DNA of 64,000 nucleotides, from positions 1,180,501 to 1,244,500 of the forward strand of contig NZ_AP022847.1 in the NCBI RefSeq assembly GCF_015100395.1, in the 5' to 3' direction. The position numbers and the translations under genes are program-made. This document shows positions 1 to 64,000 of the stretch, piece after piece. The DNA comes from Nitrosophilus alvini (GTDB lineage Bacteria > Campylobacterota > Campylobacteria > Campylobacterales > Nitratiruptoraceae). The notes below the pieces were generated by a model. That model ran no database searches. It worked only from the letters and a program-made list of their open reading frames with translations, and had not been told where the DNA came from. Within the stretch, counting starts at the first letter, position 1. Each line of letters starts with the position of its first letter.

Positions 1-204
1 GAAGTGGAGCATGAAGCGGAATATCTTGCCCTAAAAGCCGCACTTGAAGCAGAAGGATTTTTTGAAAGTGATGACGAAGAAGAGTGGGTCTGCGAAGTTT
101 GCGGCCATGTCCACAGAGGCAAAAAAGCTCCAAACAAATGCCCTTTATGTAAAGCAGACAAAGAGTACTTCAAAAAAAGATGCAAAGATGTAACAGCGGG
201 ATAG
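1..204 (+). CDS. Rubrerythrin, C-terminal part (5' end outside window)
   Basis: The reading frame is open from the first base, so the start lies upstream of the window. The visible 67 residues hold the end of a helical ferritin-like domain (HEAEYLALKAALEAEGFF), then an acidic linker and a rubredoxin-like knuckle with CEVC and CPLC pairs that would bind one iron. Rubrerythrins reduce peroxide in the cytoplasm of anaerobes and microaerophiles, taking electrons through the rubredoxin-like centre. The diiron-site residues lie outside the window, so the subtype cannot be judged. The gene faces the metal-efflux operon and ends in a strong stem-loop. Confidence 0.85.
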   Translation, partial: EVEHEAEYLALKAALEAEGFFESDDEEEWVCEVCGHVHRGKKAPNKCPLCKADKEYFKKRCKDVTAG

Positions 205-216
205 ATTACAAAACGG

Positions 217-244
217 TCCGTCCACAGCATCTTGCTGTGGCGGA
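217..244. terminator. Stem-loop between convergent genes
   Basis: CCACAGCA and TGCTGTGG pair around a TCT loop. The stem is extended by TCCG/CGGA with a single bulged T, giving 12 base pairs. It lies between the stop of the rubrerythrin gene and the stop of the convergent efflux pump gene, so it could stop transcription from both sides. There is no clear T-run on either side, so intrinsic termination is inferred from stem strength and position only. Confidence 0.55.
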
Positions 245-252
245 TCAAAGAG

Positions 253-3200
253 TTATCTATTTAAACCTTTCACAAATCTCATATAAAGAATAGGTAAGAT
301 AAGAAGTGTCAACGTAGTAGAACTTCCAAGACCATTTATAACAACTATCGCCAAAGGCCTTTGTATCTCAGAACCAGGACCTGTTGAAAACAGAAGCGGC
401 AAAAGTCCAAAAGCTGCTATGAGTGCTGTCATTAAAACAGGTCTTAGCCTTCTCATTGCTCCGGTTATGACAGCCTCTTTAATCTCCATTCCGTTCAAAA
501 CAAGCTGGTTGAAATAGTTTACCATTACAACACCGTTAAGTATCGCTATACCCAAAAGCGCTATAAATCCGACTGATGCAGGTACCGATAGATATTCCCC
601 ACTAAAGTAGAGCCCTGCAACTCCTCCCACAAGCGCCAGAGGAATGTTTACAAGCACTAAAAGTGCCTGTGTTATGGATTTGAATGACATAAACAGCAAA
701 ATAAATATCATAAAAACGGATATAGGAACTATCAGCATCAATCTTTTTGCCGCTCTTTGCTGATTTTCAAACTCTCCGCCATACTCTATATAGTATCCGG
801 CCGGAAGTTTTATCTCATTTTCCACAGCTTTTTTGATATCATCAACAAATCCAACAAGATCTCTGCCTTCCACATTACTTTGAACCACCGTCTTTCTAAG
901 ACCGTTTTCATGCTCTATCTGCACCGGTCCGCTGGTCTGCCTGAACTCTACCAGTTGGGACAAAGGAATGGTGTTGCCGTTTGGTAATGTATAGTTCAGT
1001 TTTTTAAGTGCAGAAATTGAACGCTGAACGGAGTTTTCTCCTTTTATAACAAGATCTATCCTTCTCATACCCTCCTGAATTATACCTATTTTTATACCGT
1101 CAACAAGAGTTTTCAGATATGCTGCAATTTCTGTTTCTGTTATATTATACAAGCCAAGCATTTTTTGATTAAATGTAAGCTCAAGATATTCTACACCTTC
1201 GTTTGCCTTTTTGTAAATATCCGTACTTCCAGGTATCTTTTCAAGGAGAGTTTTGATCTTTTTTCCTATCTCTTCAAGTTTGTCTTGATCACTGCCGTAA
1301 ATATTTATGGCAACATCTCCTCTGACTCCGGTAAGCATCTCCGATACTCTCATCTCAATAGGCTGAGTAAAGCTATACTCAATTCCCGGAAACTCTTCAA
1401 GAACTTTTCTAAGCTCATGAATCAACCACTCTTTATCCTGTTTTCTCCACTCCTCTTTCGGCTTCAGAACCAAAAAAGTATCAGTATCATTGAGCCCCAT
1501 AGGGTCAAGACCCAGTTCATCACTTCCGGTTCTTGCTACTATGGATACAACTTCAGGAACTCTTTGGAGTATCTTTTGCTGGATTTTCAGATCCATCTCC
1601 TTGCTCTCATCAAGACTTACCGAAGGAATTTTTTCGATTCCTATGATTATACTTCCCTCATCCATGGTAGGCATAAATGTCTTTCCGACATTTGCTGCCA
1701 TATAAACCGCTCCTGCCATCAACATAACGGCAGATACAAAAACAATCCACTGATGCCTGATAGCACCTGTCAAAACAGGTCTGTAGAGTTTCAAAAGCAC
1801 TCTCATCACAAAAGACTCTTTATCCGGTCTGATTTTTAATATCAGATAACTTATGACCGGTATCAGGGTCAAAGCCAGTACAAGCGAACTGAAAAGTGCA
1901 AATACAATACTTAATGCAACAGGTTTGAAAAGTTTTCCTTCAAGACCTTCAAGTGTCAAAAGAGGCATAAAGACTATGATGATTATCAAAACCCCCGTTA
2001 CTATGGAAGGAGCTACCTCTTTTGCCGCAACCAGAATAATTTCCAGTTTCGGTCTGTTCATACGTTTCGGATTTCCAAGTTCCGCAGTTATATGCTCCAC
2101 CATTACCACTGCCGAATCGACCAGCATACCTACAGCTATGGCAAGGCCGCCGAGACTCATAAGGTTTGCACTGAGTCCGAACATCTTCATAGCGATAAAG
2201 CTCATCAACAGAGCAAAAGGCAAAATCAGTGCAACCGATACCGCAGAAGCGATATTGCCAAGCATCAGAAGAAGAATTACCACGATAAGTATGACTGCCT
2301 CAATAAGTGCTTTTTTAACAGTATGTGTAGCGATATCGACAAGTTCGGAACGATCATACAGTATCTTTATGGAAGTGCCTTCAGGAAGCACTTTTTCTAT
2401 CTTTTTAAGCTCTTTTTTTACATTCTCCAGAACCTTGGCCGCATTGGCGCCTTTCAAAGACAAAACTATCCCCTCTACAGCTTCGCCTTTACCGTCTTTT
2501 GTTACAAAACCTGCTCTGGTCAGATGTCCTATGCTCACATCAGCTATATCGCCTACCGTCACAACCTTTCCATCTATATTGATAACAGGCCTGCTTTTAA
2601 TATCGTCAATATCTTTAATCCGTCCTACGCTTCTGACATACAGACTCTCTGGGCCTACCGTCACTCTTCCCGCGCCATCATTTATATTGTTTTCATCCAG
2701 AGCACGGTATAGAGTATCCATACTTATACCATACGCTTCAAGCTGTTTGAGTTTTGGCGTAACCTGATATGTTTTGACAAATCCACCAAGAGAGTTGACT
2801 TCTGCTACTCCGCTTATACTTCTTATTTTTGGAGCTATAACCCAGTCAAGAATAGATCTTTTCTCCATCAAAGAGAGCTTATCAGACTCTATTGTAAACA
2901 TCAGGATGTCACTAAGCGGCGTACTTATAGGAGCAAGTCCCCCTTCGATATTTTTGGGCAGCTCATCTTTTATGGCATTCAGTCTTTCACTGACCTGCTG
3001 TCTTGCCCAGTATATATCGGTTCCCTCTTCAAAATCGATAGTTATATCGCAAAGACCGTACTTTGAAATAGAACGCAAAATTCTCTCTTTAGGGATGCCC
3101 AGCATCTCAAGCTCTATAGGAGTAGTTATCCTTGATTCCACTTCCCCGGGCGTCATACCGCTCGATTTTATAATTATTTTCACCTGTGTAGGTGAAATAT

Positions 3201-3324
3201 CCGGAAAAGCGTCGATAGGCAGCTCTTTATACGACTTTATCCCAAACCCTAAAACTACCAGCGCCAGAAGAAGGATGAAGAGTCGCTGCGAAAGGGAAAA
3301 TTTTATAAGAGCGTCAACCATCAT
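253..3324 (-). CDS. Heavy-metal RND efflux pump, CusA/CzcA type
   Basis: This 1023-residue inner-membrane proton/metal antiporter is the motor of a tripartite system exporting metal ions across both membranes. The topology is classic RND: a first membrane helix at about 10-30, a large periplasmic loop, six helices at about 340-530, a second loop and a terminal helix bundle. The helix-4 motif GMLVDSAVVMVEH (about 399-411) holds the proton-relay aspartate at 403 and places it in the heavy-metal (HME) rather than the drug branch. YGGEFENQQRA near the last helix block is also typical of that branch. The gene overlaps the upstream adaptor gene by 11 bases and has a GGAGG ribosome site before ATGATG. 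The metal cannot be read with confidence; copper/silver or divalent cations are both possible. Confidence 0.92.
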   Translation of the reverse strand: MMVDALIKFSLSQRLFILLLALVVLGFGIKSYKELPIDAFPDISPTQVKIIIKSSGMTPGEVESRITTPIELEMLGIPKERILRSISKYGLCDITIDFEEGTDIYWARQQVSERLNAIKDELPKNIEGGLAPISTPLSDILMFTIESDKLSLMEKRSILDWVIAPKIRSISGVAEVNSLGGFVKTYQVTPKLKQLEAYGISMDTLYRALDENNINDGAGRVTVGPESLYVRSVGRIKDIDDIKSRPVINIDGKVVTVGDIADVSIGHLTRAGFVTKDGKGEAVEGIVLSLKGANAAKVLENVKKELKKIEKVLPEGTSIKILYDRSELVDIATHTVKKALIEAVILIVVILLLMLGNIASAVSVALILPFALLMSFIAMKMFGLSANLMSLGGLAIAVGMLVDSAVVMVEHITAELGNPKRMNRPKLEIILVAAKEVAPSIVTGVLIIIIVFMPLLTLEGLEGKLFKPVALSIVFALFSSLVLALTLIPVISYLILKIRPDKESFVMRVLLKLYRPVLTGAIRHQWIVFVSAVMLMAGAVYMAANVGKTFMPTMDEGSIIIGIEKIPSVSLDESKEMDLKIQQKILQRVPEVVSIVARTGSDELGLDPMGLNDTDTFLVLKPKEEWRKQDKEWLIHELRKVLEEFPGIEYSFTQPIEMRVSEMLTGVRGDVAINIYGSDQDKLEEIGKKIKTLLEKIPGSTDIYKKANEGVEYLELTFNQKMLGLYNITETEIAAYLKTLVDGIKIGIIQEGMRRIDLVIKGENSVQRSISALKKLNYTLPNGNTIPLSQLVEFRQTSGPVQIEHENGLRKTVVQSNVEGRDLVGFVDDIKKAVENEIKLPAGYYIEYGGEFENQQRAAKRLMLIVPISVFMIFILLFMSFKSITQALLVLVNIPLALVGGVAGLYFSGEYLSVPASVGFIALLGIAILNGVVMVNYFNQLVLNGMEIKEAVITGAMRRLRPVLMTALIAAFGLLPLLFSTGPGSEIQRPLAIVVINGLGSSTTLTLLILPILYMRFVKGLNR

Positions 3325-4396
3325 TTCCCTCCATCATACCTTTCAATACTGCAGCCCCTTCCACAACTATTTCGTCAACCGCTTTTATTTCTTCACTTGG
3401 TGCAAAGAAAAAGTTCTCTTTTGTTTCTGCTAAAATATTTATCCTGACCGGTTTAAATAGATTGCCATCTTTTTTAAACACAAGATAACCTTCGGGTATC
3501 CTGACTACGGATATTTTAGATATTTTCAAACTCTTTTTTGCAACTTCAAGCTTTACGGACAACTTTAAATCAAGTGGCCAAGATATGTTGGAGGGGAGTG
3601 CGAGTCTTACTCTTTGTGACTGGTTTGAAAGATTGAGTATCTGTGCTTTTTGCAAAACTCGCGTCTCAATTACACTTTCTTTCGTTTTCACAGATAACTT
3701 ATCGCCTACTTTCAACAATTTTGCAACCTTGACCGGCAAATCGATATCCATTACTTTCTCTTTTGTTGATACGAGAGTTAAAAGAGGTTTAGTAGATTCC
3801 AATGTGGTTCCGGTATTTACAAATATTTTATCAACAACACCGCTTATGGGAGCTTTTATATCTACTGTTTTTTTAATCACACCCTTTTTGATGATATCAT
3901 CTATCTCATCTTTCTCCGCACCGAAAAGCTCCAGGAGACTCTTTTTGCTTTTCAGATCATTCAAAACCGCTTCCTTATCGGCTTTCAATGCAATACAAAC
4001 TTTTTGAGGCACAATTCCCTCTTCACATAAAACAGATTTTATTTTGTACTGAGCTTCTCTTTTTGCCAGCTCAATTGATAAAGAGAGCAGATCTTTTTGA
4101 GCCTCTATCCATTCGCTGCCTGTTACTTCGGCCAATACCTCGCCTTTTTTGACACTTTCGTATTTGTAGGTTTTTAGATTTACAACCAGAGCCGAGAACG
4201 GAAGCGATACAGTATATAACATAGAAGGAGGAGCTTTTACCACTCCCAGATACTCACCTATCGGAATATATCCGCTAAGATTCGGTTTTTCGGTTTTTAT
4301 ATGCCAGTTTAACATCTCCTCTTTTGTCATTTTGATTGCTTCATTTGCTGATAAAATAAAAAAAGATACGCATACCAGTAATATTTTTTTTATCAT
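3314..4396 (-). CDS. RND periplasmic adaptor (CusB/CzcB-like)
   Basis: This 360-residue membrane-fusion protein links the inner-membrane pump to the outer-membrane channel. It has an N-terminal signal peptide (about 1-18), a lipoyl-like half-motif around 75-110, a short helical hairpin containing two cysteines (LCEEGIVPQKVC), the second lipoyl half (IKAPISGVVDKIFVNTG) and beta-barrel domains. Its ATG directly follows the stop of the channel gene, and it overlaps the pump gene, so the three are probably translated as a coupled unit. Adaptors of metal pumps often bind the metal directly. No Met-rich N-terminal site like that of CusB is obvious, so metal identity stays open. Confidence 0.88.
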   Translation of the reverse strand: MIKKILLVCVSFFILSANEAIKMTKEEMLNWHIKTEKPNLSGYIPIGEYLGVVKAPPSMLYTVSLPFSALVVNLKTYKYESVKKGEVLAEVTGSEWIEAQKDLLSLSIELAKREAQYKIKSVLCEEGIVPQKVCIALKADKEAVLNDLKSKKSLLELFGAEKDEIDDIIKKGVIKKTVDIKAPISGVVDKIFVNTGTTLESTKPLLTLVSTKEKVMDIDLPVKVAKLLKVGDKLSVKTKESVIETRVLQKAQILNLSNQSQRVRLALPSNISWPLDLKLSVKLEVAKKSLKISKISVVRIPEGYLVFKKDGNLFKPVRINILAETKENFFFAPSEEIKAVDEIVVEGAAVLKGMMEGNDG

Positions 4397-5599
4397 TTAT
4401 ATATCCTCCCTAAATCCAATAGTCTTATATAATTCAAAAAGTGTCTCAAAATATCTCTTTTTAAAATTGAGAGTCTCTATCTGAAGATTGATCAGCTCTC
4501 TTTTGGATATCAAAAGTTCTAGTAAAGAGCTCTCTCCTGCAAGATAACTCTTGAGAGTCAAGCTTGTCAGCTCTCTTGCTCCATCTTCAAGTTTTTTAGT
4601 AGTTTTGTAGTTATTCACTACATTTTTCAATCTTGTCAAAAGCTGCATAGCGGCAGCCTTTTTTGAAGCAACAAGATTTTCGAGCTCTGTACGTTTCAGA
4701 CTGATAGACTCCATAATAGCTTTTTTCTCCAGTTGTCGTTTTGAACTGCTGAAGTTCAAAGGAATTCCTACTCCCACCAGATATCTTTTTGTACCAAGCT
4801 CGTCACTGTACTCCATAGAGACATCAAATCTCTCTATAGTACTTTCATATCCTCTGAGTCTGGCCTGCAGTTTTTTGATATATGCCTTATATGACAAAAT
4901 ATCTGGAGAGTTTTCAACTATTTTTTCAGGCTCATAATTTATATCTTCTATTTTAATACTCCCCTCTTCACAAAGAATTTCATCAAACTCAATTTCAGTA
5001 GAAGATAGAAGTTTTTTAAGATTCAAAAAGGACTCAGTCATATCGTTTTTAGCAGACTGAACTTCTACAAAAGCTTTTCTCTTTTCCATTTCAAGAGCCA
5101 AAATATCTTTTTTAGAGACTTCCCCAAGCTTATACGCCTTTTGCATCTTTTTGTAAAACCCTTCCAGTTCAAAAAGATTTTCAGTTCTTAATTTATATAT
5201 TTTTCTGTTCAGGCATGTCTGCTTATATAAATTTTTTATTGAATATTTGAGTTTTAAAAAATCAAATTTAAGATTTAAAATCCTCGCTTCAACACCCGAT
5301 AACGCACTATTTTTTAATGATTTTTTAACATTTGGCACCAAGAACTGCTGATTTAATTCAAAATAGTACTCTTTTCCGCTTATACCGCTATTTTCTTCGG
5401 CATATGCAGATGAGGCTCTAAATTCAGCAGGATCACGTACAATAGACAGTTTGGTCTTGGTTTGTAAAAGTTTGATCTCTTTTTGTATGGCAACAGCAGC
5501 CGGATGTGTTTTTTCAAATTTTTCCATTATCTCTTTAAGTCCCGCAACTTTCGCAAAAGCTAGCGAAAAAAGAAATGATAAAATCATAATAATTCTCAT
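4397..5599 (-). CDS. TolC-family outer-membrane channel of the metal-efflux operon
   Basis: This 400-residue protein has a signal peptide (about 1-16, ending in LAFAKVAG), followed by the two long heptad-rich helical repeats of outer-membrane efflux proteins. It would form the trimeric exit duct for the adaptor and pump encoded immediately downstream. Its start overlaps the stop of the preceding small gene by four bases (ATGA), and its stop abuts the adaptor's start. No lipobox cysteine is seen, unlike the channel of the second efflux operon at 11541-12902. Assignment rests on length, helical pattern and operon position. Confidence 0.85.
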   Translation of the reverse strand: MRIIMILSFLFSLAFAKVAGLKEIMEKFEKTHPAAVAIQKEIKLLQTKTKLSIVRDPAEFRASSAYAEENSGISGKEYYFELNQQFLVPNVKKSLKNSALSGVEARILNLKFDFLKLKYSIKNLYKQTCLNRKIYKLRTENLFELEGFYKKMQKAYKLGEVSKKDILALEMEKRKAFVEVQSAKNDMTESFLNLKKLLSSTEIEFDEILCEEGSIKIEDINYEPEKIVENSPDILSYKAYIKKLQARLRGYESTIERFDVSMEYSDELGTKRYLVGVGIPLNFSSSKRQLEKKAIMESISLKRTELENLVASKKAAAMQLLTRLKNVVNNYKTTKKLEDGARELTSLTLKSYLAGESSLLELLISKRELINLQIETLNFKKRYFETLFELYKTIGFREDI

Positions 5600-5958
5600 T
5601 TTTTTCCCCTTTGTCCCAATATTTTCAGTTCTCCGGCATCTACAAAAATCACTTTATTCTCCGCTATTACCTTGTAGACTACACTGCATCTGATTGTTGA
5701 TAGTTTTATCTTTTTTATCTGCAAATTTGGCATTTTCTTTTTTATAAAATTTTCAACCTCATTTTTCGTAACAATTGCTAGCTCCTTAGCCCTCTTCTTT
5801 TTTTCCATTGAGTTTTTGAAACTGGAGTGAAGTTGACCTCCCGAATGCGAATAGCTGTACTTCATACACTCTTGCGGTGAAAACTGCACAGAGGAAGGCA
5901 ATATAACAGCATAAACACTTATCGCAGATGCTATAAATATTAAATATATTCTGTTCAT
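5596..5958 (-). CDS. Small periplasmic protein of the metal-efflux operon, unknown function
   Basis: This 120-residue protein has a signal peptide (about 1-17). The mature part has two cysteines (QECMKYSYSHSGG and TIRCSVVYK) and a Lys-rich C-terminal half that may be a small alpha/beta fold. It is translationally coupled to the TolC-like gene by an ATGA overlap. I recognise no family. Location in a metal-efflux operon and export to the periplasm suggest an accessory role such as metal sensing or delivery, but no known metal site is visible. Confidence 0.7.
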   Translation of the reverse strand: MNRIYLIFIASAISVYAVILPSSVQFSPQECMKYSYSHSGGQLHSSFKNSMEKKKRAKELAIVTKNEVENFIKKKMPNLQIKKIKLSTIRCSVVYKVIAENKVIFVDAGELKILGQRGKK

Positions 5959-6034
5959 ATAAAATACTCCGAAAAAATTAAAAAGTATGTAAGTGCGATG
6001 AAAGCACAGTAACGATTAAAAGACTGAAAGAAGA

Positions 6035-6334
6035 TTATGCTGCTGGAGGATGATAAATATTTGAATAAAATTCAAACTTGTAATTTTCGCTGAATGAGAA
6101 GATAATCTCTTTTTCCATATCTGAAAGAGAGATATTACAATTTTCCAAAATAAAAGCTATTTGGTGAATATCAGCATGTATCTGACACGAAACATCCAGA
6201 TTCTGTTTTTTTGGTTCAATTTGGCAAACTACACAGTCCTGACAAGAATCAATCATGTCAAAAACGAAATCATGAACAATAAAAAAAGAGAAACAAACAA
6301 TCAGAAGAGACAAAACTCTTTTTTTTATATCCAT
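6035..6334 (-). CDS. Small Cys/His-rich membrane-anchored protein, first gene of the metal-efflux operon
   Basis: This 99-residue protein has an N-terminal hydrophobic segment (about 6-27), then CQDCVVC (residues 31-37), another Cys at 50 and two His at 53 and 57, and it ends in HPPAA. Exported short proteins with clustered Cys and a Pro-Pro tail are often found at the head of efflux clusters like this one. I infer metal binding from the CxxCxxC cluster and the position; no named family is claimed. A GGAGA ribosome site precedes the ATG, and the best promoter for the whole operon lies about 60 bases upstream. Confidence 0.65.
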   Translation of the reverse strand: MDIKKRVLSLLIVCFSFFIVHDFVFDMIDSCQDCVVCQIEPKKQNLDVSCQIHADIHQIAFILENCNISLSDMEKEIIFSFSENYKFEFYSNIYHPPAA

Positions 6335-6393
6335 TCATTCTCCATGTTTTTGCCGGTCTGACAAACGATTTAGGGTATTGTATTTTAGAAATT

Positions 6394-6399
6394 ATTATA
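6394..6399 (-). promoter_or_regulatory. -10 box of the metal-efflux operon promoter
   Basis: On the minus strand TATAAT is preceded by an AT-rich stretch typical of promoters in this group, which often lack a strong -35. The predicted start of transcription is near 6387, leaving a leader of about 50 bases before the 99-residue protein. No clear operator palindrome is visible here. Confidence 0.5.
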
Positions 6400-6430
6400 A
6401 CTTAATGAAAATAGTTATTAATTCACATAC

Positions 6431-7228
6431 TTAAAACTGTTTCTTTGAGTTTTTAAAAGCCTCTATTTCAAGTCTTTTCATATTCACTGATATATCTGAA
6501 CCATCTTTTTGCGGATATTTTTTCAAAAAAAGTTCTACAAAATCTTCAAGAAACTTTTCTCTGTTTTTACCGGACTTCTCTACAAAAGACCTGAATGCGG
6601 TAGAGATCCAGCCTTTGAACATCTCTTTGCTGCCAAAATTTATCTTTTTTTCCATATACCCTACTCTTTTGGGAAACAAAGCATTTCTTTTCAAAATCTC
6701 TTCAAACTCCACTGCAGATGCATAGTTATAAGGCGATACGAAATCGGCAAACTGCTCTTTGTATCCTGTTTGAATCACTTCTTGCATAGTTTCAAATATC
6801 TCTTTTGCATTTCCCTTAGCACCCATCGTTATATAGAGTCTGCCATTTTCTTTCATTACCTCGGATATATTTTTTACAGCTGTAAAATGATCATCTATCC
6901 AATGAAAAACTGCATTGGAATATACCGCATCAAATTTTAACTTAGTTTGGATATTTTTTACATCCATCTGCCTAAATTCAAGATTTTTTTCACTGTAGAA
7001 AAGTTTTTTTGCACTTTCCACAGCCTCTTTGTCTATATCTATCCCCAAAACGGAACCTGTTGGAGTCTTCAAAGCTATAAGATATGTTATCTTTCCGTTG
7101 CCCGAACCTATATCGAGCACATTTTCATCCCCTTTAAGCCTGAGCCTTTTTGATATCTCTTCTGCAAGTATCTGCTGGGATTTTGAATATAGTCTCTCTT
7201 TCTTGGACACAGACTTGAAAAATGCCAA
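6431..7228 (-). CDS. Class I SAM-dependent methyltransferase at the end of the drug-efflux operon
   Basis: This 265-residue cytoplasmic enzyme carries the glycine-rich SAM motif VLDIGSGNGKI (about 38-48), the acidic ribose-binding stretch VLGIDIDKE and the later motif FDAVYSNAVFHWID. It resembles the trans-aconitate/BioC-type methyltransferases, but the substrate cannot be read from sequence and no biotin genes are near. The start is TTG with AAAGGA six bases before it. The gene follows the pump stop by only three bases, so it is probably the last gene of the efflux operon. This could mean it modifies a compound that the pump handles; that is inference. Confidence 0.75.
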   Translation of the reverse strand: MAFFKSVSKKERLYSKSQQILAEEISKRLRLKGDENVLDIGSGNGKITYLIALKTPTGSVLGIDIDKEAVESAKKLFYSEKNLEFRQMDVKNIQTKLKFDAVYSNAVFHWIDDHFTAVKNISEVMKENGRLYITMGAKGNAKEIFETMQEVIQTGYKEQFADFVSPYNYASAVEFEEILKRNALFPKRVGYMEKKINFGSKEMFKGWISTAFRSFVEKSGKNREKFLEDFVELFLKKYPQKDGSDISVNMKRLEIEAFKNSKKQF

Positions 7229-7231
7229 ATT

Positions 7232-10200
7232 TTATCCTTTGAGTTTTTTTATATCTTCAACTATAAGATATAGCGAAGGAACAAGAAGAAGCGTTATAAA
7301 CGTAGCGAAAAGTATACCGAACCCCAATGAGAGAGCCATCGGTATCAGCACTTTTGCCTGCCTTGAAGTTTCAAATATCATAGGCATAAGCCCGCCAAAT
7401 GTTGTTATAGTTGTAAGCAAAACGGGTCTAAAACGCTGCAAAGCTGCCTCTTTTGCAACTCTGAACATACTAACATTAAATTTTTCTTTGTAGTCGTTTG
7501 CAAACTTCACCATTATCAAAGAGTCGTTTACTACTATTCCGCAAAGGGCGACTATGCCAAAAAGGCTTATTACACTGAGACTGTATCCCATTACCAGATG
7601 CCCTAAAATTGCACCTATTATCCCAAAAGGAATACTTGCCATTACGATAAGCGGCTGAAGATAGCTTCTAAAAGGAATAGCCAAAAGAGTATATATGGCA
7701 AATATGGAAAGAATGAAAGTGGTCTTCAGTGTACTGAGACTTTCCCTCATTTCAGACTGATTACCTTCAAAACTGTATGTCAAGCCGTGATATCTGTTTG
7801 TCAATTCTTTAAGTTTGCCCTCTTTCAGATCGTTTAGTATCTCAAGAGCTTTGCTTCTTGGTTTCACATTGGCTTCTACCGTTATGACTCTTCTTCCGTT
7901 CTGTCTGACAATTTCAGTATATGCGTGTCCCCACTCAGGAATGATCAGGTCTTTTAGTGCAACCTCTTTTCCGTCTTTCGTATAAAGCATCATATTGTCA
8001 AAATAGTATTCATATCTCCTCTCATCAAGAGGCATTTTTGACATAATTTTTACCTCATTTGGCCCTATCAGGATTCTTCTGGCTTCAGCGCCGTATAGTC
8101 TGTTTCTGATCTCGCGGGCTATCTGATTTGCATCAAATCCGAGAGCATATGCCAAAGGTGTTAGTCTGAAATTTATTTGCTCTTTGCCCGGCGCAAACCC
8201 ATCTGAAATATCAAAGACTCTGGGGTATTTCTCCAGTTCGCGTGCCAAAGAGCGACTGGCAATTTTTAGTACCTCCATATCGGGATGACTGAGCTCAATA
8301 GTCAGCGACGGGCCGTGTCCCGGACCTCCGGCATCAGAAAAAAACTGTAAAACATCCACACCGGCAATCTCGCCTGTGAGTTTTCTCCATTTTTTGACAA
8401 ATCCTGCAGTAGAGAGGATCTCCTCTCTTATATCAGGCGGTGCAAGATATACTCTCACTTCTGCAAGATGACTTCCGCTTCTGCCGACCCTTGCATAGAT
8501 TCCTTTCAGATAGATATCTTTTTTTCCTGTCTCTTCGGCCACTTTTTGGGCACTCTTTATCAATCTTTCAACAACCTCTTTTGTCTTTTCGGCAGGTGTT
8601 CCAAAAGGCATCTTTACAATTGCCTTGGCATAATCCGACTCGGTTCGCGGAAATATCTGCATACCCATTCTACCGCTAAATGCGTAAGAGAGTGTAACTC
8701 CCAAAATAGATATGGCAATGATTAGAGTAATATACCTGTTTCTTAATATCAATGACAAAAACGGACCAAATTTGAATCTCACCCATGCCCTGAATGTTTT
8801 GCTGAATTTTTGCTGGTTATTGTGTATCCAGAGAAGAAGTCTGTTTTTGACACTGTTTTTCACCCCCGCAAGGTGTGCCGGCAATATAAAAAGAGCTTCA
8901 AACCAAGAAATTAAAAATACTGTTATGACAACTACCGGTATAACTTGAAAAATTTTGCCCGTCACCCCGGGGATAAAATAGATAGGTAAAAACGCTACAA
9001 TATTGGTCAGAATACTGAAAGAGACCGGTACCGCCATCTCGCGTGCGCCCTTTATTGCAGCGGCAAGAGGAGAATAGCCTTTTTCTCTGTAATGATAAAC
9101 ATTTTCTCCCACAACTATCGCATCATCAACTACTATACCAAGAGCTATTATAAAGGCAAAAAGCGATACCATACTGATAGATACATCCAGATAAGGGAAA
9201 AACAGAAATGCGCCTAGAAAAGATATAGGTATACCCATCATTACCCAAAAAGCGAGTCTTATTTCAAGGAAAATAGACAAAGCCAGAAGTACCAGTACCA
9301 GCCCTATCGCACTGTTTTTCAAAATAAGATCCACCCTGTCTTTGAAGACGGAGGCCTCGTCCGTCAATATCTTCACATCAACCGTCTCAGGAAGTGTCTG
9401 CCTGAAACTCTCTACTTTTTCTTTAACGCTCTCAGAGATTTTTATGGGAGATATATCCTGGGAATTTCTTATCTCTATCCTTATTGCAGGTTTTCCGTCA
9501 AACAGAGCAAAATAGTCCTCATCCTCAAAAGCTTCTTTTATTACCGCTATCTCTTTTAAAAAAACAGAGTTGCCCTCTTTTGTTGTAATGATAGGAATAT
9601 TTTCAAACTCTATGGGCTTTTCTCTTCTCTGTTTTAATCTTACTATTATCTCTCCACGCTGAGTCTTTATACTTCCAGCGGGCAGATCAAGCGAATTATC
9701 CCTAATTTTTTTGGCGATGAATCCCTGGGTAAGAGAGTATTTTCTAAGATGCTCTTCATCTATCTCTATACTTATCTGTAAAGGCGATACACCGTATATA
9801 TCCACCTTGGAGATAACGGAATCGTGCAAGAGAATTTCTTTGAGTCTTTGAGCTATTTTATAAAGAGTCAGTCTGTCGGCATCCCCGTAAACCGCAAGTG
9901 ACATTGTCCTTTTTTCATAGCTTCTTTGGCTGATTTTCGGCTTTTCGGCATCAACCGGAAAAGTTCTTATTCTGTTTATCGCATTTTCTATATCATTTTG
10001 CAGTTTTTGAAGCTCATATCCTTTTCTGGCTTCTACGTTTACAGACGCCCTCCCCTCAAAAGCGACACTTCGATATCTTTTTATACCGTCTACGGAACTA
10101 AGCGCCTCTTCAATAGGAAGGATTATCCCTTTTTCTATCTCTTCGGGACCTGCTCCCGGATAGGAGACGCTTATTCTTACCTCATCTCTTTCAAAATCGG

Positions 10201-10339
10201 GGAAAACCTCCTGTCTTAAATGCCCCATCATCAAAAGACCGCCGATAATAGCAATCATCATAACAAGATTTACTGCAACCGGACGGCTCGCCATCCAGGC
10301 AATGGGACCTTTAAACAGATCTTTATCGGTTTTTCTCAT
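7232..10339 (-). CDS. RND efflux pump, drug/amphiphile (HAE) type
   Basis: This 1035-residue inner-membrane proton antiporter has a first helix at about 20-40, two large periplasmic loops and two helix blocks. The helix-4 motif GIVVDDAIVVGEN carries the paired aspartates (405-406) of the hydrophobe/amphiphile branch, in contrast to the single Asp of the metal pump at 253-3324. Likely substrates are hydrophobic or amphipathic compounds, expelled through the adaptor and channel encoded upstream. It overlaps the adaptor gene by four bases (ATGA). The TetR gene heading the operon supports inducible drug, bile-like or solvent export; the actual substrate is unknown. Confidence 0.9.
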   Translation of the reverse strand: MRKTDKDLFKGPIAWMASRPVAVNLVMMIAIIGGLLMMGHLRQEVFPDFERDEVRISVSYPGAGPEEIEKGIILPIEEALSSVDGIKRYRSVAFEGRASVNVEARKGYELQKLQNDIENAINRIRTFPVDAEKPKISQRSYEKRTMSLAVYGDADRLTLYKIAQRLKEILLHDSVISKVDIYGVSPLQISIEIDEEHLRKYSLTQGFIAKKIRDNSLDLPAGSIKTQRGEIIVRLKQRREKPIEFENIPIITTKEGNSVFLKEIAVIKEAFEDEDYFALFDGKPAIRIEIRNSQDISPIKISESVKEKVESFRQTLPETVDVKILTDEASVFKDRVDLILKNSAIGLVLVLLALSIFLEIRLAFWVMMGIPISFLGAFLFFPYLDVSISMVSLFAFIIALGIVVDDAIVVGENVYHYREKGYSPLAAAIKGAREMAVPVSFSILTNIVAFLPIYFIPGVTGKIFQVIPVVVITVFLISWFEALFILPAHLAGVKNSVKNRLLLWIHNNQQKFSKTFRAWVRFKFGPFLSLILRNRYITLIIAISILGVTLSYAFSGRMGMQIFPRTESDYAKAIVKMPFGTPAEKTKEVVERLIKSAQKVAEETGKKDIYLKGIYARVGRSGSHLAEVRVYLAPPDIREEILSTAGFVKKWRKLTGEIAGVDVLQFFSDAGGPGHGPSLTIELSHPDMEVLKIASRSLARELEKYPRVFDISDGFAPGKEQINFRLTPLAYALGFDANQIAREIRNRLYGAEARRILIGPNEVKIMSKMPLDERRYEYYFDNMMLYTKDGKEVALKDLIIPEWGHAYTEIVRQNGRRVITVEANVKPRSKALEILNDLKEGKLKELTNRYHGLTYSFEGNQSEMRESLSTLKTTFILSIFAIYTLLAIPFRSYLQPLIVMASIPFGIIGAILGHLVMGYSLSVISLFGIVALCGIVVNDSLIMVKFANDYKEKFNVSMFRVAKEAALQRFRPVLLTTITTFGGLMPMIFETSRQAKVLIPMALSLGFGILFATFITLLLVPSLYLIVEDIKKLKG

Positions 10340-11544
10340 CTATGCTCTCTTTTTTTTGCCGAAAAAGCTTTAAAGTTTCGCAGTCTCATTCCTTCCACCG
10401 GTGTCTCTATATTGCTTGTTATTACCATCTCGCCGTCGTTTAAATCTTTCGCTTTTATATAGGCAAACTTTTTGTCTTTCCATAAAACTTCAGTTTTCCT
10501 GATATCAAGCAGTTTTTCTTTTGTATATACCCATATCGTATCAGACGCTCTTAGGGCAACTCTCGGAATCTTTGCACACTCTTTGATTGTTTTGCCTTCT
10601 ATTTCCACTTCGACAAACGAGTTCAAAAGAAGTTTCGCTCCTTCTGTTTCGATTCCTAGAGGGTCTTTTGCCTCAAGCAGAATATTTGCCATTTTACTAC
10701 CATTATCTACCTCTTTTTTCAATGAGATTACTTTGACCGAAACACTCTTTGCAGTTTTCGGCCAGAAACTGTGTCTTACCGATGCGACTGATCCTTTTTT
10801 ACTGTTATAGCCGGGGATATCTATATATTTGAGCTTCTCCGGGCTCAAAGTCACATCTATCCAAAACCGATCGGCTCTTGCAAGAAGAAGAAGTCTTTTT
10901 GAACTGTTCACTACCTCTCCTTTGGCAACGTCTACACTTAAAATCACACAATCAAAGGGGGCTTTTATGGTGCATCTTTCTATATCGAGCAATGCCTTCT
11001 TATAAGCTGCTTTTGCCGCTGCCAGTTTTTCTTCTGCGGCTTTGATATGCGGTATCCGATAGATAAAACTCTTCTCTCTTTCGCTTACCTCTTCTGCGAA
11101 AAGCTCAAACTCTTTTTTTGCACTCTTCTGTCTGTTCAGCTCCACTTCCAACTCATACTCTGCCTTCGCAATATCGGCTTTTTTCTGTGCTGCAGCAAGA
11201 ATAAAATCTGCAGTATCAAGCTCAATCAATACTTCGCCTTTTTTAAACATCTCACCGGGTATCAGACGTGAATTCAGCTTTGTTATCTGGGAACTGACTC
11301 TTGAAGTAAGTTCAAGGCTTCTGTATGGTATAACTTTTCCATACATCTCAAGTCTGACATTACAATCCGATATTTTGGGTTTGATAGTTTCCACAAGAAG
11401 AGCTCTTTTCTCGATTTTATGCACTCTTTTTCTGGCTTTTGGTTTGTTTGTAATCCAGTAGTAGGATATATACAAAGACAAACCGGCAACGGCCAGTACA
11501 ATAACGACTTTTAAAATTAAATGAAACCTGTTTTTCTCTCTCAT
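10336..11544 (-). CDS. RND periplasmic adaptor (HlyD/AcrA-like)
   Basis: This 402-residue membrane-fusion protein has a single N-terminal membrane anchor (about 9-28) without a lipobox. Then come the first lipoyl half (about 65-105), a coiled-coil hairpin rich in Ala, Lys and Glu (about 115-185), the second lipoyl half (CTIKAPFDCVILSVDVAKGE) and beta-barrel domains. It would bridge the pump and the outer-membrane lipoprotein channel. It overlaps both neighbouring genes by four bases, which implies translational coupling and equal dosage. Confidence 0.87.
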   Translation of the reverse strand: MREKNRFHLILKVVIVLAVAGLSLYISYYWITNKPKARKRVHKIEKRALLVETIKPKISDCNVRLEMYGKVIPYRSLELTSRVSSQITKLNSRLIPGEMFKKGEVLIELDTADFILAAAQKKADIAKAEYELEVELNRQKSAKKEFELFAEEVSEREKSFIYRIPHIKAAEEKLAAAKAAYKKALLDIERCTIKAPFDCVILSVDVAKGEVVNSSKRLLLLARADRFWIDVTLSPEKLKYIDIPGYNSKKGSVASVRHSFWPKTAKSVSVKVISLKKEVDNGSKMANILLEAKDPLGIETEGAKLLLNSFVEVEIEGKTIKECAKIPRVALRASDTIWVYTKEKLLDIRKTEVLWKDKKFAYIKAKDLNDGEMVITSNIETPVEGMRLRNFKAFSAKKREHR

Positions 11545-12902
11545 TTTTTATCCTTGTCCTCTTCCCATCCGGTTGATAGTGCTCTGTAAAGACCTATATA
11601 ATAGAGTGCAAGCTCATAACTGGCTTTAAGCTCTTTTTCCTCTAGATTTTTAAAACTCATAAGAGCACTTAGATATCTTCTATATTCCTGCTGCCCAGTA
11701 ATATATCTGCTGCGATAAAACTCTATATTTTTTTGTGCAATCTCTTTTTGTTTTTTCAAAATTTTTATATATTGTTTCTGTGACTCTATCTTTTCCAAAA
11801 GATCCGTAACTTCTTTTGCAGCATCAAGAAGTGCTTGTTTGTACCTAAAAAGAAGCTCTTCGGTCTTGGCACGGGCAGCTTTTACATCAGCTTTTCTTTC
11901 TCCCGCATCGAAAATCGGCGACACTGCAGATGCCGCTATGGAGGCAAACCAGTTGTCAAAAACATTATTCAGCCCGGAAGAGGAGCTGCTTATGTTTGAA
12001 CTCAAAGCGAGTCTGGGATATTGTGCCGATATGGCTGCCGCGTATCTTTCATCCTGAGCCTGCAGTTTGTAATAAAGAGATTTTATATCAGGTCTTTGCA
12101 TAAGTTTTGACATTTCAATTTTCGGTGTTTTTACGGAGAGAACATCCGGAAAAGCAGACTCATTAAAGATAAGCTTTTCATCCGGCTTTTTTGAGAGCAT
12201 AACATTCAGAGCAGTGGCAAATATCTTTTTTTCATTTTTGGAGAAAACTATATCTTTGTCTATCTCTTTGATCGTACTCTTTTGCTGTAAAATATCCGAC
12301 ACATCAGCCTGTGCAGATACAAATCGCTTCTTCAGAGTCTCAAGCTCTTTTCGGGCAATATCTCTTTTTTCGGCAAGCAGTCTGAGTCTGCTGCTTTGAT
12401 AAAGATATCCGTACCAGTTTTTTGCTATTTCGCTTGTAAAAGTTACATTTGCAGCCTTAAAATCTTCTTTGCTTGCTTTATACTCAAATCCTGCCGCTTT
12501 GGAAAGCGAATCTATTTTACCCCACAAATCAACTTCATATTTTGCCGCCGCACCCAGAGAAAAACTGTTTTCGCTATCAGAATATCCGCTTTCGTTTACA
12601 AAACTTCTAGAAACACCGATCGTTGCATCTATAGCCGGAAAAAGAGGTGACCTGCTCTTCTTCAATTGAGCTTCGGCCTGTAAGATTTTTTTTCTTATCG
12701 ATTTCAAACTGAAGTTTTCGGCAAGAGCCTCTTCTAAAAGCCGGTTTAGGTTCTCGTCTTCGAATACTTTCCACCACTTTTTGGTCTCTGCATTTGTCAT
12801 ATTTTTTTGGATTTCGGCAATTTCACCCGGCAAAGGCTCTTTTTTTGCATAACATCCGGCAAACAGAAGAAGTATCGCCAAAAAAGAGAGATATTTAGCC
12901 AT
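11541..12902 (-). CDS. Outer-membrane efflux lipoprotein (TolC/NodT family)
   Basis: This 453-residue channel protein has a lipoprotein signal peptide with lipobox LLFAGC (Cys17), followed by the duplicated helical repeats of the RND outer-membrane factor family. It is predicted to be acylated and to form the trimeric exit duct for the HAE-type pump in the same operon. It overlaps the upstream tetR gene by eight bases and the adaptor gene by four. The lipid anchor separates it from the TolC-like channel of the metal-efflux operon, consistent with the two operons being distinct systems. Confidence 0.87.
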   Translation of the reverse strand: MAKYLSFLAILLLFAGCYAKKEPLPGEIAEIQKNMTNAETKKWWKVFEDENLNRLLEEALAENFSLKSIRKKILQAEAQLKKSRSPLFPAIDATIGVSRSFVNESGYSDSENSFSLGAAAKYEVDLWGKIDSLSKAAGFEYKASKEDFKAANVTFTSEIAKNWYGYLYQSSRLRLLAEKRDIARKELETLKKRFVSAQADVSDILQQKSTIKEIDKDIVFSKNEKKIFATALNVMLSKKPDEKLIFNESAFPDVLSVKTPKIEMSKLMQRPDIKSLYYKLQAQDERYAAAISAQYPRLALSSNISSSSSGLNNVFDNWFASIAASAVSPIFDAGERKADVKAARAKTEELLFRYKQALLDAAKEVTDLLEKIESQKQYIKILKKQKEIAQKNIEFYRSRYITGQQEYRRYLSALMSFKNLEEKELKASYELALYYIGLYRALSTGWEEDKDKK

Positions 12903-13518
12903 TTTTCACCGCTTCTATACCTGCAAGCGAAAATTTTAAAACATGATCTATATATCTTTGAATCTCTTCTTCGGTTATTCCTTCAAATTTAATACTCTTT
13001 TCGCTCATCAGGCTCTTTACTTTCTGCAGATGAAAACATTGCCCTACTACGCTCATATGGCAAAACTTCACATTCTCTTTTGTTGCTTTTTCTCCAAGAA
13101 GTTCGGCTATTATCTCCATCATAGCTTTACGTTCAGGCTGTATCTCTTTTATAAGAATCTCTCTTAAAAGTCCCGTAGGATTTGCGCTCTCCTTATTCAT
13201 AATCGCAAAATCTAGAGCTTCTGGGTCAAAAATATGGCGTATCAAAGAGGCGATTTTAAACCTCAGTTTCTCTTTGGCAGTTGCGTTTTGGGGGAGTTTT
13301 TTTTCCTCAGAGTAGAGTTTCAGGCTCTTTTGAAAAGCATATCTCCAGGACTCTTTGTAGAGATTCTCTTTGGAACCGAAATGATAGTTAACAGAAGCTA
13401 TATTGACTCCGGCCTCTTTGCATATCATGGCTATGGTAGTCTCTTTGAAGCCATATTTTGCAAAGAGTCTGGAGGAGACTTCAAGAATTTTCTGTTTAGT
13501 ATCCTTTTTTTTCTTCAT
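12895..13518 (-). CDS. TetR/AcrR-family repressor of the efflux operon
   Basis: This protein has about 207 residues. Its N-terminal helix-turn-helix (about 10-57) contains the family hallmark NYHFGSKENLY, and its C-terminal ligand-binding half resembles the CecR/YbiH (DUF1956) type. It is the first gene of the operon and overlaps the channel gene, so it is probably autoregulatory, repressing its own promoter until a pump substrate binds. Two adjacent starts exist: GTG at 13521 and ATG at 13518. The ATG is preferred because GGGCGAG lies directly before the GTG and leaves it no spacing. A palindrome at 13572-13591 is its likely operator. Confidence 0.87.
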   Translation of the reverse strand: MKKKKDTKQKILEVSSRLFAKYGFKETTIAMICKEAGVNIASVNYHFGSKENLYKESWRYAFQKSLKLYSEEKKLPQNATAKEKLRFKIASLIRHIFDPEALDFAIMNKESANPTGLLREILIKEIQPERKAMMEIIAELLGEKATKENVKFCHMSVVGQCFHLQKVKSLMSEKSIKFEGITEEEIQRYIDHVLKFSLAGIEAVKNG

Positions 13519-13548
13519 CACTCGCCCGGGTTTTGTTTATTTGCACCC

Positions 13549-13577
13549 ATTATACAGACACTAACCTTTAATTTCAA
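13549..13577 (-). promoter_or_regulatory. Promoter of the tetR-efflux operon
   Basis: On the minus strand TTGAAA and TATAAT are separated by exactly 17 bases, a near-consensus sigma-70 promoter. Transcription would start near 13542, giving a leader of about 24 bases before tetR. Confidence 0.75.
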
Positions 13578-13591
13578 ATGATTGTTTGAAA
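13572..13591. promoter_or_regulatory. Candidate TetR operator
   Basis: TTTCAAA and TTTGAAA form a perfect 7-6-7 inverted repeat. One arm overlaps the -35 box of the tetR promoter. Length, symmetry and position fit a TetR-family operator that would block RNA polymerase binding. The link to this particular regulator is inferred. Confidence 0.6.
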
Positions 13592-13606
13592 CACTTTTTT
13601 AAAAAA

Positions 13607-14158
13607 TTATATTTCAGTGACATTTCCAAGATTTTTCAGGTTTGGAGGAGTTTTATGCTCTTCGATATATTTCTCGAGCTCACCCGTGTCTCTTTTTTTT
13701 ACCGCCCAGTTTTCAAGCTCACTCCTTCTGCCTATATATTTCATCAGAGGCACTCCGAAACCGCAGCTTGTCTCTACCGCATATATATGGAACTTTATAA
13801 GTCTTCTTGTGAGGCTCTCATCTGCATCGAAGTGTTTTAAAAGTTCACTAAACTGGGCATCTTTTTTCTCTATAAGCTCACCTTTGCAGAATGCTCTTAG
13901 AATCTTGGGCTTTCCTTCAAAAGAGCAGAACATAAGCGTAATTTCACCGTCATTTTCTATATCTCTTGCAGTTCTGTTACCGCTTCCGGGGTAGTCGAGA
14001 TACAAAAGAGTGTTGCTGTCCAGAACCTTTATACTCTCATATCCCTTCGGAGAGAGATTTACCTCTTCTAAGCTGCAGCTTGCCAAAAAAAATATCTTCT
14101 GTGCATTTATAAAATCCACATCTTTCTGTTTTAGACTTCCATACTGTTTTCCCATCAT
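13607..14158 (-). CDS. Pyridoxamine 5'-phosphate oxidase family protein
   Basis: This 183-residue protein has the split-barrel flavin-binding fold seen in general stress FMN-binding proteins. The pattern includes KIFFLASCSLEEVNLSPKG near the N-terminus, the strand-turn DYPGSGNRTARDI and a following EITLMFCSFEGKP strand. Members bind FMN, F420 or haem and act as small-molecule oxidoreductases; the true PdxH substrate residues are not evident, so vitamin B6 synthesis should not be assumed. It starts at the first of two ATG codons, with AAAGGAG just upstream. It is a single gene facing the tetR promoter region. Confidence 0.8.
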   Translation of the reverse strand: MMGKQYGSLKQKDVDFINAQKIFFLASCSLEEVNLSPKGYESIKVLDSNTLLYLDYPGSGNRTARDIENDGEITLMFCSFEGKPKILRAFCKGELIEKKDAQFSELLKHFDADESLTRRLIKFHIYAVETSCGFGVPLMKYIGRRSELENWAVKKRDTGELEKYIEEHKTPPNLKNLGNVTEI

Positions 14159-14235
14159 AGCTCCTTTATGATTTTGGTCATTGAAAAAAATATTTGAATT
14201 GTATATTATTGCAAAAAAACTTTACAGGAGTCTGT

Positions 14236-14673
14236 ATGGCCAAATGTTGTCCTATTTCGCAAAGAAGAACCGATTCTTATCTAGAACGCATCGAAGCTTT
14301 CATAACAGCTGCGATTGTAACCATATTTGTTATGACCTGCTCTTTTGTAATGCCTCTGCTTTTGGCAATCGATTTTCTTCTGAAACTGGCCACACAAAAC
14401 AGATACGGAATTTTCAGACCTCTGTCAAAAAAATGCAAAGAGGTCCTTAAGTTGCCGCAAAAATCCGTTGACGACGCTCCTAAAAAATTTGCAAGAGTTT
14501 TAGGTATGATAATGTCTTTCAATCTTGTAGTTTTATATATATTCAATCTGCATATACCCGCAGTAATATTGTCATGTATATTCATAACATTTGCTCTGCT
14601 TGAAGCTTTCTTCGACTACTGTATAGGCTGCAAAATATATACTGCACTAAAAAAAGCTTCAACTAAACCTTAA
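14236..14673 (+). CDS. DUF4395-like membrane protein
   Basis: This 145-residue protein has a Cys-Cys near the N-terminus (AKCCPIS), hydrophobic segments at about 22-45 and 95-130, and a C-terminal FDYCIGCKIY motif. This layout resembles DUF4395 membrane proteins, whose function is unknown. I chose the ATG with ACAGGAG seven bases upstream; the frame is open 14 codons further but has no ribosome site there. The paired cysteines at both ends might act as a thiol or metal pair at the membrane, which is speculation. It stands alone between divergent and downstream single genes. Confidence 0.7.
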   Translation: MAKCCPISQRRTDSYLERIEAFITAAIVTIFVMTCSFVMPLLLAIDFLLKLATQNRYGIFRPLSKKCKEVLKLPQKSVDDAPKKFARVLGMIMSFNLVVLYIFNLHIPAVILSCIFITFALLEAFFDYCIGCKIYTALKKASTKP

Positions 14674-14701
14674 ACCGAAAAAAATTTTTTCTGCATATTT
14701 A

Positions 14702-14726
14702 AAATAGGACTATTTTTGTCCTATTT
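14702..14726. repeat. Perfect palindrome, copy 1 (AAATAGGAC / GTCCTATTT)
   Basis: Two 9-base arms are separated by 7 bases, about 30 bases after the DUF4395 stop. It may act as that gene's terminator, although no long T-run follows. A near-identical copy with the same spacing lies 162 bases downstream, which argues for a protein-binding site. Confidence 0.7.
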
Positions 14727-14784
14727 ATTTTCTGTATTCCCCAGTTTTTCGTCCTTTTTATACTTGTTGAAAAAAAATTATCAT

Positions 14785-14811
14785 TTGACTGTCTTTGATA
14801 AGATTTATAAT
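14785..14811 (+). promoter_or_regulatory. Possible distal promoter upstream of the secreted peptide gene
   Basis: TTGACT and TATAAT are 15 bases apart, slightly short of the usual 16-18. If active it would start near 14818 and place both downstream palindromes inside a leader of about 125 bases. Confidence 0.35.
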
Positions 14812-14847
14812 ATTTTTTTATAAAAAGTAGCAACAAAGCTCCCTAAA

Positions 14848-14865
14848 TTAAAGGATTTCCTTTAA
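14848..14865. repeat. Palindrome TTAAAGGA / TCCTTTAA
   Basis: Two perfect 8-base arms surround a TT centre, with the last two bases overlapping the left arm of the second GTCCTATTT palindrome. It lies about 45 bases before the -10 box at 14902. It could be a second regulator site. Confidence 0.55.
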
Positions 14866-14888
14866 ATAAGACAAATTATGTCCTATTT
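14864..14888. promoter_or_regulatory. Operator-like palindrome, copy 2 (AAATAAGAC / GTCCTATTT)
   Basis: It has the same 9-7-9 layout and right arm as the palindrome at 14702-14726, with one mismatch in the left arm. Its centre is about 38 bases upstream of the predicted transcription start near 14914, where a regulator could touch RNA polymerase. Which protein binds is unknown. Confidence 0.55.
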
Positions 14889-14901
14889 AATATATAGTTG
14901 C

Positions 14902-14907
14902 TATAAT
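14902..14907 (+). promoter_or_regulatory. -10 box of the secreted peptide gene
   Basis: A perfect TATAAT 36 bases before the ATG, giving a leader of about 30 bases that contains AAGGAG. Confidence 0.6.
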
Positions 14908-14943
14908 TCTTTCGTAACAAAAAAAAATCTCAAGGAGAACAAA

Positions 14944-15123
14944 ATGAGAAAGACACTACTTGCATTTGCAGCATTGGCAACAGCACTATTCGCAAGCGAT
15001 GCGAATCTTAACCCTTACTGGTTCGAAGATGGCGAAAAAGAGACGCTAAACAGCACTGAGGTCTACTCTGAGTACAACCCTCAAACTGACATCAACGTTT
15101 ACGCTTTCCAAGAAGAGAAGTAA
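14944..15123 (+). CDS. Small secreted acidic protein, unknown function
   Basis: This 59-residue protein has a textbook signal peptide (MRKTLLAFAALATALFAS, cleavage expected near residue 18). The mature part of about 40 residues is acidic and rich in Asn, Glu, Asp and Tyr, and has no cysteine. The start is fixed by AAGGAG eight bases upstream; the upstream in-frame ATG at 14878 lies before the predicted transcription start and lacks a ribosome site. I recognise no family. The gene sits alone, has two possible promoters and three palindromes upstream, and is followed by an 11-base-pair hairpin, so it appears to be an independently controlled unit. Confidence 0.7.
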   Translation: MRKTLLAFAALATALFASDANLNPYWFEDGEKETLNSTEVYSEYNPQTDINVYAFQEEK

Positions 15124-15130
15124 TATTGCT

Positions 15131-15161
15131 CTGCGGCCTTCCCGGCTCCTGAAGGCCGCAG
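15131..15161. terminator. Strong stem-loop after the secreted peptide gene
   Basis: CTGCGGCCTTC and GAAGGCCGCAG pair perfectly over 11 bases with a 9-base loop, seven bases after the stop. It is very GC-rich for this genome. No T-run follows on either strand, so it could be a terminator of both convergent genes or an mRNA-stabilising 3' structure. Confidence 0.65.
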
Positions 15162-15176
15162 TAGCTCAAAACCTTC

Positions 15177-15686
15177 CTATTCAAAACTTTTCTCACTTTC
15201 CACTTTTGCAATTCTGATTTTATATCTTTTATACCATTTTTGCTGACCTTGCTTTTGAGCAAGTCTGTGTTCGCTATTCTCTCTCCATCTGCGTATTGAC
15301 TCCAAATCTTTCCAGTAAGAGACTGTTATCCCAATATCGCTTCTTGCAGATTCAATTCCCAAAAATCCTTCCTGCTCGGATGCCAAAGCTGTCATTTTTT
15401 TCGCCATCTCTTGAAAACCTTCAATATCCTCGCCTGTTTGAGAAGTAAATATCACTGCATAATAAGGCGGTTTTGGAGTTGACGCAAGTTTGGCACTCTC
15501 TTTTGTCTCGGCGGCCTGGTTGCCTCTCTCTTTTTGCGCATCTTCTTCTTCAAGTATATATACTGTTTTTCTGCCGTTTTCCTCGACCTCTTCGTAAGCC
15601 AGTTCGCCCTTCATAGTCATTTTCAGCACCTGATATCGACTGAGTCTATGCTTTGCGGCATACTTTCCAAGAGGTATCTTTTTCAT
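15177..15686 (-). CDS. HTH-like domain fused to an antibiotic biosynthesis monooxygenase (ABM) domain
   Basis: This protein has 169 residues. Residues 1-50 look like an excisionase/AlpA-type winged helix (LGKYAAKHRLSRYQVLKMTM, then KGELAYEEV and a strand ending in YILEEED). A charged linker is followed by a ferredoxin-like ABM domain (about 72-160), with YYAVIFTSQTGED, the helix of EMAKKMTALASEQEGFLG and the hallmark TVSYWKDLESIRRWR. ABM domains act as haem-degrading or quinol monooxygenases or as dimerising sensors. The fusion suggests a DNA-binding regulator with a ligand- or haem-sensing part, but neither activity is proven. It is divergent from the purine permease gene and shares its promoter region. 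Confidence 0.75.
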   Translation of the reverse strand: MKKIPLGKYAAKHRLSRYQVLKMTMKGELAYEEVEENGRKTVYILEEEDAQKERGNQAAETKESAKLASTPKPPYYAVIFTSQTGEDIEGFQEMAKKMTALASEQEGFLGIESARSDIGITVSYWKDLESIRRWRENSEHRLAQKQGQQKWYKRYKIRIAKVESEKSFE

Positions 15687-15716
15687 ATTTTCTCCTGCAA
15701 GTGTGGTCTGTTTGGG

Positions 15717-15728
15717 TTATAATTATAA
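15717..15728. promoter_or_regulatory. Overlapping divergent -10 boxes for the ABM gene and the purine permease gene
   Basis: The perfect palindrome TTATAATTATAA contains TATAAT on both strands, shifted by four bases. Expected transcription starts are near 15730 (plus) and 15715 (minus), each 20-30 bases before its gene. The two promoters could not be occupied at once. Confidence 0.6.
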
Positions 15729-15749
15729 ACAAAAGATACAGGATTTCAA

Positions 15750-17039
15750 ATGTGGCTTGAATCTATGTTTAAACTTCAGCAAAAAGGTACAGATTTTTCC
15801 ACAGAAATCAGAGCCGGTTTTACGACATTTTTAACAATGATGTATATTGTACCTGTCAACGCTTCCATTATGAGTCTGACTGGAATGCCGTTTGATGCGC
15901 TGATTACGGCAACTGCGGCAGTTACTATTATTGCCACCATATTAAACGGTATATGGTCCAACACTCCGGTTGCCATGAGTGTTGGCATGGGACTTAATGC
16001 CTATTTTACTTTCGGACTCGTAAAAGGAATGGGTATCGGCTGGCAGACAGCTCTTGGAATAGTAATGATTTCTGGACTGATATTTCTGATTTTGTCTTTG
16101 ACCAAATTTAGAGTTTGGGTTTTAGAAAAAGTTCCCGTTGATCTAAGAAGAGCCATAAGTGCCGGTATTGGACTTTTTATAGCTTTCATAGGTATGCAGG
16201 GAATGAAATTGATTGTAAACGATGAGGCAGTTTTGGTCGCTCTTGGCGATATTAAAGATCCAAACGTTTTATTGGGAGTATTTGGATTTGTTTTAGCTGC
16301 ACTGCTTTATGCATACAGGATAAAAGGTGCTTTTATTTTGGCAATTTTGGCAACTTCTGTGATAGGATGGATTTTCGGGCTTGCAAAACTTCCAGAAAGC
16401 ATCGTATCGATGCCTGCAAGTATGGCTCCTATCGCTTTTAAACTTGATATTTTGGGGGCTCTGAAACTCTCTTTTATACCTGTGATTATTACGTTTTTAA
16501 TAACCGACATGTTTGATACTATAGGAACTCTTGCCGGAATTGGAACGAGAGCAGGACTTTTTAAAGACAACAGCTTGGAACTTCAAAAAACTCTTGAAGC
16601 CGATGCCTTGGCTACCGTAACCGGTGCAGCACTCGGCACATCTACCACAACGGCATTTATAGAGTCTGCCGCAGGAGTGGAGGATGGCGGAAGAACGGGA
16701 CTTACGGCTGTTGTAACAGGAGTTCTGTTTATATCCACGCTCTTTTTCCTGCCTCTATATAAAGCGATTCCGGAAAATGCGATTTATGCGATACTGATAA
16801 TGGTCGGGGTATTGATGTTTGGTGAATTGAAAAACATAAACTATTCTGACACTACAATATCAGTAAGTGCTTTTGTAACGGTAGTTTTAATGCCTCTAAC
16901 CTATTCGATAACGATAGGACTCAGTGCCGGATTTGTAATCTATCTGTTATTGGCTCTTTTAAAAAAGGAGTTTGACAAAATAAATGCAGGTACAATTATC
17001 CTTGCTGTTATCGGTCTTTTAGCTTTTATTTTCCATTGA
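15750..17039 (+). CDS. NCS2-family purine/uracil permease (AzgA-like)
   Basis: This 429-residue inner-membrane proton symporter should have about 12-14 membrane helices. Hallmarks are the N-terminal FTTFLTMMYIVPVN, the substrate-region GMGLNAYF, the DMFDTIGTLAG motif in the middle and LGTSTTTAFIESAAG, all typical of the AzgA/hypoxanthine-guanine subgroup rather than the uracil/xanthine UraA-XanQ subgroup. It would import hypoxanthine, adenine or guanine for salvage. It stands alone, with a TATAAT box 27 bases upstream shared with the divergent ABM-domain gene. Confidence 0.9.
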   Translation: MWLESMFKLQQKGTDFSTEIRAGFTTFLTMMYIVPVNASIMSLTGMPFDALITATAAVTIIATILNGIWSNTPVAMSVGMGLNAYFTFGLVKGMGIGWQTALGIVMISGLIFLILSLTKFRVWVLEKVPVDLRRAISAGIGLFIAFIGMQGMKLIVNDEAVLVALGDIKDPNVLLGVFGFVLAALLYAYRIKGAFILAILATSVIGWIFGLAKLPESIVSMPASMAPIAFKLDILGALKLSFIPVIITFLITDMFDTIGTLAGIGTRAGLFKDNSLELQKTLEADALATVTGAALGTSTTTAFIESAAGVEDGGRTGLTAVVTGVLFISTLFFLPLYKAIPENAIYAILIMVGVLMFGELKNINYSDTTISVSAFVTVVLMPLTYSITIGLSAGFVIYLLLALLKKEFDKINAGTIILAVIGLLAFIFH

Positions 17040-17091
17040 CGCATTCGTAAAGGAGTGTTGAACAGGGAAAACTTCCTAAAAATGGTTTATC

Positions 17092-17646
17092 TTATATAAT
17101 TTTTCTGATTATATCTATTTTTTCTTTATCCTCTCGGATAATATATTCGATTCCCTCTGCGTAAAATTTTCTATCATAAACAAAAATATAATTTTTCTCT
17201 ATGGTATATTCTACCTCTCTTGTTTTACTATACTCTACAAAGAATTTAAACTCTTCAACCTCTTTGTATTCTATCAGATCAGCTTTTGAAATTACCAGAT
17301 TGGCACTGTCGCTGTAAGCTTTTACAAGTCCTCCTGCACCAAGTAAAACACCTCCGAAATATCTTACCGTTATTATCCCCACATTAACAAGTCCGTTTCC
17401 CTGCAATACCTTTAGAGTCGGTCTGCCGCTTGTACCTCTGGGTTCTTTGTCATCACTTGAACCTTCCACAATCTGATTACACTCGTTAAAATATCTGAAA
17501 GCAGTTACAAAATGATTGGCTTTGGGATGACACTTTCTTAAATCTTGCAAAGTTTCTTCAAACTCATTAAAAGGGACCAAAAAAGAGTGGAATCTGGACC
17601 TTTTTACTTCCAAAACAGAGACAGACAAAGAGCGTACGGTTTTCAT
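17092..17646 (-). CDS. YigZ/IMPACT (UPF0029) family protein
   Basis: This 184-residue protein shows the UPF0029 signature: KEPRGTSGRPTLKVL (about 64-80) and VRYFGGVLLGAGGLVKAY (about 92-110). It has an N-terminal IMPACT fold and a C-terminal small alpha/beta domain. Family members are conserved from bacteria to eukaryotes, where IMPACT/Yih1 modulates Gcn2; the bacterial role is unknown, with suggested nucleic-acid or ribosome binding. Its start overlaps the dprA stop by four bases, so the two are co-translated. Confidence 0.87.
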   Translation of the reverse strand: MKTVRSLSVSVLEVKRSRFHSFLVPFNEFEETLQDLRKCHPKANHFVTAFRYFNECNQIVEGSSDDKEPRGTSGRPTLKVLQGNGLVNVGIITVRYFGGVLLGAGGLVKAYSDSANLVISKADLIEYKEVEEFKFFVEYSKTREVEYTIEKNYIFVYDRKFYAEGIEYIIREDKEKIDIIRKII

Positions 17647-18419
17647 GCAAAAATAAGAAACACCTTTCCATGTTTTATTTCGATATCACCTTCAAGTTCA
17701 GCTTCAAAAACCCTTTCACCGAACTTCTGCAAAGCTTCTTCGAAAGTGGGATTTTTTCTGCAAAACTCCAAAAATTCATCATTTTTGCTATCTTCGCACA
17801 TATTTCCAAACATGTCGGCAAACTCCTCTATATCGTATATCGGCTCTGCTAGACTCTCTTTTAAAAGTCTATTAGTACCTTTACTATTATCTATTTTATG
17901 AGGAAGGACATATATCTTTTTGCCGGCTTTCAAAGCATACTCTGCACTTCTTATGGAGCCGCTGCCCATATCTGCCTCTGTTATAACAAGAACTTCCCCA
18001 AGAGCCACAACTATCTCGTTTCTGACGACAAAACTCCATTTTGCGGGTCTGAAACCAGGCTCAAAACGGCTGATTACAAGTCCTTTTTCTTCAATACTCT
18101 GTATAAGATTTCTATTTATCGAAGGATATTTTATATCAAGCCCGCCCGCAACCACAGCTATAGTATTTGCCGCACCTGCCCCTCTGTGTGCTGCAGCATC
18201 CACACCCATGGCCGCACCGCTTACCACTGCAACACCTCTTCTTGCAAGAGCGGAAGATAACTCAAAAGTTTTTTCTTTCGCATACAAAGTGGGCCTTCTA
18301 CTGCCCACTATTGAGACTTTTCTCCTCTTCAAAAGCCTCAAATCTCCAATATAATAGAGTTTTTTGAGATTTCTGATCCTTTTGAGCTCTTCAATCGCTT
18401 CAGCCTCAATTGTATGCAA
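17643..18419 (-). CDS. dprA: DNA-processing protein DprA
   Basis: This 258-residue protein binds incoming single-stranded DNA during natural transformation and loads RecA. It has the extended Rossmann fold with GSRRPT (39-44) and SGAAMGVDAAAHRG (67-80), then GSGSIRSAEYALKAGK. It is a short form: the C-terminal winged-helix DML1 domain of longer DprA proteins is missing or reduced, as is common in Campylobacterota. The start is TTG, with AAAAGGAAA upstream. Its leader contains a tandem hexamer array. Presence of dprA with pilT in this window fits competence. Confidence 0.9.
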   Translation of the reverse strand: MHTIEAEAIEELKRIRNLKKLYYIGDLRLLKRRKVSIVGSRRPTLYAKEKTFELSSALARRGVAVVSGAAMGVDAAAHRGAGAANTIAVVAGGLDIKYPSINRNLIQSIEEKGLVISRFEPGFRPAKWSFVVRNEIVVALGEVLVITEADMGSGSIRSAEYALKAGKKIYVLPHKIDNSKGTNRLLKESLAEPIYDIEEFADMFGNMCEDSKNDEFLEFCRKNPTFEEALQKFGERVFEAELEGDIEIKHGKVFLIFA

Positions 18420-18430
18420 TCTGTTTCCTT

Positions 18431-18454
18431 TTAGTGTTAGTGTGGGTGTGAGTG
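18431..18454 (-). repeat. Tandem hexamer repeat in the dprA leader
   Basis: Read on the minus strand, this is four units: CACTCA, CACCCA, CACTAA, CACTAA, placed directly before the AAAAGGAA ribosome site of dprA. The same units occur before the RNase R gene at 24731-24748. Confidence 0.7.
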
Positions 18455-18469
18455 TTTATCGAAAAATCC

Positions 18470-19807
18470 CTAATTCCCAAAATACCCTCTCCAGAAAAAT
18501 ATCGCAACCAAAGAGACAAGCACTACACCGATAAGATTTACCAAAAATCCGATTTTCGCCATCTCTTTAACTTTTATAACACGACTTGACATAATGATGG
18601 CATTCGGCGGTGTGGCAATCGGAAGCATAAAGGCATAGCTTGCGGCTATGGTAGCCGTAAAGAGGATGATTTCCGGATTTATTTCTGATGTTTTGGAAAA
18701 TTCGTAAAAAACAGGCAGAGCAATGGAAGTAAGTGCCGTATTACTCGTGATTTCGGTAGAAAAAGAGACAAAAAGTGCAATCAGTATCAGTATAACAAAC
18801 ATTTCAAAGTTGCCAAAATATTGAAAATATCCGGCAAGAGCCGAAGCAAGTCCGGTTTTTATAAAGGCACTGGCTATACTAAAACCAGCTCCGAAAAGAA
18901 AGACTATCTCATAAGGCATCTCTTTCGTATCTTCCCATTTAAGAAATTTAAACAGAAACATCAACAGACCAAATCCGAGTAAAAGAAGTTTTTCGTTCAG
19001 TCCGAGACCGCTGTATATAGGCTTTATGGGCGCATTTAGAAGTAATATAACTACAAGAGCAATAAGAATAAATGAAAGATTTTTCTGCTCTTTCGAAAGA
19101 GGCTTTCCTTTCTCTTTCACAGCTCCTTCAAGCTTTTCATCTCTTACGCCAAATGAGAGCAGATACGGAATGATTATCAGCATACCGATAACTACCGGAG
19201 CAGTCAGCATCATCCACTCCAGAAAAGCCGGTGCTTTCATATCTATATCTTCTAAAAATCCCATAAGTATCATATTCGGCGGTGTTCCAATCGGTGTGAA
19301 GATACCTCCGATACTCGCCCCGTATGCAGTAGCTATCAAAAATCTGACCATCAGCTTTTTATTTTCAGTCAAAAACATTGCAATGGGCATAAGCATAAGT
19401 GTTACTGTTGTATTTGACAAAAAAGAGCTCAAAACTGCAGAAGTTATAGCAAGAGAGTATATTATGCCTCTGGGTGTGTTTGGAAATACTGAAAGCAGTT
19501 TTGCAGATATTACGGCATGAAGCTTAGTTTTTTGCATTGCAAGGGCAAGAAAAAATCCTCCGATAAATAGAAAGATTATAGGTTTCGAATAATTCGGAGT
19601 TACGGTTTTTAGATCAACTATTCCCAGCACAGGAAACAGTATAAGGGGCATAAGAGAAACAGCTCCAAGAGGAAGCCCTTCATTACTCCAAAGAACGACC
19701 AGAAAAGCTACGACACCTATGAGTCGTGACTGCACAGGTTCGAAAAAGGCAGTTGAAAGAAAATAGAGCCCAGTTGCTACTATAACGGCGGTTAATATTT
19801 TTATCAT
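18470..19807 (-). CDS. DASS/SLC13-family anion symporter
   Basis: This 445-residue inner-membrane transporter should have about 12 helices. It carries the two substrate/sodium motif loops of the family: GGIFTPIGTPPNMIL (about 168-182) and the repeat-related MLPIATPPNAIIMS (about 396-409). Relatives couple Na+ to uptake of C4-dicarboxylates, citrate, sulfate or phosphate; sequence alone does not show which. It is a single gene, with no enzymes of one pathway next to it. Confidence 0.85.
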   Translation of the reverse strand: MIKILTAVIVATGLYFLSTAFFEPVQSRLIGVVAFLVVLWSNEGLPLGAVSLMPLILFPVLGIVDLKTVTPNYSKPIIFLFIGGFFLALAMQKTKLHAVISAKLLSVFPNTPRGIIYSLAITSAVLSSFLSNTTVTLMLMPIAMFLTENKKLMVRFLIATAYGASIGGIFTPIGTPPNMILMGFLEDIDMKAPAFLEWMMLTAPVVIGMLIIIPYLLSFGVRDEKLEGAVKEKGKPLSKEQKNLSFILIALVVILLLNAPIKPIYSGLGLNEKLLLLGFGLLMFLFKFLKWEDTKEMPYEIVFLFGAGFSIASAFIKTGLASALAGYFQYFGNFEMFVILILIALFVSFSTEITSNTALTSIALPVFYEFSKTSEINPEIILFTATIAASYAFMLPIATPPNAIIMSSRVIKVKEMAKIGFLVNLIGVVLVSLVAIFFWRGYFGN

Positions 19808-19816
19808 TGTTTTCCG

Positions 19817-20809
19817 TTAATGAATTGTCAAATCTTTTACATATACTAAATCAACTTCTTTTAAAATATCTTTAGATTTTTTAAGAGCCTCTATAGTTTT
19901 TGGATGGGGATGGCCTATCGCAACGGCATAGCCTCTTTTTTTCGCAATTGCAACCGCTTTTTTCAACTGGCCTCTTATATAACCTACATCGGCCTTGTTA
20001 TCAAGAAAAATGTCTCTTGAGAGGTAGGGCTCATTTGTTACTTTTTCTATATACGGAACAACGGTATCCGATGTAGTTCTGCTGTCGATGAAAACGAAAT
20101 CATATTTTTTAAGAACCCTCAGAAGCCTGGCCATTGCATACTTGTCAGAAGTAAATTTGCTTCCGGTATGATTGTTTATATATTTTGCAGCAGGAAATTT
20201 CTCTCTTATCTCTTTTATTTTCCTGTCTATATCCTCCAATGATGAAGATACAAGAAGAGTCCCGTGTTCGGGCGAACTGAAATTTTTGGCTTCCAAAGGA
20301 AGATGTATCATATAAAATGGCAAACCTTTCGCCAAATCTGGTGTATTGGGATGTATACTGCTTGGCGGGAAAAAAGAGAGGTTTACAGGGATATTCAAAG
20401 ATCTGAGCGATTTTACCTGATATGAAAATGCAACATCATCTATTATTATGGCAAGTTTTGGCTTTCCTTTTACGACAACATCTTTTTTTATCTTTTTAAT
20501 ATCAACCTTTTCCTCTTCTTTTACATTTTGCATATAGTCGCTGACTTCAGACTTATACTCTTTTATATGCTCCGAAATTACTTTTTTTTCTCTCTTTTTT
20601 ATTTTGGCTATTTTTTTTATCGCTATTTTTGAAGCAGCCTCATAACCTTTGTCATATCCTGCCTTGTATGCGATATATCCGACAACACTGCTGAAAACAA
20701 GCAAAAGAAATATTATAAAAGATATTAAAAGTATGGGAAATTTTGAAACTTTTTTTGAAGATTTTCTTTTTCTGGAAGCTTTTGAAGTTCTAGATTTTCT
20801 TTTAGTCAT
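19817..20809 (-). CDS. Divergent polysaccharide deacetylase, YibQ family
   Basis: This 330-residue protein has a very basic N-terminus (about 1-20), one membrane anchor (about 25-48), a Lys/Glu-rich coiled linker and a periplasmic NodB-like deacetylase domain (about 115-330). LAIIIDDVAFSY, HLPLEAKNF and INNHTGSKFTSD supply the Asp and His positions of the family. The substrate is unknown; a role in cell-wall sugar editing is possible. The start follows the ilvC terminator and has a weak ribosome site, so expression may be low or depend on read-through from ilvC. Confidence 0.82.
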   Translation of the reverse strand: MTKRKSRTSKASRKRKSSKKVSKFPILLISFIIFLLLVFSSVVGYIAYKAGYDKGYEAASKIAIKKIAKIKKREKKVISEHIKEYKSEVSDYMQNVKEEEKVDIKKIKKDVVVKGKPKLAIIIDDVAFSYQVKSLRSLNIPVNLSFFPPSSIHPNTPDLAKGLPFYMIHLPLEAKNFSSPEHGTLLVSSSLEDIDRKIKEIREKFPAAKYINNHTGSKFTSDKYAMARLLRVLKKYDFVFIDSRTTSDTVVPYIEKVTNEPYLSRDIFLDNKADVGYIRGQLKKAVAIAKKRGYAVAIGHPHPKTIEALKKSKDILKEVDLVYVKDLTIH

Positions 20810-20819
20810 AAGCAGTTCG

Positions 20820-20846
20820 AAAAACTGAAAGCCAAAAGGCTTTCAG
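20820..20846 (-). terminator. Intrinsic terminator of ilvC
   Basis: On the minus strand CTGAAAGCC and GGCTTTCAG form a perfect 9-base-pair stem with a TTTT loop, followed directly by a run of five T. It begins two bases after the ilvC stop. Confidence 0.85.
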
Positions 20847-20847
20847 A

Positions 20848-21927
<1,080 letters not shown>

Positions 21928-21974
21928 CTAAAAAGGAACTTCTACAAAAAAGAAGGGACAATTCCCACTTTTGG

Positions 21975-21980
21975 TATAAT
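21975..21980 (+). promoter_or_regulatory. -10 box of ppc
   Basis: TTGGTATAAT, an extended -10, lies 51 bases before the ppc ATG in the ilvC-ppc divergent region. Expected transcription start is near 21987. Confidence 0.65.
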
Positions 21981-22030
21981 AGAAACAATATTGAAAATTA
22001 AAAAAGAAATATAGACAATAAGGAAATTGA

Positions 22031-24709
22031 ATGAACAAAACAAAAGATTATTCGCTTTTCAAACCAAACAGCAAGATAAAAAAAGAGGTCGATTTTATAC
22101 TGGGAGAGATACTGAATCTTATTGATAAATATGCCCCTTCTATAAAAAACGAATTTAAAAGACTCAGAGAAATTTTCCTTCAAAGCAGGCAAAACAAACC
22201 TATAGAGTTTGAAAAAATCATAGCAACTCTTGATCCTGACCAGGTAAATGATCTGATTAAATCATTCTCTTTATACCTGATTCTTCTCAATATCGTTGAA
22301 GAAAGAGAAGAAGCCAAGAGAGATAAAGCTGATTTTAACGAAACAATAGAACTCCTTAAAAGGGAGGGGTTCGATAAGAAAGATATACTCGATACTCTGA
22401 AAAAAATAAAATTCTATCCCGTTTTTACTGCTCATCCTACCGAAGCCAGAAGAAGAACTTTTCTTGAAGCTCACCATGAGATCAGTGCGGATCTTGACAG
22501 AATATTCGAATTTAACGACAAAGATGCAATCGACCATTTAAGATATAAATTGACACTTCTTTGGCAGAGCAATCTGATAAGAAAAGAGAAAATCGAAGTA
22601 CTTTTTGAACTGGACAACCTGCTTTATATCATCGAAAGCTCTTTAATGGGTGCTCTGAATCGTGTAAATGAAAACATAGAAAAACTTACCGGCAGACTAG
22701 AAAAACCCATTATCAGGCTCGGAAGCTGGATAGGCGGTGACAGAGACGGAAACCCTTATGTTACAAACGAAGTAATGACCCAGACGATGAAAATCCAACA
22801 TGACACTATAATACATTTCTATATGGAAAAAATAGATAAACTCATACGCGAACTCTCGATAAGTACAGACCAGACGGAAGTAAATAAAGAGCTTCTTGAA
22901 TCGATCAACAAAGAATCGAAGTTTTTGACCGATGAGTCAATAAAACTTCATAAAAGCGAACCTTTCAGAGCAAAGCTCTCTTTGATGAGAAAAAAACTTG
23001 AAAATAGACTTCTTTGTATAAACGCCGTAAATCCGGTTGATTTTGTCTATATAAAACCAAAAGAGCTTGTTAAAGATATAGACCTGATGATAGATTCTTT
23101 GGATGAAACAAGTTCAAAAGAGCTTAGACGCTTCAGAAATTTAGTGATCTCATGCGGTTTTCATCTGTTAAAGCTTGACTTCAGAGAACATAAAAATGTT
23201 ATGCATAACGCAATAGCAGAGATATTCTCTCTTCTCGGATATGCAGATTCGGACTTTTTGGAACTTCCTCATTACAAAAGGGTGCAAATTATCACAAAAG
23301 CCATAAAAAAGCCGCCTATAACACTGCAGAACCTTTTGGGAAAGGTAACAAAGGAGACCGAAAAGATTGTAGAGGCTTTTATAAAGATACGATGGGCGAA
23401 AAACAAGATATCAAAAAGAATTATCGACAGCTTTATAATCTCTATGACAGAAGAGGCTGCAGACCTTCTGACAGTGCTTTGGTTTGCAAAACAGGCACAT
23501 CTGTGGAAACCCGGACAAGAGTGCAACATATCTATAACCCCTCTTTTTGAAACGATAAACGATCTAAAACGTGCACCCGCCATCATAAAAGAGCTATACA
23601 ACAATTCACAATACAGAAAGTATCTCAAAGACAGAAATAACCTGCAGGAAGTTATGATTGGATACAGCGATTCTAGCAAAGACGGCGGTATATTTGCAAG
23701 CAATTTCAATCTTAACCGTGCCATCATAAATCTTATCGATCTTGGAGAGACGCTCGGACTCGATTTTCTTCTTTTCCATGGAAGAGGAGGAAGCATAAGC
23801 CGGGGCGGCGGTCCTACTGAAGCAGCTGTTTTGGCAAGTCCGGCAAAAAGCGTAAACGGTTTTTTGAAAGTAACCGAACAAGGAGAGGTAATAAGTTCAA
23901 AATATCTCAATCCCCAGATAGCAGAATACAACCTGACAAAGACCCTCTCCGCACTTCTGCATAAATCGGTATACGACCGATTTGATATAAGGATCGACTG
24001 CGGCAAAAACGATCGTTTTACATCTCTCATGGCAAAAATAAGTGATGCATCCTACACTTCATATAGGGACCTTGTATACAATACCAAAGGTTTTGTAACC
24101 TACTTCAAGCAGGCAACTCCTATACATTTTATAGAAGAGCTAAACATCGGTTCCCGACCCTCCAAAAGAAAAAAAACGGAATCTATTGAAGACCTTAGGG
24201 CAATTCCTTGGGTATTTGCCTGGACACAAAACAGAAGCATAGTTCCAGCATGGTACGGGGTAGGAAGTGGTATCGAACTTGCACTGAAGGAAAGAGGCAT
24301 AGAAGAACTGCGGGAATGCTATAAAGAGTGTCCTTTTTTCAATACAACTATAGACAATATCGCCCTGATTCTTCTAAAAACAGACCTCAATATCGCAAAA
24401 GTCTATAACCAGTTTGTAGAAGATAAAAAACTTTCTCAGATTATCTGGAACAAAATAGAAAAAGAGTTTTACAAAACAAAAAAATATATACTTATGATAA
24501 GAGATGAAAAAGAGCTTCTGGAAAAAGAGCATCTTTTAAGGCAGTCCATTCTGCTGAGAAAACCGTATCTTACGGCTCTAAATATTTTTCAGATAGAGCT
24601 GATAAAAAAATATAAAGAGGCAAAATACGCAAGACTGAAAAGAAGAATACTCGAACAGATACATACAACTATAGTAGGAATTGCACAAGGACTCAGAAAT
24701 ACTGGGTAG
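22031..24709 (+). CDS. ppc: Phosphoenolpyruvate carboxylase
   Basis: This 892-residue enzyme fixes bicarbonate onto PEP to give oxaloacetate, feeding the TCA or reductive TCA cycle. The catalytic His is in FTAHPTEARRR (His135), and the flexible loop FHGRGGSISRGGGPTEAA is at about 582-600. The C-terminal hydrophobic end GIAQGLRNTG is complete, so the gene is full length. ATG is preceded by AGGAAA. It is followed by RNase R after about 50 bases. PEPC points to anaplerotic or autotrophic carbon entry at this point. Confidence 0.95.
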   Translation: MNKTKDYSLFKPNSKIKKEVDFILGEILNLIDKYAPSIKNEFKRLREIFLQSRQNKPIEFEKIIATLDPDQVNDLIKSFSLYLILLNIVEEREEAKRDKADFNETIELLKREGFDKKDILDTLKKIKFYPVFTAHPTEARRRTFLEAHHEISADLDRIFEFNDKDAIDHLRYKLTLLWQSNLIRKEKIEVLFELDNLLYIIESSLMGALNRVNENIEKLTGRLEKPIIRLGSWIGGDRDGNPYVTNEVMTQTMKIQHDTIIHFYMEKIDKLIRELSISTDQTEVNKELLESINKESKFLTDESIKLHKSEPFRAKLSLMRKKLENRLLCINAVNPVDFVYIKPKELVKDIDLMIDSLDETSSKELRRFRNLVISCGFHLLKLDFREHKNVMHNAIAEIFSLLGYADSDFLELPHYKRVQIITKAIKKPPITLQNLLGKVTKETEKIVEAFIKIRWAKNKISKRIIDSFIISMTEEAADLLTVLWFAKQAHLWKPGQECNISITPLFETINDLKRAPAIIKELYNNSQYRKYLKDRNNLQEVMIGYSDSSKDGGIFASNFNLNRAIINLIDLGETLGLDFLLFHGRGGSISRGGGPTEAAVLASPAKSVNGFLKVTEQGEVISSKYLNPQIAEYNLTKTLSALLHKSVYDRFDIRIDCGKNDRFTSLMAKISDASYTSYRDLVYNTKGFVTYFKQATPIHFIEELNIGSRPSKRKKTESIEDLRAIPWVFAWTQNRSIVPAWYGVGSGIELALKERGIEELRECYKECPFFNTTIDNIALILLKTDLNIAKVYNQFVEDKKLSQIIWNKIEKEFYKTKKYILMIRDEKELLEKEHLLRQSILLRKPYLTALNIFQIELIKKYKEAKYARLKRRILEQIHTTIVGIAQGLRNTG

Positions 24710-24730
24710 GAGCAAAGTTGAGTAAACCTA

Positions 24731-24748
24731 CTCTCACACTAACACTAA
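24731..24748 (+). repeat. Tandem hexamer repeat in the RNase R leader
   Basis: Three units (CTCTCA, CACTAA, CACTAA) lie directly before the A-rich stretch and AAAGGAA ribosome site. They match the array before dprA (18431-18454) in unit sequence, orientation relative to the gene and position. Confidence 0.65.
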
Positions 24749-24762
24749 AAAAAGGAACATAA

Positions 24763-26712
24763 TTGAAAGAACTTTTATTAAAGCTTATCAGAGGAATGCC
24801 GAAAAAAGATATCCTAAAAAGAGATATGCCGCTTATTGACGATCTTAGACGGCTTAAAATAATAAAAGATGACGGTAAAATCGTTCAAATAAGATCTAAA
24901 TACAGAGTCGGAAAAATAGATGTGGCGAAAAAGGGGACCGGCTATCTGGAAGTATTGGGTGAAAAAACAAAAGACCTTCTTATAGAACCTGAAAATCTTG
25001 CAGGAGCAACAAAAGGCGATCTTGTTATTGCCAAAAGGATTTTCAAAAAAAGCGGAAGGCCTTCTGCCAAAGTGGTATATATAGTAGAGAAAGCTTTCAG
25101 ATTTTCGGTAGCATATTTTGATAAAGACAATATGCGGTTTCTTAACGTAAAAAACCTGCTTCCAGTCACCGTTCACGCAACAAAAAAATCTCTTAATCTT
25201 CTTCCCAATCATACAGTTGTAAAAATAGATAATGAAAACCACCTTATAAGTGAAGTTTTGGGAGTTTTAGAAGACCCTAAAGTGGATGAAAAGATATCTC
25301 TTGCACTCTACAACAAAAAGGAGGAATTCAGCAAAGAGGCAGAACTTGAAGCAAGCGGTTATGCAACATATGTGGACAAAGAACTATATCCAGAGAGAAT
25401 AGACCTTACTCACTTGCCTTTTTGCACCATAGACCCCGCAACTGCAAAAGACCATGATGATGCCATCTATTTCGATACGGAAGAAAATGCTCTTTATGTT
25501 GCCATAGCGGATGTGAGCGAATATGTAACCATGTTCGGTCCTATCGACCAGGAAGCAAAAGAGAGAGGATTTTCCATATATTTCCCCCACAAATCGATAC
25601 CTATGTTGCCAAGGGCTCTGAGCGAAGGTATATGTTCACTTAAGCCGGAGGTTAACAGACTCGCATTTGTGAGTAAAATAACACTTGATAAAACCACTCT
25701 GAAACCGATAAAAGAAGAGCTTTTCGAAGCCATTATAAAATCAAGAAGAAAGTACAGCTATGAGCGTATAGATGAATTTTTGGAAGGAAAATTTGAAGAT
25801 ATTGATGAAACTGACAAAGAGATACTAAAATTCCTTCTTCCTCTTTCAAAGGTAACCGGAAAGCTTAGAAAGATAAGACTGCAAAAAGGTTTTGAATTTA
25901 CAAATCCGGAAATAAGAATAATCCTTGACGACGAGTTGAAACTCGTAGCAACAAAAATAGAAGAAGAGACCGAATCACATGCACTTATAGAAGACTGCAT
26001 GCTCCTTGCAAACAAGGCGACGGCAAAAATGTTCGAATATGGCATATTTAGAACACATGAAGAACCGGATATCAAAAAGATCGAAGAGATGCTTGACGAC
26101 CTTGCCACTATCGGCATTTTTGCCAAACAGTATCGAAATATACACGAACTGATCCGCTCGATTCAAAAACAGGCTCAAGAACTGGGCGTACAAAAACATG
26201 TGGACAAACTTATAATAAGAGCTCAGAAACAGGCTGCCTATACAGCTGACAATATAGGCCATTTTGGTCTCGGATTTGAAGAATATACACATTTTACCTC
26301 GCCTATCAGAAGATATTCCGACCTGACTCTTCACAGACTTCTTAAAGCAATACTTGATAAAAATGATAAAAAGCTCGATTATATATTAAGGAATATAGAG
26401 TCACTAACCGTAAAGATAAGTGAGCTTGAGCGCGAAGCCGCACGTGTGGAATGGGACTTTATAGACAGAAAGTTTGCCAGATGGGCCAAAGAAAACATCG
26501 GCAAAAGTTTTAAAGCTGTTATAACCGATCCCCAGAGTATGCCGATAGCAGTCATAGAGGACGAAATCATAGGTGCAAGAGTGTTTTTGCTAGACGAAGA
26601 TGTGGAACTATTTGAAAAGGTGCTCATTGAGATAAAGGATGCTGATCTTGCTACAACTAAAATTATCGGCAAAATTGTTCAAAGACTGGATATGGAGGAA
26701 AATAGATCATGA
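24763..26712 (+). CDS. rnr: RNase R / RNase II-family 3'-5' exoribonuclease
   Basis: This 649-residue enzyme degrades RNA processively from the 3' end, including structured RNA. It has N-terminal cold-shock-like OB folds (about 50-190) and the RNB catalytic domain (about 215-540). Catalytic aspartates are in [15 protein letters not shown] (about 224-238), and [11 protein letters not shown] is the late family motif. Only a short S1-like tail follows, so it is compact compared with the E. coli enzyme (about 810), as usual in this phylum. The start is TTG with AAAGGAA upstream; the frame overlaps the next gene by four bases. Confidence 0.9.
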
Positions 26713-27164
26713 AAAAGAGATTTGCAGCTATTGTCCTTATCATACTGATAGCTATTCAGTTTGTGCCCTATGGAAAAGATCATAAGAATCCTCCTGTTGT
26801 TTCGGAACCTCAATGGGACTCTCCCAAAACAAGGGAGTACTTTTTCAGAGCTTGCAAAGATTGTCACAGCAATGAAACCGAGTGGCCGTGGTACAGCAAT
26901 ATAGCACCTATGTCGTGGCTTATACAAAGAGACGTTGAAGAAGGAAGAGAGCATTTCAATATATCTGAATGGGGCGTTAAAAGAGAAAATGATGGTGAAG
27001 AAGCTGCCGAAGAGGTACGTGAAGGCGAAATGCCTCCGTGGTTTTATCTTATAGCTCACCCAGAAGCCAGGCTCAGCAAAGAAGAGAAAAAAAAATTCAT
27101 AACGGGTCTTATAAAGACTTTCGGTGACAAAAAGAGAGATGATGACCATCATGATGAGGATTAA
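26709..27164 (+). CDS. Monohaem c-type cytochrome-like haem-binding protein
   Basis: This 151-residue exported protein has an N-terminal hydrophobic signal/anchor (about 4-20) and one haem c site, CKDCH (49-53). The Haem_bd family motif follows: [16 protein letters not shown]. The rest is charged and ends in Asp/His residues. Proteins of this type are periplasmic and may act in electron transfer or as haem sensors; the partner is unknown. It overlaps the rnr stop (ATGA) and is followed 12 bases later by holA, an odd setting for a cytochrome. Maturation would need the CcsBA protein encoded at 46589-49729. Confidence 0.82.
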
Positions 27165-27175
27165 AGGCTGAAAAA

Positions 27176-28147
27176 GTGTATAAGAAAGCTCTAGACGAAA
27201 TTTTACAAAAAGGAATAGATTTCAAATCGATACTTCTATATGGAGAATCATCATACTACATAAAAAAATATTCCGATATCATTGCCGACAGACTCTCTCC
27301 AAAAGAACAAAGAATGGTTCTCTATTTTGACGAATACAGTTTTGAGAGTGCAAAATCGCACCTTTCTCAAGCATCACTTTTCGCGGATGCCAATCTCCTT
27401 GTTATCAAACATGACAAAACGATACCGAAATCGGAACTGACAAAACTAATCGAGATTTGCAAAAAAAATGAAAACAGCTTTTTTATATATGAATTTTACG
27501 GAAATGATACTAAAAAGCTTCCGAAAATTTTTGATAAAAAAATGGATGCGATAAATGTAAGATTTTTCAAACCATCCTTTTACGAAGCAAAAAAAGAGGT
27601 TCAAGAATATATAAACAGGAAAAAAATTGATATAGATGATGGTTCTCTAAGTCATCTTATCCTGCTTCTTGACAATAACATAGAGCTTGTATTAAAAGAG
27701 TTAGAAAAACTGTCACTAAAAAACTTGAAAATAGGCACAAAAGAGATTGACGATCTTGTATATCCGTTGACAACCGTCAATCTGGAGCGTTTTTTTCACG
27801 AACTGCTTAGCAAACAGCCCATTATTTCCATGCTTGAAAAAATAGAAGAAGAGTCAAATGAAATACAGATACTAATCGGCCTGCAAAACTATGTTCAGCA
27901 GCTTTTTATGTTTCAAAGTTTCGTAAAAATCTCGGGCAGATTCGATTCAAGGGAAGTTCTTGGATACAGACTGCCGCCAGCTATAGAAAAAGAGCGCCTG
28001 GCACTTGCGCTCAAAATAAAAGAACAAAGTTTTCTAAAGATAATGGCCCTTCTGCTTGAAACTGAGCTGGAAATCAAAACAAAAAGCAATATAGACAAAA
28101 AAGGATATTTATATTCTTCCTTAATAAAACTTCAAGCTATATTGTGA
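27176..28147 (+). CDS. holA: DNA polymerase III delta subunit-like protein
   Basis: This 323-residue protein matches the diverged Campylobacterota form of the clamp-loader delta subunit. An N-terminal AAA+-like domain (ILLYGESSYYIKKYSDII, then VLYFDEYSFESAK and SLFADANLLVIK) is followed by a helical lid and a C-terminal collar domain. Delta opens the sliding clamp; it lacks a functional Walker A, and none is seen here. The start is GTG, 12 bases after the cytochrome stop. Weak overall conservation keeps this below certainty. Confidence 0.75.
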   Translation: MYKKALDEILQKGIDFKSILLYGESSYYIKKYSDIIADRLSPKEQRMVLYFDEYSFESAKSHLSQASLFADANLLVIKHDKTIPKSELTKLIEICKKNENSFFIYEFYGNDTKKLPKIFDKKMDAINVRFFKPSFYEAKKEVQEYINRKKIDIDDGSLSHLILLLDNNIELVLKELEKLSLKNLKIGTKEIDDLVYPLTTVNLERFFHELLSKQPIISMLEKIEEESNEIQILIGLQNYVQQLFMFQSFVKISGRFDSREVLGYRLPPAIEKERLALALKIKEQSFLKIMALLLETELEIKTKSNIDKKGYLYSSLIKLQAIL

Positions 28148-28162
28148 TATTATTGGCGCCTA

Positions 28163-28210
28163 TTTTGGGAAAATGTACCCCAAAAAGCAAACCTTGCCGT
28201 CAAAAGACGG
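28163..28210 (+). promoter_or_regulatory. Structured leader of the rpsF operon
   Basis: Three hairpins can form in a row: TTTTGGG/CCCAAAA (28163-28185), a small GCAA/TTGC stem (28187-28197) and CCGTC-AAAA-GACGG (28197-28210). The last begins with CCG. S6:S18 autoregulatory leaders of other bacteria present a CCG that mimics the 16S rRNA site. This may be a local form of that element, but I cannot confirm the fold. A TATTAT -10-like box at 28148-28153 could start the transcript. Confidence 0.4.
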
Positions 28211-28233
28211 ATATATAGCCAAAAGGAGAATAG

Positions 28234-28599
28234 ATGAGACATTACGAGACACTTTTTGTGTTAAAGCCTACTCTTACGGAAGAAGAGAGTAAAGCCAAGT
28301 TTGACTTTATTAAAGAGGTCATTGAAAAAAATGGCGGTGAAATAGCAGCTTATGAAGATTTCGGAGTCAGAAAGCTTGCTTATCCTATCGAAAAATTCGA
28401 AAGAGGCCACTACTACGTTATATACTTCAAAGCGCCTTCAACAACGGTACTTGAACTTGAAAGAATCTACAGAATCACTGAAGATGTCATCAGATTTCTT
28501 ACTATGAAATATGAGACAAAAAAAGATGTTGCAGCTTGGGAAAAGATGGTTCAAAGAGCACAAAAAGCCACACAAAAGGAAACAGCAGCAGCTGAATAA
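28234..28599 (+). CDS. rpsF: 30S ribosomal protein S6
   Basis: This 121-residue small-subunit protein pairs with S18 on the platform of the 30S subunit. [18 protein letters not shown] at the start and [23 protein letters not shown] in the core are canonical for the ferredoxin-like S6 fold; the C-terminal tail is Lys/Ala-rich. It heads the conserved rpsF-ssb-rpsR operon with 12-base spacing to ssb. AAAGGAG precedes the ATG. Autoregulation through the leader is plausible. Confidence 0.96.
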
Positions 28600-28611
28600 C
28601 AGGAAAATTTT

Positions 28612-29052
28612 ATGTACAACAAAGTTATAATGGTAGGAAACCTTACCAGAGATATTGAACTGAAATATACCCAAAACGGAATGGCTATTGCAAAAACAGG
28701 CATTGCCACAAATAGAAGGTTTAAATCCCAAAGCGGCGAGCAGAAAGACGAAGTATGTTTTATAGACATTACACTTTTTGGCAGAGCCGCGGAAGTTGCC
28801 AATCAATATCTTTCAAAAGGCAGACGCGTTTTGATTGAAGGAAGATTGGTATATGAACAGTGGGTAGACAATACCGGGCAGAAAAGAAGTAAACACTCAA
28901 TTGCCGTTGAAAATATGCAAATGCTAGGCAGCAGAGACGAAGCCACGGCTACAACAGGAAACTATGAACAGCCTAGACAGAGTGTTCAGCAACCTCAGCA
29001 AAGCCCGGAGATACCCGAAATAGATATTGACGACGACGAAATACCATTTTAG
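28612..29052 (+). CDS. ssb: Single-stranded DNA-binding protein
   Basis: This 146-residue SSB has an OB-fold (about 1-105) opening with YNKVIMVGNLTRDIELKYT and containing IDITLFGRAAEVANQYL. A Gln/Pro-rich linker is followed by the acidic tip DDDEIPF, which recruits replication and repair partners. It works as a tetramer at forks and during recombination and transformation. Its place between rpsF and rpsR is the common bacterial order. Confidence 0.97.
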   Translation: MYNKVIMVGNLTRDIELKYTQNGMAIAKTGIATNRRFKSQSGEQKDEVCFIDITLFGRAAEVANQYLSKGRRVLIEGRLVYEQWVDNTGQKRSKHSIAVENMQMLGSRDEATATTGNYEQPRQSVQQPQQSPEIPEIDIDDDEIPF

Positions 29053-29065
29053 TTAGGAGAAAATA

Positions 29066-29344
29066 ATGGCCGAAAAAAGAAAATTCAAAAAAAGATATTG
29101 CAAATACTGCGAAGCGAAGGTAAATTTCATAGATTACAAAGATATAGAGCTTTTGAAGCACTCCTTAAGTGAAAGATATAAAATTATGCCAAGAAGACTT
29201 ACAGGAAACTGTAAAAAACATCAGGAAATGGTTGAAGAAGCTATCAAAAGAGCAAGACACGCCGCACTTGTTCCTTATATAGTAGACAGAAAAAGAGTTG
29301 TAGCAAATCCTTTCGAGGAGATAAAACCTCTTTATACAAAATAA
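29066..29344 (+). CDS. rpsR: 30S ribosomal protein S18, zinc-binding form
   Basis: This 92-residue protein is the S6 partner on the 30S platform. The core includes [19 protein letters not shown] and [12 protein letters not shown]. The N-terminal CKYC and the later C..KH provide a C+ type zinc-ribbon candidate, which many other bacteria have lost. It ends the rpsF operon and is followed by an intrinsic terminator. Confidence 0.96.
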
Positions 29345-29345
29345 T

Positions 29346-29366
29346 AAAAGGGCTTTTGCCCTTTTT
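29346..29366 (+). terminator. Intrinsic terminator of the rpsF-ssb-rpsR operon
   Basis: AAAAGGGC and GCCCTTTT form an 8-base-pair stem with a TTTT loop, followed by a T-rich tail. It starts one base after the rpsR stop and just precedes the end of the convergent HDOD gene. Confidence 0.85.
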
Positions 29367-29372
29367 CTTCTT

Positions 29373-31235
29373 TTATGAGTTGAAATATTTGTCTACACTC
29401 TTTTTATAAATCGAATCCATTGTGTATATTTTATCCCTGAACGATCCTGGATCAGCCAGGTCTTTGTCAAACTCTTTGTTTATATCGCTGCAGGCAATTT
29501 TCAGCATAGTCTCATACACCTTTTTACTGTCAAAATAGGAAGGTGTATCAATGATGAAATCCCTCAAAATTTTATGAAGTTTTTCGTTTTTAAAATCTAT
29601 AAAACTGTAAGCGTTATACGTAACGAAGACATTTCCTTCAAAATCTCTCCATATTTTGGAAAACTCTTCAAAAAGTTCTTCTTTAAGTTTGTCAATATTT
29701 TTGAAAATAATAAGATCAAATCCGGAAAACATCTCAAGTTTAAGATCCTCATCATCTAATATGTCACATGGAACGATACAAAAAGGCATCTTTTCAAAAG
29801 AGTAGTCCGATGCATTTAATACAAGATCTATCAGAAAGTTTGCAAAAAACGGGTCTTCATATCTAAAAGCCGCTCTCTTTGTACTCTGATCCACAATTTT
29901 TATCTTATCTGCATATGCACTGAAATGGAGCTCTTTACCCAAAATTCTCTCCATACTGATGGAAAATGTGGGAAGTGAAACGGAGCGTATTTTATCTTTG
30001 ACTCCGATATTTTCAAGCATCTCGTTTGCATCAAATATGGTCTCATTCAAAAAAGATATGGCTTTTGAATTATCCATGCCAAACCTTTTGAGACGGTTTA
30101 AAAGTATATACCCGCTTCTTTTATCGCTGCTGAGAATAAATTCAAGTGCAAGTATAGTAAGATATGCAACATATGAAAATCTGAGTTTTCTTGACGAGAG
30201 AGTCATTTTTATACTCTCTGGATACTCAATATAGGGATGACGCAGAAGGTGCGCCATAAGATATCCGTCGTAAAGATATTGAAAAAACCCCAGAACCTGT
30301 TCAAAATAGTGTTTGTTAACTTCAATCATCGTTTTGCCGAAAGTTCTCTCTTCCATAACTCTTGCTGTGTATGAATAGAGCTCTTTGGGTGTTTTGAAGA
30401 ACTTTTTGAATTTTTCATCAGCCTGATCGGCCATAAAAGTTATACCCATAATATCAGTTACCAACAAAGAACGCCCTTCGCTTCTTAAATCTCTAAATGA
30501 AAAAAGAGGCGCAAGTTTTTTAAAAATTGCTGTTTTTAATATTCCGAACATCTCATAATGCTCAAATTCGTCCAAAGCAACATTTGACATAGAGATTTTG
30601 GTATCTATATGCTCGTATGTCAGTCTTTTTACCTCATCAAATCCGAGTCTCGTTATAGCGTTTGATATTGAACTAATATCCATTTTTCCGGCTTTTTCGA
30701 CCGAATTGGCTTTTTTTATGATTTCGGCCTCAAGTTCGGGAAGCGCTTCGATGTGTGTTTTGAATTTCACTACGGTGGTATTGGGATCGTCAAGTTCGAG
30801 CATCAGATTAATAACCGCTTTGACGGTATCGAGCCTTTCATCTTTTTCTATATCATTTTCGGAGATGTTTCTTTCAAGGCGAAAATTTATTCTATGCGGT
30901 TTTTTTACATATTTCTCAAAAAAATCAACGGATTTCAAAGACTCTTCAAACATAACCCCCATCTCTTTAAGGGTTTGCCTTTTTATCTCTACCGTTTTTT
31001 CCAGATTTTGAATCTTTATCTCTATTTTTGTTTTTTTAACCTCTTCAATCTCTCTTTTTTCTATTGCTGCACCGTTTTTGGAAACATCAAGAATTTTTCC
31101 TATTCCCTCTATATAAAGATTGTCTACATGATATCTGTCACACTGGCGTTTACTAAGAGCAGTATCTTTTTTCTCTTTCTCTTCGGTTGCAGCCTTATTC
31201 TCTTTTTTCTTTTTCCCAAAATCAAAAAGCCCCAT
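29373..31235 (-). CDS. PilZ-HDOD signalling protein
   Basis: This protein has 620 residues. After a Lys-rich N-terminus comes a PilZ-like domain (about 28-115) with the c-di-GMP-binding pair RQCDR (30-34) and DVSKNG (50-55). An HDOD output domain follows (about 150-340), recognisable from ELEAEIIKKANSVEKAG, ISNAITRLGFDEVKRL and later helices. The last 280 residues are unrecognised. HDOD domains are catalytically dead HD relatives used in signalling. The likely role is a c-di-GMP-responsive regulator, perhaps of motility or surface behaviour. I start it at the ATG with AAGGTTG upstream, two bases after the methyltransferase stop; the frame runs 30 codons further upstream but without support. 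Confidence 0.75.
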   Translation of the reverse strand: MGLFDFGKKKKENKAATEEKEKKDTALSKRQCDRYHVDNLYIEGIGKILDVSKNGAAIEKREIEEVKKTKIEIKIQNLEKTVEIKRQTLKEMGVMFEESLKSVDFFEKYVKKPHRINFRLERNISENDIEKDERLDTVKAVINLMLELDDPNTTVVKFKTHIEALPELEAEIIKKANSVEKAGKMDISSISNAITRLGFDEVKRLTYEHIDTKISMSNVALDEFEHYEMFGILKTAIFKKLAPLFSFRDLRSEGRSLLVTDIMGITFMADQADEKFKKFFKTPKELYSYTARVMEERTFGKTMIEVNKHYFEQVLGFFQYLYDGYLMAHLLRHPYIEYPESIKMTLSSRKLRFSYVAYLTILALEFILSSDKRSGYILLNRLKRFGMDNSKAISFLNETIFDANEMLENIGVKDKIRSVSLPTFSISMERILGKELHFSAYADKIKIVDQSTKRAAFRYEDPFFANFLIDLVLNASDYSFEKMPFCIVPCDILDDEDLKLEMFSGFDLIIFKNIDKLKEELFEEFSKIWRDFEGNVFVTYNAYSFIDFKNEKLHKILRDFIIDTPSYFDSKKVYETMLKIACSDINKEFDKDLADPGSFRDKIYTMDSIYKKSVDKYFNS

Positions 31236-31236
31236 A

Positions 31237-31932
31237 TCAACCTTCTTTTTCGCTGTTTTCAAAAATAAGCACTCTTTTATCCGCAGTATCATCTGAGAAG
31301 AGAAAAATCTCTTCATATGAGACAAGTCTCATAGGTGACACTCTTTTTATATCCTCTATACTGTGATAATACTGCACGATAGAACTTCTGTTTTTTTTAA
31401 AGCAACCATTTTCTTTTTCAAAAACCGTTATATCGGTATTCAAAATTTCATTCTCAAAAACCGCATCAACAGCGATAAAAATATCATCTTTATCTATTAC
31501 CATGACTCCCTGTGCGATATCTCCGAATCCATAGGCGGTATTAATATCGCAGTAGAGCTTCCCTCCCTCTTTGAGAACTTTTTTTGCACATTTCAAAAAC
31601 TTTGCAAGCTCTTTTTTGTCAAGATAATTCAAAACATCAAATATAGCAACCGCAGCATCAAATTTCTCATTTACATCACACAGGTCTTTACACTCCGCAT
31701 CAACACCGGATTGACGTGCACGTCTGACCATTTCACCGCTTAGGTCTATACCTTTTGCCTCAAGACCGGCAGCTTTTGCTTTTTGCAAAAAAGAACCGCT
31801 TCCGCAACCGATATCAAGTATCTTCTTTGCGCCGCTTTTTTTGAGTTTTTCCAAAAAAAGCCGATGCAGATACTCTATCTCTTCATCAAATCCCAGATAC
31901 GGTTCTATTTTTGCATAAAGGTCAAGACCCAT
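31237..31932 (-). CDS. Class I SAM-dependent methyltransferase
   Basis: This 231-residue enzyme has motif I KILDIGCGSGSFL (about 37-49), the acidic GIDLSGEMVRRAR and motif IV-like FDAAVAIFDVLNYLD. The layout matches small cytoplasmic methyltransferases acting on small molecules, tRNA or quinones; the substrate is not readable. It overlaps the hisG stop by 11 bases and lies two bases from the PilZ-HDOD gene, so it belongs to the minus-strand block of overlapping genes from 35093 downward. Nothing links it to histidine synthesis beyond position. Confidence 0.78.
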   Translation of the reverse strand: MGLDLYAKIEPYLGFDEEIEYLHRLFLEKLKKSGAKKILDIGCGSGSFLQKAKAAGLEAKGIDLSGEMVRRARQSGVDAECKDLCDVNEKFDAAVAIFDVLNYLDKKELAKFLKCAKKVLKEGGKLYCDINTAYGFGDIAQGVMVIDKDDIFIAVDAVFENEILNTDITVFEKENGCFKKNRSSIVQYYHSIEDIKRVSPMRLVSYEEIFLFSDDTADKRVLIFENSEKEG

Positions 31933-32539
31933 TCAAAGCCCCGCTTATCTTCTCATACAATGAAAGTATTTCATCTTTCTTGGCAAAAAAGCTGTTTTTG
32001 TTGGCTATAAGATGCGCACTCGATTCCATAATAGTCAAAGCCGGCTTGAGACCGTTTTGCTTCATTGTCTCTCCGGTCTCCACAATATCGACTATAATAT
32101 CGGCAAGTCCTACCAAAGGTGCAAGTTCAATTGAACCGTAGAGTTTTATTATCTCTACCGGGACAGCCCTTTTAGAAAAGTAGTCTCTGGCTATATTGGT
32201 CATTTTTGTGGCAACTTTCAAAGATGGTCTGTCCAGGTCAAGCTCTTCATCACATTTTATACCGATTGCGACTTTACATTTACCGATACCGAGATCAAGA
32301 AGTCTGATAAGATCCAATTTTTGCTCTTCAAGCACATCAAGACCCACAACTCCCACATCTGCCGCCTGATGATATACATATGTAGGGACATCCTGGTTTC
32401 TCACAAGAAGAAATCTGAAGTTATCCGTTTCCAGTATCAGTTTTCTCTCCTCAAAAACAAACTTTCTATCAAATATCTTTTCAAATATTCCCAGACTCTC
32501 ATCGGCTATCCTGCCTTTTGGAAGAGCTATAGTCAGCAT
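31922..32539 (-). CDS. hisG: ATP phosphoribosyltransferase, short form
   Basis: This 205-residue enzyme catalyses the first step of histidine synthesis, joining PRPP and ATP. MLTIALPKGRIADESL at the start, RNQDVPTYVYHQAADVGVVG and LADIIVDIVETGETM (PRPP-binding loop) are intact. It lacks the C-terminal regulatory domain of the long form, so it should need a HisZ partner, which is not in this window. It overlaps coaX by one base (TAATG) and the next methyltransferase gene by 11. Confidence 0.95.
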   Translation of the reverse strand: MLTIALPKGRIADESLGIFEKIFDRKFVFEERKLILETDNFRFLLVRNQDVPTYVYHQAADVGVVGLDVLEEQKLDLIRLLDLGIGKCKVAIGIKCDEELDLDRPSLKVATKMTNIARDYFSKRAVPVEIIKLYGSIELAPLVGLADIIVDIVETGETMKQNGLKPALTIMESSAHLIANKNSFFAKKDEILSLYEKISGALNGS

Positions 32540-33177
32540 TATATTTCCTTTGCCAATCTGTTTTCTTCTATAATTTTCATCATACCTTTAAATATCAAAG
32601 CTTCATCATATACAGCGTTTTGAAAAAATGAACTCAAAACTCTACCGTCACCGCCGGTAAAAAACAGTCTCCTCGAGCCTGCCGTATCTTTTATCATTAA
32701 AATAACGGATTTTAGCGCAGCGAAACTCAAAGCATCTTTAGTATTTTGAGGCAACACATCAATATCGACAGAAAAATCAAATTCAACATCCAAAACGGGA
32801 GATATAGATGCAAAAGCACTTCTCACAGCCCTGAATCCAGGCATTATAAAACCTCCAAGATGCCTGCCTTTTTGCATCACATCAACGGTAATGGCACTGC
32901 CTGCATCAATTGCAACACCGTCATACACCTCTTTGCAAAGAACCTTTCTGTCGATACCCATACCTTTATAATCGGTATCGATATCCACATATGGGGAAAT
33001 ATCTACCCAGTTTTTATAATTTTTTACTCTTTTTTGTGCAGCACTGTTTACACATATATAAAAAAGCTTCAGTTCTTTGTATTTTTCAAGAGCATCATTT
33101 ATCTCTTCTTTATATACCTTTTTATCTTTATAAAAATGTGCAAAACTGTTGCCGATATCACAAAGAAGCAATCTCAA
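32539..33177 (-). CDS. coaX: Type III pantothenate kinase
   Basis: This 212-residue ASKHA-fold kinase performs the first step of coenzyme A synthesis. The phosphate-binding DIGNSFAHFY (6-15), the pantothenate-site DAGSAITVDV and the GGFIMPGF loop are present. Type III enzymes resist CoA feedback and need a monovalent cation. It is somewhat shorter than typical (about 250), as in Campylobacter and Helicobacter relatives. The start is TTG; the frame overlaps the end of the preceding small gene by 20 bases, and its stop overlaps the hisG start. Confidence 0.88.
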   Translation of the reverse strand: MRLLLCDIGNSFAHFYKDKKVYKEEINDALEKYKELKLFYICVNSAAQKRVKNYKNWVDISPYVDIDTDYKGMGIDRKVLCKEVYDGVAIDAGSAITVDVMQKGRHLGGFIMPGFRAVRSAFASISPVLDVEFDFSVDIDVLPQNTKDALSFAALKSVILMIKDTAGSRRLFFTGGDGRVLSSFFQNAVYDEALIFKGMMKIIEENRLAKEI

Positions 33178-33490
33178 TTCTCCAGTTTATAGATTTAAGC
33201 AGACTTTGGGCTTTTGCACATACCGGTGCATCAGTTATCAGTATCTTCTTTTTAAATCCGTGCGAAAAAGATTTGCTCAAAAGTTCTGAAACCTCTTCAT
33301 AGCTTTGGGCATCTTTTACCAAAACCCTGCTTTTTCTGCTCGTAAAAATTATGAGCATATATTTGTTATCGACTGTAAGCGCATTGAAGACTGATACTCT
33401 TTTTCTTATACCGTACTTTTTCAAATCCACAGGTTCAAATTTTTTAAAAATCAGACCCTTCTTTTGGAAAAAATCTATCAAATTTTTCAT
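33158..33490 (-). CDS. Small cytoplasmic protein of unknown function
   Basis: This 110-residue protein has no signal peptide or membrane segment. It alternates short strands and basic helices: KKYGIRKRVSVFNALTV, then YMLIIFTSRKSRVLVKDAQ, then KKKILITDAPVCAKAQ. I recognise no family. It overlaps the lipoprotein gene upstream by four bases and coaX downstream by 20, so it is translated with them. Confidence 0.7.
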   Translation of the reverse strand: MKNLIDFFQKKGLIFKKFEPVDLKKYGIRKRVSVFNALTVDNKYMLIIFTSRKSRVLVKDAQSYEEVSELLSKSFSHGFKKKILITDAPVCAKAQSLLKSINWRIEIASL

Positions 33491-34491
33491 TTTTGCAGCT
33501 GAAAATATCTATCTTTGTAATAAAATCTGTCTTCTGCAGCAAAGATATAGTCATCAATCTCATCAGGAAGTTTAAAAATGTTTGATACTCGAAGAGTATG
33601 ATCGGTAGCTATCATATAGCCCTCTTTTTCAATAATATAGAGATATTCTCCATATATTACGCCGGTAAAATGTGCAAAGGGGTATTTTCTTGTTTTCAAA
33701 ACATTCAAATCAGCATCTGTCAAAACCACTCTACCGTCTTTGGCAAGTATATATATTCCTTCATTTAAAAAGAGAATATCCGAAATTTCCATATCAAGGG
33801 TATTTATATCTTCAGGATTGACAGAGATTACTTTATTCGGAGTGGCTGCCACAAGTCTATTGTTAAGGACATCCAAAAAAATGATATTGTTTAGAAACTT
33901 CTCGGTACCCACAATTATTGTTCTAATCGCTTTTTTTGTCTTTTTGTCGACAATGATTATCTTTCCGTCAAGAGTAGGAACAAGAATTATTTCTTCCATA
34001 AAATAGGGATTTGCTATTTTTGTATCTACTGAAAAAATCTCATCCGATTTTATAGAATTTAAAACTTTTTCCTCTTTCCAGTCAAAGATCCCTATTTCAT
34101 TATTATCAAAAACAAGTACAACTATATCCCCTTCCATTTTGGCAGCAGCTACTCTTTTCATGTCAAAATGGTGTCTTAAAACCTCTTTGCCGCTTTTTTT
34201 TGAGATGATAACCATGTCTCCGCAGCTGTGAGCAGCTATGACATATTCATCATTATCTGAGACAAATTCAAAATCTTTTGGAATTTTTATATCCAAAACA
34301 CCGCTTTTTGTAATAACCTGTCCATTTTCGAGAGTTGCTCCATCTCTTGTAATATCTATTATCTTTGCAGGGAGTTCTCCGTCATACTCCACTTTGCCTG
34401 CTATCTCTTCAGGCTCAAAATACTGTTTTGAACTACATCCTGAAAATAGAAAAAAAGTTGCCAAAAAAAGATAAGTGATTACTTTTTTCAT
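33487..34491 (-). CDS. Putative lipoprotein with a PQQ/WD-like beta-propeller, BamB-like
   Basis: This 334-residue protein has a lipoprotein signal peptide ending LFSGC (Cys19). The mature part consists of repeated blade-like units such as VVLVFDNNEIGIFDWKEEKV, ILVPTLDGKIIIVDKKT and IYILAKDGRVVLTDADLN, each resembling a PQQ-propeller strand set. This resembles BamB, the propeller lipoprotein of the outer-membrane protein assembly machine. The adjacent upstream gene looks like YfgM, which neighbours bamB in gammaproteobacteria. Assignment to BamB is inference from fold pattern and synteny; overall identity must be low. Confidence 0.6.
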   Translation of the reverse strand: MKKVITYLFLATFFLFSGCSSKQYFEPEEIAGKVEYDGELPAKIIDITRDGATLENGQVITKSGVLDIKIPKDFEFVSDNDEYVIAAHSCGDMVIISKKSGKEVLRHHFDMKRVAAAKMEGDIVVLVFDNNEIGIFDWKEEKVLNSIKSDEIFSVDTKIANPYFMEEIILVPTLDGKIIIVDKKTKKAIRTIIVGTEKFLNNIIFLDVLNNRLVAATPNKVISVNPEDINTLDMEISDILFLNEGIYILAKDGRVVLTDADLNVLKTRKYPFAHFTGVIYGEYLYIIEKEGYMIATDHTLRVSNIFKLPDEIDDYIFAAEDRFYYKDRYFQLQK

Positions 34492-35093
34492 TTGCCGCCT
34501 TTCACACTATAGTGCAATAAGAATTTTGCAAATATTTTTGCGGGAGAATTTTCCGGCACTGATTCAAGGAGTTTTTTGCCCTCTTCGATTTTTTTCTCTT
34601 TGAAAAGCAGAAACGCTTCATCTAAAACAGCCAAATCTTTAAGCAGAGCATCCTGAGTATATCTGTAATCCTTCAAAACTTTTTCATCTTTTGAAATTGC
34701 CGCATATTGGTATTTTGCAATATCCGAAAGAACGTTTATATTTTTTGCAGCTATACTTTTAAGAATTTCAGCATCATTTTTTTGCAAAGCTTTTTGAAAA
34801 ACAAATGCGTTATATAATGAAGGATTTTTCTCTTTCAGAAGCATCAGCGCTTCTTTGTCTTCCGGATTTTGCTGAAGCTTGATATAGGCTTCATTTGATA
34901 CTTTCAGGTCATGGGAAACCTTCAAATCATATGCAGTATATCCCAATGCAGCAACTATGGCAACAATACATATACCGATAATGACCTTTTTATATTTTTT
35001 GTAAAATCTTTCAACTTTTATTATCTGTTCTAAAAATTTCTCTTCATTAGAGAGCTCTTCTTTCAATATCTGAATATTCTCTTTTGTACTCAA
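34488..35093 (-). CDS. YfgM-like membrane-anchored TPR-like protein
   Basis: This 201-residue protein has a cytoplasmic N-terminus, one membrane helix (about 36-54) and a periplasmic helical domain of repeated pairs (EAYIKLQQNPEDKEALMLLK and following) like the YfgM tetratricopeptide-type domain. YfgM is an ancillary factor of the SecYEG translocon that works with periplasmic chaperones. The start is TTG with AAGGGG upstream, and it overlaps the BamB-like gene by four bases. It heads the minus-strand operon reaching to the PilZ-HDOD gene. Confidence 0.6.
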   Translation of the reverse strand: MSTKENIQILKEELSNEEKFLEQIIKVERFYKKYKKVIIGICIVAIVAALGYTAYDLKVSHDLKVSNEAYIKLQQNPEDKEALMLLKEKNPSLYNAFVFQKALQKNDAEILKSIAAKNINVLSDIAKYQYAAISKDEKVLKDYRYTQDALLKDLAVLDEAFLLFKEKKIEEGKKLLESVPENSPAKIFAKFLLHYSVKGGK

Positions 35094-35123
35094 AGGGACC
35101 CCTTTTTCACAATATTTTAAGCT

Positions 35124-35129
35124 AGTATA
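35124..35129 (-). promoter_or_regulatory. -10 box of the yfgM-like operon
   Basis: TATACT on the minus strand, 31 bases before the TTG start, in an AT-rich context. The overlapping TATTAT is an alternative. Confidence 0.45.
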
Positions 35130-35173
35130 ATATCAAATCAAAGATAAAATGCATATAAGGTCACCTTTAAAAA

Positions 35174-35203
35174 GGGGGTATACCCCCAAAATACTTTTTT
35201 GGG
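35174..35203. repeat. Two mutually exclusive hairpins between the yfgM-like gene and gatC
   Basis: GGGGG-TATA-CCCCC (35174-35187) is a perfect palindrome. Its C run is shared with a second hairpin, CCCAAAA/TTTTGGG (35185-35203), followed 10 bases later by nine T (35214-35222). The two cannot form together. The block lies just upstream of the gatC -10 box. Confidence 0.6.
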
Positions 35204-35224
35204 TGCAATTAAATTTTTTTTTGC

Positions 35225-35230
35225 TAAAAT
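35225..35230 (+). promoter_or_regulatory. -10 box of gatC
   Basis: TTTTTTGCTAAAAT: a T-tract followed by TGC and TAAAAT, the usual promoter form of Campylobacterota. Expected transcription start is near 35237, 36 bases before the ATG. Confidence 0.6.
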
Positions 35231-35272
35231 TATTCATCTATATTGTCAAAGTATCGAAATAAAAGGAAAATT

Positions 35273-35563
35273 ATGAAAATAGACAACTCTTTACTAGAAA
35301 GACTCGAAAAACTTGCACACCTCAGTATAGAAGAAGAGAAAAAAGAGGAGATACTTGAAGAACTAAACAAATTTCTCTCTTTTGTTGAAAATCTGAATGA
35401 GCTCGATATATCAGGGCTGGATGCTTCATTCACAACTCTTGAAGGGGGCTCGCCGTTCAGAAAAGATGAACCTATATCCCAAGAAGAGATACCCGAAGCT
35501 ATACTGAGTAATGCACCCGAGAGCAGCGAGGACTTTTTTATTGTCCCGAAAATAATCGAATAA
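35273..35563 (+). CDS. gatC: Asp-tRNA(Asn)/Glu-tRNA(Gln) amidotransferase subunit C
   Basis: This 96-residue protein is the small stabilising subunit of GatCAB, which turns misacylated Glu-tRNA(Gln) and Asp-tRNA(Asn) into the correct aminoacyl-tRNAs. LERLEKLAHLSIEEEKKE at the N-terminus and the PFRKDEP motif near residue 62 are typical. The start is the ATG with AAGGAAA upstream, not the earlier in-frame ATG at 35243. GatA and GatB are not adjacent, which is common in this phylum. Confidence 0.92.
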   Translation: MKIDNSLLERLEKLAHLSIEEEKKEEILEELNKFLSFVENLNELDISGLDASFTTLEGGSPFRKDEPISQEEIPEAILSNAPESSEDFFIVPKIIE

Positions 35564-35590
35564 TACCTCTTTGCCCCAAAAGGAAATTTT

Positions 35591-36658
35591 ATGAGCGAAC
35601 TGGATATAAAAAAGCTGTTAAAAAGTGTTGTCGCCTACAAAGCCTCTGACCTTCATCTTGTAAGCAGAAGCGAACCGCAGATAAGAATAGACGGTAAACT
35701 GGTTCCCTTGAATCTACCGAAACTGGACGGACAGACAATAGAGCAGATGTGCTACTCCATTATTACAGAGAAGCAGAAAAAGATATTTGAAGAAGAAGGA
35801 GAACTCGATTTTGCTCTTATGGTTCCGGGGGTGGGCAGATTCAGAGCAAACTATTACAACACACTGGGTGAAATAGCCGCAGCTTTCAGAATAATTCCCA
35901 TTAAAATACCTACATTGGAAGATATCTCGGCACCGCCTATATTTTCCAGAATAGTCCAGAGAGAAAAAGGACTGATCCTTGTAACAGGCCCCACCGGGAG
36001 CGGTAAGTCTACCACTCTTGCCGCAATGCTCAACGAAATAAACAAAAAAGAGAGAAAACATATACTCACTATTGAAGATCCTGTAGAATTCGTTCATGAA
36101 AACGACAAATCACTTTTTTCCCACAGAGAGATAGGCAATGATACGAAAAGCTACGCCAGAGCACTAAAATACGCTCTGAGAGAAGACCCGGATGTAATTC
36201 TAATAGGTGAGATGAGGGACAAGGAGACGATTTCGGCAGCACTCACCGCAGCAGAAACAGGGCACCTTGTAATGGGAACGCTCCATACAAACTCCGCCGC
36301 ACAGACAATAAACAGAATAATTGACGTATTCTCTGGTGACGAACAGCCCCAAACAAGGGCTCAGCTTTCAACAAGTCTCGTTGCGGTTATATCTCAGGCT
36401 CTTATCCCAAAAATAGGCGGAGGAAGAGTGGCTACTTTTGAAATACTTATAAACAATCCTGCTATCGCAAACCTTATCAGAGAAAACAAAGTCCATCAGG
36501 TCTATTCACAAATGCAGCTCAATCAGCAGCAAACGGGTATGCAGACACAGACACAACTATTGGTAAAGCTTCTTAAAAGCCATCTGATAACAAAAGAGGA
36601 TGCGATAAGATACTCAAACCGACCAGAAGAGCTGAAATCTCTTATCCAGTCTCTATAA
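35591..36658 (+). CDS. pilT: Type IV pilus retraction ATPase
   Basis: This 355-residue hexameric motor disassembles type IV pili to power twitching and DNA uptake. Walker A is GPTGSGKSTT (about 135-144), followed by the Asp box (TIEDPVEF), the Walker B region (DPDVILIGEMRDKETI) and the His box (TAAETGHLVMGTLHTN). The hallmark AIRYSNRPEEL at the C-terminus is the PilT AIRNLIRE-like region in altered form. AAAGGAAA precedes the ATG. It follows gatC by 27 bases. Together with dprA it suggests natural competence or twitching. Confidence 0.93.
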   Translation: MSELDIKKLLKSVVAYKASDLHLVSRSEPQIRIDGKLVPLNLPKLDGQTIEQMCYSIITEKQKKIFEEEGELDFALMVPGVGRFRANYYNTLGEIAAAFRIIPIKIPTLEDISAPPIFSRIVQREKGLILVTGPTGSGKSTTLAAMLNEINKKERKHILTIEDPVEFVHENDKSLFSHREIGNDTKSYARALKYALREDPDVILIGEMRDKETISAALTAAETGHLVMGTLHTNSAAQTINRIIDVFSGDEQPQTRAQLSTSLVAVISQALIPKIGGGRVATFEILINNPAIANLIRENKVHQVYSQMQLNQQQTGMQTQTQLLVKLLKSHLITKEDAIRYSNRPEELKSLIQSL

Positions 36659-36682
36659 AAACAGGGGGAAGCCCTGTTTTTT
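36657..36682 (+). terminator. Intrinsic terminator of gatC-pilT
   Basis: AAAAACAGGG and CCCTGTTTTT form a 10-base-pair stem with a GGAAG loop and a T-run that ends the stem. It begins inside the pilT stop codon. Confidence 0.85.
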
Positions 36683-36727
36683 CTAACTTATAGCAAAATA
36701 ATCACACAACTTTTATAAAAAAAATAG

Positions 36728-36733
36728 TATAAT
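36728..36733 (+). promoter_or_regulatory. -10 box of cvpA
   Basis: TAGTATAAT, 31 bases before the ATG, preceded by a T/A-rich stretch. Confidence 0.6.
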
Positions 36734-36763
36734 TCGCTTTCAAATTATTAATCAGGACACACT

Positions 36764-37360
36764 ATGGATGGAATCAACTATTTTGATATTGCAGTCGGCG
36801 CTTTGATTTTACTTTTGGGCATAAAAGGGCTTATAGACGGATTTATAAAAGAGTTTTTCGGTCTTATAGGAATAATAGGCGGTATATATCTTGGCTCTCA
36901 TTATGCAAAAATAGTAGGGGAATTTATAAGCAGCAATATTTTTCATATAAAAAATCCGGCCGCACTCTCTCTTGTGGGCTTTTTGCTTACCCTTGTACTC
37001 TTCTGGGTTTTGATGCTGATGTTGGGGAAACTTTTTGCAAAGATGGGAGTTGCCAGCGGACTGGGGGCTATTGACAAAATTTTGGGAGCCGTTTTCGGAT
37101 TTGGAAAAATATTTCTGATATTTTCCGTTATAGTATATGCGGTTTCAAATGTTGAAGCTGCCAGAAAAGCTATAGAAAAATTCGTTTCAGACTCACTTTT
37201 ATATCCCGTTCTGGTTAAAACCGGAAGCTACATAATAAAACTAAATCCGGATGAGATAGCACAAAAAGCAAAAGAGAAAATCGATTCCAATTTGTCAATA
37301 CTTCCTCTTGACAAAAACGAAACGAATGAAACAATTGAAAACAATACTACATTAGAATAA
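36764..37360 (+). CDS. CvpA-family membrane protein
   Basis: This 198-residue inner-membrane protein should have four helices (about 5-50, 65-90 and 100-130). The family pattern INYFDIAVGALILLLGIKGL and GFIKEFFGLIGIIGGIYLG is clear, and GAIDKILGAVFGFGKI marks the fourth helix. CvpA was named for colicin V production but is now linked to envelope stability; the mechanism is unknown. A polar Asn/Glu-rich tail follows. It starts a plus-strand run of closely spaced genes and is 10 bases from lysS. Confidence 0.87.
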   Translation: MDGINYFDIAVGALILLLGIKGLIDGFIKEFFGLIGIIGGIYLGSHYAKIVGEFISSNIFHIKNPAALSLVGFLLTLVLFWVLMLMLGKLFAKMGVASGLGAIDKILGAVFGFGKIFLIFSVIVYAVSNVEAARKAIEKFVSDSLLYPVLVKTGSYIIKLNPDEIAQKAKEKIDSNLSILPLDKNETNETIENNTTLE

Positions 37361-37370
37361 AGGATAAAAG

Positions 37371-38885
37371 TTGATATTCGACAATCAGTACGAACAGCTT
37401 AGAATTCAAAAAGCCGAAGAATTAAAAAAGGCCGGTATAAATCCCTACGGAACCGGATACAAAAAAGAGATAACAAACAGTGAGTTTCTTGAAAAATTTG
37501 CATATGTAAAAGATCTGGAAGAAAAAAAAGACTATAGCAAAAAAGTAACACTTACCGGTAGAATAAAATTTTTAAGACTTATGGGAAAAGCAGCATTTGC
37601 AAAAATAGAAGACGATACAGGAATCGTACAGATATATTTTAGCAAAGATTCTCTTGGAGAGGATTGGTTCAAAAAGGTAAAAAAACTCATTGAAGTAGGA
37701 GATATTATAGCCGCAACCGGATATCCATTTGTTACGAAAACAGGTGAACTGACTCTACATACGGAAAAACTTGAACTTGTTACAAAAGCGATAGTTCCTC
37801 TGCCTGAAAAATACCATGGACTGCAGGATATAGAGCTTAGATACAGACAGAGATATCTTGATATGATTATGAATCCTGACGTTAGAAAAGTATTCAAAAT
37901 GAGAAGCAAAATCGTCAGCTTAATAAGAGAGTTTTTTGAGAAAAAAGGATTTTTAGAGGTCGAAACACCTATGATGCATCCAATTCCGGGTGGTGCAAAC
38001 GCCAGACCATTCGTAACGCACCATAATGCTCTAGGAATTGACAGATATCTAAGAATTGCTCCCGAACTTTACCTGAAAAGACTCGTGGTTGGAGGATTTG
38101 AAGCTGTATTCGAAATAAACAGAAATTTCAGAAACGAAGGTATGGACCATACACACAATCCAGAATTTACAATGATAGAATTTTACTGGGCATACCATAC
38201 ATATGAAGATTTGATGAAACTTACAGAAGAGCTTTTCGACTATCTATTTGAGAAACTTGGTTTGCCGAAAATTCTTCCTTACGACGAATATGAGATAGAT
38301 TTCCATACACCTTTCAAAAGAGTAAAATACAAAGACGCAATCGTCGAGATAGGCGGAATCGATCCGGAAATCGTCGAAAACAGAGAGAAAATTATAGATT
38401 TTTTAAAAGAAAAAGAAATAGAAGTGGACGAAAATCTGGGTCTTGGTGCACTTCAGGCAGAGCTTTTTGATAATTTTGTGGAAGAAAAACTTATAAATCC
38501 AACCTTTGTCACACATTTCCCTATCGAAATAAGTCCTCTTGCAAGAAGAAGTGACGAAGATCCGAATATTGCAGAAAGATTCGAACTATTCATTGCGGGT
38601 AAAGAGATCGCAAACGGATTTAACGAACTTAACGACCCTCTTGATCAGTATGAGAGATTCAAAGAACAAGCCGCTGCAAAAGATACCGATGATGAAGCTA
38701 TGCACATGGATGAGGATTATGTAAAAGCTCTTGGATACGGAATGCCGCCGACTGCCGGTGAAGGCATAGGAATAGACAGACTTGTTATGTTGCTGACAAA
38801 TCAGCACTCCATCAGAGACGTTATACTCTTCCCTGCAATGAAACCATTAAGACATGAGGAAAAAGAAAAAAAGGATGAAGAATGA
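37371..38885 (+). CDS. lysS: Lysyl-tRNA synthetase, class II
   Basis: This 504-residue enzyme charges tRNA(Lys). The N-terminal OB-fold anticodon-binding domain (about 55-150) is followed by the class II catalytic core. Motif 2 appears as [20 protein letters not shown] (about 258-277) and motif 3 near the C-terminus as [19 protein letters not shown]. The start is TTG with AAAGGATAAAAG upstream. It overlaps glyA by four bases. Confidence 0.96.
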
Positions 38886-40129
38886 GCATTTTAAAACAGG
38901 CTGACCCTGCAGTTTATGAAATTTTGGAAAAAGAGTTAGAGAGACAGACAGACCATCTTGAAATGATAGCGAGTGAAAACTTCACAAGCCCTGCCGTTAT
39001 GGAAGCGATGGGCAGTATATTTACAAACAAATATGCAGAAGGATACCCTGGAAAAAGGTATTATGGCGGATGCGAATATGCAGATGCAGTGGAGACTCTT
39101 GCCATAGAAAGGGCAAAAAAGCTTTTTGGCTGCGAATTTGTAAATGTTCAGCCCCACTCCGGAAGCCAGGCAAATCAGGGCGTATATAATGCCCTTTTAA
39201 AGCCATACGATAAAATTTTGGGAATGGACCTGAGTCATGGAGGGCATCTTACTCACGGAGCAAAAGTCAATGCATCGGGAAAAATCTATCAGAGTTTCTT
39301 TTACGGTGTAAATCAGGAAGGCTGGATAGATTATGACAGAGTAAGAGATATTGCCAATATAGTAAAACCAAAAATGATTATATGCGGAGCAAGTGCTTAT
39401 CCAAGAGAGATAGATTTTAAAAAATTTAGAGAAATAGCCGATGAGGTGGGAGCCATTCTTTTTGCAGATATCGCCCATATAGCAGGTCTCGTTGCCGCCG
39501 GCGAACATCCTAGCCCATTTCCTTACTGCGATGTTGTAACCACAACCACACATAAGACTTTAAGGGGTCCAAGAGGCGGTCTTATCATGACAAACGATGA
39601 AGAGATAGCAAAAAAAGTAAACAGTGCAATTTTTCCCGGTATACAGGGCGGCCCACTTGTTCACGTTATAGCGGCAAAAGCCGTCGGTTTCGGTGAAAAT
39701 CTTCAGCCCGAATGGAAAGAGTACGCAAAACAGGTCAAAAAAAATGCATCCGTTTTGGCAGATGTACTAAAAAACAGAGGTTACAATATAGTAAGCGGAG
39801 GGACTGACAACCATCTTGTGCTTGTATCTTTCCTTGATAAAAATTTCAGCGGAAAAGATGCAGATGAAGCTCTTGGAAACGCCGGTATCACAGTAAATAA
39901 AAATACTGTTCCCGGAGAAACTAGAAGCCCGTTTGTTACAAGCGGGATCAGAATCGGCTCTCCGGCTCTTACTTCCAGAGGAATGAAAGAAAAAGAGTTC
40001 GAACTTATCGCCACCAGAATTGCAGATGTTCTTGATGACATAAACAATAAAGACCTTCAGAAAAAGATAAAAGAAGAACTCACCTCTCTTGCAAGAAACT
40101 TTGTTATATATACTCAACCTACATACTGA
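38882..40129 (+). CDS. glyA: Serine hydroxymethyltransferase
   Basis: This 415-residue PLP enzyme interconverts serine and glycine, loading one-carbon units onto tetrahydrofolate. The PLP lysine lies in [14 protein letters not shown] (Lys about 225). The N-terminal [20 protein letters not shown] and [15 protein letters not shown] are canonical. It overlaps the lysS stop (ATGA) and is followed by an intrinsic terminator, so lysS-glyA are probably the last genes of the cvpA transcript. Confidence 0.97.
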
Positions 40130-40131
40130 TT

Positions 40132-40156
40132 AAAAAGAGCGCAAAGCGCTCTTTTT
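40132..40156 (+). terminator. Intrinsic terminator of glyA
   Basis: AAAAAGAGCGC and GCGCTCTTTTT form an 11-base-pair stem with an AAA loop and a T-rich 3' side. It directly follows the stop. Confidence 0.9.
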
Positions 40157-40207
40157 ATCTTTTCAGAGTTGCCCGAGAAAAGTAAATATTTTCAAGCTCT
40201 CTTTTGG

Positions 40208-40213
40208 TATAAT
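40208..40213 (+). promoter_or_regulatory. -10 box of the SPOR-trpE-aroE operon
   Basis: TTTTGGTATAAT, an extended -10, 39 bases before the ATG of the SPOR protein. Confidence 0.65.
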
Positions 40214-40251
40214 CATTACTGCCGTTTATTTACTGTTAGAAAGGACATATA

Positions 40252-40944
40252 ATGGATAATAAAGATTTTTTGGATAACGAAGAGGCGAAAAATGAACTCG
40301 ACGATATAATTTTAGATAAAAACGGTGATAACAAAAGAGATATTAAAAAAATTGCACTTATCGCGGCAGCTCTGCTGATTTTACTTATCGTTGTCATAGC
40401 AATTGTAAAAACAGGCGGCGAAAAAGATGACCAGATAAGCGATCTTCTGAGCGAAACTCAGGAGTTCCAGGCAGAGTCCGAATCCGGCGCCGCTTTTGAA
40501 CAGGTACCAATCATAAAAGAAGAGCCCAAAAGTGATGAAGAGTTCGAAAAAATAGTTGAGGAGATAAAAGAGGAGAAGAAAGCTGAAGAGGTACCTGCCG
40601 AAACTCCAAAAACCGTTCAAAAAGAAGAGAAAAAACCTGAAATAAAAAAAGAAGAACCCAAAAAACAGACACTTGTTGCAAAAAAAGAGAAGACGGAAAC
40701 TCTAATTAAAAGCGGATACTATATACAAGTGGGGGCATTTTTTAAAAATCCTCCAAGCAAAGAGTATCTGTCGAAGATAAAACAGAACGGTTTTGAATAT
40801 GTGATAAAAACGGTGATAAAAGATTCACATGAAATAAAAAAAGTCCTAATTGGGCCATATGTATCAAAAGCAGAAGCAAGAGAGGCTCTCATGAAAATAA
40901 AAAGAAAAATAAACAAAGATGCTTTCATTGTCAAAGGCAGATAA
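40252..40944 (+). CDS. SPOR-domain inner-membrane protein
   Basis: This 230-residue protein has a cytoplasmic acidic N-terminus, one membrane helix (about 32-52), a long Glu/Lys/Pro-rich periplasmic linker and a C-terminal SPOR domain (about 155-228) starting at SGYYIQVGAFFKNPPSKEYL. SPOR domains bind denuded glycan strands at the septum, so a role in division or septal wall remodelling is likely. The stop overlaps the trpE start (TAATG), coupling it to a metabolic gene, which is common packing in this genome rather than functional evidence. Confidence 0.85.
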   Translation: MDNKDFLDNEEAKNELDDIILDKNGDNKRDIKKIALIAAALLILLIVVIAIVKTGGEKDDQISDLLSETQEFQAESESGAAFEQVPIIKEEPKSDEEFEKIVEEIKEEKKAEEVPAETPKTVQKEEKKPEIKKEEPKKQTLVAKKEKTETLIKSGYYIQVGAFFKNPPSKEYLSKIKQNGFEYVIKTVIKDSHEIKKVLIGPYVSKAEAREALMKIKRKINKDAFIVKGR

Positions 40945-42371
40945 TGATATATACCAAATCTTTTTTACTTGATGAATTTACACCTATAGCAATATATCAG
41001 AAAATAAAAGGTTTTTTCCCTGAAGACGTTACTTTTCTGTTTGAAAGTGCTGTTTATACTACTGAAGGAAACTATAGCTATATCGCTGTAGGAGAAAAAG
41101 AGAGAATCTGGCATATTGATGAAAAGAGTTTTTATAAGAATGAAAAAGGCGAAGTCAAAGAAATTGATCAAAACCCTTTTGACTTTTTGAAAAGGTATTA
41201 TAAAAAAATCGATTTTTCATATTATAAAGAGAAAAAAAGAGATCTCAATGTAGGCTTTGTAGACGGCTTTATTGGATTTATCGGCTACGATATGGTAAAA
41301 GAGTTCGAACCTGTGCTCAAAAAATATATGAAAAACCTCAAAGATGAGCTTCATACTCCCGATATCGACCTGATTCGTCCCAAAATGACAGTGGCTTATT
41401 CACACAAAAACTCGATGCTTACACTTATAACATCTGATGAAGAGATTCAAAAAAAATTTGACTCCATTACAAAAGAGCTTACTTCATCTTACAGACACAT
41501 CCGGATGAAAAAGGCAAAAATACTTGGTGAGGCCAAATTTTCCTTTTCAAAAGAGAGATTTTTCGAAATGGTCGAAAAGTCCAAAGAGATGATAAAAAGC
41601 GGGGATGTTTTCCAGATAGTAATGTCAAACCGCCTAAAACAAAAAGCCGTTGTTGACAAATTCAGTTTCTACAGAACATTAAGGTCGCTAAACCCTTCTC
41701 CTTATCTGTTTTTGCTTGAATATGAAAAATTTGCGATTGCAGGAAGCTCACCAGAAGTTATGGTAAGGCTAACAGACGGAAGAATACTTCTAAGGCCGAT
41801 TGCCGGTACAAGAAAAAGAGGGAAAAATATAAAAAGAGACAGAGAACTGGAACTTGAAATGCTAAACGATCCCAAAGAGAGAGCAGAGCATATAATGCTT
41901 GTCGATCTTGGCAGAAATGATGTGGGAAGAGTAGCAAAAAAAGGCACCGTAGAAGTTACATCTTTGATGAGAGTTGAAAAATATTCACATGTTATGCATA
42001 TGGTAAGTGATGTAGAAGCGGAGCTGGATCCAAAATATGATATGTTTGATCTTTTTGCCGCCACATTTACCGCAGGGACCATGACAGGAGCACCGAAAAT
42101 CAGAGCAATGGAGCTGATAGCAGAATTCGAAGGGCTCAAACGCGGCTTCTACAGCGGCAGCATCGGATATTTTGGTTTTGACGGAGATATGGACAGTGCC
42201 ATCACCATAAGAACGGCAATGATAAAAGATGAGGAGATAATTTTCCAGGCAGGTGCGGGAGTTGTTGCCGACAGCAAACCTGAACTTGAATATCTGGAAG
42301 TAAAAAACAAACTTGGTGCTCTGATGAATACAATCAGACTCCTTTCTCAAGAGAGTGAAAAAGAGATCTGA
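40944..42371 (+). CDS. trpE: Anthranilate synthase component I
   Basis: This 475-residue enzyme converts chorismate to anthranilate with ammonia from a TrpG partner. The catalytic domain shows FAIAGSSPEVMVRL, RPIAGTRKRG, ERAEHIMLVDLGRND and AGTMTGAPKIRAMELI. The family's pyruvate-release and Mg-binding residues lie in these blocks. The possible confusion with para-aminobenzoate synthase PabB or isochorismate synthase is weighed against by the PIAGTR form; trpG is not adjacent. It is four bases from the aroE frame. Confidence 0.9.
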   Translation: MIYTKSFLLDEFTPIAIYQKIKGFFPEDVTFLFESAVYTTEGNYSYIAVGEKERIWHIDEKSFYKNEKGEVKEIDQNPFDFLKRYYKKIDFSYYKEKKRDLNVGFVDGFIGFIGYDMVKEFEPVLKKYMKNLKDELHTPDIDLIRPKMTVAYSHKNSMLTLITSDEEIQKKFDSITKELTSSYRHIRMKKAKILGEAKFSFSKERFFEMVEKSKEMIKSGDVFQIVMSNRLKQKAVVDKFSFYRTLRSLNPSPYLFLLEYEKFAIAGSSPEVMVRLTDGRILLRPIAGTRKRGKNIKRDRELELEMLNDPKERAEHIMLVDLGRNDVGRVAKKGTVEVTSLMRVEKYSHVMHMVSDVEAELDPKYDMFDLFAATFTAGTMTGAPKIRAMELIAEFEGLKRGFYSGSIGYFGFDGDMDSAITIRTAMIKDEEIIFQAGAGVVADSKPELEYLEVKNKLGALMNTIRLLSQESEKEI

Positions 42372-42392
42372 TTTTTGTCAAAAGGCACAGCA

Positions 42393-43178
42393 ATGAAACT
42401 TTTCGCAATTTTCGGCAATCCGGTTGATCACTCAAGATCGCCTTTGATGCATAATTACACTTTTGAAAAACTTGGTATCAGACACTGTTATACAAGAGTT
42501 CTGCTTGAAAGTGCCAATGTTAAAGAGACCTTTTTGAATCTGCGTCTAAGCGGTGCGAATATCACTGTACCTCATAAAGAAGAGGCTTTTTTGCAGGCTG
42601 ATGAAATAAGGGGTATTGCAAAAGAGATAGGTGCTGTAAATACTCTTATATATGAAGACAAAAAGATCATAGGATACAATACGGACGCACCCGGTTTTAT
42701 GAAGGCGGTAGAAGTGTTTGACTTCAAATCTGCACTGATTTTGGGTGCCGGAGGTACTGCCAAAGCGATATCAGCCGCTTTTGCCAAAGAAGGTATAGAT
42801 TTTGCCGTATTGAACAGAAGCGCGGGAAGACTTGACTATTTTGAAAAAAGAGGGTGGAAAGTTTATACCTGGGAAAACTTCGAACCGGATAGTTATAAAC
42901 TGATTGTAAACACTACCAGCGCAGGGCTTAAAGACGACTCTTTTCCGGCTCCCGAAAACATACTGAAAAAAGTTTTTGAAAACGCCAAATATGCTGTAGA
43001 TGCAATATACGGCAAAAAAACACCTTTTTTGAAACTTGCCGAAAGTTTAGGACTTGAAACAAAAGATGGCAAAGATATGCTTCTTTATCAGGGAGTTTTG
43101 GCATTTGACTACTTTACAAATCACCGATACGATATCAAAACGATAGAGAAATTTATGAGAGAGAGTTTTGAACTTTAA
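42393..43178 (+). CDS. aroE: Shikimate dehydrogenase
   Basis: This 261-residue NADPH-dependent enzyme reduces 3-dehydroshikimate to shikimate. NPVDHSRSPLMHN (about 8-20), the catalytic Lys in NITVPHKEEA (about 57-66), NTDAPGF and the Rossmann loop GAGGTAKAI are intact. Two starts are possible: TTG at 42375 and ATG at 42393. The ATG is chosen because AAAGGC is correctly spaced and family proteins begin close to this MKLFAIFGNPV. It follows trpE and faces the DAHP synthase gene, so three chorismate-pathway genes sit together. Confidence 0.94.
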   Translation: MKLFAIFGNPVDHSRSPLMHNYTFEKLGIRHCYTRVLLESANVKETFLNLRLSGANITVPHKEEAFLQADEIRGIAKEIGAVNTLIYEDKKIIGYNTDAPGFMKAVEVFDFKSALILGAGGTAKAISAAFAKEGIDFAVLNRSAGRLDYFEKRGWKVYTWENFEPDSYKLIVNTTSAGLKDDSFPAPENILKKVFENAKYAVDAIYGKKTPFLKLAESLGLETKDGKDMLLYQGVLAFDYFTNHRYDIKTIEKFMRESFEL

Positions 43179-43180
43179 GA

Positions 43181-43205
43181 CCCTGTGAAATCTCTCTTCA
43201 CAGGG
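43181..43205. terminator. Bidirectional terminator between aroE and the DAHP synthase gene
   Basis: CCCTGTGAA and TTCACAGGG form a 9-base-pair stem with a 7-base loop between two convergent stops, with T-rich sequence following on the plus strand. Confidence 0.75.
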
Positions 43206-43217
43206 TTCTTTAAAAGA

Positions 43218-44570
43218 TTACTGTTTTCTTATCTCTTTGAGTGTTTCCGCAGCCATAAACGATAGCTCAAGAGCCTGATCTGCATTGAGTCTAGGGTCAC
43301 ACTGGGTATGGTATCTGTGAGAGAGGCTCTCAGGAGTGATTGAACTGCTCACGCTTCCAGTACATTCTGTAACATCCTGGCCGGTCATCTCAAGATGAAT
43401 ACCGCCGGCATATGTTCCTTCGCTCTTATGAATCTGGAAAAACTGTTTTACTTCACTTAAAATCTTTTCAAAATCTCTTGTTTTGAGCCCACCTTGAGTC
43501 TTATAGGTATTTCCGTGCATAGGATCGATACTCCACAAAACTTTTTTACCTTCGGCTTTTACACGTCTAAGCAGCGGAGGGAAAATATCGCTTATTTTAT
43601 CAGCTCCCATTCTGACTATGAGAGTCAACCTTCCGGCTTCATTTTCAGGATTGAGTTTGTCTATCAACGCTATAAGCTCATCTTCTTTCATGCTAGGTCC
43701 GACTTTTACGCCAATAGGATTTTTAATGCCGCTGAAAAACTCCACGTGCGCTCCGTCGAGCTCTCTTGTCCTGTCTCCTATCCAGAGAAAATGCGCAGAG
43801 CAGTCGTACCAGTCTCCTGTTATACTGTCGCGTCTTGTAAGGGCTTCTTCGTAGTTCAAAAGAAGCGCTTCGTGTGATGTATACAGTACTGTTTCTCTCA
43901 GCTGTGGCGTATTTCTGGAATTTATTCCTATAGCTTCCATAAATCTCAGAGCTTCGGATATTTTATCGGCGAGCTCTTCATATTTCGCACCCAAAGCTTT
44001 ATCTTTCACAAAATCAAGGTTCCAGCTGTGTACTCTGTGAAGATCGGCAAGTCCGCCCCTTGCAAAAGCTCTGAGCAGATTCAGCGTTGCAGCGGAAATG
44101 TTATACGCTTTTATCATTCTCTCCGGATCTGGTTCTCTTGCTTCCGGAGTAAAAGCAATATCATTTATAATATCGCCTCTATAACTGGGAAGCTTGACAC
44201 CGTTTATCTCTTCATAATCGCTTGATCTTGGCTTGGCAAATTGACCTGCTACTCTTCCTACTTTTACAACAGGTCTTCCACTTGAAAAAGTCAAAACAAC
44301 TGCCATCTGCAGTATCGCTTTGAACAAATCTCGTATATTGTCTGCATTAAAAGCCGCAAAACTTTCCGCACAATCACCGCCTTGAAGAAGAAAAGCTTTT
44401 CCTTCGGACACGGAAGCCAGTTTTTCTTTCAGATTTCTGGCTTCTCCAGCAAATATCAGCGGCGGATATCTTTTTAATTCTTTTTCAACAGCCGCAAGCT
44501 TTTCTAAGTCTTTATACTCAGGTTGCTGCTTTGCGTGAAATTTTCTCCAGCTATCTGGTCTCCAGCTCAT
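43218..44570 (-). CDS. DAHP synthase, class II
   Basis: This 450-residue enzyme condenses PEP and erythrose 4-phosphate, the committing step of the aromatic pathway. It is the plant-like class II type: [11 protein letters not shown] (about 81-91), the [17 protein letters not shown] stretch, RMGADKI and the C-terminal [17 protein letters not shown] are hallmarks. This type is standard in Helicobacter and relatives and differs from E. coli AroF/G/H. A TATAAT box lies about 30 bases upstream on the minus strand. Confidence 0.95.
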
Positions 44571-44597
44571 TTTATACCTCTTCTAAAAAATTGTGAA

Positions 44598-44603
44598 ATT
44601 ATA
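44598..44603 (-). promoter_or_regulatory. -10 box of the DAHP synthase gene
   Basis: TATAAT on the minus strand after AAAAAAAGAG, 28 bases before the ATG. Confidence 0.6.
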
Positions 44604-44674
44604 CTCTTTTTTTACTTTTTTTTAAAGAAAGAAATTTTTATGCAAACTCTGTGAAAAGAGATTACTCTGTAAAG

Positions 44675-45244
44675 TTATATTCTTATCCTGTCGTGAAGCG
44701 CTTTTGAAATAGAAAGCATATCTACATTTTCAAGACTTACACCGGTCGGAACCCCCTGAGCGATTTTCGTAAATACCAGATCAAAATCTTTCAGTTTGTC
44801 TTCCACATATAAAATTACAGTCTCATTGGCAATCGAGGGCGTCAATGCAAAAATAATCTCTTCAACTCCTTCGGATACGATATCTTTCAGCCTTTCTATA
44901 TCGTCTTCCTCAATCGAATCAAGCACAAAATAGCGTCCAAAATACTCACCGCTCTCCTCTATGATATTAATATCTTTTGCACTTTCAACGATACACAAAA
45001 GAGAGCTGTCTCTGTGTTCATCGGCGCATATATAGCATATTTCATCTTCGCTTATTCCGCCACACTTCGAACACTTTTGTATCGAGCTCACGGCATTTTC
45101 TATGGCATGGACAATTTTCATGGCAGTCATATTATTTTCCATAACCAAATGATATGCAAGCCTCATTGCCGATTTTTTACCGATTGTAGGAAGAGATTCC
45201 AATGCTTCTACAAGTTCATTAAACTTTTTAAGCCCTTTTTTCAA
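44675..45244 (-). CDS. recR: Recombination mediator RecR
   Basis: This 189-residue protein works with RecO (and RecF where present) to load RecA on gapped DNA. The N-terminal helix-hairpin-helix region (about 8-45; LPTIGKKSAMRLAYHL) is followed by a C4 zinc finger (CSKCGG ... CYIC, about 57-73) and a Toprim domain opening at LLCIVESAKDINIIEES. It is about ten residues shorter than most RecR. The start is TTG with GGAGAGAG upstream. It is a single gene. Confidence 0.93.
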   Translation of the reverse strand: MKKGLKKFNELVEALESLPTIGKKSAMRLAYHLVMENNMTAMKIVHAIENAVSSIQKCSKCGGISEDEICYICADEHRDSSLLCIVESAKDINIIEESGEYFGRYFVLDSIEEDDIERLKDIVSEGVEEIIFALTPSIANETVILYVEDKLKDFDLVFTKIAQGVPTGVSLENVDMLSISKALHDRIRI

Positions 45245-45269
45245 CTCTCTCTCCTTTTTTCTATGTGAA

Positions 45270-45275
45270 ATTATA
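45270..45275 (-). promoter_or_regulatory. -10 box of recR
   Basis: GATATAAT on the minus strand, 26 bases before the TTG start. Confidence 0.55.
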
Positions 45276-45382
45276 TCAAAATAACCTGTTTATGAGAATT
45301 ATGAAACTATGTAAAAAAGATATAGCTACAATCGGTTTACTTTTATTAAAAAAACTTTAACTATGTATAAAATATTTTATGG

Positions 45383-45388
45383 TAAAAT
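45383..45388 (+). promoter_or_regulatory. -10 box of dnaJ
   Basis: TATGGTAAAAT, 37 bases before the TTG start. No CIRCE heat-shock operator is visible here. Confidence 0.5.
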
Positions 45389-45424
45389 CGCTGAAGCTTA
45401 AACTCCACTTAAAGGATACTGAAA

Positions 45425-46549
45425 TTGGTTGATCTAGACTATTATGAAATTTTGGAAGTTGAAAGAGGGGCGACTTTTGACGAGATAAAAAAGGCATACA
45501 GAAAACTTGCATTAAAATACCATCCTGACAGAAATCAGGGAAACAAAGAGGCAGAAGAGAAATTCAAACTTATAAACGAAGCATATCAGGTTTTAAGCGA
45601 CGAAAACAAAAGAGCCATTTACGATAGATACGGCAAATCAGGACTTGAAAATCAAGGATTTGAGGGATTTAGCCACAGCAGTTACGAAGATATAATGGAA
45701 TTTTTTGAATCTGTTTTCGGAGGAAGTTTCGGAGGATTTGGTTTTGGAAACAGAAAAAGAGACGACCAGAAGTATCCTCTTGATCTTTCATACGAGATGG
45801 AGATATCTTTTGAAGAAGCGATTTTCGGCACACAAAAAGAGATAGACTACGAATACAAAATTCCATGCTCAGCATGTGGCGGAACGGGAGCCAAAGATAG
45901 AGAGCTTCAAGTCTGCCCCGAATGTGGCGGAAACGGACAGATATACTACAGACAGGGATTTATGACATTTTCCCAAACCTGTCCCAGATGTAATGGCTCA
46001 GGGCGCATAATAAAAGAAAAATGCCCCGAATGCAAAGGCCTTGGATTTGAGAGAAAAAGAGAAAAAATCACTATAAATATCCCGGAAGGCATCGATAACG
46101 GTGACAAAATAAGAGTTTCACACAAAGGCAATATAGGAATAAACGGCCAAAGGGGAGATCTTTATATAACTTTCTATGTTAAAGAGGATGAACATTTTGT
46201 AAGATACAACGACGATATATATCTTGAAGTTCCTGTATTTTTTACCCAGGCGATTTTGGGCGAAACAATAAAAATTCCGACCCCAAGAGGAGAAAAAGAG
46301 CTGAAACTTCCCGCGGGAGTAAAAGATAAAGAACAGTTTGTATTCAAGGGTGAAGGTGTAAGAAATGTCAGGTCCGGACATAAAGGAAACTTGATAGTTC
46401 AGATAAAAATAGTATATCCAAAAAAACTGACAGAAGAGCAAAAAGAGCTTCTTTTGAAACTACAGGAGAGTTTCGGTATAGAGAGCAAACCTCACGAAAG
46501 TGTCTTTGAAAATGTTTTCGAGAAAATAAAAGGGTGGTTTAAAAAGTAG
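45425..46549 (+). CDS. dnaJ: Chaperone DnaJ
   Basis: This 374-residue DnaK co-chaperone has a J domain with the HPD tripeptide (about 32-34), a Gly/Phe-rich stretch ([13 protein letters not shown]), and a zinc-binding domain with four repeats: CSACGG, CPECGG, CPRCNG, CPECKG (about 148-205). Two C-terminal substrate-binding domains follow. It stimulates DnaK ATPase and presents unfolded clients. dnaK and grpE are not adjacent. The start is TTG, preceded by AAAGGA. A terminator shared with the convergent ccsBA gene follows. Confidence 0.96.
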
Positions 46550-46564
46550 TATCTGCTGCAATGA

Positions 46565-46588
46565 AAAGAGAGCGCTTCTGCTCTCTTT
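46565..46588. terminator. Terminator between dnaJ and ccsBA
   Basis: AAAGAGAGC and GCTCTCTTT form a 9-base-pair stem with a 6-base loop. It lies between convergent stops and ends one base before the ccsBA stop. Confidence 0.8.
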
Positions 46589-49500
46589 CTACATCCTCAT
46601 ATCAATTCCAAGTTTCTGCTTCTTATAATATGCTGCCATTACAATAAAAAAGACTGTCGCAACAGCGAAATAGACCCATGTAGGTACCGGTACCGGATCT
46701 CCTGATGCATATGAATGAAGTCCGGAAAGATAGAAATTTACACCGAAATATGTCATTATAACGGTTGAAAATGCCAGTAGTGAAGCCACATTATATAGAA
46801 ATATCCCGTTTAATCTGGGAATCAGTCTTAAATGCTCTACGCCAGCATATGTAAGAATAACAACAAGAGCCCATGTCTCTTTCGGGTCCCATCCCCAGTA
46901 TCTTCCCCAGGACTCGTTTGCCCATACTCCGCCTAAAAAGTTTCCCAAAGTAACAAGAATAAGTCCTAAAATCAGGCTCATCTCATTTGTATATGAAAGC
47001 TCTTTAATAGTAAGTATTAAAGATTCCCTGTTTTTCTCTGTCATAAAAATATAAAGAAGAAGAACAATAAACGCAAGCAGTGCACTGAGTCCCAAAAAAC
47101 CGTAACTTGCCGTAATAACCGATACATGGATCATCAACCAGTACGATTTGAGTACAGGCACAAGGTTTGTTATCTGAGGATCAAGCCAGTTGAGATGTGC
47201 AACAAAAAGAATCAGACCTCCCAAAAGCGAAGTTGCCGCAAGCGTGACAGAAGAGTTTTTAACAAAGAAAAAACCAGCGAGTATTGTTGCCCATGCAATA
47301 TATACCATAGACTCATATCCGTTAGACCACGGTGCATGCCCCGATACGTACCATCTAAGACCCATACCGAAAGTGAGAATGAGGAAACCAGCCATCAAAA
47401 GTACAAAAGCTATTTTTACAGCTGGGCCTATATTTATTCTGGGGTTTATCAGATTTGCCAGAGTAATTACAAGCAAAATAAAACCTATAATTATAAAATA
47501 GGGAACAAGTCTGTTAAAAATATCGAGTTTATTATAAAGAAGCTCGGCTTTTATCCTGCTTTCGGAAGGAATTATCGAAGCTCCGTAAAATTTCTGATAC
47601 TCTTTGATAACGTTCAAAGATTTGTCTGCTTTATCCCAGTCTCCATTTTTAAGCGCCTCATCAATATTTGAAAAATAGCTTGCCATCATCAGTCTTACAA
47701 GTTCAGCCTCTTTTGGAGGAAAAGTCTTTATCGCTTCTAGAGGAGAGTACCACTTCTGATTTTTGTCGTTCGGTTTCGGAAAAATTTTCAAAAGTTCTCC
47801 CGTATAAGACATATAGCAGATATTTACCCTTTCATCCACCTTGATCAGATCTTTGTCAAACTTGTCTCTTTGTGAAGGCTTTTTCTGAACAGCTTGCTGC
47901 ACATACTTGGCTATTATATATTTTGGCCCGTTAGTGTATTCAAAAAACATATTGAAAGATGCGTATTTTTCATCCGGTTTCATTCCTATTATCTCTTTGA
48001 GTTTCGGATGGCTTACATATATCATCTTTATCTCTTGCCAGACTCTTGGTTTTACAACCATTCCCAAAAATATCTGATTGGGCTCCAGTCCGAGTATACT
48101 CTCTCTTCTGCTCACCTTATGGATAACATCACGGCTCAAAGTATCGATCGGTTTTATCCTGCCGTTTACATCCTGAACGAGAAGCTCTCCGAATTTTTCC
48201 GCATGCTCTTTGCTAAACGCTTTTGCAGTTTTTAAAATTTCATCCGCACTTAATGTTTCGTTGGCCTCTGCATTCTGGGAAAAAAGCAGAAAAAGCGGCA
48301 GAAGCAAGGAAGCCATGAGAGAGCGTTTGCTCTGTAGCTTTTTGGTCAGTCTGATAAGCTTCATAAATCTGCTGCCCGGTAAAAAGAGATGAAATACCAT
48401 GCCTATTCCCAGCATAAGATAGCCTATATATGTGATAAGTGTTCCGGGGTCATGGTTAACTGAAAGAACCGTGCCTCTTTCATCCATATCATATGAGGAC
48501 TGAAAAAATCTATATCCTCTGTAGTCCAGCACATGATTCATATATATTCTGAAAGGCTCTCTTATGCCCCTCTCTTCATCTATGAGCATAACCTCACTGG
48601 CATAGGAAGAGGGACTCATGGAACCTGGGTATTTTTTTATCTCAAAATCTATAAGTCTTAGAGAAAAAGGGAGTTTTATAATTTTGGAACCATATGCCAC
48701 AGTAACTTTTTTACCGCCGATAGTTACAGTTACAGGAACGCCGACAGAACTTTTGGAACCAAATACCGTTATCTCTTTTTTCTCTTCTTTATCTTTTATT
48801 TCAAAAACAAGAGCATCGGACAATTTTCTTTTGCCTTTTTTTTCACTTGCGGAAATAAGAGCCGTTTTTGCATGTGGCAGATATTTTTGAAGAACAAAAT
48901 TGACTTTACCGGCTCTATAAAGTTTTCTTTTTTCAAACTCTTTTTTTTCTCCGGCTTTTATCAGCTCCTCTTTTTGATCACCCATCGATACTGTTTGTAT
49001 ATCAACAGGCGTTTTTATGAAAAGTTTTCCGTTCTTATTTTCAATAAGAATAACAGGTTTGTCACTTTGAGTTTTTGATTCAAAAGAGATTATAACACTG
49101 CCAGCATCAAAATATTCGCCTTTTTTCAGATTGATATTTACCGGAGAATCCCCCGATGATACCACAAGCGATATGTACGGTTCTCCCTCTTTGCTCTCTA
49201 CCAGTCTGCTTACGGCGTTTGGAATAAATTTTTTGAGTTTTATCTCTATCTCATCAGAGTTGGCTTTGAGACTCTTTTCAAAACTGTTTTTTGAAAGTCT
49301 GGAGAGTATTATCGGAAATTCGTAATGGTATCTTCTGCCCTCTTTTTCTATATCTATCTGGATATAAGTCCTGTCGGAAATTATTGTATTTGAGGTTTCT
49401 CCTTCTCTTATGTGCATTATCCCTTCATAACTTATATATCTTGTTACAGCCGCACCTATTAAAATTACTATAAATGCCGCATGAAACAGTCCTATAAGCC

Positions 49501-49729
49501 ATTTATCTTTTCTGTAAAGCTTGAATCTGTAAATATTGTAAACAAGATTTATCGCAAGCAGAATCATCAGAATCTCAAACCATAAAGCGTTATATACTTC
49601 CGCTTTTGCCGTCTCTGTCCCGAAATCGTTTTCTATAAACGTTGCTAATCCTATGGAAAATGCAAAAAGAAACATCATTATAACTGCAGATTTTATGGAG
49701 AAAAAAAGATTTTTGAGGGATTTTAACAC
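46589..49729 (-). CDS. ccsBA: Cytochrome c synthase CcsBA (ResB-ResC fusion)
   Basis: This 1046-residue system II protein exports haem and attaches it to CXXCH sites of c-type cytochromes in the periplasm. The N-terminal third is ResB/CcsB-like with membrane helices, a large periplasmic domain follows, and the C-terminal third is CcsA/ResC with many helices and the Trp-rich WWD-type haem motif GRYWGWDPKETWAL (around residue 940). Fusion into one chain is typical of Helicobacter and other Campylobacterota. I start at GTG with AAGGAG upstream; the frame is open 23 codons further, but a TATAAA box at 49781-49786 would put that part outside the transcript. Confidence 0.93.
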   Translation of the reverse strand: MLKSLKNLFFSIKSAVIMMFLFAFSIGLATFIENDFGTETAKAEVYNALWFEILMILLAINLVYNIYRFKLYRKDKWLIGLFHAAFIVILIGAAVTRYISYEGIMHIREGETSNTIISDRTYIQIDIEKEGRRYHYEFPIILSRLSKNSFEKSLKANSDEIEIKLKKFIPNAVSRLVESKEGEPYISLVVSSGDSPVNINLKKGEYFDAGSVIISFESKTQSDKPVILIENKNGKLFIKTPVDIQTVSMGDQKEELIKAGEKKEFEKRKLYRAGKVNFVLQKYLPHAKTALISASEKKGKRKLSDALVFEIKDKEEKKEITVFGSKSSVGVPVTVTIGGKKVTVAYGSKIIKLPFSLRLIDFEIKKYPGSMSPSSYASEVMLIDEERGIREPFRIYMNHVLDYRGYRFFQSSYDMDERGTVLSVNHDPGTLITYIGYLMLGIGMVFHLFLPGSRFMKLIRLTKKLQSKRSLMASLLLPLFLLFSQNAEANETLSADEILKTAKAFSKEHAEKFGELLVQDVNGRIKPIDTLSRDVIHKVSRRESILGLEPNQIFLGMVVKPRVWQEIKMIYVSHPKLKEIIGMKPDEKYASFNMFFEYTNGPKYIIAKYVQQAVQKKPSQRDKFDKDLIKVDERVNICYMSYTGELLKIFPKPNDKNQKWYSPLEAIKTFPPKEAELVRLMMASYFSNIDEALKNGDWDKADKSLNVIKEYQKFYGASIIPSESRIKAELLYNKLDIFNRLVPYFIIIGFILLVITLANLINPRINIGPAVKIAFVLLMAGFLILTFGMGLRWYVSGHAPWSNGYESMVYIAWATILAGFFFVKNSSVTLAATSLLGGLILFVAHLNWLDPQITNLVPVLKSYWLMIHVSVITASYGFLGLSALLAFIVLLLYIFMTEKNRESLILTIKELSYTNEMSLILGLILVTLGNFLGGVWANESWGRYWGWDPKETWALVVILTYAGVEHLRLIPRLNGIFLYNVASLLAFSTVIMTYFGVNFYLSGLHSYASGDPVPVPTWVYFAVATVFFIVMAAYYKKQKLGIDMRM

Positions 49730-49780
49730 TAAAGGCTCCTTGCATAACAAAACAGGTTCTCTGACGGTATGGAGAAAGAT

Positions 49781-49786
49781 TTTATA
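49781..49786 (-). promoter_or_regulatory. Possible -10 box of ccsBA
   Basis: TATAAA after AAAAAAG on the minus strand, about 50 bases before the GTG start. The weak point is the last base. Confidence 0.35.
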
Positions 49787-49840
49787 CTTTTTTAACAAAA
49801 ATGATTGTTTGCTGATAAAGTTAATAGATATCTTTAAGCA

Positions 49841-49871
49841 AAAGCCCGCAGCATCGTAATGAACGGGCTTT
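49841..49871 (-). terminator. Terminator of polA
   Basis: AAAGCCCG and CGGGCTTT pair around a 15-base loop about 20 bases after the polA stop, with a TTT run at the end of the stem on the minus strand. The loop is long, so strength is uncertain. Confidence 0.55.
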
Positions 49872-49891
49872 CATTATATTCTAAAAACAGG

Positions 49892-52564
49892 CTATTTAAG
49901 GCTCCCCCATCTTTTTGAAAGAGTCACCGAACACCTCAAAGGGACATTAAGTTTATAAATATTTTCCATAATTACTGCAAATCTTTCTGCCAGCTCTTTT
50001 GCTTCGCTCTCTTTTGCTTCAAAAATCAATTCGTCATGGATCTGCAGAAGCATTTTTGCATCTAATTTTTCAGATAATATCTCTTTTTTTATCTTGTTCA
50101 TTGACATCTTTATCAAATCGGCAGCACTGCCCTGAAAAACGGTATTTGTCGCTTCTCTTAAATATGCAGCCATCTGCATCGGGGTGGCGTGTGCAAAATC
50201 AAAATATCTTCTGCGTCCAAGAAGCGTCTCCACATATCCGTGTGTTTTCGCATACATTTCTATACTGTTTAAAAAACTTTTGACTGTAGGGAATGAGGCA
50301 AAATAACTCTCAATAATCTCTTTTGCCTCTTTTGTTCCTATTCCTAGTGTCTGGGCGAGTTTTCTGCTTCCCATTCCGTATATCAGACCGAAATTGATGC
50401 TTTTTGCTATATTTCTCTTCTCTTTTGCTTCCTCTCCAAAAAGTTTTATAGCCGTTTCGAGATGGATATCTTTATCCTCTTCAAATGCCCGGCACAAAGA
50501 CTCATCCTGACTGAAGTGTGCAAGGAGTCTGAGTTCTATCTGCGAGTAATCAATACCTATCAAAAGATTGCCCTCTTCTGCGACAAAGCCATCCCTTATC
50601 TCTCTTCCCACCTCTGTTTTGACAGGAATGTTCTGAAGATTAGGATTTTTGCTGCTAAGCCTTCCGGTAGCAGTTCCTGTCTGAAGAAACGATGTGTAGA
50701 TTCTATGTTTTTTATCTTTTTTTGCATATTTGAGCAATGGTTCTAAATATGTGCTTTTGAGTTTAAAAAGCTCTCTGTATTCGAGAAGCTTTTCTATAAC
50801 CGGATGTTTGGCTCTTAACTCATTCAAAACACTTTCGTTTGTGCTGTAGCCGGTTTTTGTCTTTTTTACGGTCGGTAATCCCAATTTCTCAAAAAGAATC
50901 CTGCCAAGCTGTTTTGTAGAGTTTATATTGAAAACTTCACCCGCATATGAGTATATCTCTTCTGTGAGATATTCTAGTTTTCTCTCTGTCTTTTTCAAAA
51001 GTTTTTCAAAAAAATCAATATCAAGCTTTATTCCGGCACTCTCCATAAAAACAAGAGTATTAATAAACGGATACTCCACATCTTTGGCTTCATCTATAAG
51101 ATGCTCGGCTCCTTGGTTTTTCAACTCCTCTAAAAGTTTGAAATAGAGTTTATATGTCAAAACAGCATCTTCGGCAGCATATTTTGCAGCTTCCCGGATA
51201 TCCACACTGCTGAAATTTTCTCCTTTTTTTACTGTATCTTTGAATGCAATCATAAGATGGTCAAAATATCTTTTTGCAAGTGAATCGAGCCCAACACTCG
51301 CTTCCGGATTTACAAGCCACGCAAGAATCATCGTATCAGCATAAGGCACCTTTTCTTCAAAGCCGTATCCTCTGTAAAGAAGAGAAAAGTCAAACTTCAG
51401 ATTGTGGCCTACTACTCTCTTTTCCAAAATCTTTTTTATGGCATCCAAAGCTTCTTCTAGAGGGATTTGCTTAGATACTCCGAGATAATTATGATTTACG
51501 GGTACATAGTAGCCTTTTTTGCCATCGAATGAAAAACTGAAACCCACCATTTTGGCACTTTTTGTATCTAAAGAGTCTGTTTCTGTATCAAATGCGACAA
51601 TCGCATCATCTTTTATTGAATCAATGGTTTTTTTCAGCTCTTCACTGCTGTCGAGAATAACTGTTTCAAATTTGACCTCATCCTCTTTCTCAAGCTTTTC
51701 AATAACAGGAGCCGCTTTAATCCTGCTCAGAATAGAAGTCATATCGTAGTCGATCAGTTCATCTGCTATCTTTACTATAGGATTTACCGAAGGGAGCTTA
51801 AACTCTTCAAGGTTGCACTCTTTGAAAAGGTCATCTTTCAAAGTTACAAGTTTTTTGCTCAAAAAGGCATTCTCTTTCCCTTCTATAAGAAGCTTTTTGA
51901 CACGTTCGGGTTTGACTTTTTCTATATTTTTATAGATATCTTCCAGATGTCCGAACTCATTTATAAGTTTTGCGGCTGTTTTGGCCCCTACTCCCCTGAC
52001 ACCAGGAATATTATCCACACTATCTCCTACTAAGGCCTGATAATCAATAAAGTATTTAGGCTCAATACCGTATTTAAGCCTGCACTTCTCTTCATCTATC
52101 TCCTCTTTTTTTATAGGGTCATAAAGAACAACTTTTTCATCATCTATAAGTTGATAAAGGTCTTTGTCATGGCTTACAATGCGTACCTTTACTCCTTTTT
52201 CTTTTGCACATCTGACCATAGAAGCTATGATATCATCGGCTTCATAGTTTTCAAGACTCAACTCCTTAAAACCCATTTTGGGAATCCATGATATTGCCAC
52301 TGGCAGCTGTTTTAAAAGCTCTTCTGGCACATCGGGACGCTGCGCTTTGTAATTTGGGTCAATTTTTTGTCTGAAACTCGGACCTTCACTGTCAAGAGCA
52401 AACAGCAGATAGTCCGTTTCGTGCTCTTTTGCAAGATTGAATATAAAATTTATAAATCCTGTCAAAAGACCTGTTGGAAAACCTTTTTTGCTTTTTAAAG
52501 GCGGTAAAGCATAGTAACTTCTGAAAAAAAATCCGAATGTGTCTATAATTGTCAAACTTTTCAT
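49892..52564 (-). CDS. polA: DNA polymerase I
   Basis: This 890-residue repair and Okazaki-fragment polymerase has three domains. The 5'-nuclease domain (1-290) contains YEADDIIASM and GDSVDNIPGVRGVGAKTA. The 3'-5' exonuclease domain still has its catalytic motifs: FDTETDSL (around 325), the HNLKFD second motif and YAAEDAV as the third, so proofreading is probably active. The polymerase domain has DYSQIELRLLAHFS (around 670) and QIHDELIFE (around 840). ATG is preceded by AGGAG. No partner genes; it has a terminator of its own. Confidence 0.97.
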   Translation of the reverse strand: MKSLTIIDTFGFFFRSYYALPPLKSKKGFPTGLLTGFINFIFNLAKEHETDYLLFALDSEGPSFRQKIDPNYKAQRPDVPEELLKQLPVAISWIPKMGFKELSLENYEADDIIASMVRCAKEKGVKVRIVSHDKDLYQLIDDEKVVLYDPIKKEEIDEEKCRLKYGIEPKYFIDYQALVGDSVDNIPGVRGVGAKTAAKLINEFGHLEDIYKNIEKVKPERVKKLLIEGKENAFLSKKLVTLKDDLFKECNLEEFKLPSVNPIVKIADELIDYDMTSILSRIKAAPVIEKLEKEDEVKFETVILDSSEELKKTIDSIKDDAIVAFDTETDSLDTKSAKMVGFSFSFDGKKGYYVPVNHNYLGVSKQIPLEEALDAIKKILEKRVVGHNLKFDFSLLYRGYGFEEKVPYADTMILAWLVNPEASVGLDSLAKRYFDHLMIAFKDTVKKGENFSSVDIREAAKYAAEDAVLTYKLYFKLLEELKNQGAEHLIDEAKDVEYPFINTLVFMESAGIKLDIDFFEKLLKKTERKLEYLTEEIYSYAGEVFNINSTKQLGRILFEKLGLPTVKKTKTGYSTNESVLNELRAKHPVIEKLLEYRELFKLKSTYLEPLLKYAKKDKKHRIYTSFLQTGTATGRLSSKNPNLQNIPVKTEVGREIRDGFVAEEGNLLIGIDYSQIELRLLAHFSQDESLCRAFEEDKDIHLETAIKLFGEEAKEKRNIAKSINFGLIYGMGSRKLAQTLGIGTKEAKEIIESYFASFPTVKSFLNSIEMYAKTHGYVETLLGRRRYFDFAHATPMQMAAYLREATNTVFQGSAADLIKMSMNKIKKEILSEKLDAKMLLQIHDELIFEAKESEAKELAERFAVIMENIYKLNVPLRCSVTLSKRWGSLK

Positions 52565-52621
52565 AAAAACTGTCTCCTAATTTTGATAAAATTTTACTCA
52601 AATTATACAAAAAGGCAGGTT

Positions 52622-52975
52622 ATGAAAAATCTATCGATTTTTTTGTTTCTCATTTCATCAGTTTATGCACAAAGTTTTTCTGAGATCAGAGAGGCGAATA
52701 TAAAGATATTGAACAGCAGTATAAAAGTGTACAAAGATCGGATAGAGTGTATAGAAAATGGCAACAATGCAAAAAAATGTATTGAAAAGCACCCCTCTCC
52801 TCAATTTGAAAATATGCCAAACCGCGACTCTCTGGGGAAATTGATGATTAATATGTTTCCAACCACCTATTATCTGAATATTTTGAAAAGAGATATCAAA
52901 GTTATGGAAAAGGAGAAACTTTGCTGGGGAAAATCGATGAATTTTGATGAAGTTAAAGAGTGCCTTGTTGATTGA
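52622..52975 (+). CDS. Small periplasmic four-cysteine protein, unknown function
   Basis: This 117-residue protein has a signal peptide (about 1-17, ending VYAQS). The mature part is helical and basic, with four cysteines in two pairs: a CX9C pair (RIECIENGNNAKKCIEKH) and a CX12C pair near the end (LCWGKS ... KECLVD). A helical hairpin held by two disulfides would fit. I know no family name. The start is the ATG with AAGGCAGG upstream; the frame is open 13 codons further. It is divergent from polA and convergent with the HDOD gene. Confidence 0.65.
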   Translation: MKNLSIFLFLISSVYAQSFSEIREANIKILNSSIKVYKDRIECIENGNNAKKCIEKHPSPQFENMPNRDSLGKLMINMFPTTYYLNILKRDIKVMEKEKLCWGKSMNFDEVKECLVD

Positions 52976-52980
52976 TAAAC

Positions 52981-53790
52981 TCAAAAACTGTTTCTAAGGC
53001 TCATTGCAGCATCTTCCAAAAACTCTGTGCCTAATCCCTCTTTTTCAGATAATGCAAGAGCTTTGTTTATACTAACTTCTGATAAAGGAGAGTTTACTGG
53101 CGCAGCCGTTTTTACTATATGAAGAGCAAGAGAGTAGTCCTTAACATCTTCCGGCGCGGAAAGATAATCATCACTATATCGTATAGAGTTTACAAAAAGC
53201 GGATCAAAGCCCCAGTATTCAAACATTTGTCCTGTAACTTCGGCTGCTGTAACTCCTACAAAACTTTTTTCAACAAGAGTAATGTCGGCTCCGGCTTCGA
53301 TTTCCGAATGAAACGGATAGAGCATATCTTCTTGTATTATTTCGTCTGCGATGAGAATTTTCCCCATCTCCTGAAGAAGAGCCGCCATTACAAGAGTATT
53401 CAGCTTTCTACTGTCGATTTTTCTATACCATCTGTACATCAGGTTACTTTGCAGATGTGATATATTGGCAAACTCTTCTGCTGTAATACCGTATGGCTCC
53501 ATATCGATATTGAGTAGTTTTTTTATTGTATTTTGAAGTACAATACCTTTTATCTGTGAAAGCCCCAAAAGGGAGATAGCATGACTTACGGTTGTAATCT
53601 CGTTTCTAAGGCCGTAATAGGGAGAGTTTACCGTCTTCAGAATATTGGCTACGAGCATAGGGTCGTGTTCAAGTATCTTTGCAATATCTTCAAGACTAAT
53701 ATCCGGATCGTTATACGCCCTTTCAAACTCTTCTATAGTTTTCGGTAAAGGCGGAAGCTGTCTTATTTTTTTGACCAAAGACTCATTCAT
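52981..53790 (-). CDS. HDOD-domain protein
   Basis: This 269-residue protein is a single HDOD domain: VKKIRQLPPLPKTIEEF and ILEHDPMLVANILKTVNSPYYGL (the classic NSPYYG-type start) are followed by SHAISLLGLSQIKGIVLQ and LLQEMGKILIADE. HDOD domains resemble HD phosphohydrolases but lack the catalytic residues and work in signal output. No sensor or PilZ part is attached, unlike the protein at 29373-31235. Target and partner are unknown. Confidence 0.87.
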   Translation of the reverse strand: MNESLVKKIRQLPPLPKTIEEFERAYNDPDISLEDIAKILEHDPMLVANILKTVNSPYYGLRNEITTVSHAISLLGLSQIKGIVLQNTIKKLLNIDMEPYGITAEEFANISHLQSNLMYRWYRKIDSRKLNTLVMAALLQEMGKILIADEIIQEDMLYPFHSEIEAGADITLVEKSFVGVTAAEVTGQMFEYWGFDPLFVNSIRYSDDYLSAPEDVKDYSLALHIVKTAAPVNSPLSEVSINKALALSEKEGLGTEFLEDAAMSLRNSF

Positions 53791-53856
53791 AATCTGCCTT
53801 GAAAATATTGTTAACTCTATTTTGCCGGATATTTTCTTATATTATTTTAAATTGTG

Positions 53857-56673
53857 CTATTTCAAATTGATCTCTTTTGCCAGAAACTCTCCCGTATAAC
53901 TTCCGGTTTTTTCAAAATTTTTTGCAACTTCTTCAGGAGAACCTGTCGCTACAACCTTTCCTCCTCTAATTCCCCCCTCAGGTCCCATATCGATAATATA
54001 ATCGGCATTTTTTATAATATCCATATTGTGTTCTATCACCAGTACAGTGTTGCCAAGTTCCACAAGATGATGCAAAACTTTTGTCAGCCTGTCCACATCC
54101 GCAAAATGCAGTCCTGTTGTAGGCTCGTCAAGAATATAGAGAGTATTTCCCGTATCTTTTCTGCTGAGCTCTTTTGAAAGCTTTATCCTCTGTGCCTCAC
54201 CTCCACTTAGTGTCACGGCATTCTGACCCAATGTTATATATCCCAGACCTACATCCTGCAGGGTTTTCAGTTTGGCTTTTATTTTAGGAATATTTGCAAA
54301 GAACTCAAGAGCTTCGTCTACACTCATAGCCAGGATATCTGCTATATTTTTCCCTTTATACTCGATTTCCAATGTCTGAGCGTTGTACCTTTTACCCCCG
54401 CAGGCATCGCACTTGACCATAATGTCAGGCAGGAAATGCATCTCTATTTTTATCTCTCCTTCTCCTTTGCACTTCTCGCATCGTCCGCCTTTTACGTTAA
54501 AACTGAATCTTCCGGGACCGTATCCTCTGATTTGGGCCTCTTTTGTTTTTGAAAAGATATTTCTAATCTCATCCATAACTCCGGTGTATGTAGCAGGATT
54601 ACTCCTTGGCGTTCTTCCTATCGGACTTTGGTCAAGATATATAACTTTATCTAGCTTATCAAGACCCTCAATCTCCACACCGGCTACCTTTTTGACCTTT
54701 TTTGCACGGTTCAGCAGCTCTTTTGCAACAGGCAAAAGTGTCTGCAGTATCAATGAGCTTTTGCCGCTTCCACTTACGCCTGTAACCGCTACAAAGTTTC
54801 TAAGAGGCAATCTGACATCAAGATCTTTTATATTGTTTATATTTACGTTTTTTACCTCTATCCACTCCTCTTGCGCTCTTCTGTAAAAATACTCTATCTT
54901 TTTTCTTCCTGTGAGATATTGTGCGGTAAGAGTATCGCTTTTTTTAAGCTCTTCAAGTTTGCCCGCAAAAACAACTTCTCCGCCGAACCTGCCCGCACCG
55001 GGACCAATATCTACGATAAAGTCGGCATGTTCTATAGTCTCTTTGTCATGCTCCACAACAATAACGGTATTACCTTTTTTTTGCAGATTTTTAAGCGTTC
55101 TTATGAGTTTCAAAGTATCTCTTTCATGAAGACCGATACTGGGCTCATCCAAAACATACATCACACCGGTAAGCCCGCTTCCTATCTGACTTGCAATCCT
55201 TATTCTTTGTGCTTCGCCTCCGCTTATGGTTCTTGCATCTCTGCCCAGACTCAGATAGCCAAGTCCCACATCAAAAAGAAAAAAAAGCCTCTCTTTTATC
55301 TCTTTGAGTATCGGTGCGGCAATCATTTTCTGTTGAGAAGTCAGATACTCAAATCTCTTCTCCTCAGAAAAAAAATCGTAACACTCTTCTATAGGCATAT
55401 CCAGAATGTCGGCTATTCCTTTTCCCGCAACTTTTACCGCAAGACTTTCGGGCTTGAGCCTGTGGCCTCCGCATCTGTCACACACCTTTTCACTCATATA
55501 TTCACCGAGTTCTTTTTCATCTTTAAACATATCATATGCAATTTTTACCACTCCAGGCCAGACTCTTACAATAGGGTGACTTTTCCATCTGAACTTTATC
55601 TCATCCGGTGTTCCATGCAAAACGGCTTTTTTCTGATGCTCTTCAAGCTCTTCAAAAGGTATTGTGATATCAATGCCGCTCTGTTCGCAAAACGCCTTTA
55701 AAAATGTAAAGTAATATCCTCTGTTATATCCGTAAATTATCCTGACTGCGCCTTTTTCTATAGGCAGGTGCGGATCTATAATCTTGTTCATATCGAGCGT
55801 ATATCGGATACCAAGACCGTCGCATGTAGGACAGGCACCCTTTGGAGAGTTAAATGAAAAACTCAGAGGTTCAAGCGGCTCAAAACTTACTTTACAGTCA
55901 AAACATGCTAGATGCTCGCTGTAATGTATCAATTCTCTCTCAAGCCCCATCTCTTTATGGTTTACTACCTGAACTTCCACTTCCCCATAACTCTCACCGA
56001 GAGCCTTTTCCACATCCTGCGCTATCCTGCTTCTGTTCTCCTCTTTTACCACAACTCTGTCTACAACGGCTTTTATAGTGTGTTTTTTTGTTTTGGAAAG
56101 TTCCACCTCTTCATCCAGCCTTACCATAACTCCGTCTATCAAAGCTCTTACATACCCTTTTGAGCGAAGTTTTTCTATAAGATCGGCAAATGTACCTTTT
56201 TTTTCTCTGATCAGAGGAGCCAATATAACCAGCTTGCTGCCTTCAGGGAGTTTTAAAACCTCCTCTACTATATCGCTTGCAGTCATTGTGGAAATCGGTT
56301 TACCGCACAGATGACAGTGCTGCTTTCCTACTCTTGCAAAAAGAAGTCTTAGATAATCGTATATCTCCGTTATTGTTCCAACAGTAGAACGGGGATTTTT
56401 ACTGGTTGTTTTCTGTTCAATCGCAATTGCAGGCGTAAGCCCTTCTATCTTGTCTACATCCGGTTTTTCCAGTCTTTCTAGAAACTGTCTGGCATAACTT
56501 GAAAGAGATTCGATATATCTTCTTTGCCCTTCCGCATAAAGCGTCTCAAAAGCAAGTGTACTTTTTCCGCTTCCGCTGAGTCCGGTAAAAACTACAACTC
56601 TGTTTTTTGGAATTTCTAAGTCTATGTTTTTAAGATTGTTCTCTCTTGCGCCAAAAATCTTTATCTTATCCAT
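53857..56673 (-). CDS. uvrA: Excinuclease ABC subunit A
   Basis: This 938-residue DNA-damage recognition ATPase of nucleotide excision repair has two ABC ATPase modules. Walker A is GLSGSGKST (about 33-41) in the first and [10 protein letters not shown] (around 630) in the second. Signatures are [12 protein letters not shown] and [12 protein letters not shown], and zinc-finger Cys pairs occur (CHLCGKP, CDRCGG, CEKCKG, CDACGG). It is full length. It overlaps the upstream TauE-like gene by eight bases, so the two are co-translated. Confidence 0.97.
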
Positions 56674-57421
56674 TTATCTCCCAAAATCCGTATAATTTGT
56701 TAAGTATAAGCAGCAAAATAATCGCATACATAAGCCCCAACAGTTTTTTAAATCTTTTTGCATCAATCTTATGGGCAATCTTTATACCGAAATAGACACC
56801 TGCTAAAGAGCTTATACCTACTATCAGGCCGTAAAAATAGTTTATATGCCCAAAATATGAAAGACTCAAAAAACCTGCAACAGATGAAAACACTACAAAA
56901 AAAAGACTTTTTGCAACTGCTCTTCTTATATCGTATCTGAAAAATCCGACAAGTACAGGCGTAACAAGCAGCGCTCCTCCTATCCCCACAGATATCGCTA
57001 CCGCGCCTACAAAGAAACCTATCAAAAATAGCCATATTTTGCCTACTTCCACTCTCTCTTCAGTTTGAACAAGCGGGGAAGAGTAAAATCTAAAAAGTGC
57101 AAACAGAACAAAAAACAGAAACATTATCATAAGCACTTTTTCATCAAGAACAGATACAATAAATCCGCTGCAAAGTGCGCCGAAGAACCCGCCCATACCC
57201 AATGCAAGTCCTCTTGCCGCTTCAAAAATCTCTTTTTTAAAATTAAGATATGAACCAAATATCGATGAGAACATCATCTGAGTAACAGAGATACCGACAG
57301 CCTGCCTCATATCAAGTCCGAGATAGAGCAGTGCGGGGATCAGCAGCGTTCCGCCGCCAATTCCAAAAAAGCCAGAAACAAATCCTGTAGCAAGTCCGAC
57401 AAAAATCAAAGATACAATCAT
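56666..57421 (-). CDS. TauE/SafE-family anion permease
   Basis: This 251-residue inner-membrane protein has about eight helices in two repeats, each with a conserved Gly-rich loop: GFFGIGGGTLLIPALLYLG (about 18-36) and AISVGIGGALLVTPVLVGF (about 146-164). The family exports or imports sulfonates, sulfite, sulfoacetate and related anions. Sulfur metabolism would fit the phylum, but no sulfur enzyme is near. It shares an overlap with uvrA, and a TATAAT box lies about 26 bases upstream. Confidence 0.87.
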   Translation of the reverse strand: MIVSLIFVGLATGFVSGFFGIGGGTLLIPALLYLGLDMRQAVGISVTQMMFSSIFGSYLNFKKEIFEAARGLALGMGGFFGALCSGFIVSVLDEKVLMIMFLFFVLFALFRFYSSPLVQTEERVEVGKIWLFLIGFFVGAVAISVGIGGALLVTPVLVGFFRYDIRRAVAKSLFFVVFSSVAGFLSLSYFGHINYFYGLIVGISSLAGVYFGIKIAHKIDAKRFKKLLGLMYAIILLLILNKLYGFWEING

Positions 57422-57446
57422 TAACAGCGTCCTTTATCAGCCCCCG

Positions 57447-57452
57447 ATTATA
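57447..57452 (-). promoter_or_regulatory. -10 box of the TauE-uvrA operon
   Basis: CAGTATAAT on the minus strand, 26 bases before the ATG. Confidence 0.55.
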
Positions 57453-57490
57453 CTGAAAGGTGGTTAATAAACAATTTAAAATATTTACCT

Positions 57491-57496
57491 TATAAT
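57491..57496 (+). promoter_or_regulatory. -10 box of the FliO-like gene
   Basis: CTTATAAT, 26 bases before the TTG start, preceded by TTTAAAATATTTA. Confidence 0.55.
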
Positions 57497-57521
57497 AAGC
57501 TATAAAAAACAAGGTTATATC

Positions 57522-58310
57522 TTGAGATATCTATTTTTACTGATATTCTGCATACCGATTTTTGCTTCCAACATTCTCAGTATCGACGTAAAGGAGCATA
57601 AAGATAATATTGAGATCCTTTTTGGTTTCGATACGCCGTATGAAGGCCAAATATCACAAAAAGTTGCAAAAGAACAGATAAAAATCATACTCAAAGATGC
57701 AAAATCTCCAAGCTCATGGCAAAAAAAGATAGACACCTCTTTTGTTTATCAGATTGAATTGATTCCAAAAGGCAACGACAGTGAATTAATCATCTATACT
57801 GTTGAAAAAGCAGCAGTTCTTGCATCAAAATCGACCGACGGCTTTGGACTGAAACTTCTTGTTAAGAAACTCTCAACCCAAACATCAAAGAGTATTCAGA
57901 TATCCGAAAACAGTTCCTCTTTCAATTTTGAAAACATTTTAAAAACAGTACTTGGCGGCATTGCAATAATAGCAATTTTCGGCACTTTGTTCTATCTTTT
58001 GACAAGAAGAGAAAAAAGTGTCAGAAAAAAATCAATGTGGGTTATAGACCAGAATAGACCCGATATCGATGTGAGATATGAAAAAAAGTTGGATGAACAC
58101 AATAAAATTGCCCTTATTTCGTATAAAGGTACAAACTATCTTGTAATTATAGGAAACTCCAATATTCTTCTGGGAAAATACAGTGACGAGGAAGTAGAAA
58201 AAGACGAAGATTTCGAAAATATCGTATCAGAAAATAAAGAAGAGGTGGAAGCTTTTTTGAATAAAAATGACAAAGAGTTTGAAGCCTACAAAGAAAAAGC
58301 CAGTAAATAA
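57522..58310 (+). CDS. FliO-like flagellar export membrane protein
   Basis: This 262-residue protein has a signal peptide (about 1-15), a periplasmic beta-rich domain of about 115 residues with an AMIN-like pattern (ILSIDVKEHKDNIEILFGF), one membrane helix (about 145-168) and a cytoplasmic part. The latter contains MWVIDQNRPDIDVRYEKK and HNKIALISYKGTNYLVIIG, resembling the FliO core strands. Helicobacter FliO also has an enlarged periplasmic N-domain. FliO assists assembly of the flagellar type III export gate. No flagellar gene is adjacent, so the call rests on architecture. The start is TTG with AAGG upstream. Confidence 0.5.
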   Translation: MRYLFLLIFCIPIFASNILSIDVKEHKDNIEILFGFDTPYEGQISQKVAKEQIKIILKDAKSPSSWQKKIDTSFVYQIELIPKGNDSELIIYTVEKAAVLASKSTDGFGLKLLVKKLSTQTSKSIQISENSSSFNFENILKTVLGGIAIIAIFGTLFYLLTRREKSVRKKSMWVIDQNRPDIDVRYEKKLDEHNKIALISYKGTNYLVIIGNSNILLGKYSDEEVEKDEDFENIVSENKEEVEAFLNKNDKEFEAYKEKASK

Positions 58311-58349
58311 CAGAACCCTATAAATATTTATTTAATAGATTCATAGATA

Positions 58350-59279
58350 TCAAAAAAATTCTATTATCAATTTTCTCATCTCTTTGGGGTCAGTTATCCT
58401 GTTTATTTTGTCTCTGAAAGCAGAAGCCCCCTGATACCCTTTTGAGTATGTATGAAGATGCTTTCTAAACATTACCGCACCGTAATCCCCGTAAAACTCT
58501 ATCATTTTATCAAAATGTTCGACTATTATCTCTTTTTTTATTTCCGGTGATATGTCACTGGTTTTATGTTTTAGCTGATAAAATATCCAGGGCTTTCCTA
58601 TAGCTCCTCTGCCTATCATTACACCGTCTGTTTTTGTATACTCAAGTACCCACTCCGCTTTTTCATAGCTTGTTATGTCACCATTGGCGATAACAGGTAT
58701 GGAAACACTCTCTTTTGCTCTTTTTATAGCATCATAATCCACCGGCGCTTTAAAACCTCCGCTTCTTGTCCTTCCATGGACTGTTATAAAGTCGGCACCG
58801 GCACTTTCACAGACTTTAGCGATTTTTTCCGGAATTTTTTCGTCAAAACCGATTCTTACCTTTACGCTTGTGTACTCTTTTTCGGAATATTTTTTGATAG
58901 TTTCAATAATTTCACCCATCTTTTTAAGATCCTTAAGCAGTGCGCTTCCTCCGCCGCTTCTAACAACCTTTGGAACAGGACATCCGCAGTTAAGGTCTAT
59001 AATATCTATACCTTCAATATCATTAAGTATCAATACCGCTTCTTTGACAATATCTTTATCATTTCCCGCTATTTGAACTGCATATGGTTCTTCGTTTGGG
59101 GCTTTTTGCAACATTTTATATGTTTTGGATGAGTTATGGACCAGCGCATTTGAGCTTATCATTTCACTAACAGTCAAATCCGCCCCGAATTTCTTTACTA
59201 CACTTCTGAAAGGTAGATCAGTAAAACCTGCAAGCGGAGCTAAAACATATATTGGAAGACTAAAGTCAAGTTTGCCCAA
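58350..59279 (-). CDS. dusB: tRNA-dihydrouridine synthase
   Basis: This 309-residue flavoenzyme reduces uridines in the tRNA D-loop. It has a TIM barrel opening with YVLAPLAGFTDLPFR, the catalytic Cys in LNCGCPVPKVVRSGGGSAL (around residue 100), VKVRIGF and the FMN phosphate loop near GVMIGRGAIGKPWIF, plus a C-terminal helical tRNA-binding domain. This is the Dus family; dusB is the single common paralogue in the phylum. The start is TTG with AAAGGCGG upstream. It follows the membrane-protein gene by 11 bases. Confidence 0.9.
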   Translation of the reverse strand: MGKLDFSLPIYVLAPLAGFTDLPFRSVVKKFGADLTVSEMISSNALVHNSSKTYKMLQKAPNEEPYAVQIAGNDKDIVKEAVLILNDIEGIDIIDLNCGCPVPKVVRSGGGSALLKDLKKMGEIIETIKKYSEKEYTSVKVRIGFDEKIPEKIAKVCESAGADFITVHGRTRSGGFKAPVDYDAIKRAKESVSIPVIANGDITSYEKAEWVLEYTKTDGVMIGRGAIGKPWIFYQLKHKTSDISPEIKKEIIVEHFDKMIEFYGDYGAVMFRKHLHTYSKGYQGASAFRDKINRITDPKEMRKLIIEFF

Positions 59280-59290
59280 AAAACCGCCTT

Positions 59291-60295
59291 TTAGATAAAG
59301 AGTTCTATATGATAGTTTTTACCGATATTTTTAAGATCAAGATATGCTTTGAAATTCAAAAATTCATCCTCTTCGCTGTTTTCCAAAACTTCGGCAGCTC
59401 TTTCAACCATTTCCAGATCAAGAAGCGTATATATATAGGCGGCTTCTGCTTTTTCGTCCTGCTCTTTGAGTTTTTCAAAAAGTTGCAGTCTTTCATCAGG
59501 CTGCAGCAGTTTTTTCACAATTTTGGCAAGGTCTATATAGTCACTCTGTTTCATATCCGTTTTTTGACAGAAAAAGAGAATGTCATCAACAGAAATTTTC
59601 AATCTATTTTCATCTTTGACTGCAGCTTTGAGTAGATCGAACAAAATATCTCTGTCAAAAAGGTCCGCATAATTTTTTATCTGTGAGAGATCGGCAAATT
59701 CGATATATTTTCGCAGCGCTTTTTTGCAAAGGTCTTTTGGAAACTCTTCACATTTTTTCAAAATAACGCCACAATATGTAGGCTCTGACGCGATTTTGTT
59801 TTCAATATTTTTTATATATATAGGATTGTCTGGAGAGAATTTGATATCTTTTATTTCAACATAATTCCCATCTTCTATTTTTTTTATTGTTTCGGCCGCT
59901 TTTTTTATCTTTTCATTGCCAAACTCATAATCCAAAGCTTTCAATGTTATCTCGCTTCTATCTGTTACTTCTCCAACCTGAGCATACTCATCGGTATGGT
60001 ATTTATGGATTTTGGGCTCTTTAAATATGGCAAAATACAAAGAGTCTATAAGTGACGAGAAATCCTTTTTCAAATTTCTTGAATGCAGATAACTTTTAAA
60101 AGAGTAAAACGCCATATGAAAAAGAGATGCAAAATATAAAATCAGAAGCGGTATTACAACCCACACGGCAACAGGAAGCGTCAACGGAACTCCAAATATA
60201 TCGAGAGTATATTTTTCGTTTATCTGCGTATAGACAAAAACACCAATTAAGGTTATTAAAAGCAGAGAAAAAAATGTATACTTTTTAAGACGCAT
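59291..60295 (-). CDS. Two-helix membrane protein, unknown function
   Basis: This 334-residue protein has two N-terminal membrane helices (about 5-25 and 40-65), then a cytoplasmic helical domain rich in Lys, Glu, Asp and Leu (about 80-334). ALDYEFGNEKIKKAAETIKK and VILKKCEEFPKDLCKKALRK suggest repeated helix pairs, possibly TPR- or HEAT-like. I recognise no family name. It lies between dusB and the DksA-like gene with short gaps. Confidence 0.7.
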   Translation of the reverse strand: MRLKKYTFFSLLLITLIGVFVYTQINEKYTLDIFGVPLTLPVAVWVVIPLLILYFASLFHMAFYSFKSYLHSRNLKKDFSSLIDSLYFAIFKEPKIHKYHTDEYAQVGEVTDRSEITLKALDYEFGNEKIKKAAETIKKIEDGNYVEIKDIKFSPDNPIYIKNIENKIASEPTYCGVILKKCEEFPKDLCKKALRKYIEFADLSQIKNYADLFDRDILFDLLKAAVKDENRLKISVDDILFFCQKTDMKQSDYIDLAKIVKKLLQPDERLQLFEKLKEQDEKAEAAYIYTLLDLEMVERAAEVLENSEEDEFLNFKAYLDLKNIGKNYHIELFI

Positions 60296-60316
60296 TATAA
60301 ATCCTTTATATAAATT

Positions 60317-60670
60317 CTATCTGCCGTTATTTTCTACAATCTCCCTGCAGACAATACAGTATTTTGCCCTCGGTTTTACCTTTAGTCTATGGTAGCCGAT
60401 AGGCTCTTCGCACATCTCACAGATACCGTATGTACCCTTTTTTATCTTTTCAAGAGCCTCTAAAATCTCCTTTAGCTCCTCGCTTTGATGGTTGGAAATC
60501 GCACTTTCTATCATATTTTCACAACTTATACTTGCATAATCACCTTCATCATTTACCTCAACTTCTTTAAGATTTTGCAACTCTTTTTGCGCCTCTTCTA
60601 TATTTTTTTCTATCTGTTTTTTTCTTTCAATCAAAATCTCTTCAAAAAACTTCAAATCTATATCTCTCAT
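60317..60670 (-). CDS. dksA: DksA/TraR-type zinc-finger protein
   Basis: This 117-residue protein has a coiled-coil N-terminal half (KKQIEKNIEEAQKELQNL), the acidic central DEGDYASISCENMIES and a C-terminal C4 zinc finger with CEMCEEPIGYHRL and CIVC. DksA binds the RNA polymerase secondary channel and, with ppGpp, shifts transcription during starvation. The acidic coiled-coil tip and the finger spacing fit. It is shorter than E. coli DksA (151), as in Campylobacter. Confidence 0.85.
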   Translation of the reverse strand: MRDIDLKFFEEILIERKKQIEKNIEEAQKELQNLKEVEVNDEGDYASISCENMIESAISNHQSEELKEILEALEKIKKGTYGICEMCEEPIGYHRLKVKPRAKYCIVCREIVENNGR

Positions 60671-60679
60671 GCAACCCTT

Positions 60680-61141
60680 TCACTTATGATATGGATGAGC
60701 ATTCACAATTGACAATCCTCTATATATCTGCTCAAGCAAAACGATTTTAGCCAGTTTATGGCTAAACGTCATCTTGCTTAAACTGATAATCTTATCACAT
60801 TTTTCTAAAAATTTCTTTTCAAATCCGTAAGCTCCGCCGATAAAAAAGTTTATAGTCTGAGATTTTTCAAAAAAAGAACTGAACTCTTCACTGTTTAAAA
60901 CTTCCCCTTTTGGATCAAGCGCAATATTTAATCCGGATTTTATATAAGGTTCCAGAGCCTGAGTATATGCAGCCTTTGCTTCATCTTCTCCTTTTGTTTG
61001 CGCACTTCCTATTTTTTTGGAAAAAATATCAAATGTTTTTATATCTGCAAACTTTCTGCTCATTTTTGTAAAATCCTGAGCAATCTCCTTATAACACTTC
61101 TCCTCTTTTTTCATAATCGAATAAACAGCAATCTTATGCAC
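60680..61141 (-). CDS. rlmH: 23S rRNA pseudouridine-1915 N3-methyltransferase
   Basis: This 153-residue SPOUT methyltransferase modifies pseudouridine in helix 69 of 23S rRNA. The trefoil-knot signature FFIGGAYGFEKKFLEKCDK and the C-terminal VLLEQIYRGLSIVNAHPYHK are canonical. A GTG start overlaps the thiE stop by eight bases, and the dksA-like gene follows after nine bases. Confidence 0.93.
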   Translation of the reverse strand: MHKIAVYSIMKKEEKCYKEIAQDFTKMSRKFADIKTFDIFSKKIGSAQTKGEDEAKAAYTQALEPYIKSGLNIALDPKGEVLNSEEFSSFFEKSQTINFFIGGAYGFEKKFLEKCDKIISLSKMTFSHKLAKIVLLEQIYRGLSIVNAHPYHK

Positions 61142-61712
61142 TCTCTACCCGCCTTCTTATAAGATCAGAACCTACAGCCATGTATTCGACATTTTCAATT
61201 TTATCATCTATTTTGACTCCTCCTATAGCCGCTACAGGATGCGCTGAAAGGGCCGCGATTTCAGGAAGTTTGTCTCCAAGTATGTTTGTTACCTCTTTAG
61301 TATCTGTGCTCCTGTATGCTCCAAGACCTATATAATCTATGGAAAGTCTGTTTGCGGCAAGCACTTCCTCTTCATTATGAGTCGAGAGTCCCAGAATTTT
61401 TTCTTCGCCTATCTCTTTTCTGATCTTTTGTACAGCTTTTGAAAAATCTCGGTCTATGGCAGCCATATCATCCTGACCCAGATGAAGACCATCAGCATAT
61501 GCAGCAAGTTCGACATGATCATTAACTATAAGAATTCCATTCCACAAATGGCGAATTTTAAGCAGGTTTGTTTTTTTCTCTTTTAAAGATGAAGTTTTAT
61601 CTCTGTATTGTATTATCTGCGCTCCCACATCTTTAGCAATTTTTACAAACTCTTCAAAACCTATCTCAGTTTTTTTTAGAAGTTCGTAATCACAAAGCGC
61701 ATATATTTTCAT
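61134..61712 (-). CDS. thiE: Thiamine-phosphate synthase
   Basis: This 192-residue TIM-barrel enzyme joins the pyrimidine and thiazole halves of thiamine. IIQYRDKTSSLKEK, LIVNDHVELAAYADGLHLGQ and the phosphate loop PVAAIGGVKIDD match ThiE. The TenI-like regulator family shares this fold, and a TenI assignment cannot be excluded. The start is the ATG eight bases after the accD stop; the earlier in-frame ATG lies inside accD. Confidence 0.82.
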   Translation of the reverse strand: MKIYALCDYELLKKTEIGFEEFVKIAKDVGAQIIQYRDKTSSLKEKKTNLLKIRHLWNGILIVNDHVELAAYADGLHLGQDDMAAIDRDFSKAVQKIRKEIGEEKILGLSTHNEEEVLAANRLSIDYIGLGAYRSTDTKEVTNILGDKLPEIAALSAHPVAAIGGVKIDDKIENVEYMAVGSDLIRRRVESA

Positions 61713-61719
61713 ACTATTC

Positions 61720-62592
61720 TCACTCTGTTTCGGTCTTTTCAACAGAAGCTTTTCTGTTCAAAAAAATTCTAAGCAGATCCGCTATCGTTTTTTTCATCTC
61801 ATTTCTGTTTACTATCATATCTATAAGCCCGTGTTCAAGCAGAAACTCTGCTCTTTGAAAACCTTCGGGAAGATCAGCACCGATAGTCTGCTTAATAACT
61901 CTTTGTCCGGCAAATCCTATCAAAGCTCCGGGTTCAGCCATAATAACATCACCAAGCATAGCAAATGATGCGCTTACTCCTCCCATAGTCGGATCAGTTA
62001 AAACTGATATAAACGGCAGTTTTTCTTTGTGTAGTTTTGCAAGGGCTGCACTTGTTTTACTCATCTGCATTAGGCTGAAGGTACTTTCCTGCATTCTTGC
62101 ACCACCGCTGGCACTTACTATAACTACAGGATTACGCTTTTGAATCGCTCTATGAACGGCTCTTACTATCTTTTCACCCTCAACAGAACCCAAACTCCCG
62201 CCCATAAATGAAAAATCAAATATAACTATTTCCGTCTCAACTCCGTCGATTGAACATGTTCCGCTTATAGCTGAACTGTTTCTTCCCGTCTTTTTCCGAC
62301 TCTCTTCCAAACGCTTTTTATAACTCTTTTTATCGACAAATTTCAACGGATCTACAGGTACAAGATTTGCATCATGTTCAACAAAAGTCCCTTCGTCACA
62401 AAGGATATCTATTCTCTCTTTTGCTCCGATTCTGAAGTGAAAACCGCATTTTGGACAAACATGTGATTTATTTATAACTTCCTTATAATACATAAGAGCC
62501 TGACAATTTGGACATTTTATCCAGTGGCTCGGCTTTTCGCTTTCTTTTGGCTGTGACCTTCTTATTCTGTTGAAAAAACTGCTGAATTTCAC
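61720..62592 (-). CDS. accD: Acetyl-CoA carboxylase carboxyltransferase subunit beta
   Basis: This 290-residue protein forms with AccA the carboxyltransferase that makes malonyl-CoA for fatty-acid synthesis. The N-terminal zinc ribbon CPNC ... CPKC (about 28-50) is followed by the crotonase-fold core with FMGGSLGSVEGEKI, SASGGARMQEST and DPTMGGVSASFAMLGDV. A GTG start has AAAGGAC upstream. thiE follows almost directly. Confidence 0.95.
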   Translation of the reverse strand: MKFSSFFNRIRRSQPKESEKPSHWIKCPNCQALMYYKEVINKSHVCPKCGFHFRIGAKERIDILCDEGTFVEHDANLVPVDPLKFVDKKSYKKRLEESRKKTGRNSSAISGTCSIDGVETEIVIFDFSFMGGSLGSVEGEKIVRAVHRAIQKRNPVVIVSASGGARMQESTFSLMQMSKTSAALAKLHKEKLPFISVLTDPTMGGVSASFAMLGDVIMAEPGALIGFAGQRVIKQTIGADLPEGFQRAEFLLEHGLIDMIVNRNEMKKTIADLLRIFLNRKASVEKTETE

Positions 62593-62645
62593 TAACAGGT
62601 CCTTTTTTCATTCTTAATCTTATATTTTTATAAAATCTTCCGGAT

Positions 62646-63365
62646 TTAACTCTTTAGTATATCATACAGCATATCAAACTTTTCCTTATCTTTGCAAATA
62701 AGTAAGAGATTTTCTTCTAAAAGAGTATGCATTTCTTCACATTGATGCAGCCCTGCTGCTATGTCATACTCTCTTATTTTTCCCGCATATAGCAAAAACT
62801 CAGTATCATATGCATATGCCATAGATAACGCCAATGCCCCTGGACTTCTGAATTTAAGTTTCGCTTTGGAAATCTTTTTTACAATATCAGGGTTTGCATA
62901 CGCTTTTTCAAAAATACCTATTTTTGAAATCCCGCATCTTTCTCTTTTTTCAAACTTGCCATTGTCCAATCTGCCGTAATAAAGAGTCTGTTCATCTTTT
63001 GCAAAAACATCACCGTTTGCTAGATTTACTATCATTGAAGAGAGTGTTTTGCCATTTTTTATCATAGCAACAGATGTTCCGAAGTATGGAAATCCGGAAA
63101 GAAGATTATCACTGCCGTCAATTGGATCCAATACGATTTTTATATCCCCCTCTTCTCCCATTACACCGCTCTCTTCCGATACAATCTGCCCAAATATAGA
63201 AAGATGTTCTGTAAATATCTCTTCTGCCAAAAGGTCGATTCCGGAACTTCTGTCTCCTCCCGCACCGGTTTTTAGATATGTATAGCAGCTTTTATCCATG
63301 GTACGGGAGATTTTTTTGTATATTGCCCTATTGGCTTTTAGGGCAGATTGCAAAAAAGCGTTCAA
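62646..63365 (-). CDS. Inositol monophosphatase-family phosphatase
   Basis: This 239-residue Mg-dependent phosphatase has the metal-site Glu pair in VSEESGVMG (about 78-86), DPIDGSDNLLSG (about 97-108) as the central motif and EYDIAAGLHQCEEM as the late motif (Asp in the WD-like site). The superfamily includes inositol monophosphatase, fructose-1,6-bisphosphatase and PAP phosphatase; the DPIDGS variant does not decide between them. A gluconeogenic FBPase role is possible in an autotroph. The start is TTG. It lies 24 bases after gltD. Confidence 0.82.
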   Translation of the reverse strand: MNAFLQSALKANRAIYKKISRTMDKSCYTYLKTGAGGDRSSGIDLLAEEIFTEHLSIFGQIVSEESGVMGEEGDIKIVLDPIDGSDNLLSGFPYFGTSVAMIKNGKTLSSMIVNLANGDVFAKDEQTLYYGRLDNGKFEKRERCGISKIGIFEKAYANPDIVKKISKAKLKFRSPGALALSMAYAYDTEFLLYAGKIREYDIAAGLHQCEEMHTLLEENLLLICKDKEKFDMLYDILKS

Positions 63366-63389
63366 ATCAGACCTTTGAGAAACTATTTT

Positions 63390-64000
63390 CTATCCCAAAA
63401 GTTTTTTGATTATATTTTTTGCAGCTTCCCTGCCGTCATAAGCAGCAGTAACTACCAGATGAGCCCCTCTGTAGCAGTCGCCTCCTGCATATACACCGGG
63501 GGTTGTTGTCTCAAAATTCTCATCAATTTTCACAGCACCCCACTCATCTGTCTCGATTCCGTTTTCGGCAAGAAAACCAAGAGGAGTATTTTCAAAACCG
63601 AGAGCAAATATTATAACATCAGCATCGACTCTAAATTCACTTCCTTTTACCTCTTCAAGTTTTCTTCTGCCGTCCTTCTGGGTACCTAAAATAGTTTTTA
63701 CCATTTCTACACCGATGACTCTGTTCTCACTGTCAACAAGAACCTCTTTGGGAGCAACATTAAATATAAACTCCACTCCCTCTTCTACAGCATTTTGATA
63801 CTCTTTTTTGGAACCAGGCATACTTTTTACATCTCTTCTGTAAAGACAGCTCACTTTCTTGGCACCTTCTCTTACGGCTGTTCTGACACAATCCATAGCG
63901 GTATCGCCACCGCCGATTACAACAACATTTTTATCTTTTACCTCATAATCCTTGCTGTAACCGTCACCAAAGAGCTTTTTTTGCACATTTGTCAGAAAAT
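63390..64000 (-). CDS. gltD: Glutamate synthase small chain, C-terminal part (5' end outside window)
   Basis: The frame stays open to the window edge (FLTN precedes the first in-window GTG), so about 200 C-terminal residues are visible. Features are the second nucleotide-binding Rossmann motif VVVIGGGDTAMDCVRTA, CLYRRDVKSMPGSKKEYQ, and FALGFENTPLGFL followed by GVYAGGDCYRGAHLVVTAAYDGREAA. This is the NADPH/FAD part of GltD, which passes electrons to GltB for glutamate formation. Related pyridine-nucleotide oxidoreductases share this region, so the call is probable rather than certain. Confidence 0.8.
   Translation of the reverse strand, partial: FLTNVQKKLFGDGYSKDYEVKDKNVVVIGGGDTAMDCVRTAVREGAKKVSCLYRRDVKSMPGSKKEYQNAVEEGVEFIFNVAPKEVLVDSENRVIGVEMVKTILGTQKDGRRKLEEVKGSEFRVDADVIIFALGFENTPLGFLAENGIETDEWGAVKIDENFETTTPGVYAGGDCYRGAHLVVTAAYDGREAAKNIIKKLLG

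Follow-up and report, generated by a model that had tools for sequence, protein, structure and literature searches.

Several members of the Rrf2 fold family sense iron-sulfur (Fe-S) clusters. IscR of Escherichia coli and Pseudomonas aeruginosa has the cluster ligands C92, C98, C104, and H107, contacts DNA through Glu43, and is encoded by the first gene of the isc/suf operon. NsrR and RirA, likewise Fe-S sensors of the Rrf2 family, each conserve three cysteines, and PMC9973013 presents RisR of Myxococcus xanthus as a regulator of Fe-S assembly outside the enterobacterial scheme. For the Campylobacterota, which are prominent at hydrothermal vents and include major pathogens, the literature searched describes no Fe-S-cluster regulator.

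Here we analyze a 64-kb stretch of the Nitrosophilus alvini genome (contig NZ_AP022847.1, positions 1,180,501 to 1,244,500; hereafter the window), in which two matched palindromes lie upstream of a gene for a small secreted peptide. These palindromes are very probably operators of a conserved, Fe-S-sensing Rrf2-family repressor whose predicted regulon includes the peptide. The candidate regulator, Rrf2-A, is encoded outside the window; all other coordinates below are window positions.

14236-14673: DUF4395 gene, directly before site A
14702..14726, no strand assigned: operator A (distal), AAATAGGAC-TATTTTT-GTCCTATTT, a perfect 9-7-9 palindrome and predicted Rrf2-A site
14864..14888, no strand assigned: operator B (proximal), AAATAAGAC-AAATTAT-GTCCTATTT, predicted Rrf2-A binding site
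14899..14907, + strand: extended -10 sequence TGCTATAAT (hexamer 14902-14907), predicted peptide promoter
14932..14937, + strand: Shine-Dalgarno sequence AAGGAG
14944..15123, + strand: open reading frame for the 59-aa secreted peptide with a signal-peptide-like start, predicted regulon member
G000:C1:1155131-1155532, ~25 kb before the window: Rrf2-A, 133 aa, Rrf2-family match

Both palindromes lie where an earlier note on this DNA had read them. A joint pattern allowing three or fewer mismatches on both strands matches sites A and B and nothing else in the 64-kb window, giving four matches against 0.26 expected, a count reached in 0 of 100 shuffles. The note had also set the second site near -38 of a TATAAT promoter, and the center of site B indeed falls 26 bp upstream of the -10, with transcription probably starting at ~14914; site and distance are identical in four further genomes (G001, G003, G005, G007).

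For the 1.81-Mb genome, the search pattern was built from the two window sites alone, again with up to three mismatches, and the reversed pattern served as control. It returned eight forward and nine reverse matches, compared with two and three for the control. Six further copies, judged palindromic on inspection, are intergenic and lie upstream of nifS, tpx, thiC, mrp, napA, and a desulfoferrodoxin-like superoxide reductase gene; the other four pattern matches fall within genes. A sequence-only site model, trained on the genome's own and sister-genus sites so that its ranking is partly circular, places site B first in the genome (29.4 bits), site A second (27.8 bits), and the six further sites directly below (21.6-23.8 bits), followed by the Rrf2-A gene itself (17 bits), a pyruvate:ferredoxin oxidoreductase-like gene (15.8 bits), and weaker places. 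Part of the target-gene names were assigned by reading of the sequences.

The site is present in 22 of 22 genomes of the family, where the sites fetched lie upstream of superoxide reductase, sufB, mrp, thiC, nifS, nfu, tpx, thiG, and ferredoxin-like genes; in many other families of the order it precedes sufB, nifS, mrp, superoxide reductase, tpx, and napA. The search of genome and relatives for spaced half-site pairs, which the note had proposed, places the intergenic copies just before Fe-S and oxidative-stress genes of a predicted, conserved regulon, and it supports the note's reading of the palindromes as sites through which a dimeric regulator would control the peptide gene. Judged by these placements, the site is a predicted mark of an Fe-S and oxidative-stress regulon across the order and not a peptide-specific switch. 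Genus g3 shows tandem operators ~34 bp apart at sufB (L163, L166, L167, L169, L174, L177, L183), a gene that in some of its genomes diverges from a UbiD-like gene.

The N. alvini genome encodes two full Rrf2 proteins, Rrf2-A and the CymR-like Rrf2-B. Rrf2-A clearly belongs to the superfamily (TIGR00738, 112 bits against a cut-off of 73.3; PF02082, 104.9 against 30), and its gene lies between rpsO and a DHH-like gene. Residues C91, C98, C106, and Ala41 are invariant among 13 aligned orthologues; the three cysteines are the predicted ligands of an Fe-S cluster. With IscR it shares the fold family and a three-cysteine set; the sites resemble IscR type 1 sites in their 25-bp length and in the register of the GAC-N7-GTC core (ATASYYGACTRWWWYAGTCRRSTAT, PMC6599224), and they lie, as IscR sites do, at Fe-S assembly, nfu, and tpx genes and at the regulator's own promoter. 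In contrast, Rrf2-A scores only 68.7 bits against the TIGR02010 equivalog cut-off of 207.55, spaces its cysteines x6/x7 rather than x5/x5, lacks a histidine at the H107 position (tryptophan in most), carries Ala41 where IscR has its DNA-contacting Glu43, and adjoins rpsO instead of heading an isc/suf operon. The outer half-site is TAG here and SYY in IscR, positions 4-6 differ, and sites also lie at superoxide reductase and secreted-peptide genes. Within the operator core, GAT and GAG variants are common. By curated cut-off, ligands, and gene context, Rrf2-A is a protein other than IscR.

Scores likewise set Rrf2-A apart from NsrR (38.0 bits against a cut-off of 182) and RirA (42.7 against 193), and no NO-detoxification or iron-uptake genes, in contrast to NsrR and RirA, were seen among the site-bearing targets. 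RisR belongs to another phylum, and its likeness to Rrf2-A is one of described role. Rrf2-B, of the same family, is encoded within a methionine/cysteine gene cluster; it is without the three cysteines and has a glutamate at the Ala41 position. An Rrf2 Fe-S regulon is in itself of an ordinary kind; its lineage and protein subgroup are new as far as the literature searched shows.

In the mechanism we propose, AAATAGGAY-N7-RTCCTATTT would be the target of a cluster-bound Rrf2-A dimer, which would act as a repressor by sitting over the -35, the spacer, the -10, or the transcript start. Cluster loss, through oxidative stress or iron shortage, would release Rrf2-A and thereby induce the genes of Fe-S assembly (sufB, nifS, nfu, mrp), of detoxification (superoxide reductase, thiol peroxidase), and of some Fe-S enzymes (thiC, napA), as well as, by release at site B, that of the secreted peptide. 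We infer that Rrf2-A contacts the DNA and holds a cluster, and likewise which sign the regulation has and what signal induces the genes. Repression appears to fit the site positions better than activation, because of where the sites fall: at tpx and sufB they occupy the spacer beside the -10, at rrf2 they cover the -10, at nifS, mrp, nfu, and thiG they abut the ribosome-binding site, and at the peptide genes of families f7 and f17 they lie downstream of the likely -10.

For the peptide and superoxide reductase genes, a site centered near -38 of the promoter is compatible with either sign. Rrf2-A could there contact polymerase and activate promoters that have no good -35, as apo-IscR does at E. 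coli suf. Such an activator would suit the absence of a clear -35 from both promoters and the distance from site center to -10, which is fixed at 26 bp for the peptide in five genomes and is 27-28 bp for superoxide reductase; moreover, E. coli IscR can both repress and activate (PMC12594620). We nevertheless regard activation as unlikely, given that repression is the natural reading where the site lies downstream of the likely -10, as at the f7 peptide homologues and f17 small peptides, and that P. aeruginosa IscR represses nfuA and tpx from type 1 sites over the -35 (PMC6599224). Distances of 5, 16-17, and 26-28 bp hinted that site and -10 keep a constant helical phase, a reading that was rejected, as other promoters, at 33-75 bp, do not fit it.

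Assignment of the sites to Rrf2-A is supported by the distribution of both across the order. Among 150 genomes drawn from it, 127 encode an Rrf2-A orthologue; sites occur in 84 of these 127 and in one of the 23 without it (Fisher p = 1.4e-8, a statistic that ignores shared ancestry). The assembly of the lone site-bearing genome without the gene is 82% complete, and its genus-mate carries the gene. The other 43 Rrf2-A genomes, family f11 included, have no site above threshold, through either motif drift or a strict threshold, and in f11 the operator may have changed. At one f11 locus (L121), likewise with no site above threshold, Rrf2-A lies between rpsO and a flhA-like gene. Rrf2-A also carries a site in its own promoter, where it overlaps the -10 in four genomes (G000, G001, G003, G005), the degenerate half being the -10 itself. 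Co-occurrence and the promoter site bear out the earlier suggestion of an Rrf2-like regulator.

Peroxide and superoxide genes are classic PerR targets. The sites might accordingly belong to a PerR/Fur-type or CymR-like protein co-inherited with Rrf2-A by chance, and a Fur-family-like gene does lie near the sister-genus peptide locus. Such a substitution seems improbable in view of the co-occurrence, the site in the Rrf2-A promoter, and the 25-bp GAC-N7-GTC architecture; in addition, one genome (G022) with other Rrf2 matches lacks both Rrf2-A and the sites. Since its matches include a CymR-like one, Rrf2-B was rejected as the regulator.

Site A lies 29 bp past the DUF4395 stop and was flagged as terminator-like, so that it could be a mere weak terminator hairpin of that upstream gene with no regulatory role; with G-C in only three of nine pairs, a poor T-run, and a fit to the operator at 18 of 18 arm positions, this is quite improbable. 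A GTCCTATTT half-site within the start of this same gene was dismissed as coincidental, because it there encodes the CPIS motif of other DUF4395-like proteins. A DUF4395-like gene at another locus (L078, G024) likewise has an operator, with one mismatch, overlapping its start region.

Joint action of the twin sites through DNA looping, which the earlier note had raised and for which two strong sites 162 bp apart and the twin sites at an f4 small-peptide gene (70 bp) and at g3 sufB (34 bp) might speak, is very improbable, because neither the doubling of the site nor the 162-bp distance is conserved, the sister genus lacks the pair, and the spacings (15.4, 6.7, and 3.2 helical turns) are out of phase. 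Under repression by Rrf2-A, site A would most likely provide extra occupancy and not a fixed loop.

Of the matched pair that the note had expected upstream of peptide homologues, the single promoter-proximal site is conserved and the pair is not. The sister genus keeps the proximal site upstream of the peptide gene; at its four homologues only one strong site was seen within ~1.5 kb of that gene, and operator A is not conserved upstream of these homologues. There the peptide gene diverges from a gene for an HtrA-like protease, and one site is common to both. The 59-aa peptide carries the motif NPYWFEDGEKE and a degenerate second copy, NVYAFQEEK, and its homologues have NPYWF[QE][ED]G or close variants in common; neither it nor the homologues tested match any Pfam or NCBIfam family above cut-off. 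Scanning contigs with the peptide family returned three loci. In genus g25 of family f7, three of four peptide homologues, found by protein alone, have a site ~45 bp upstream, with a chance per case of 0.0004 to 0.017. Other NPYWFQE peptides of the own family, f1, at different loci (L024, L011/L012, L025), are without the site. At L213 (G236), an operator lies between an NPYWFEE peptide gene and a divergent gene resembling one for high-potential iron-sulfur protein, which is followed by a hemerythrin-like gene.

A secreted-peptide branch of an Fe-S regulon is unexpected, and its predicted link to Fe-S or oxidative stress gives a first functional handle on secreted peptides outside known families. 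Site, regulator, and conserved target list together make the regulon directly testable. A wider reading, which we put forward tentatively, is that a distinct Campylobacterota Rrf2 Fe-S regulator counts among its most strongly marked targets small secreted peptides with aromatic-acidic motifs (NPYWFQE in f1 and f7, VHYD in f4 and f17) that several families have recruited. These peptides might form an unrecognized periplasmic arm of the Fe-S and oxidative-stress response, and they might bind iron or work together with the neighboring HtrA-like protease.

In f17 (L224, L226, L227, L230, L310, L311) and f4 (L243, L294), secreted peptides of 43-69 aa are encoded directly behind operators, several of which are top-scoring; one f4 gene has the two sites mentioned above. 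These peptides carry one to three VHYD-type motifs and look unrelated to the NPYWF peptides; of those compared with Pfam and NCBIfam, none reaches the cut-off of any family. Four of the f17 peptide promoters (L224, L226, L227, L230) have, upstream of their -10, an FNR/CRP-like palindrome, TTGATATATATCAA, which suggests a second regulator.
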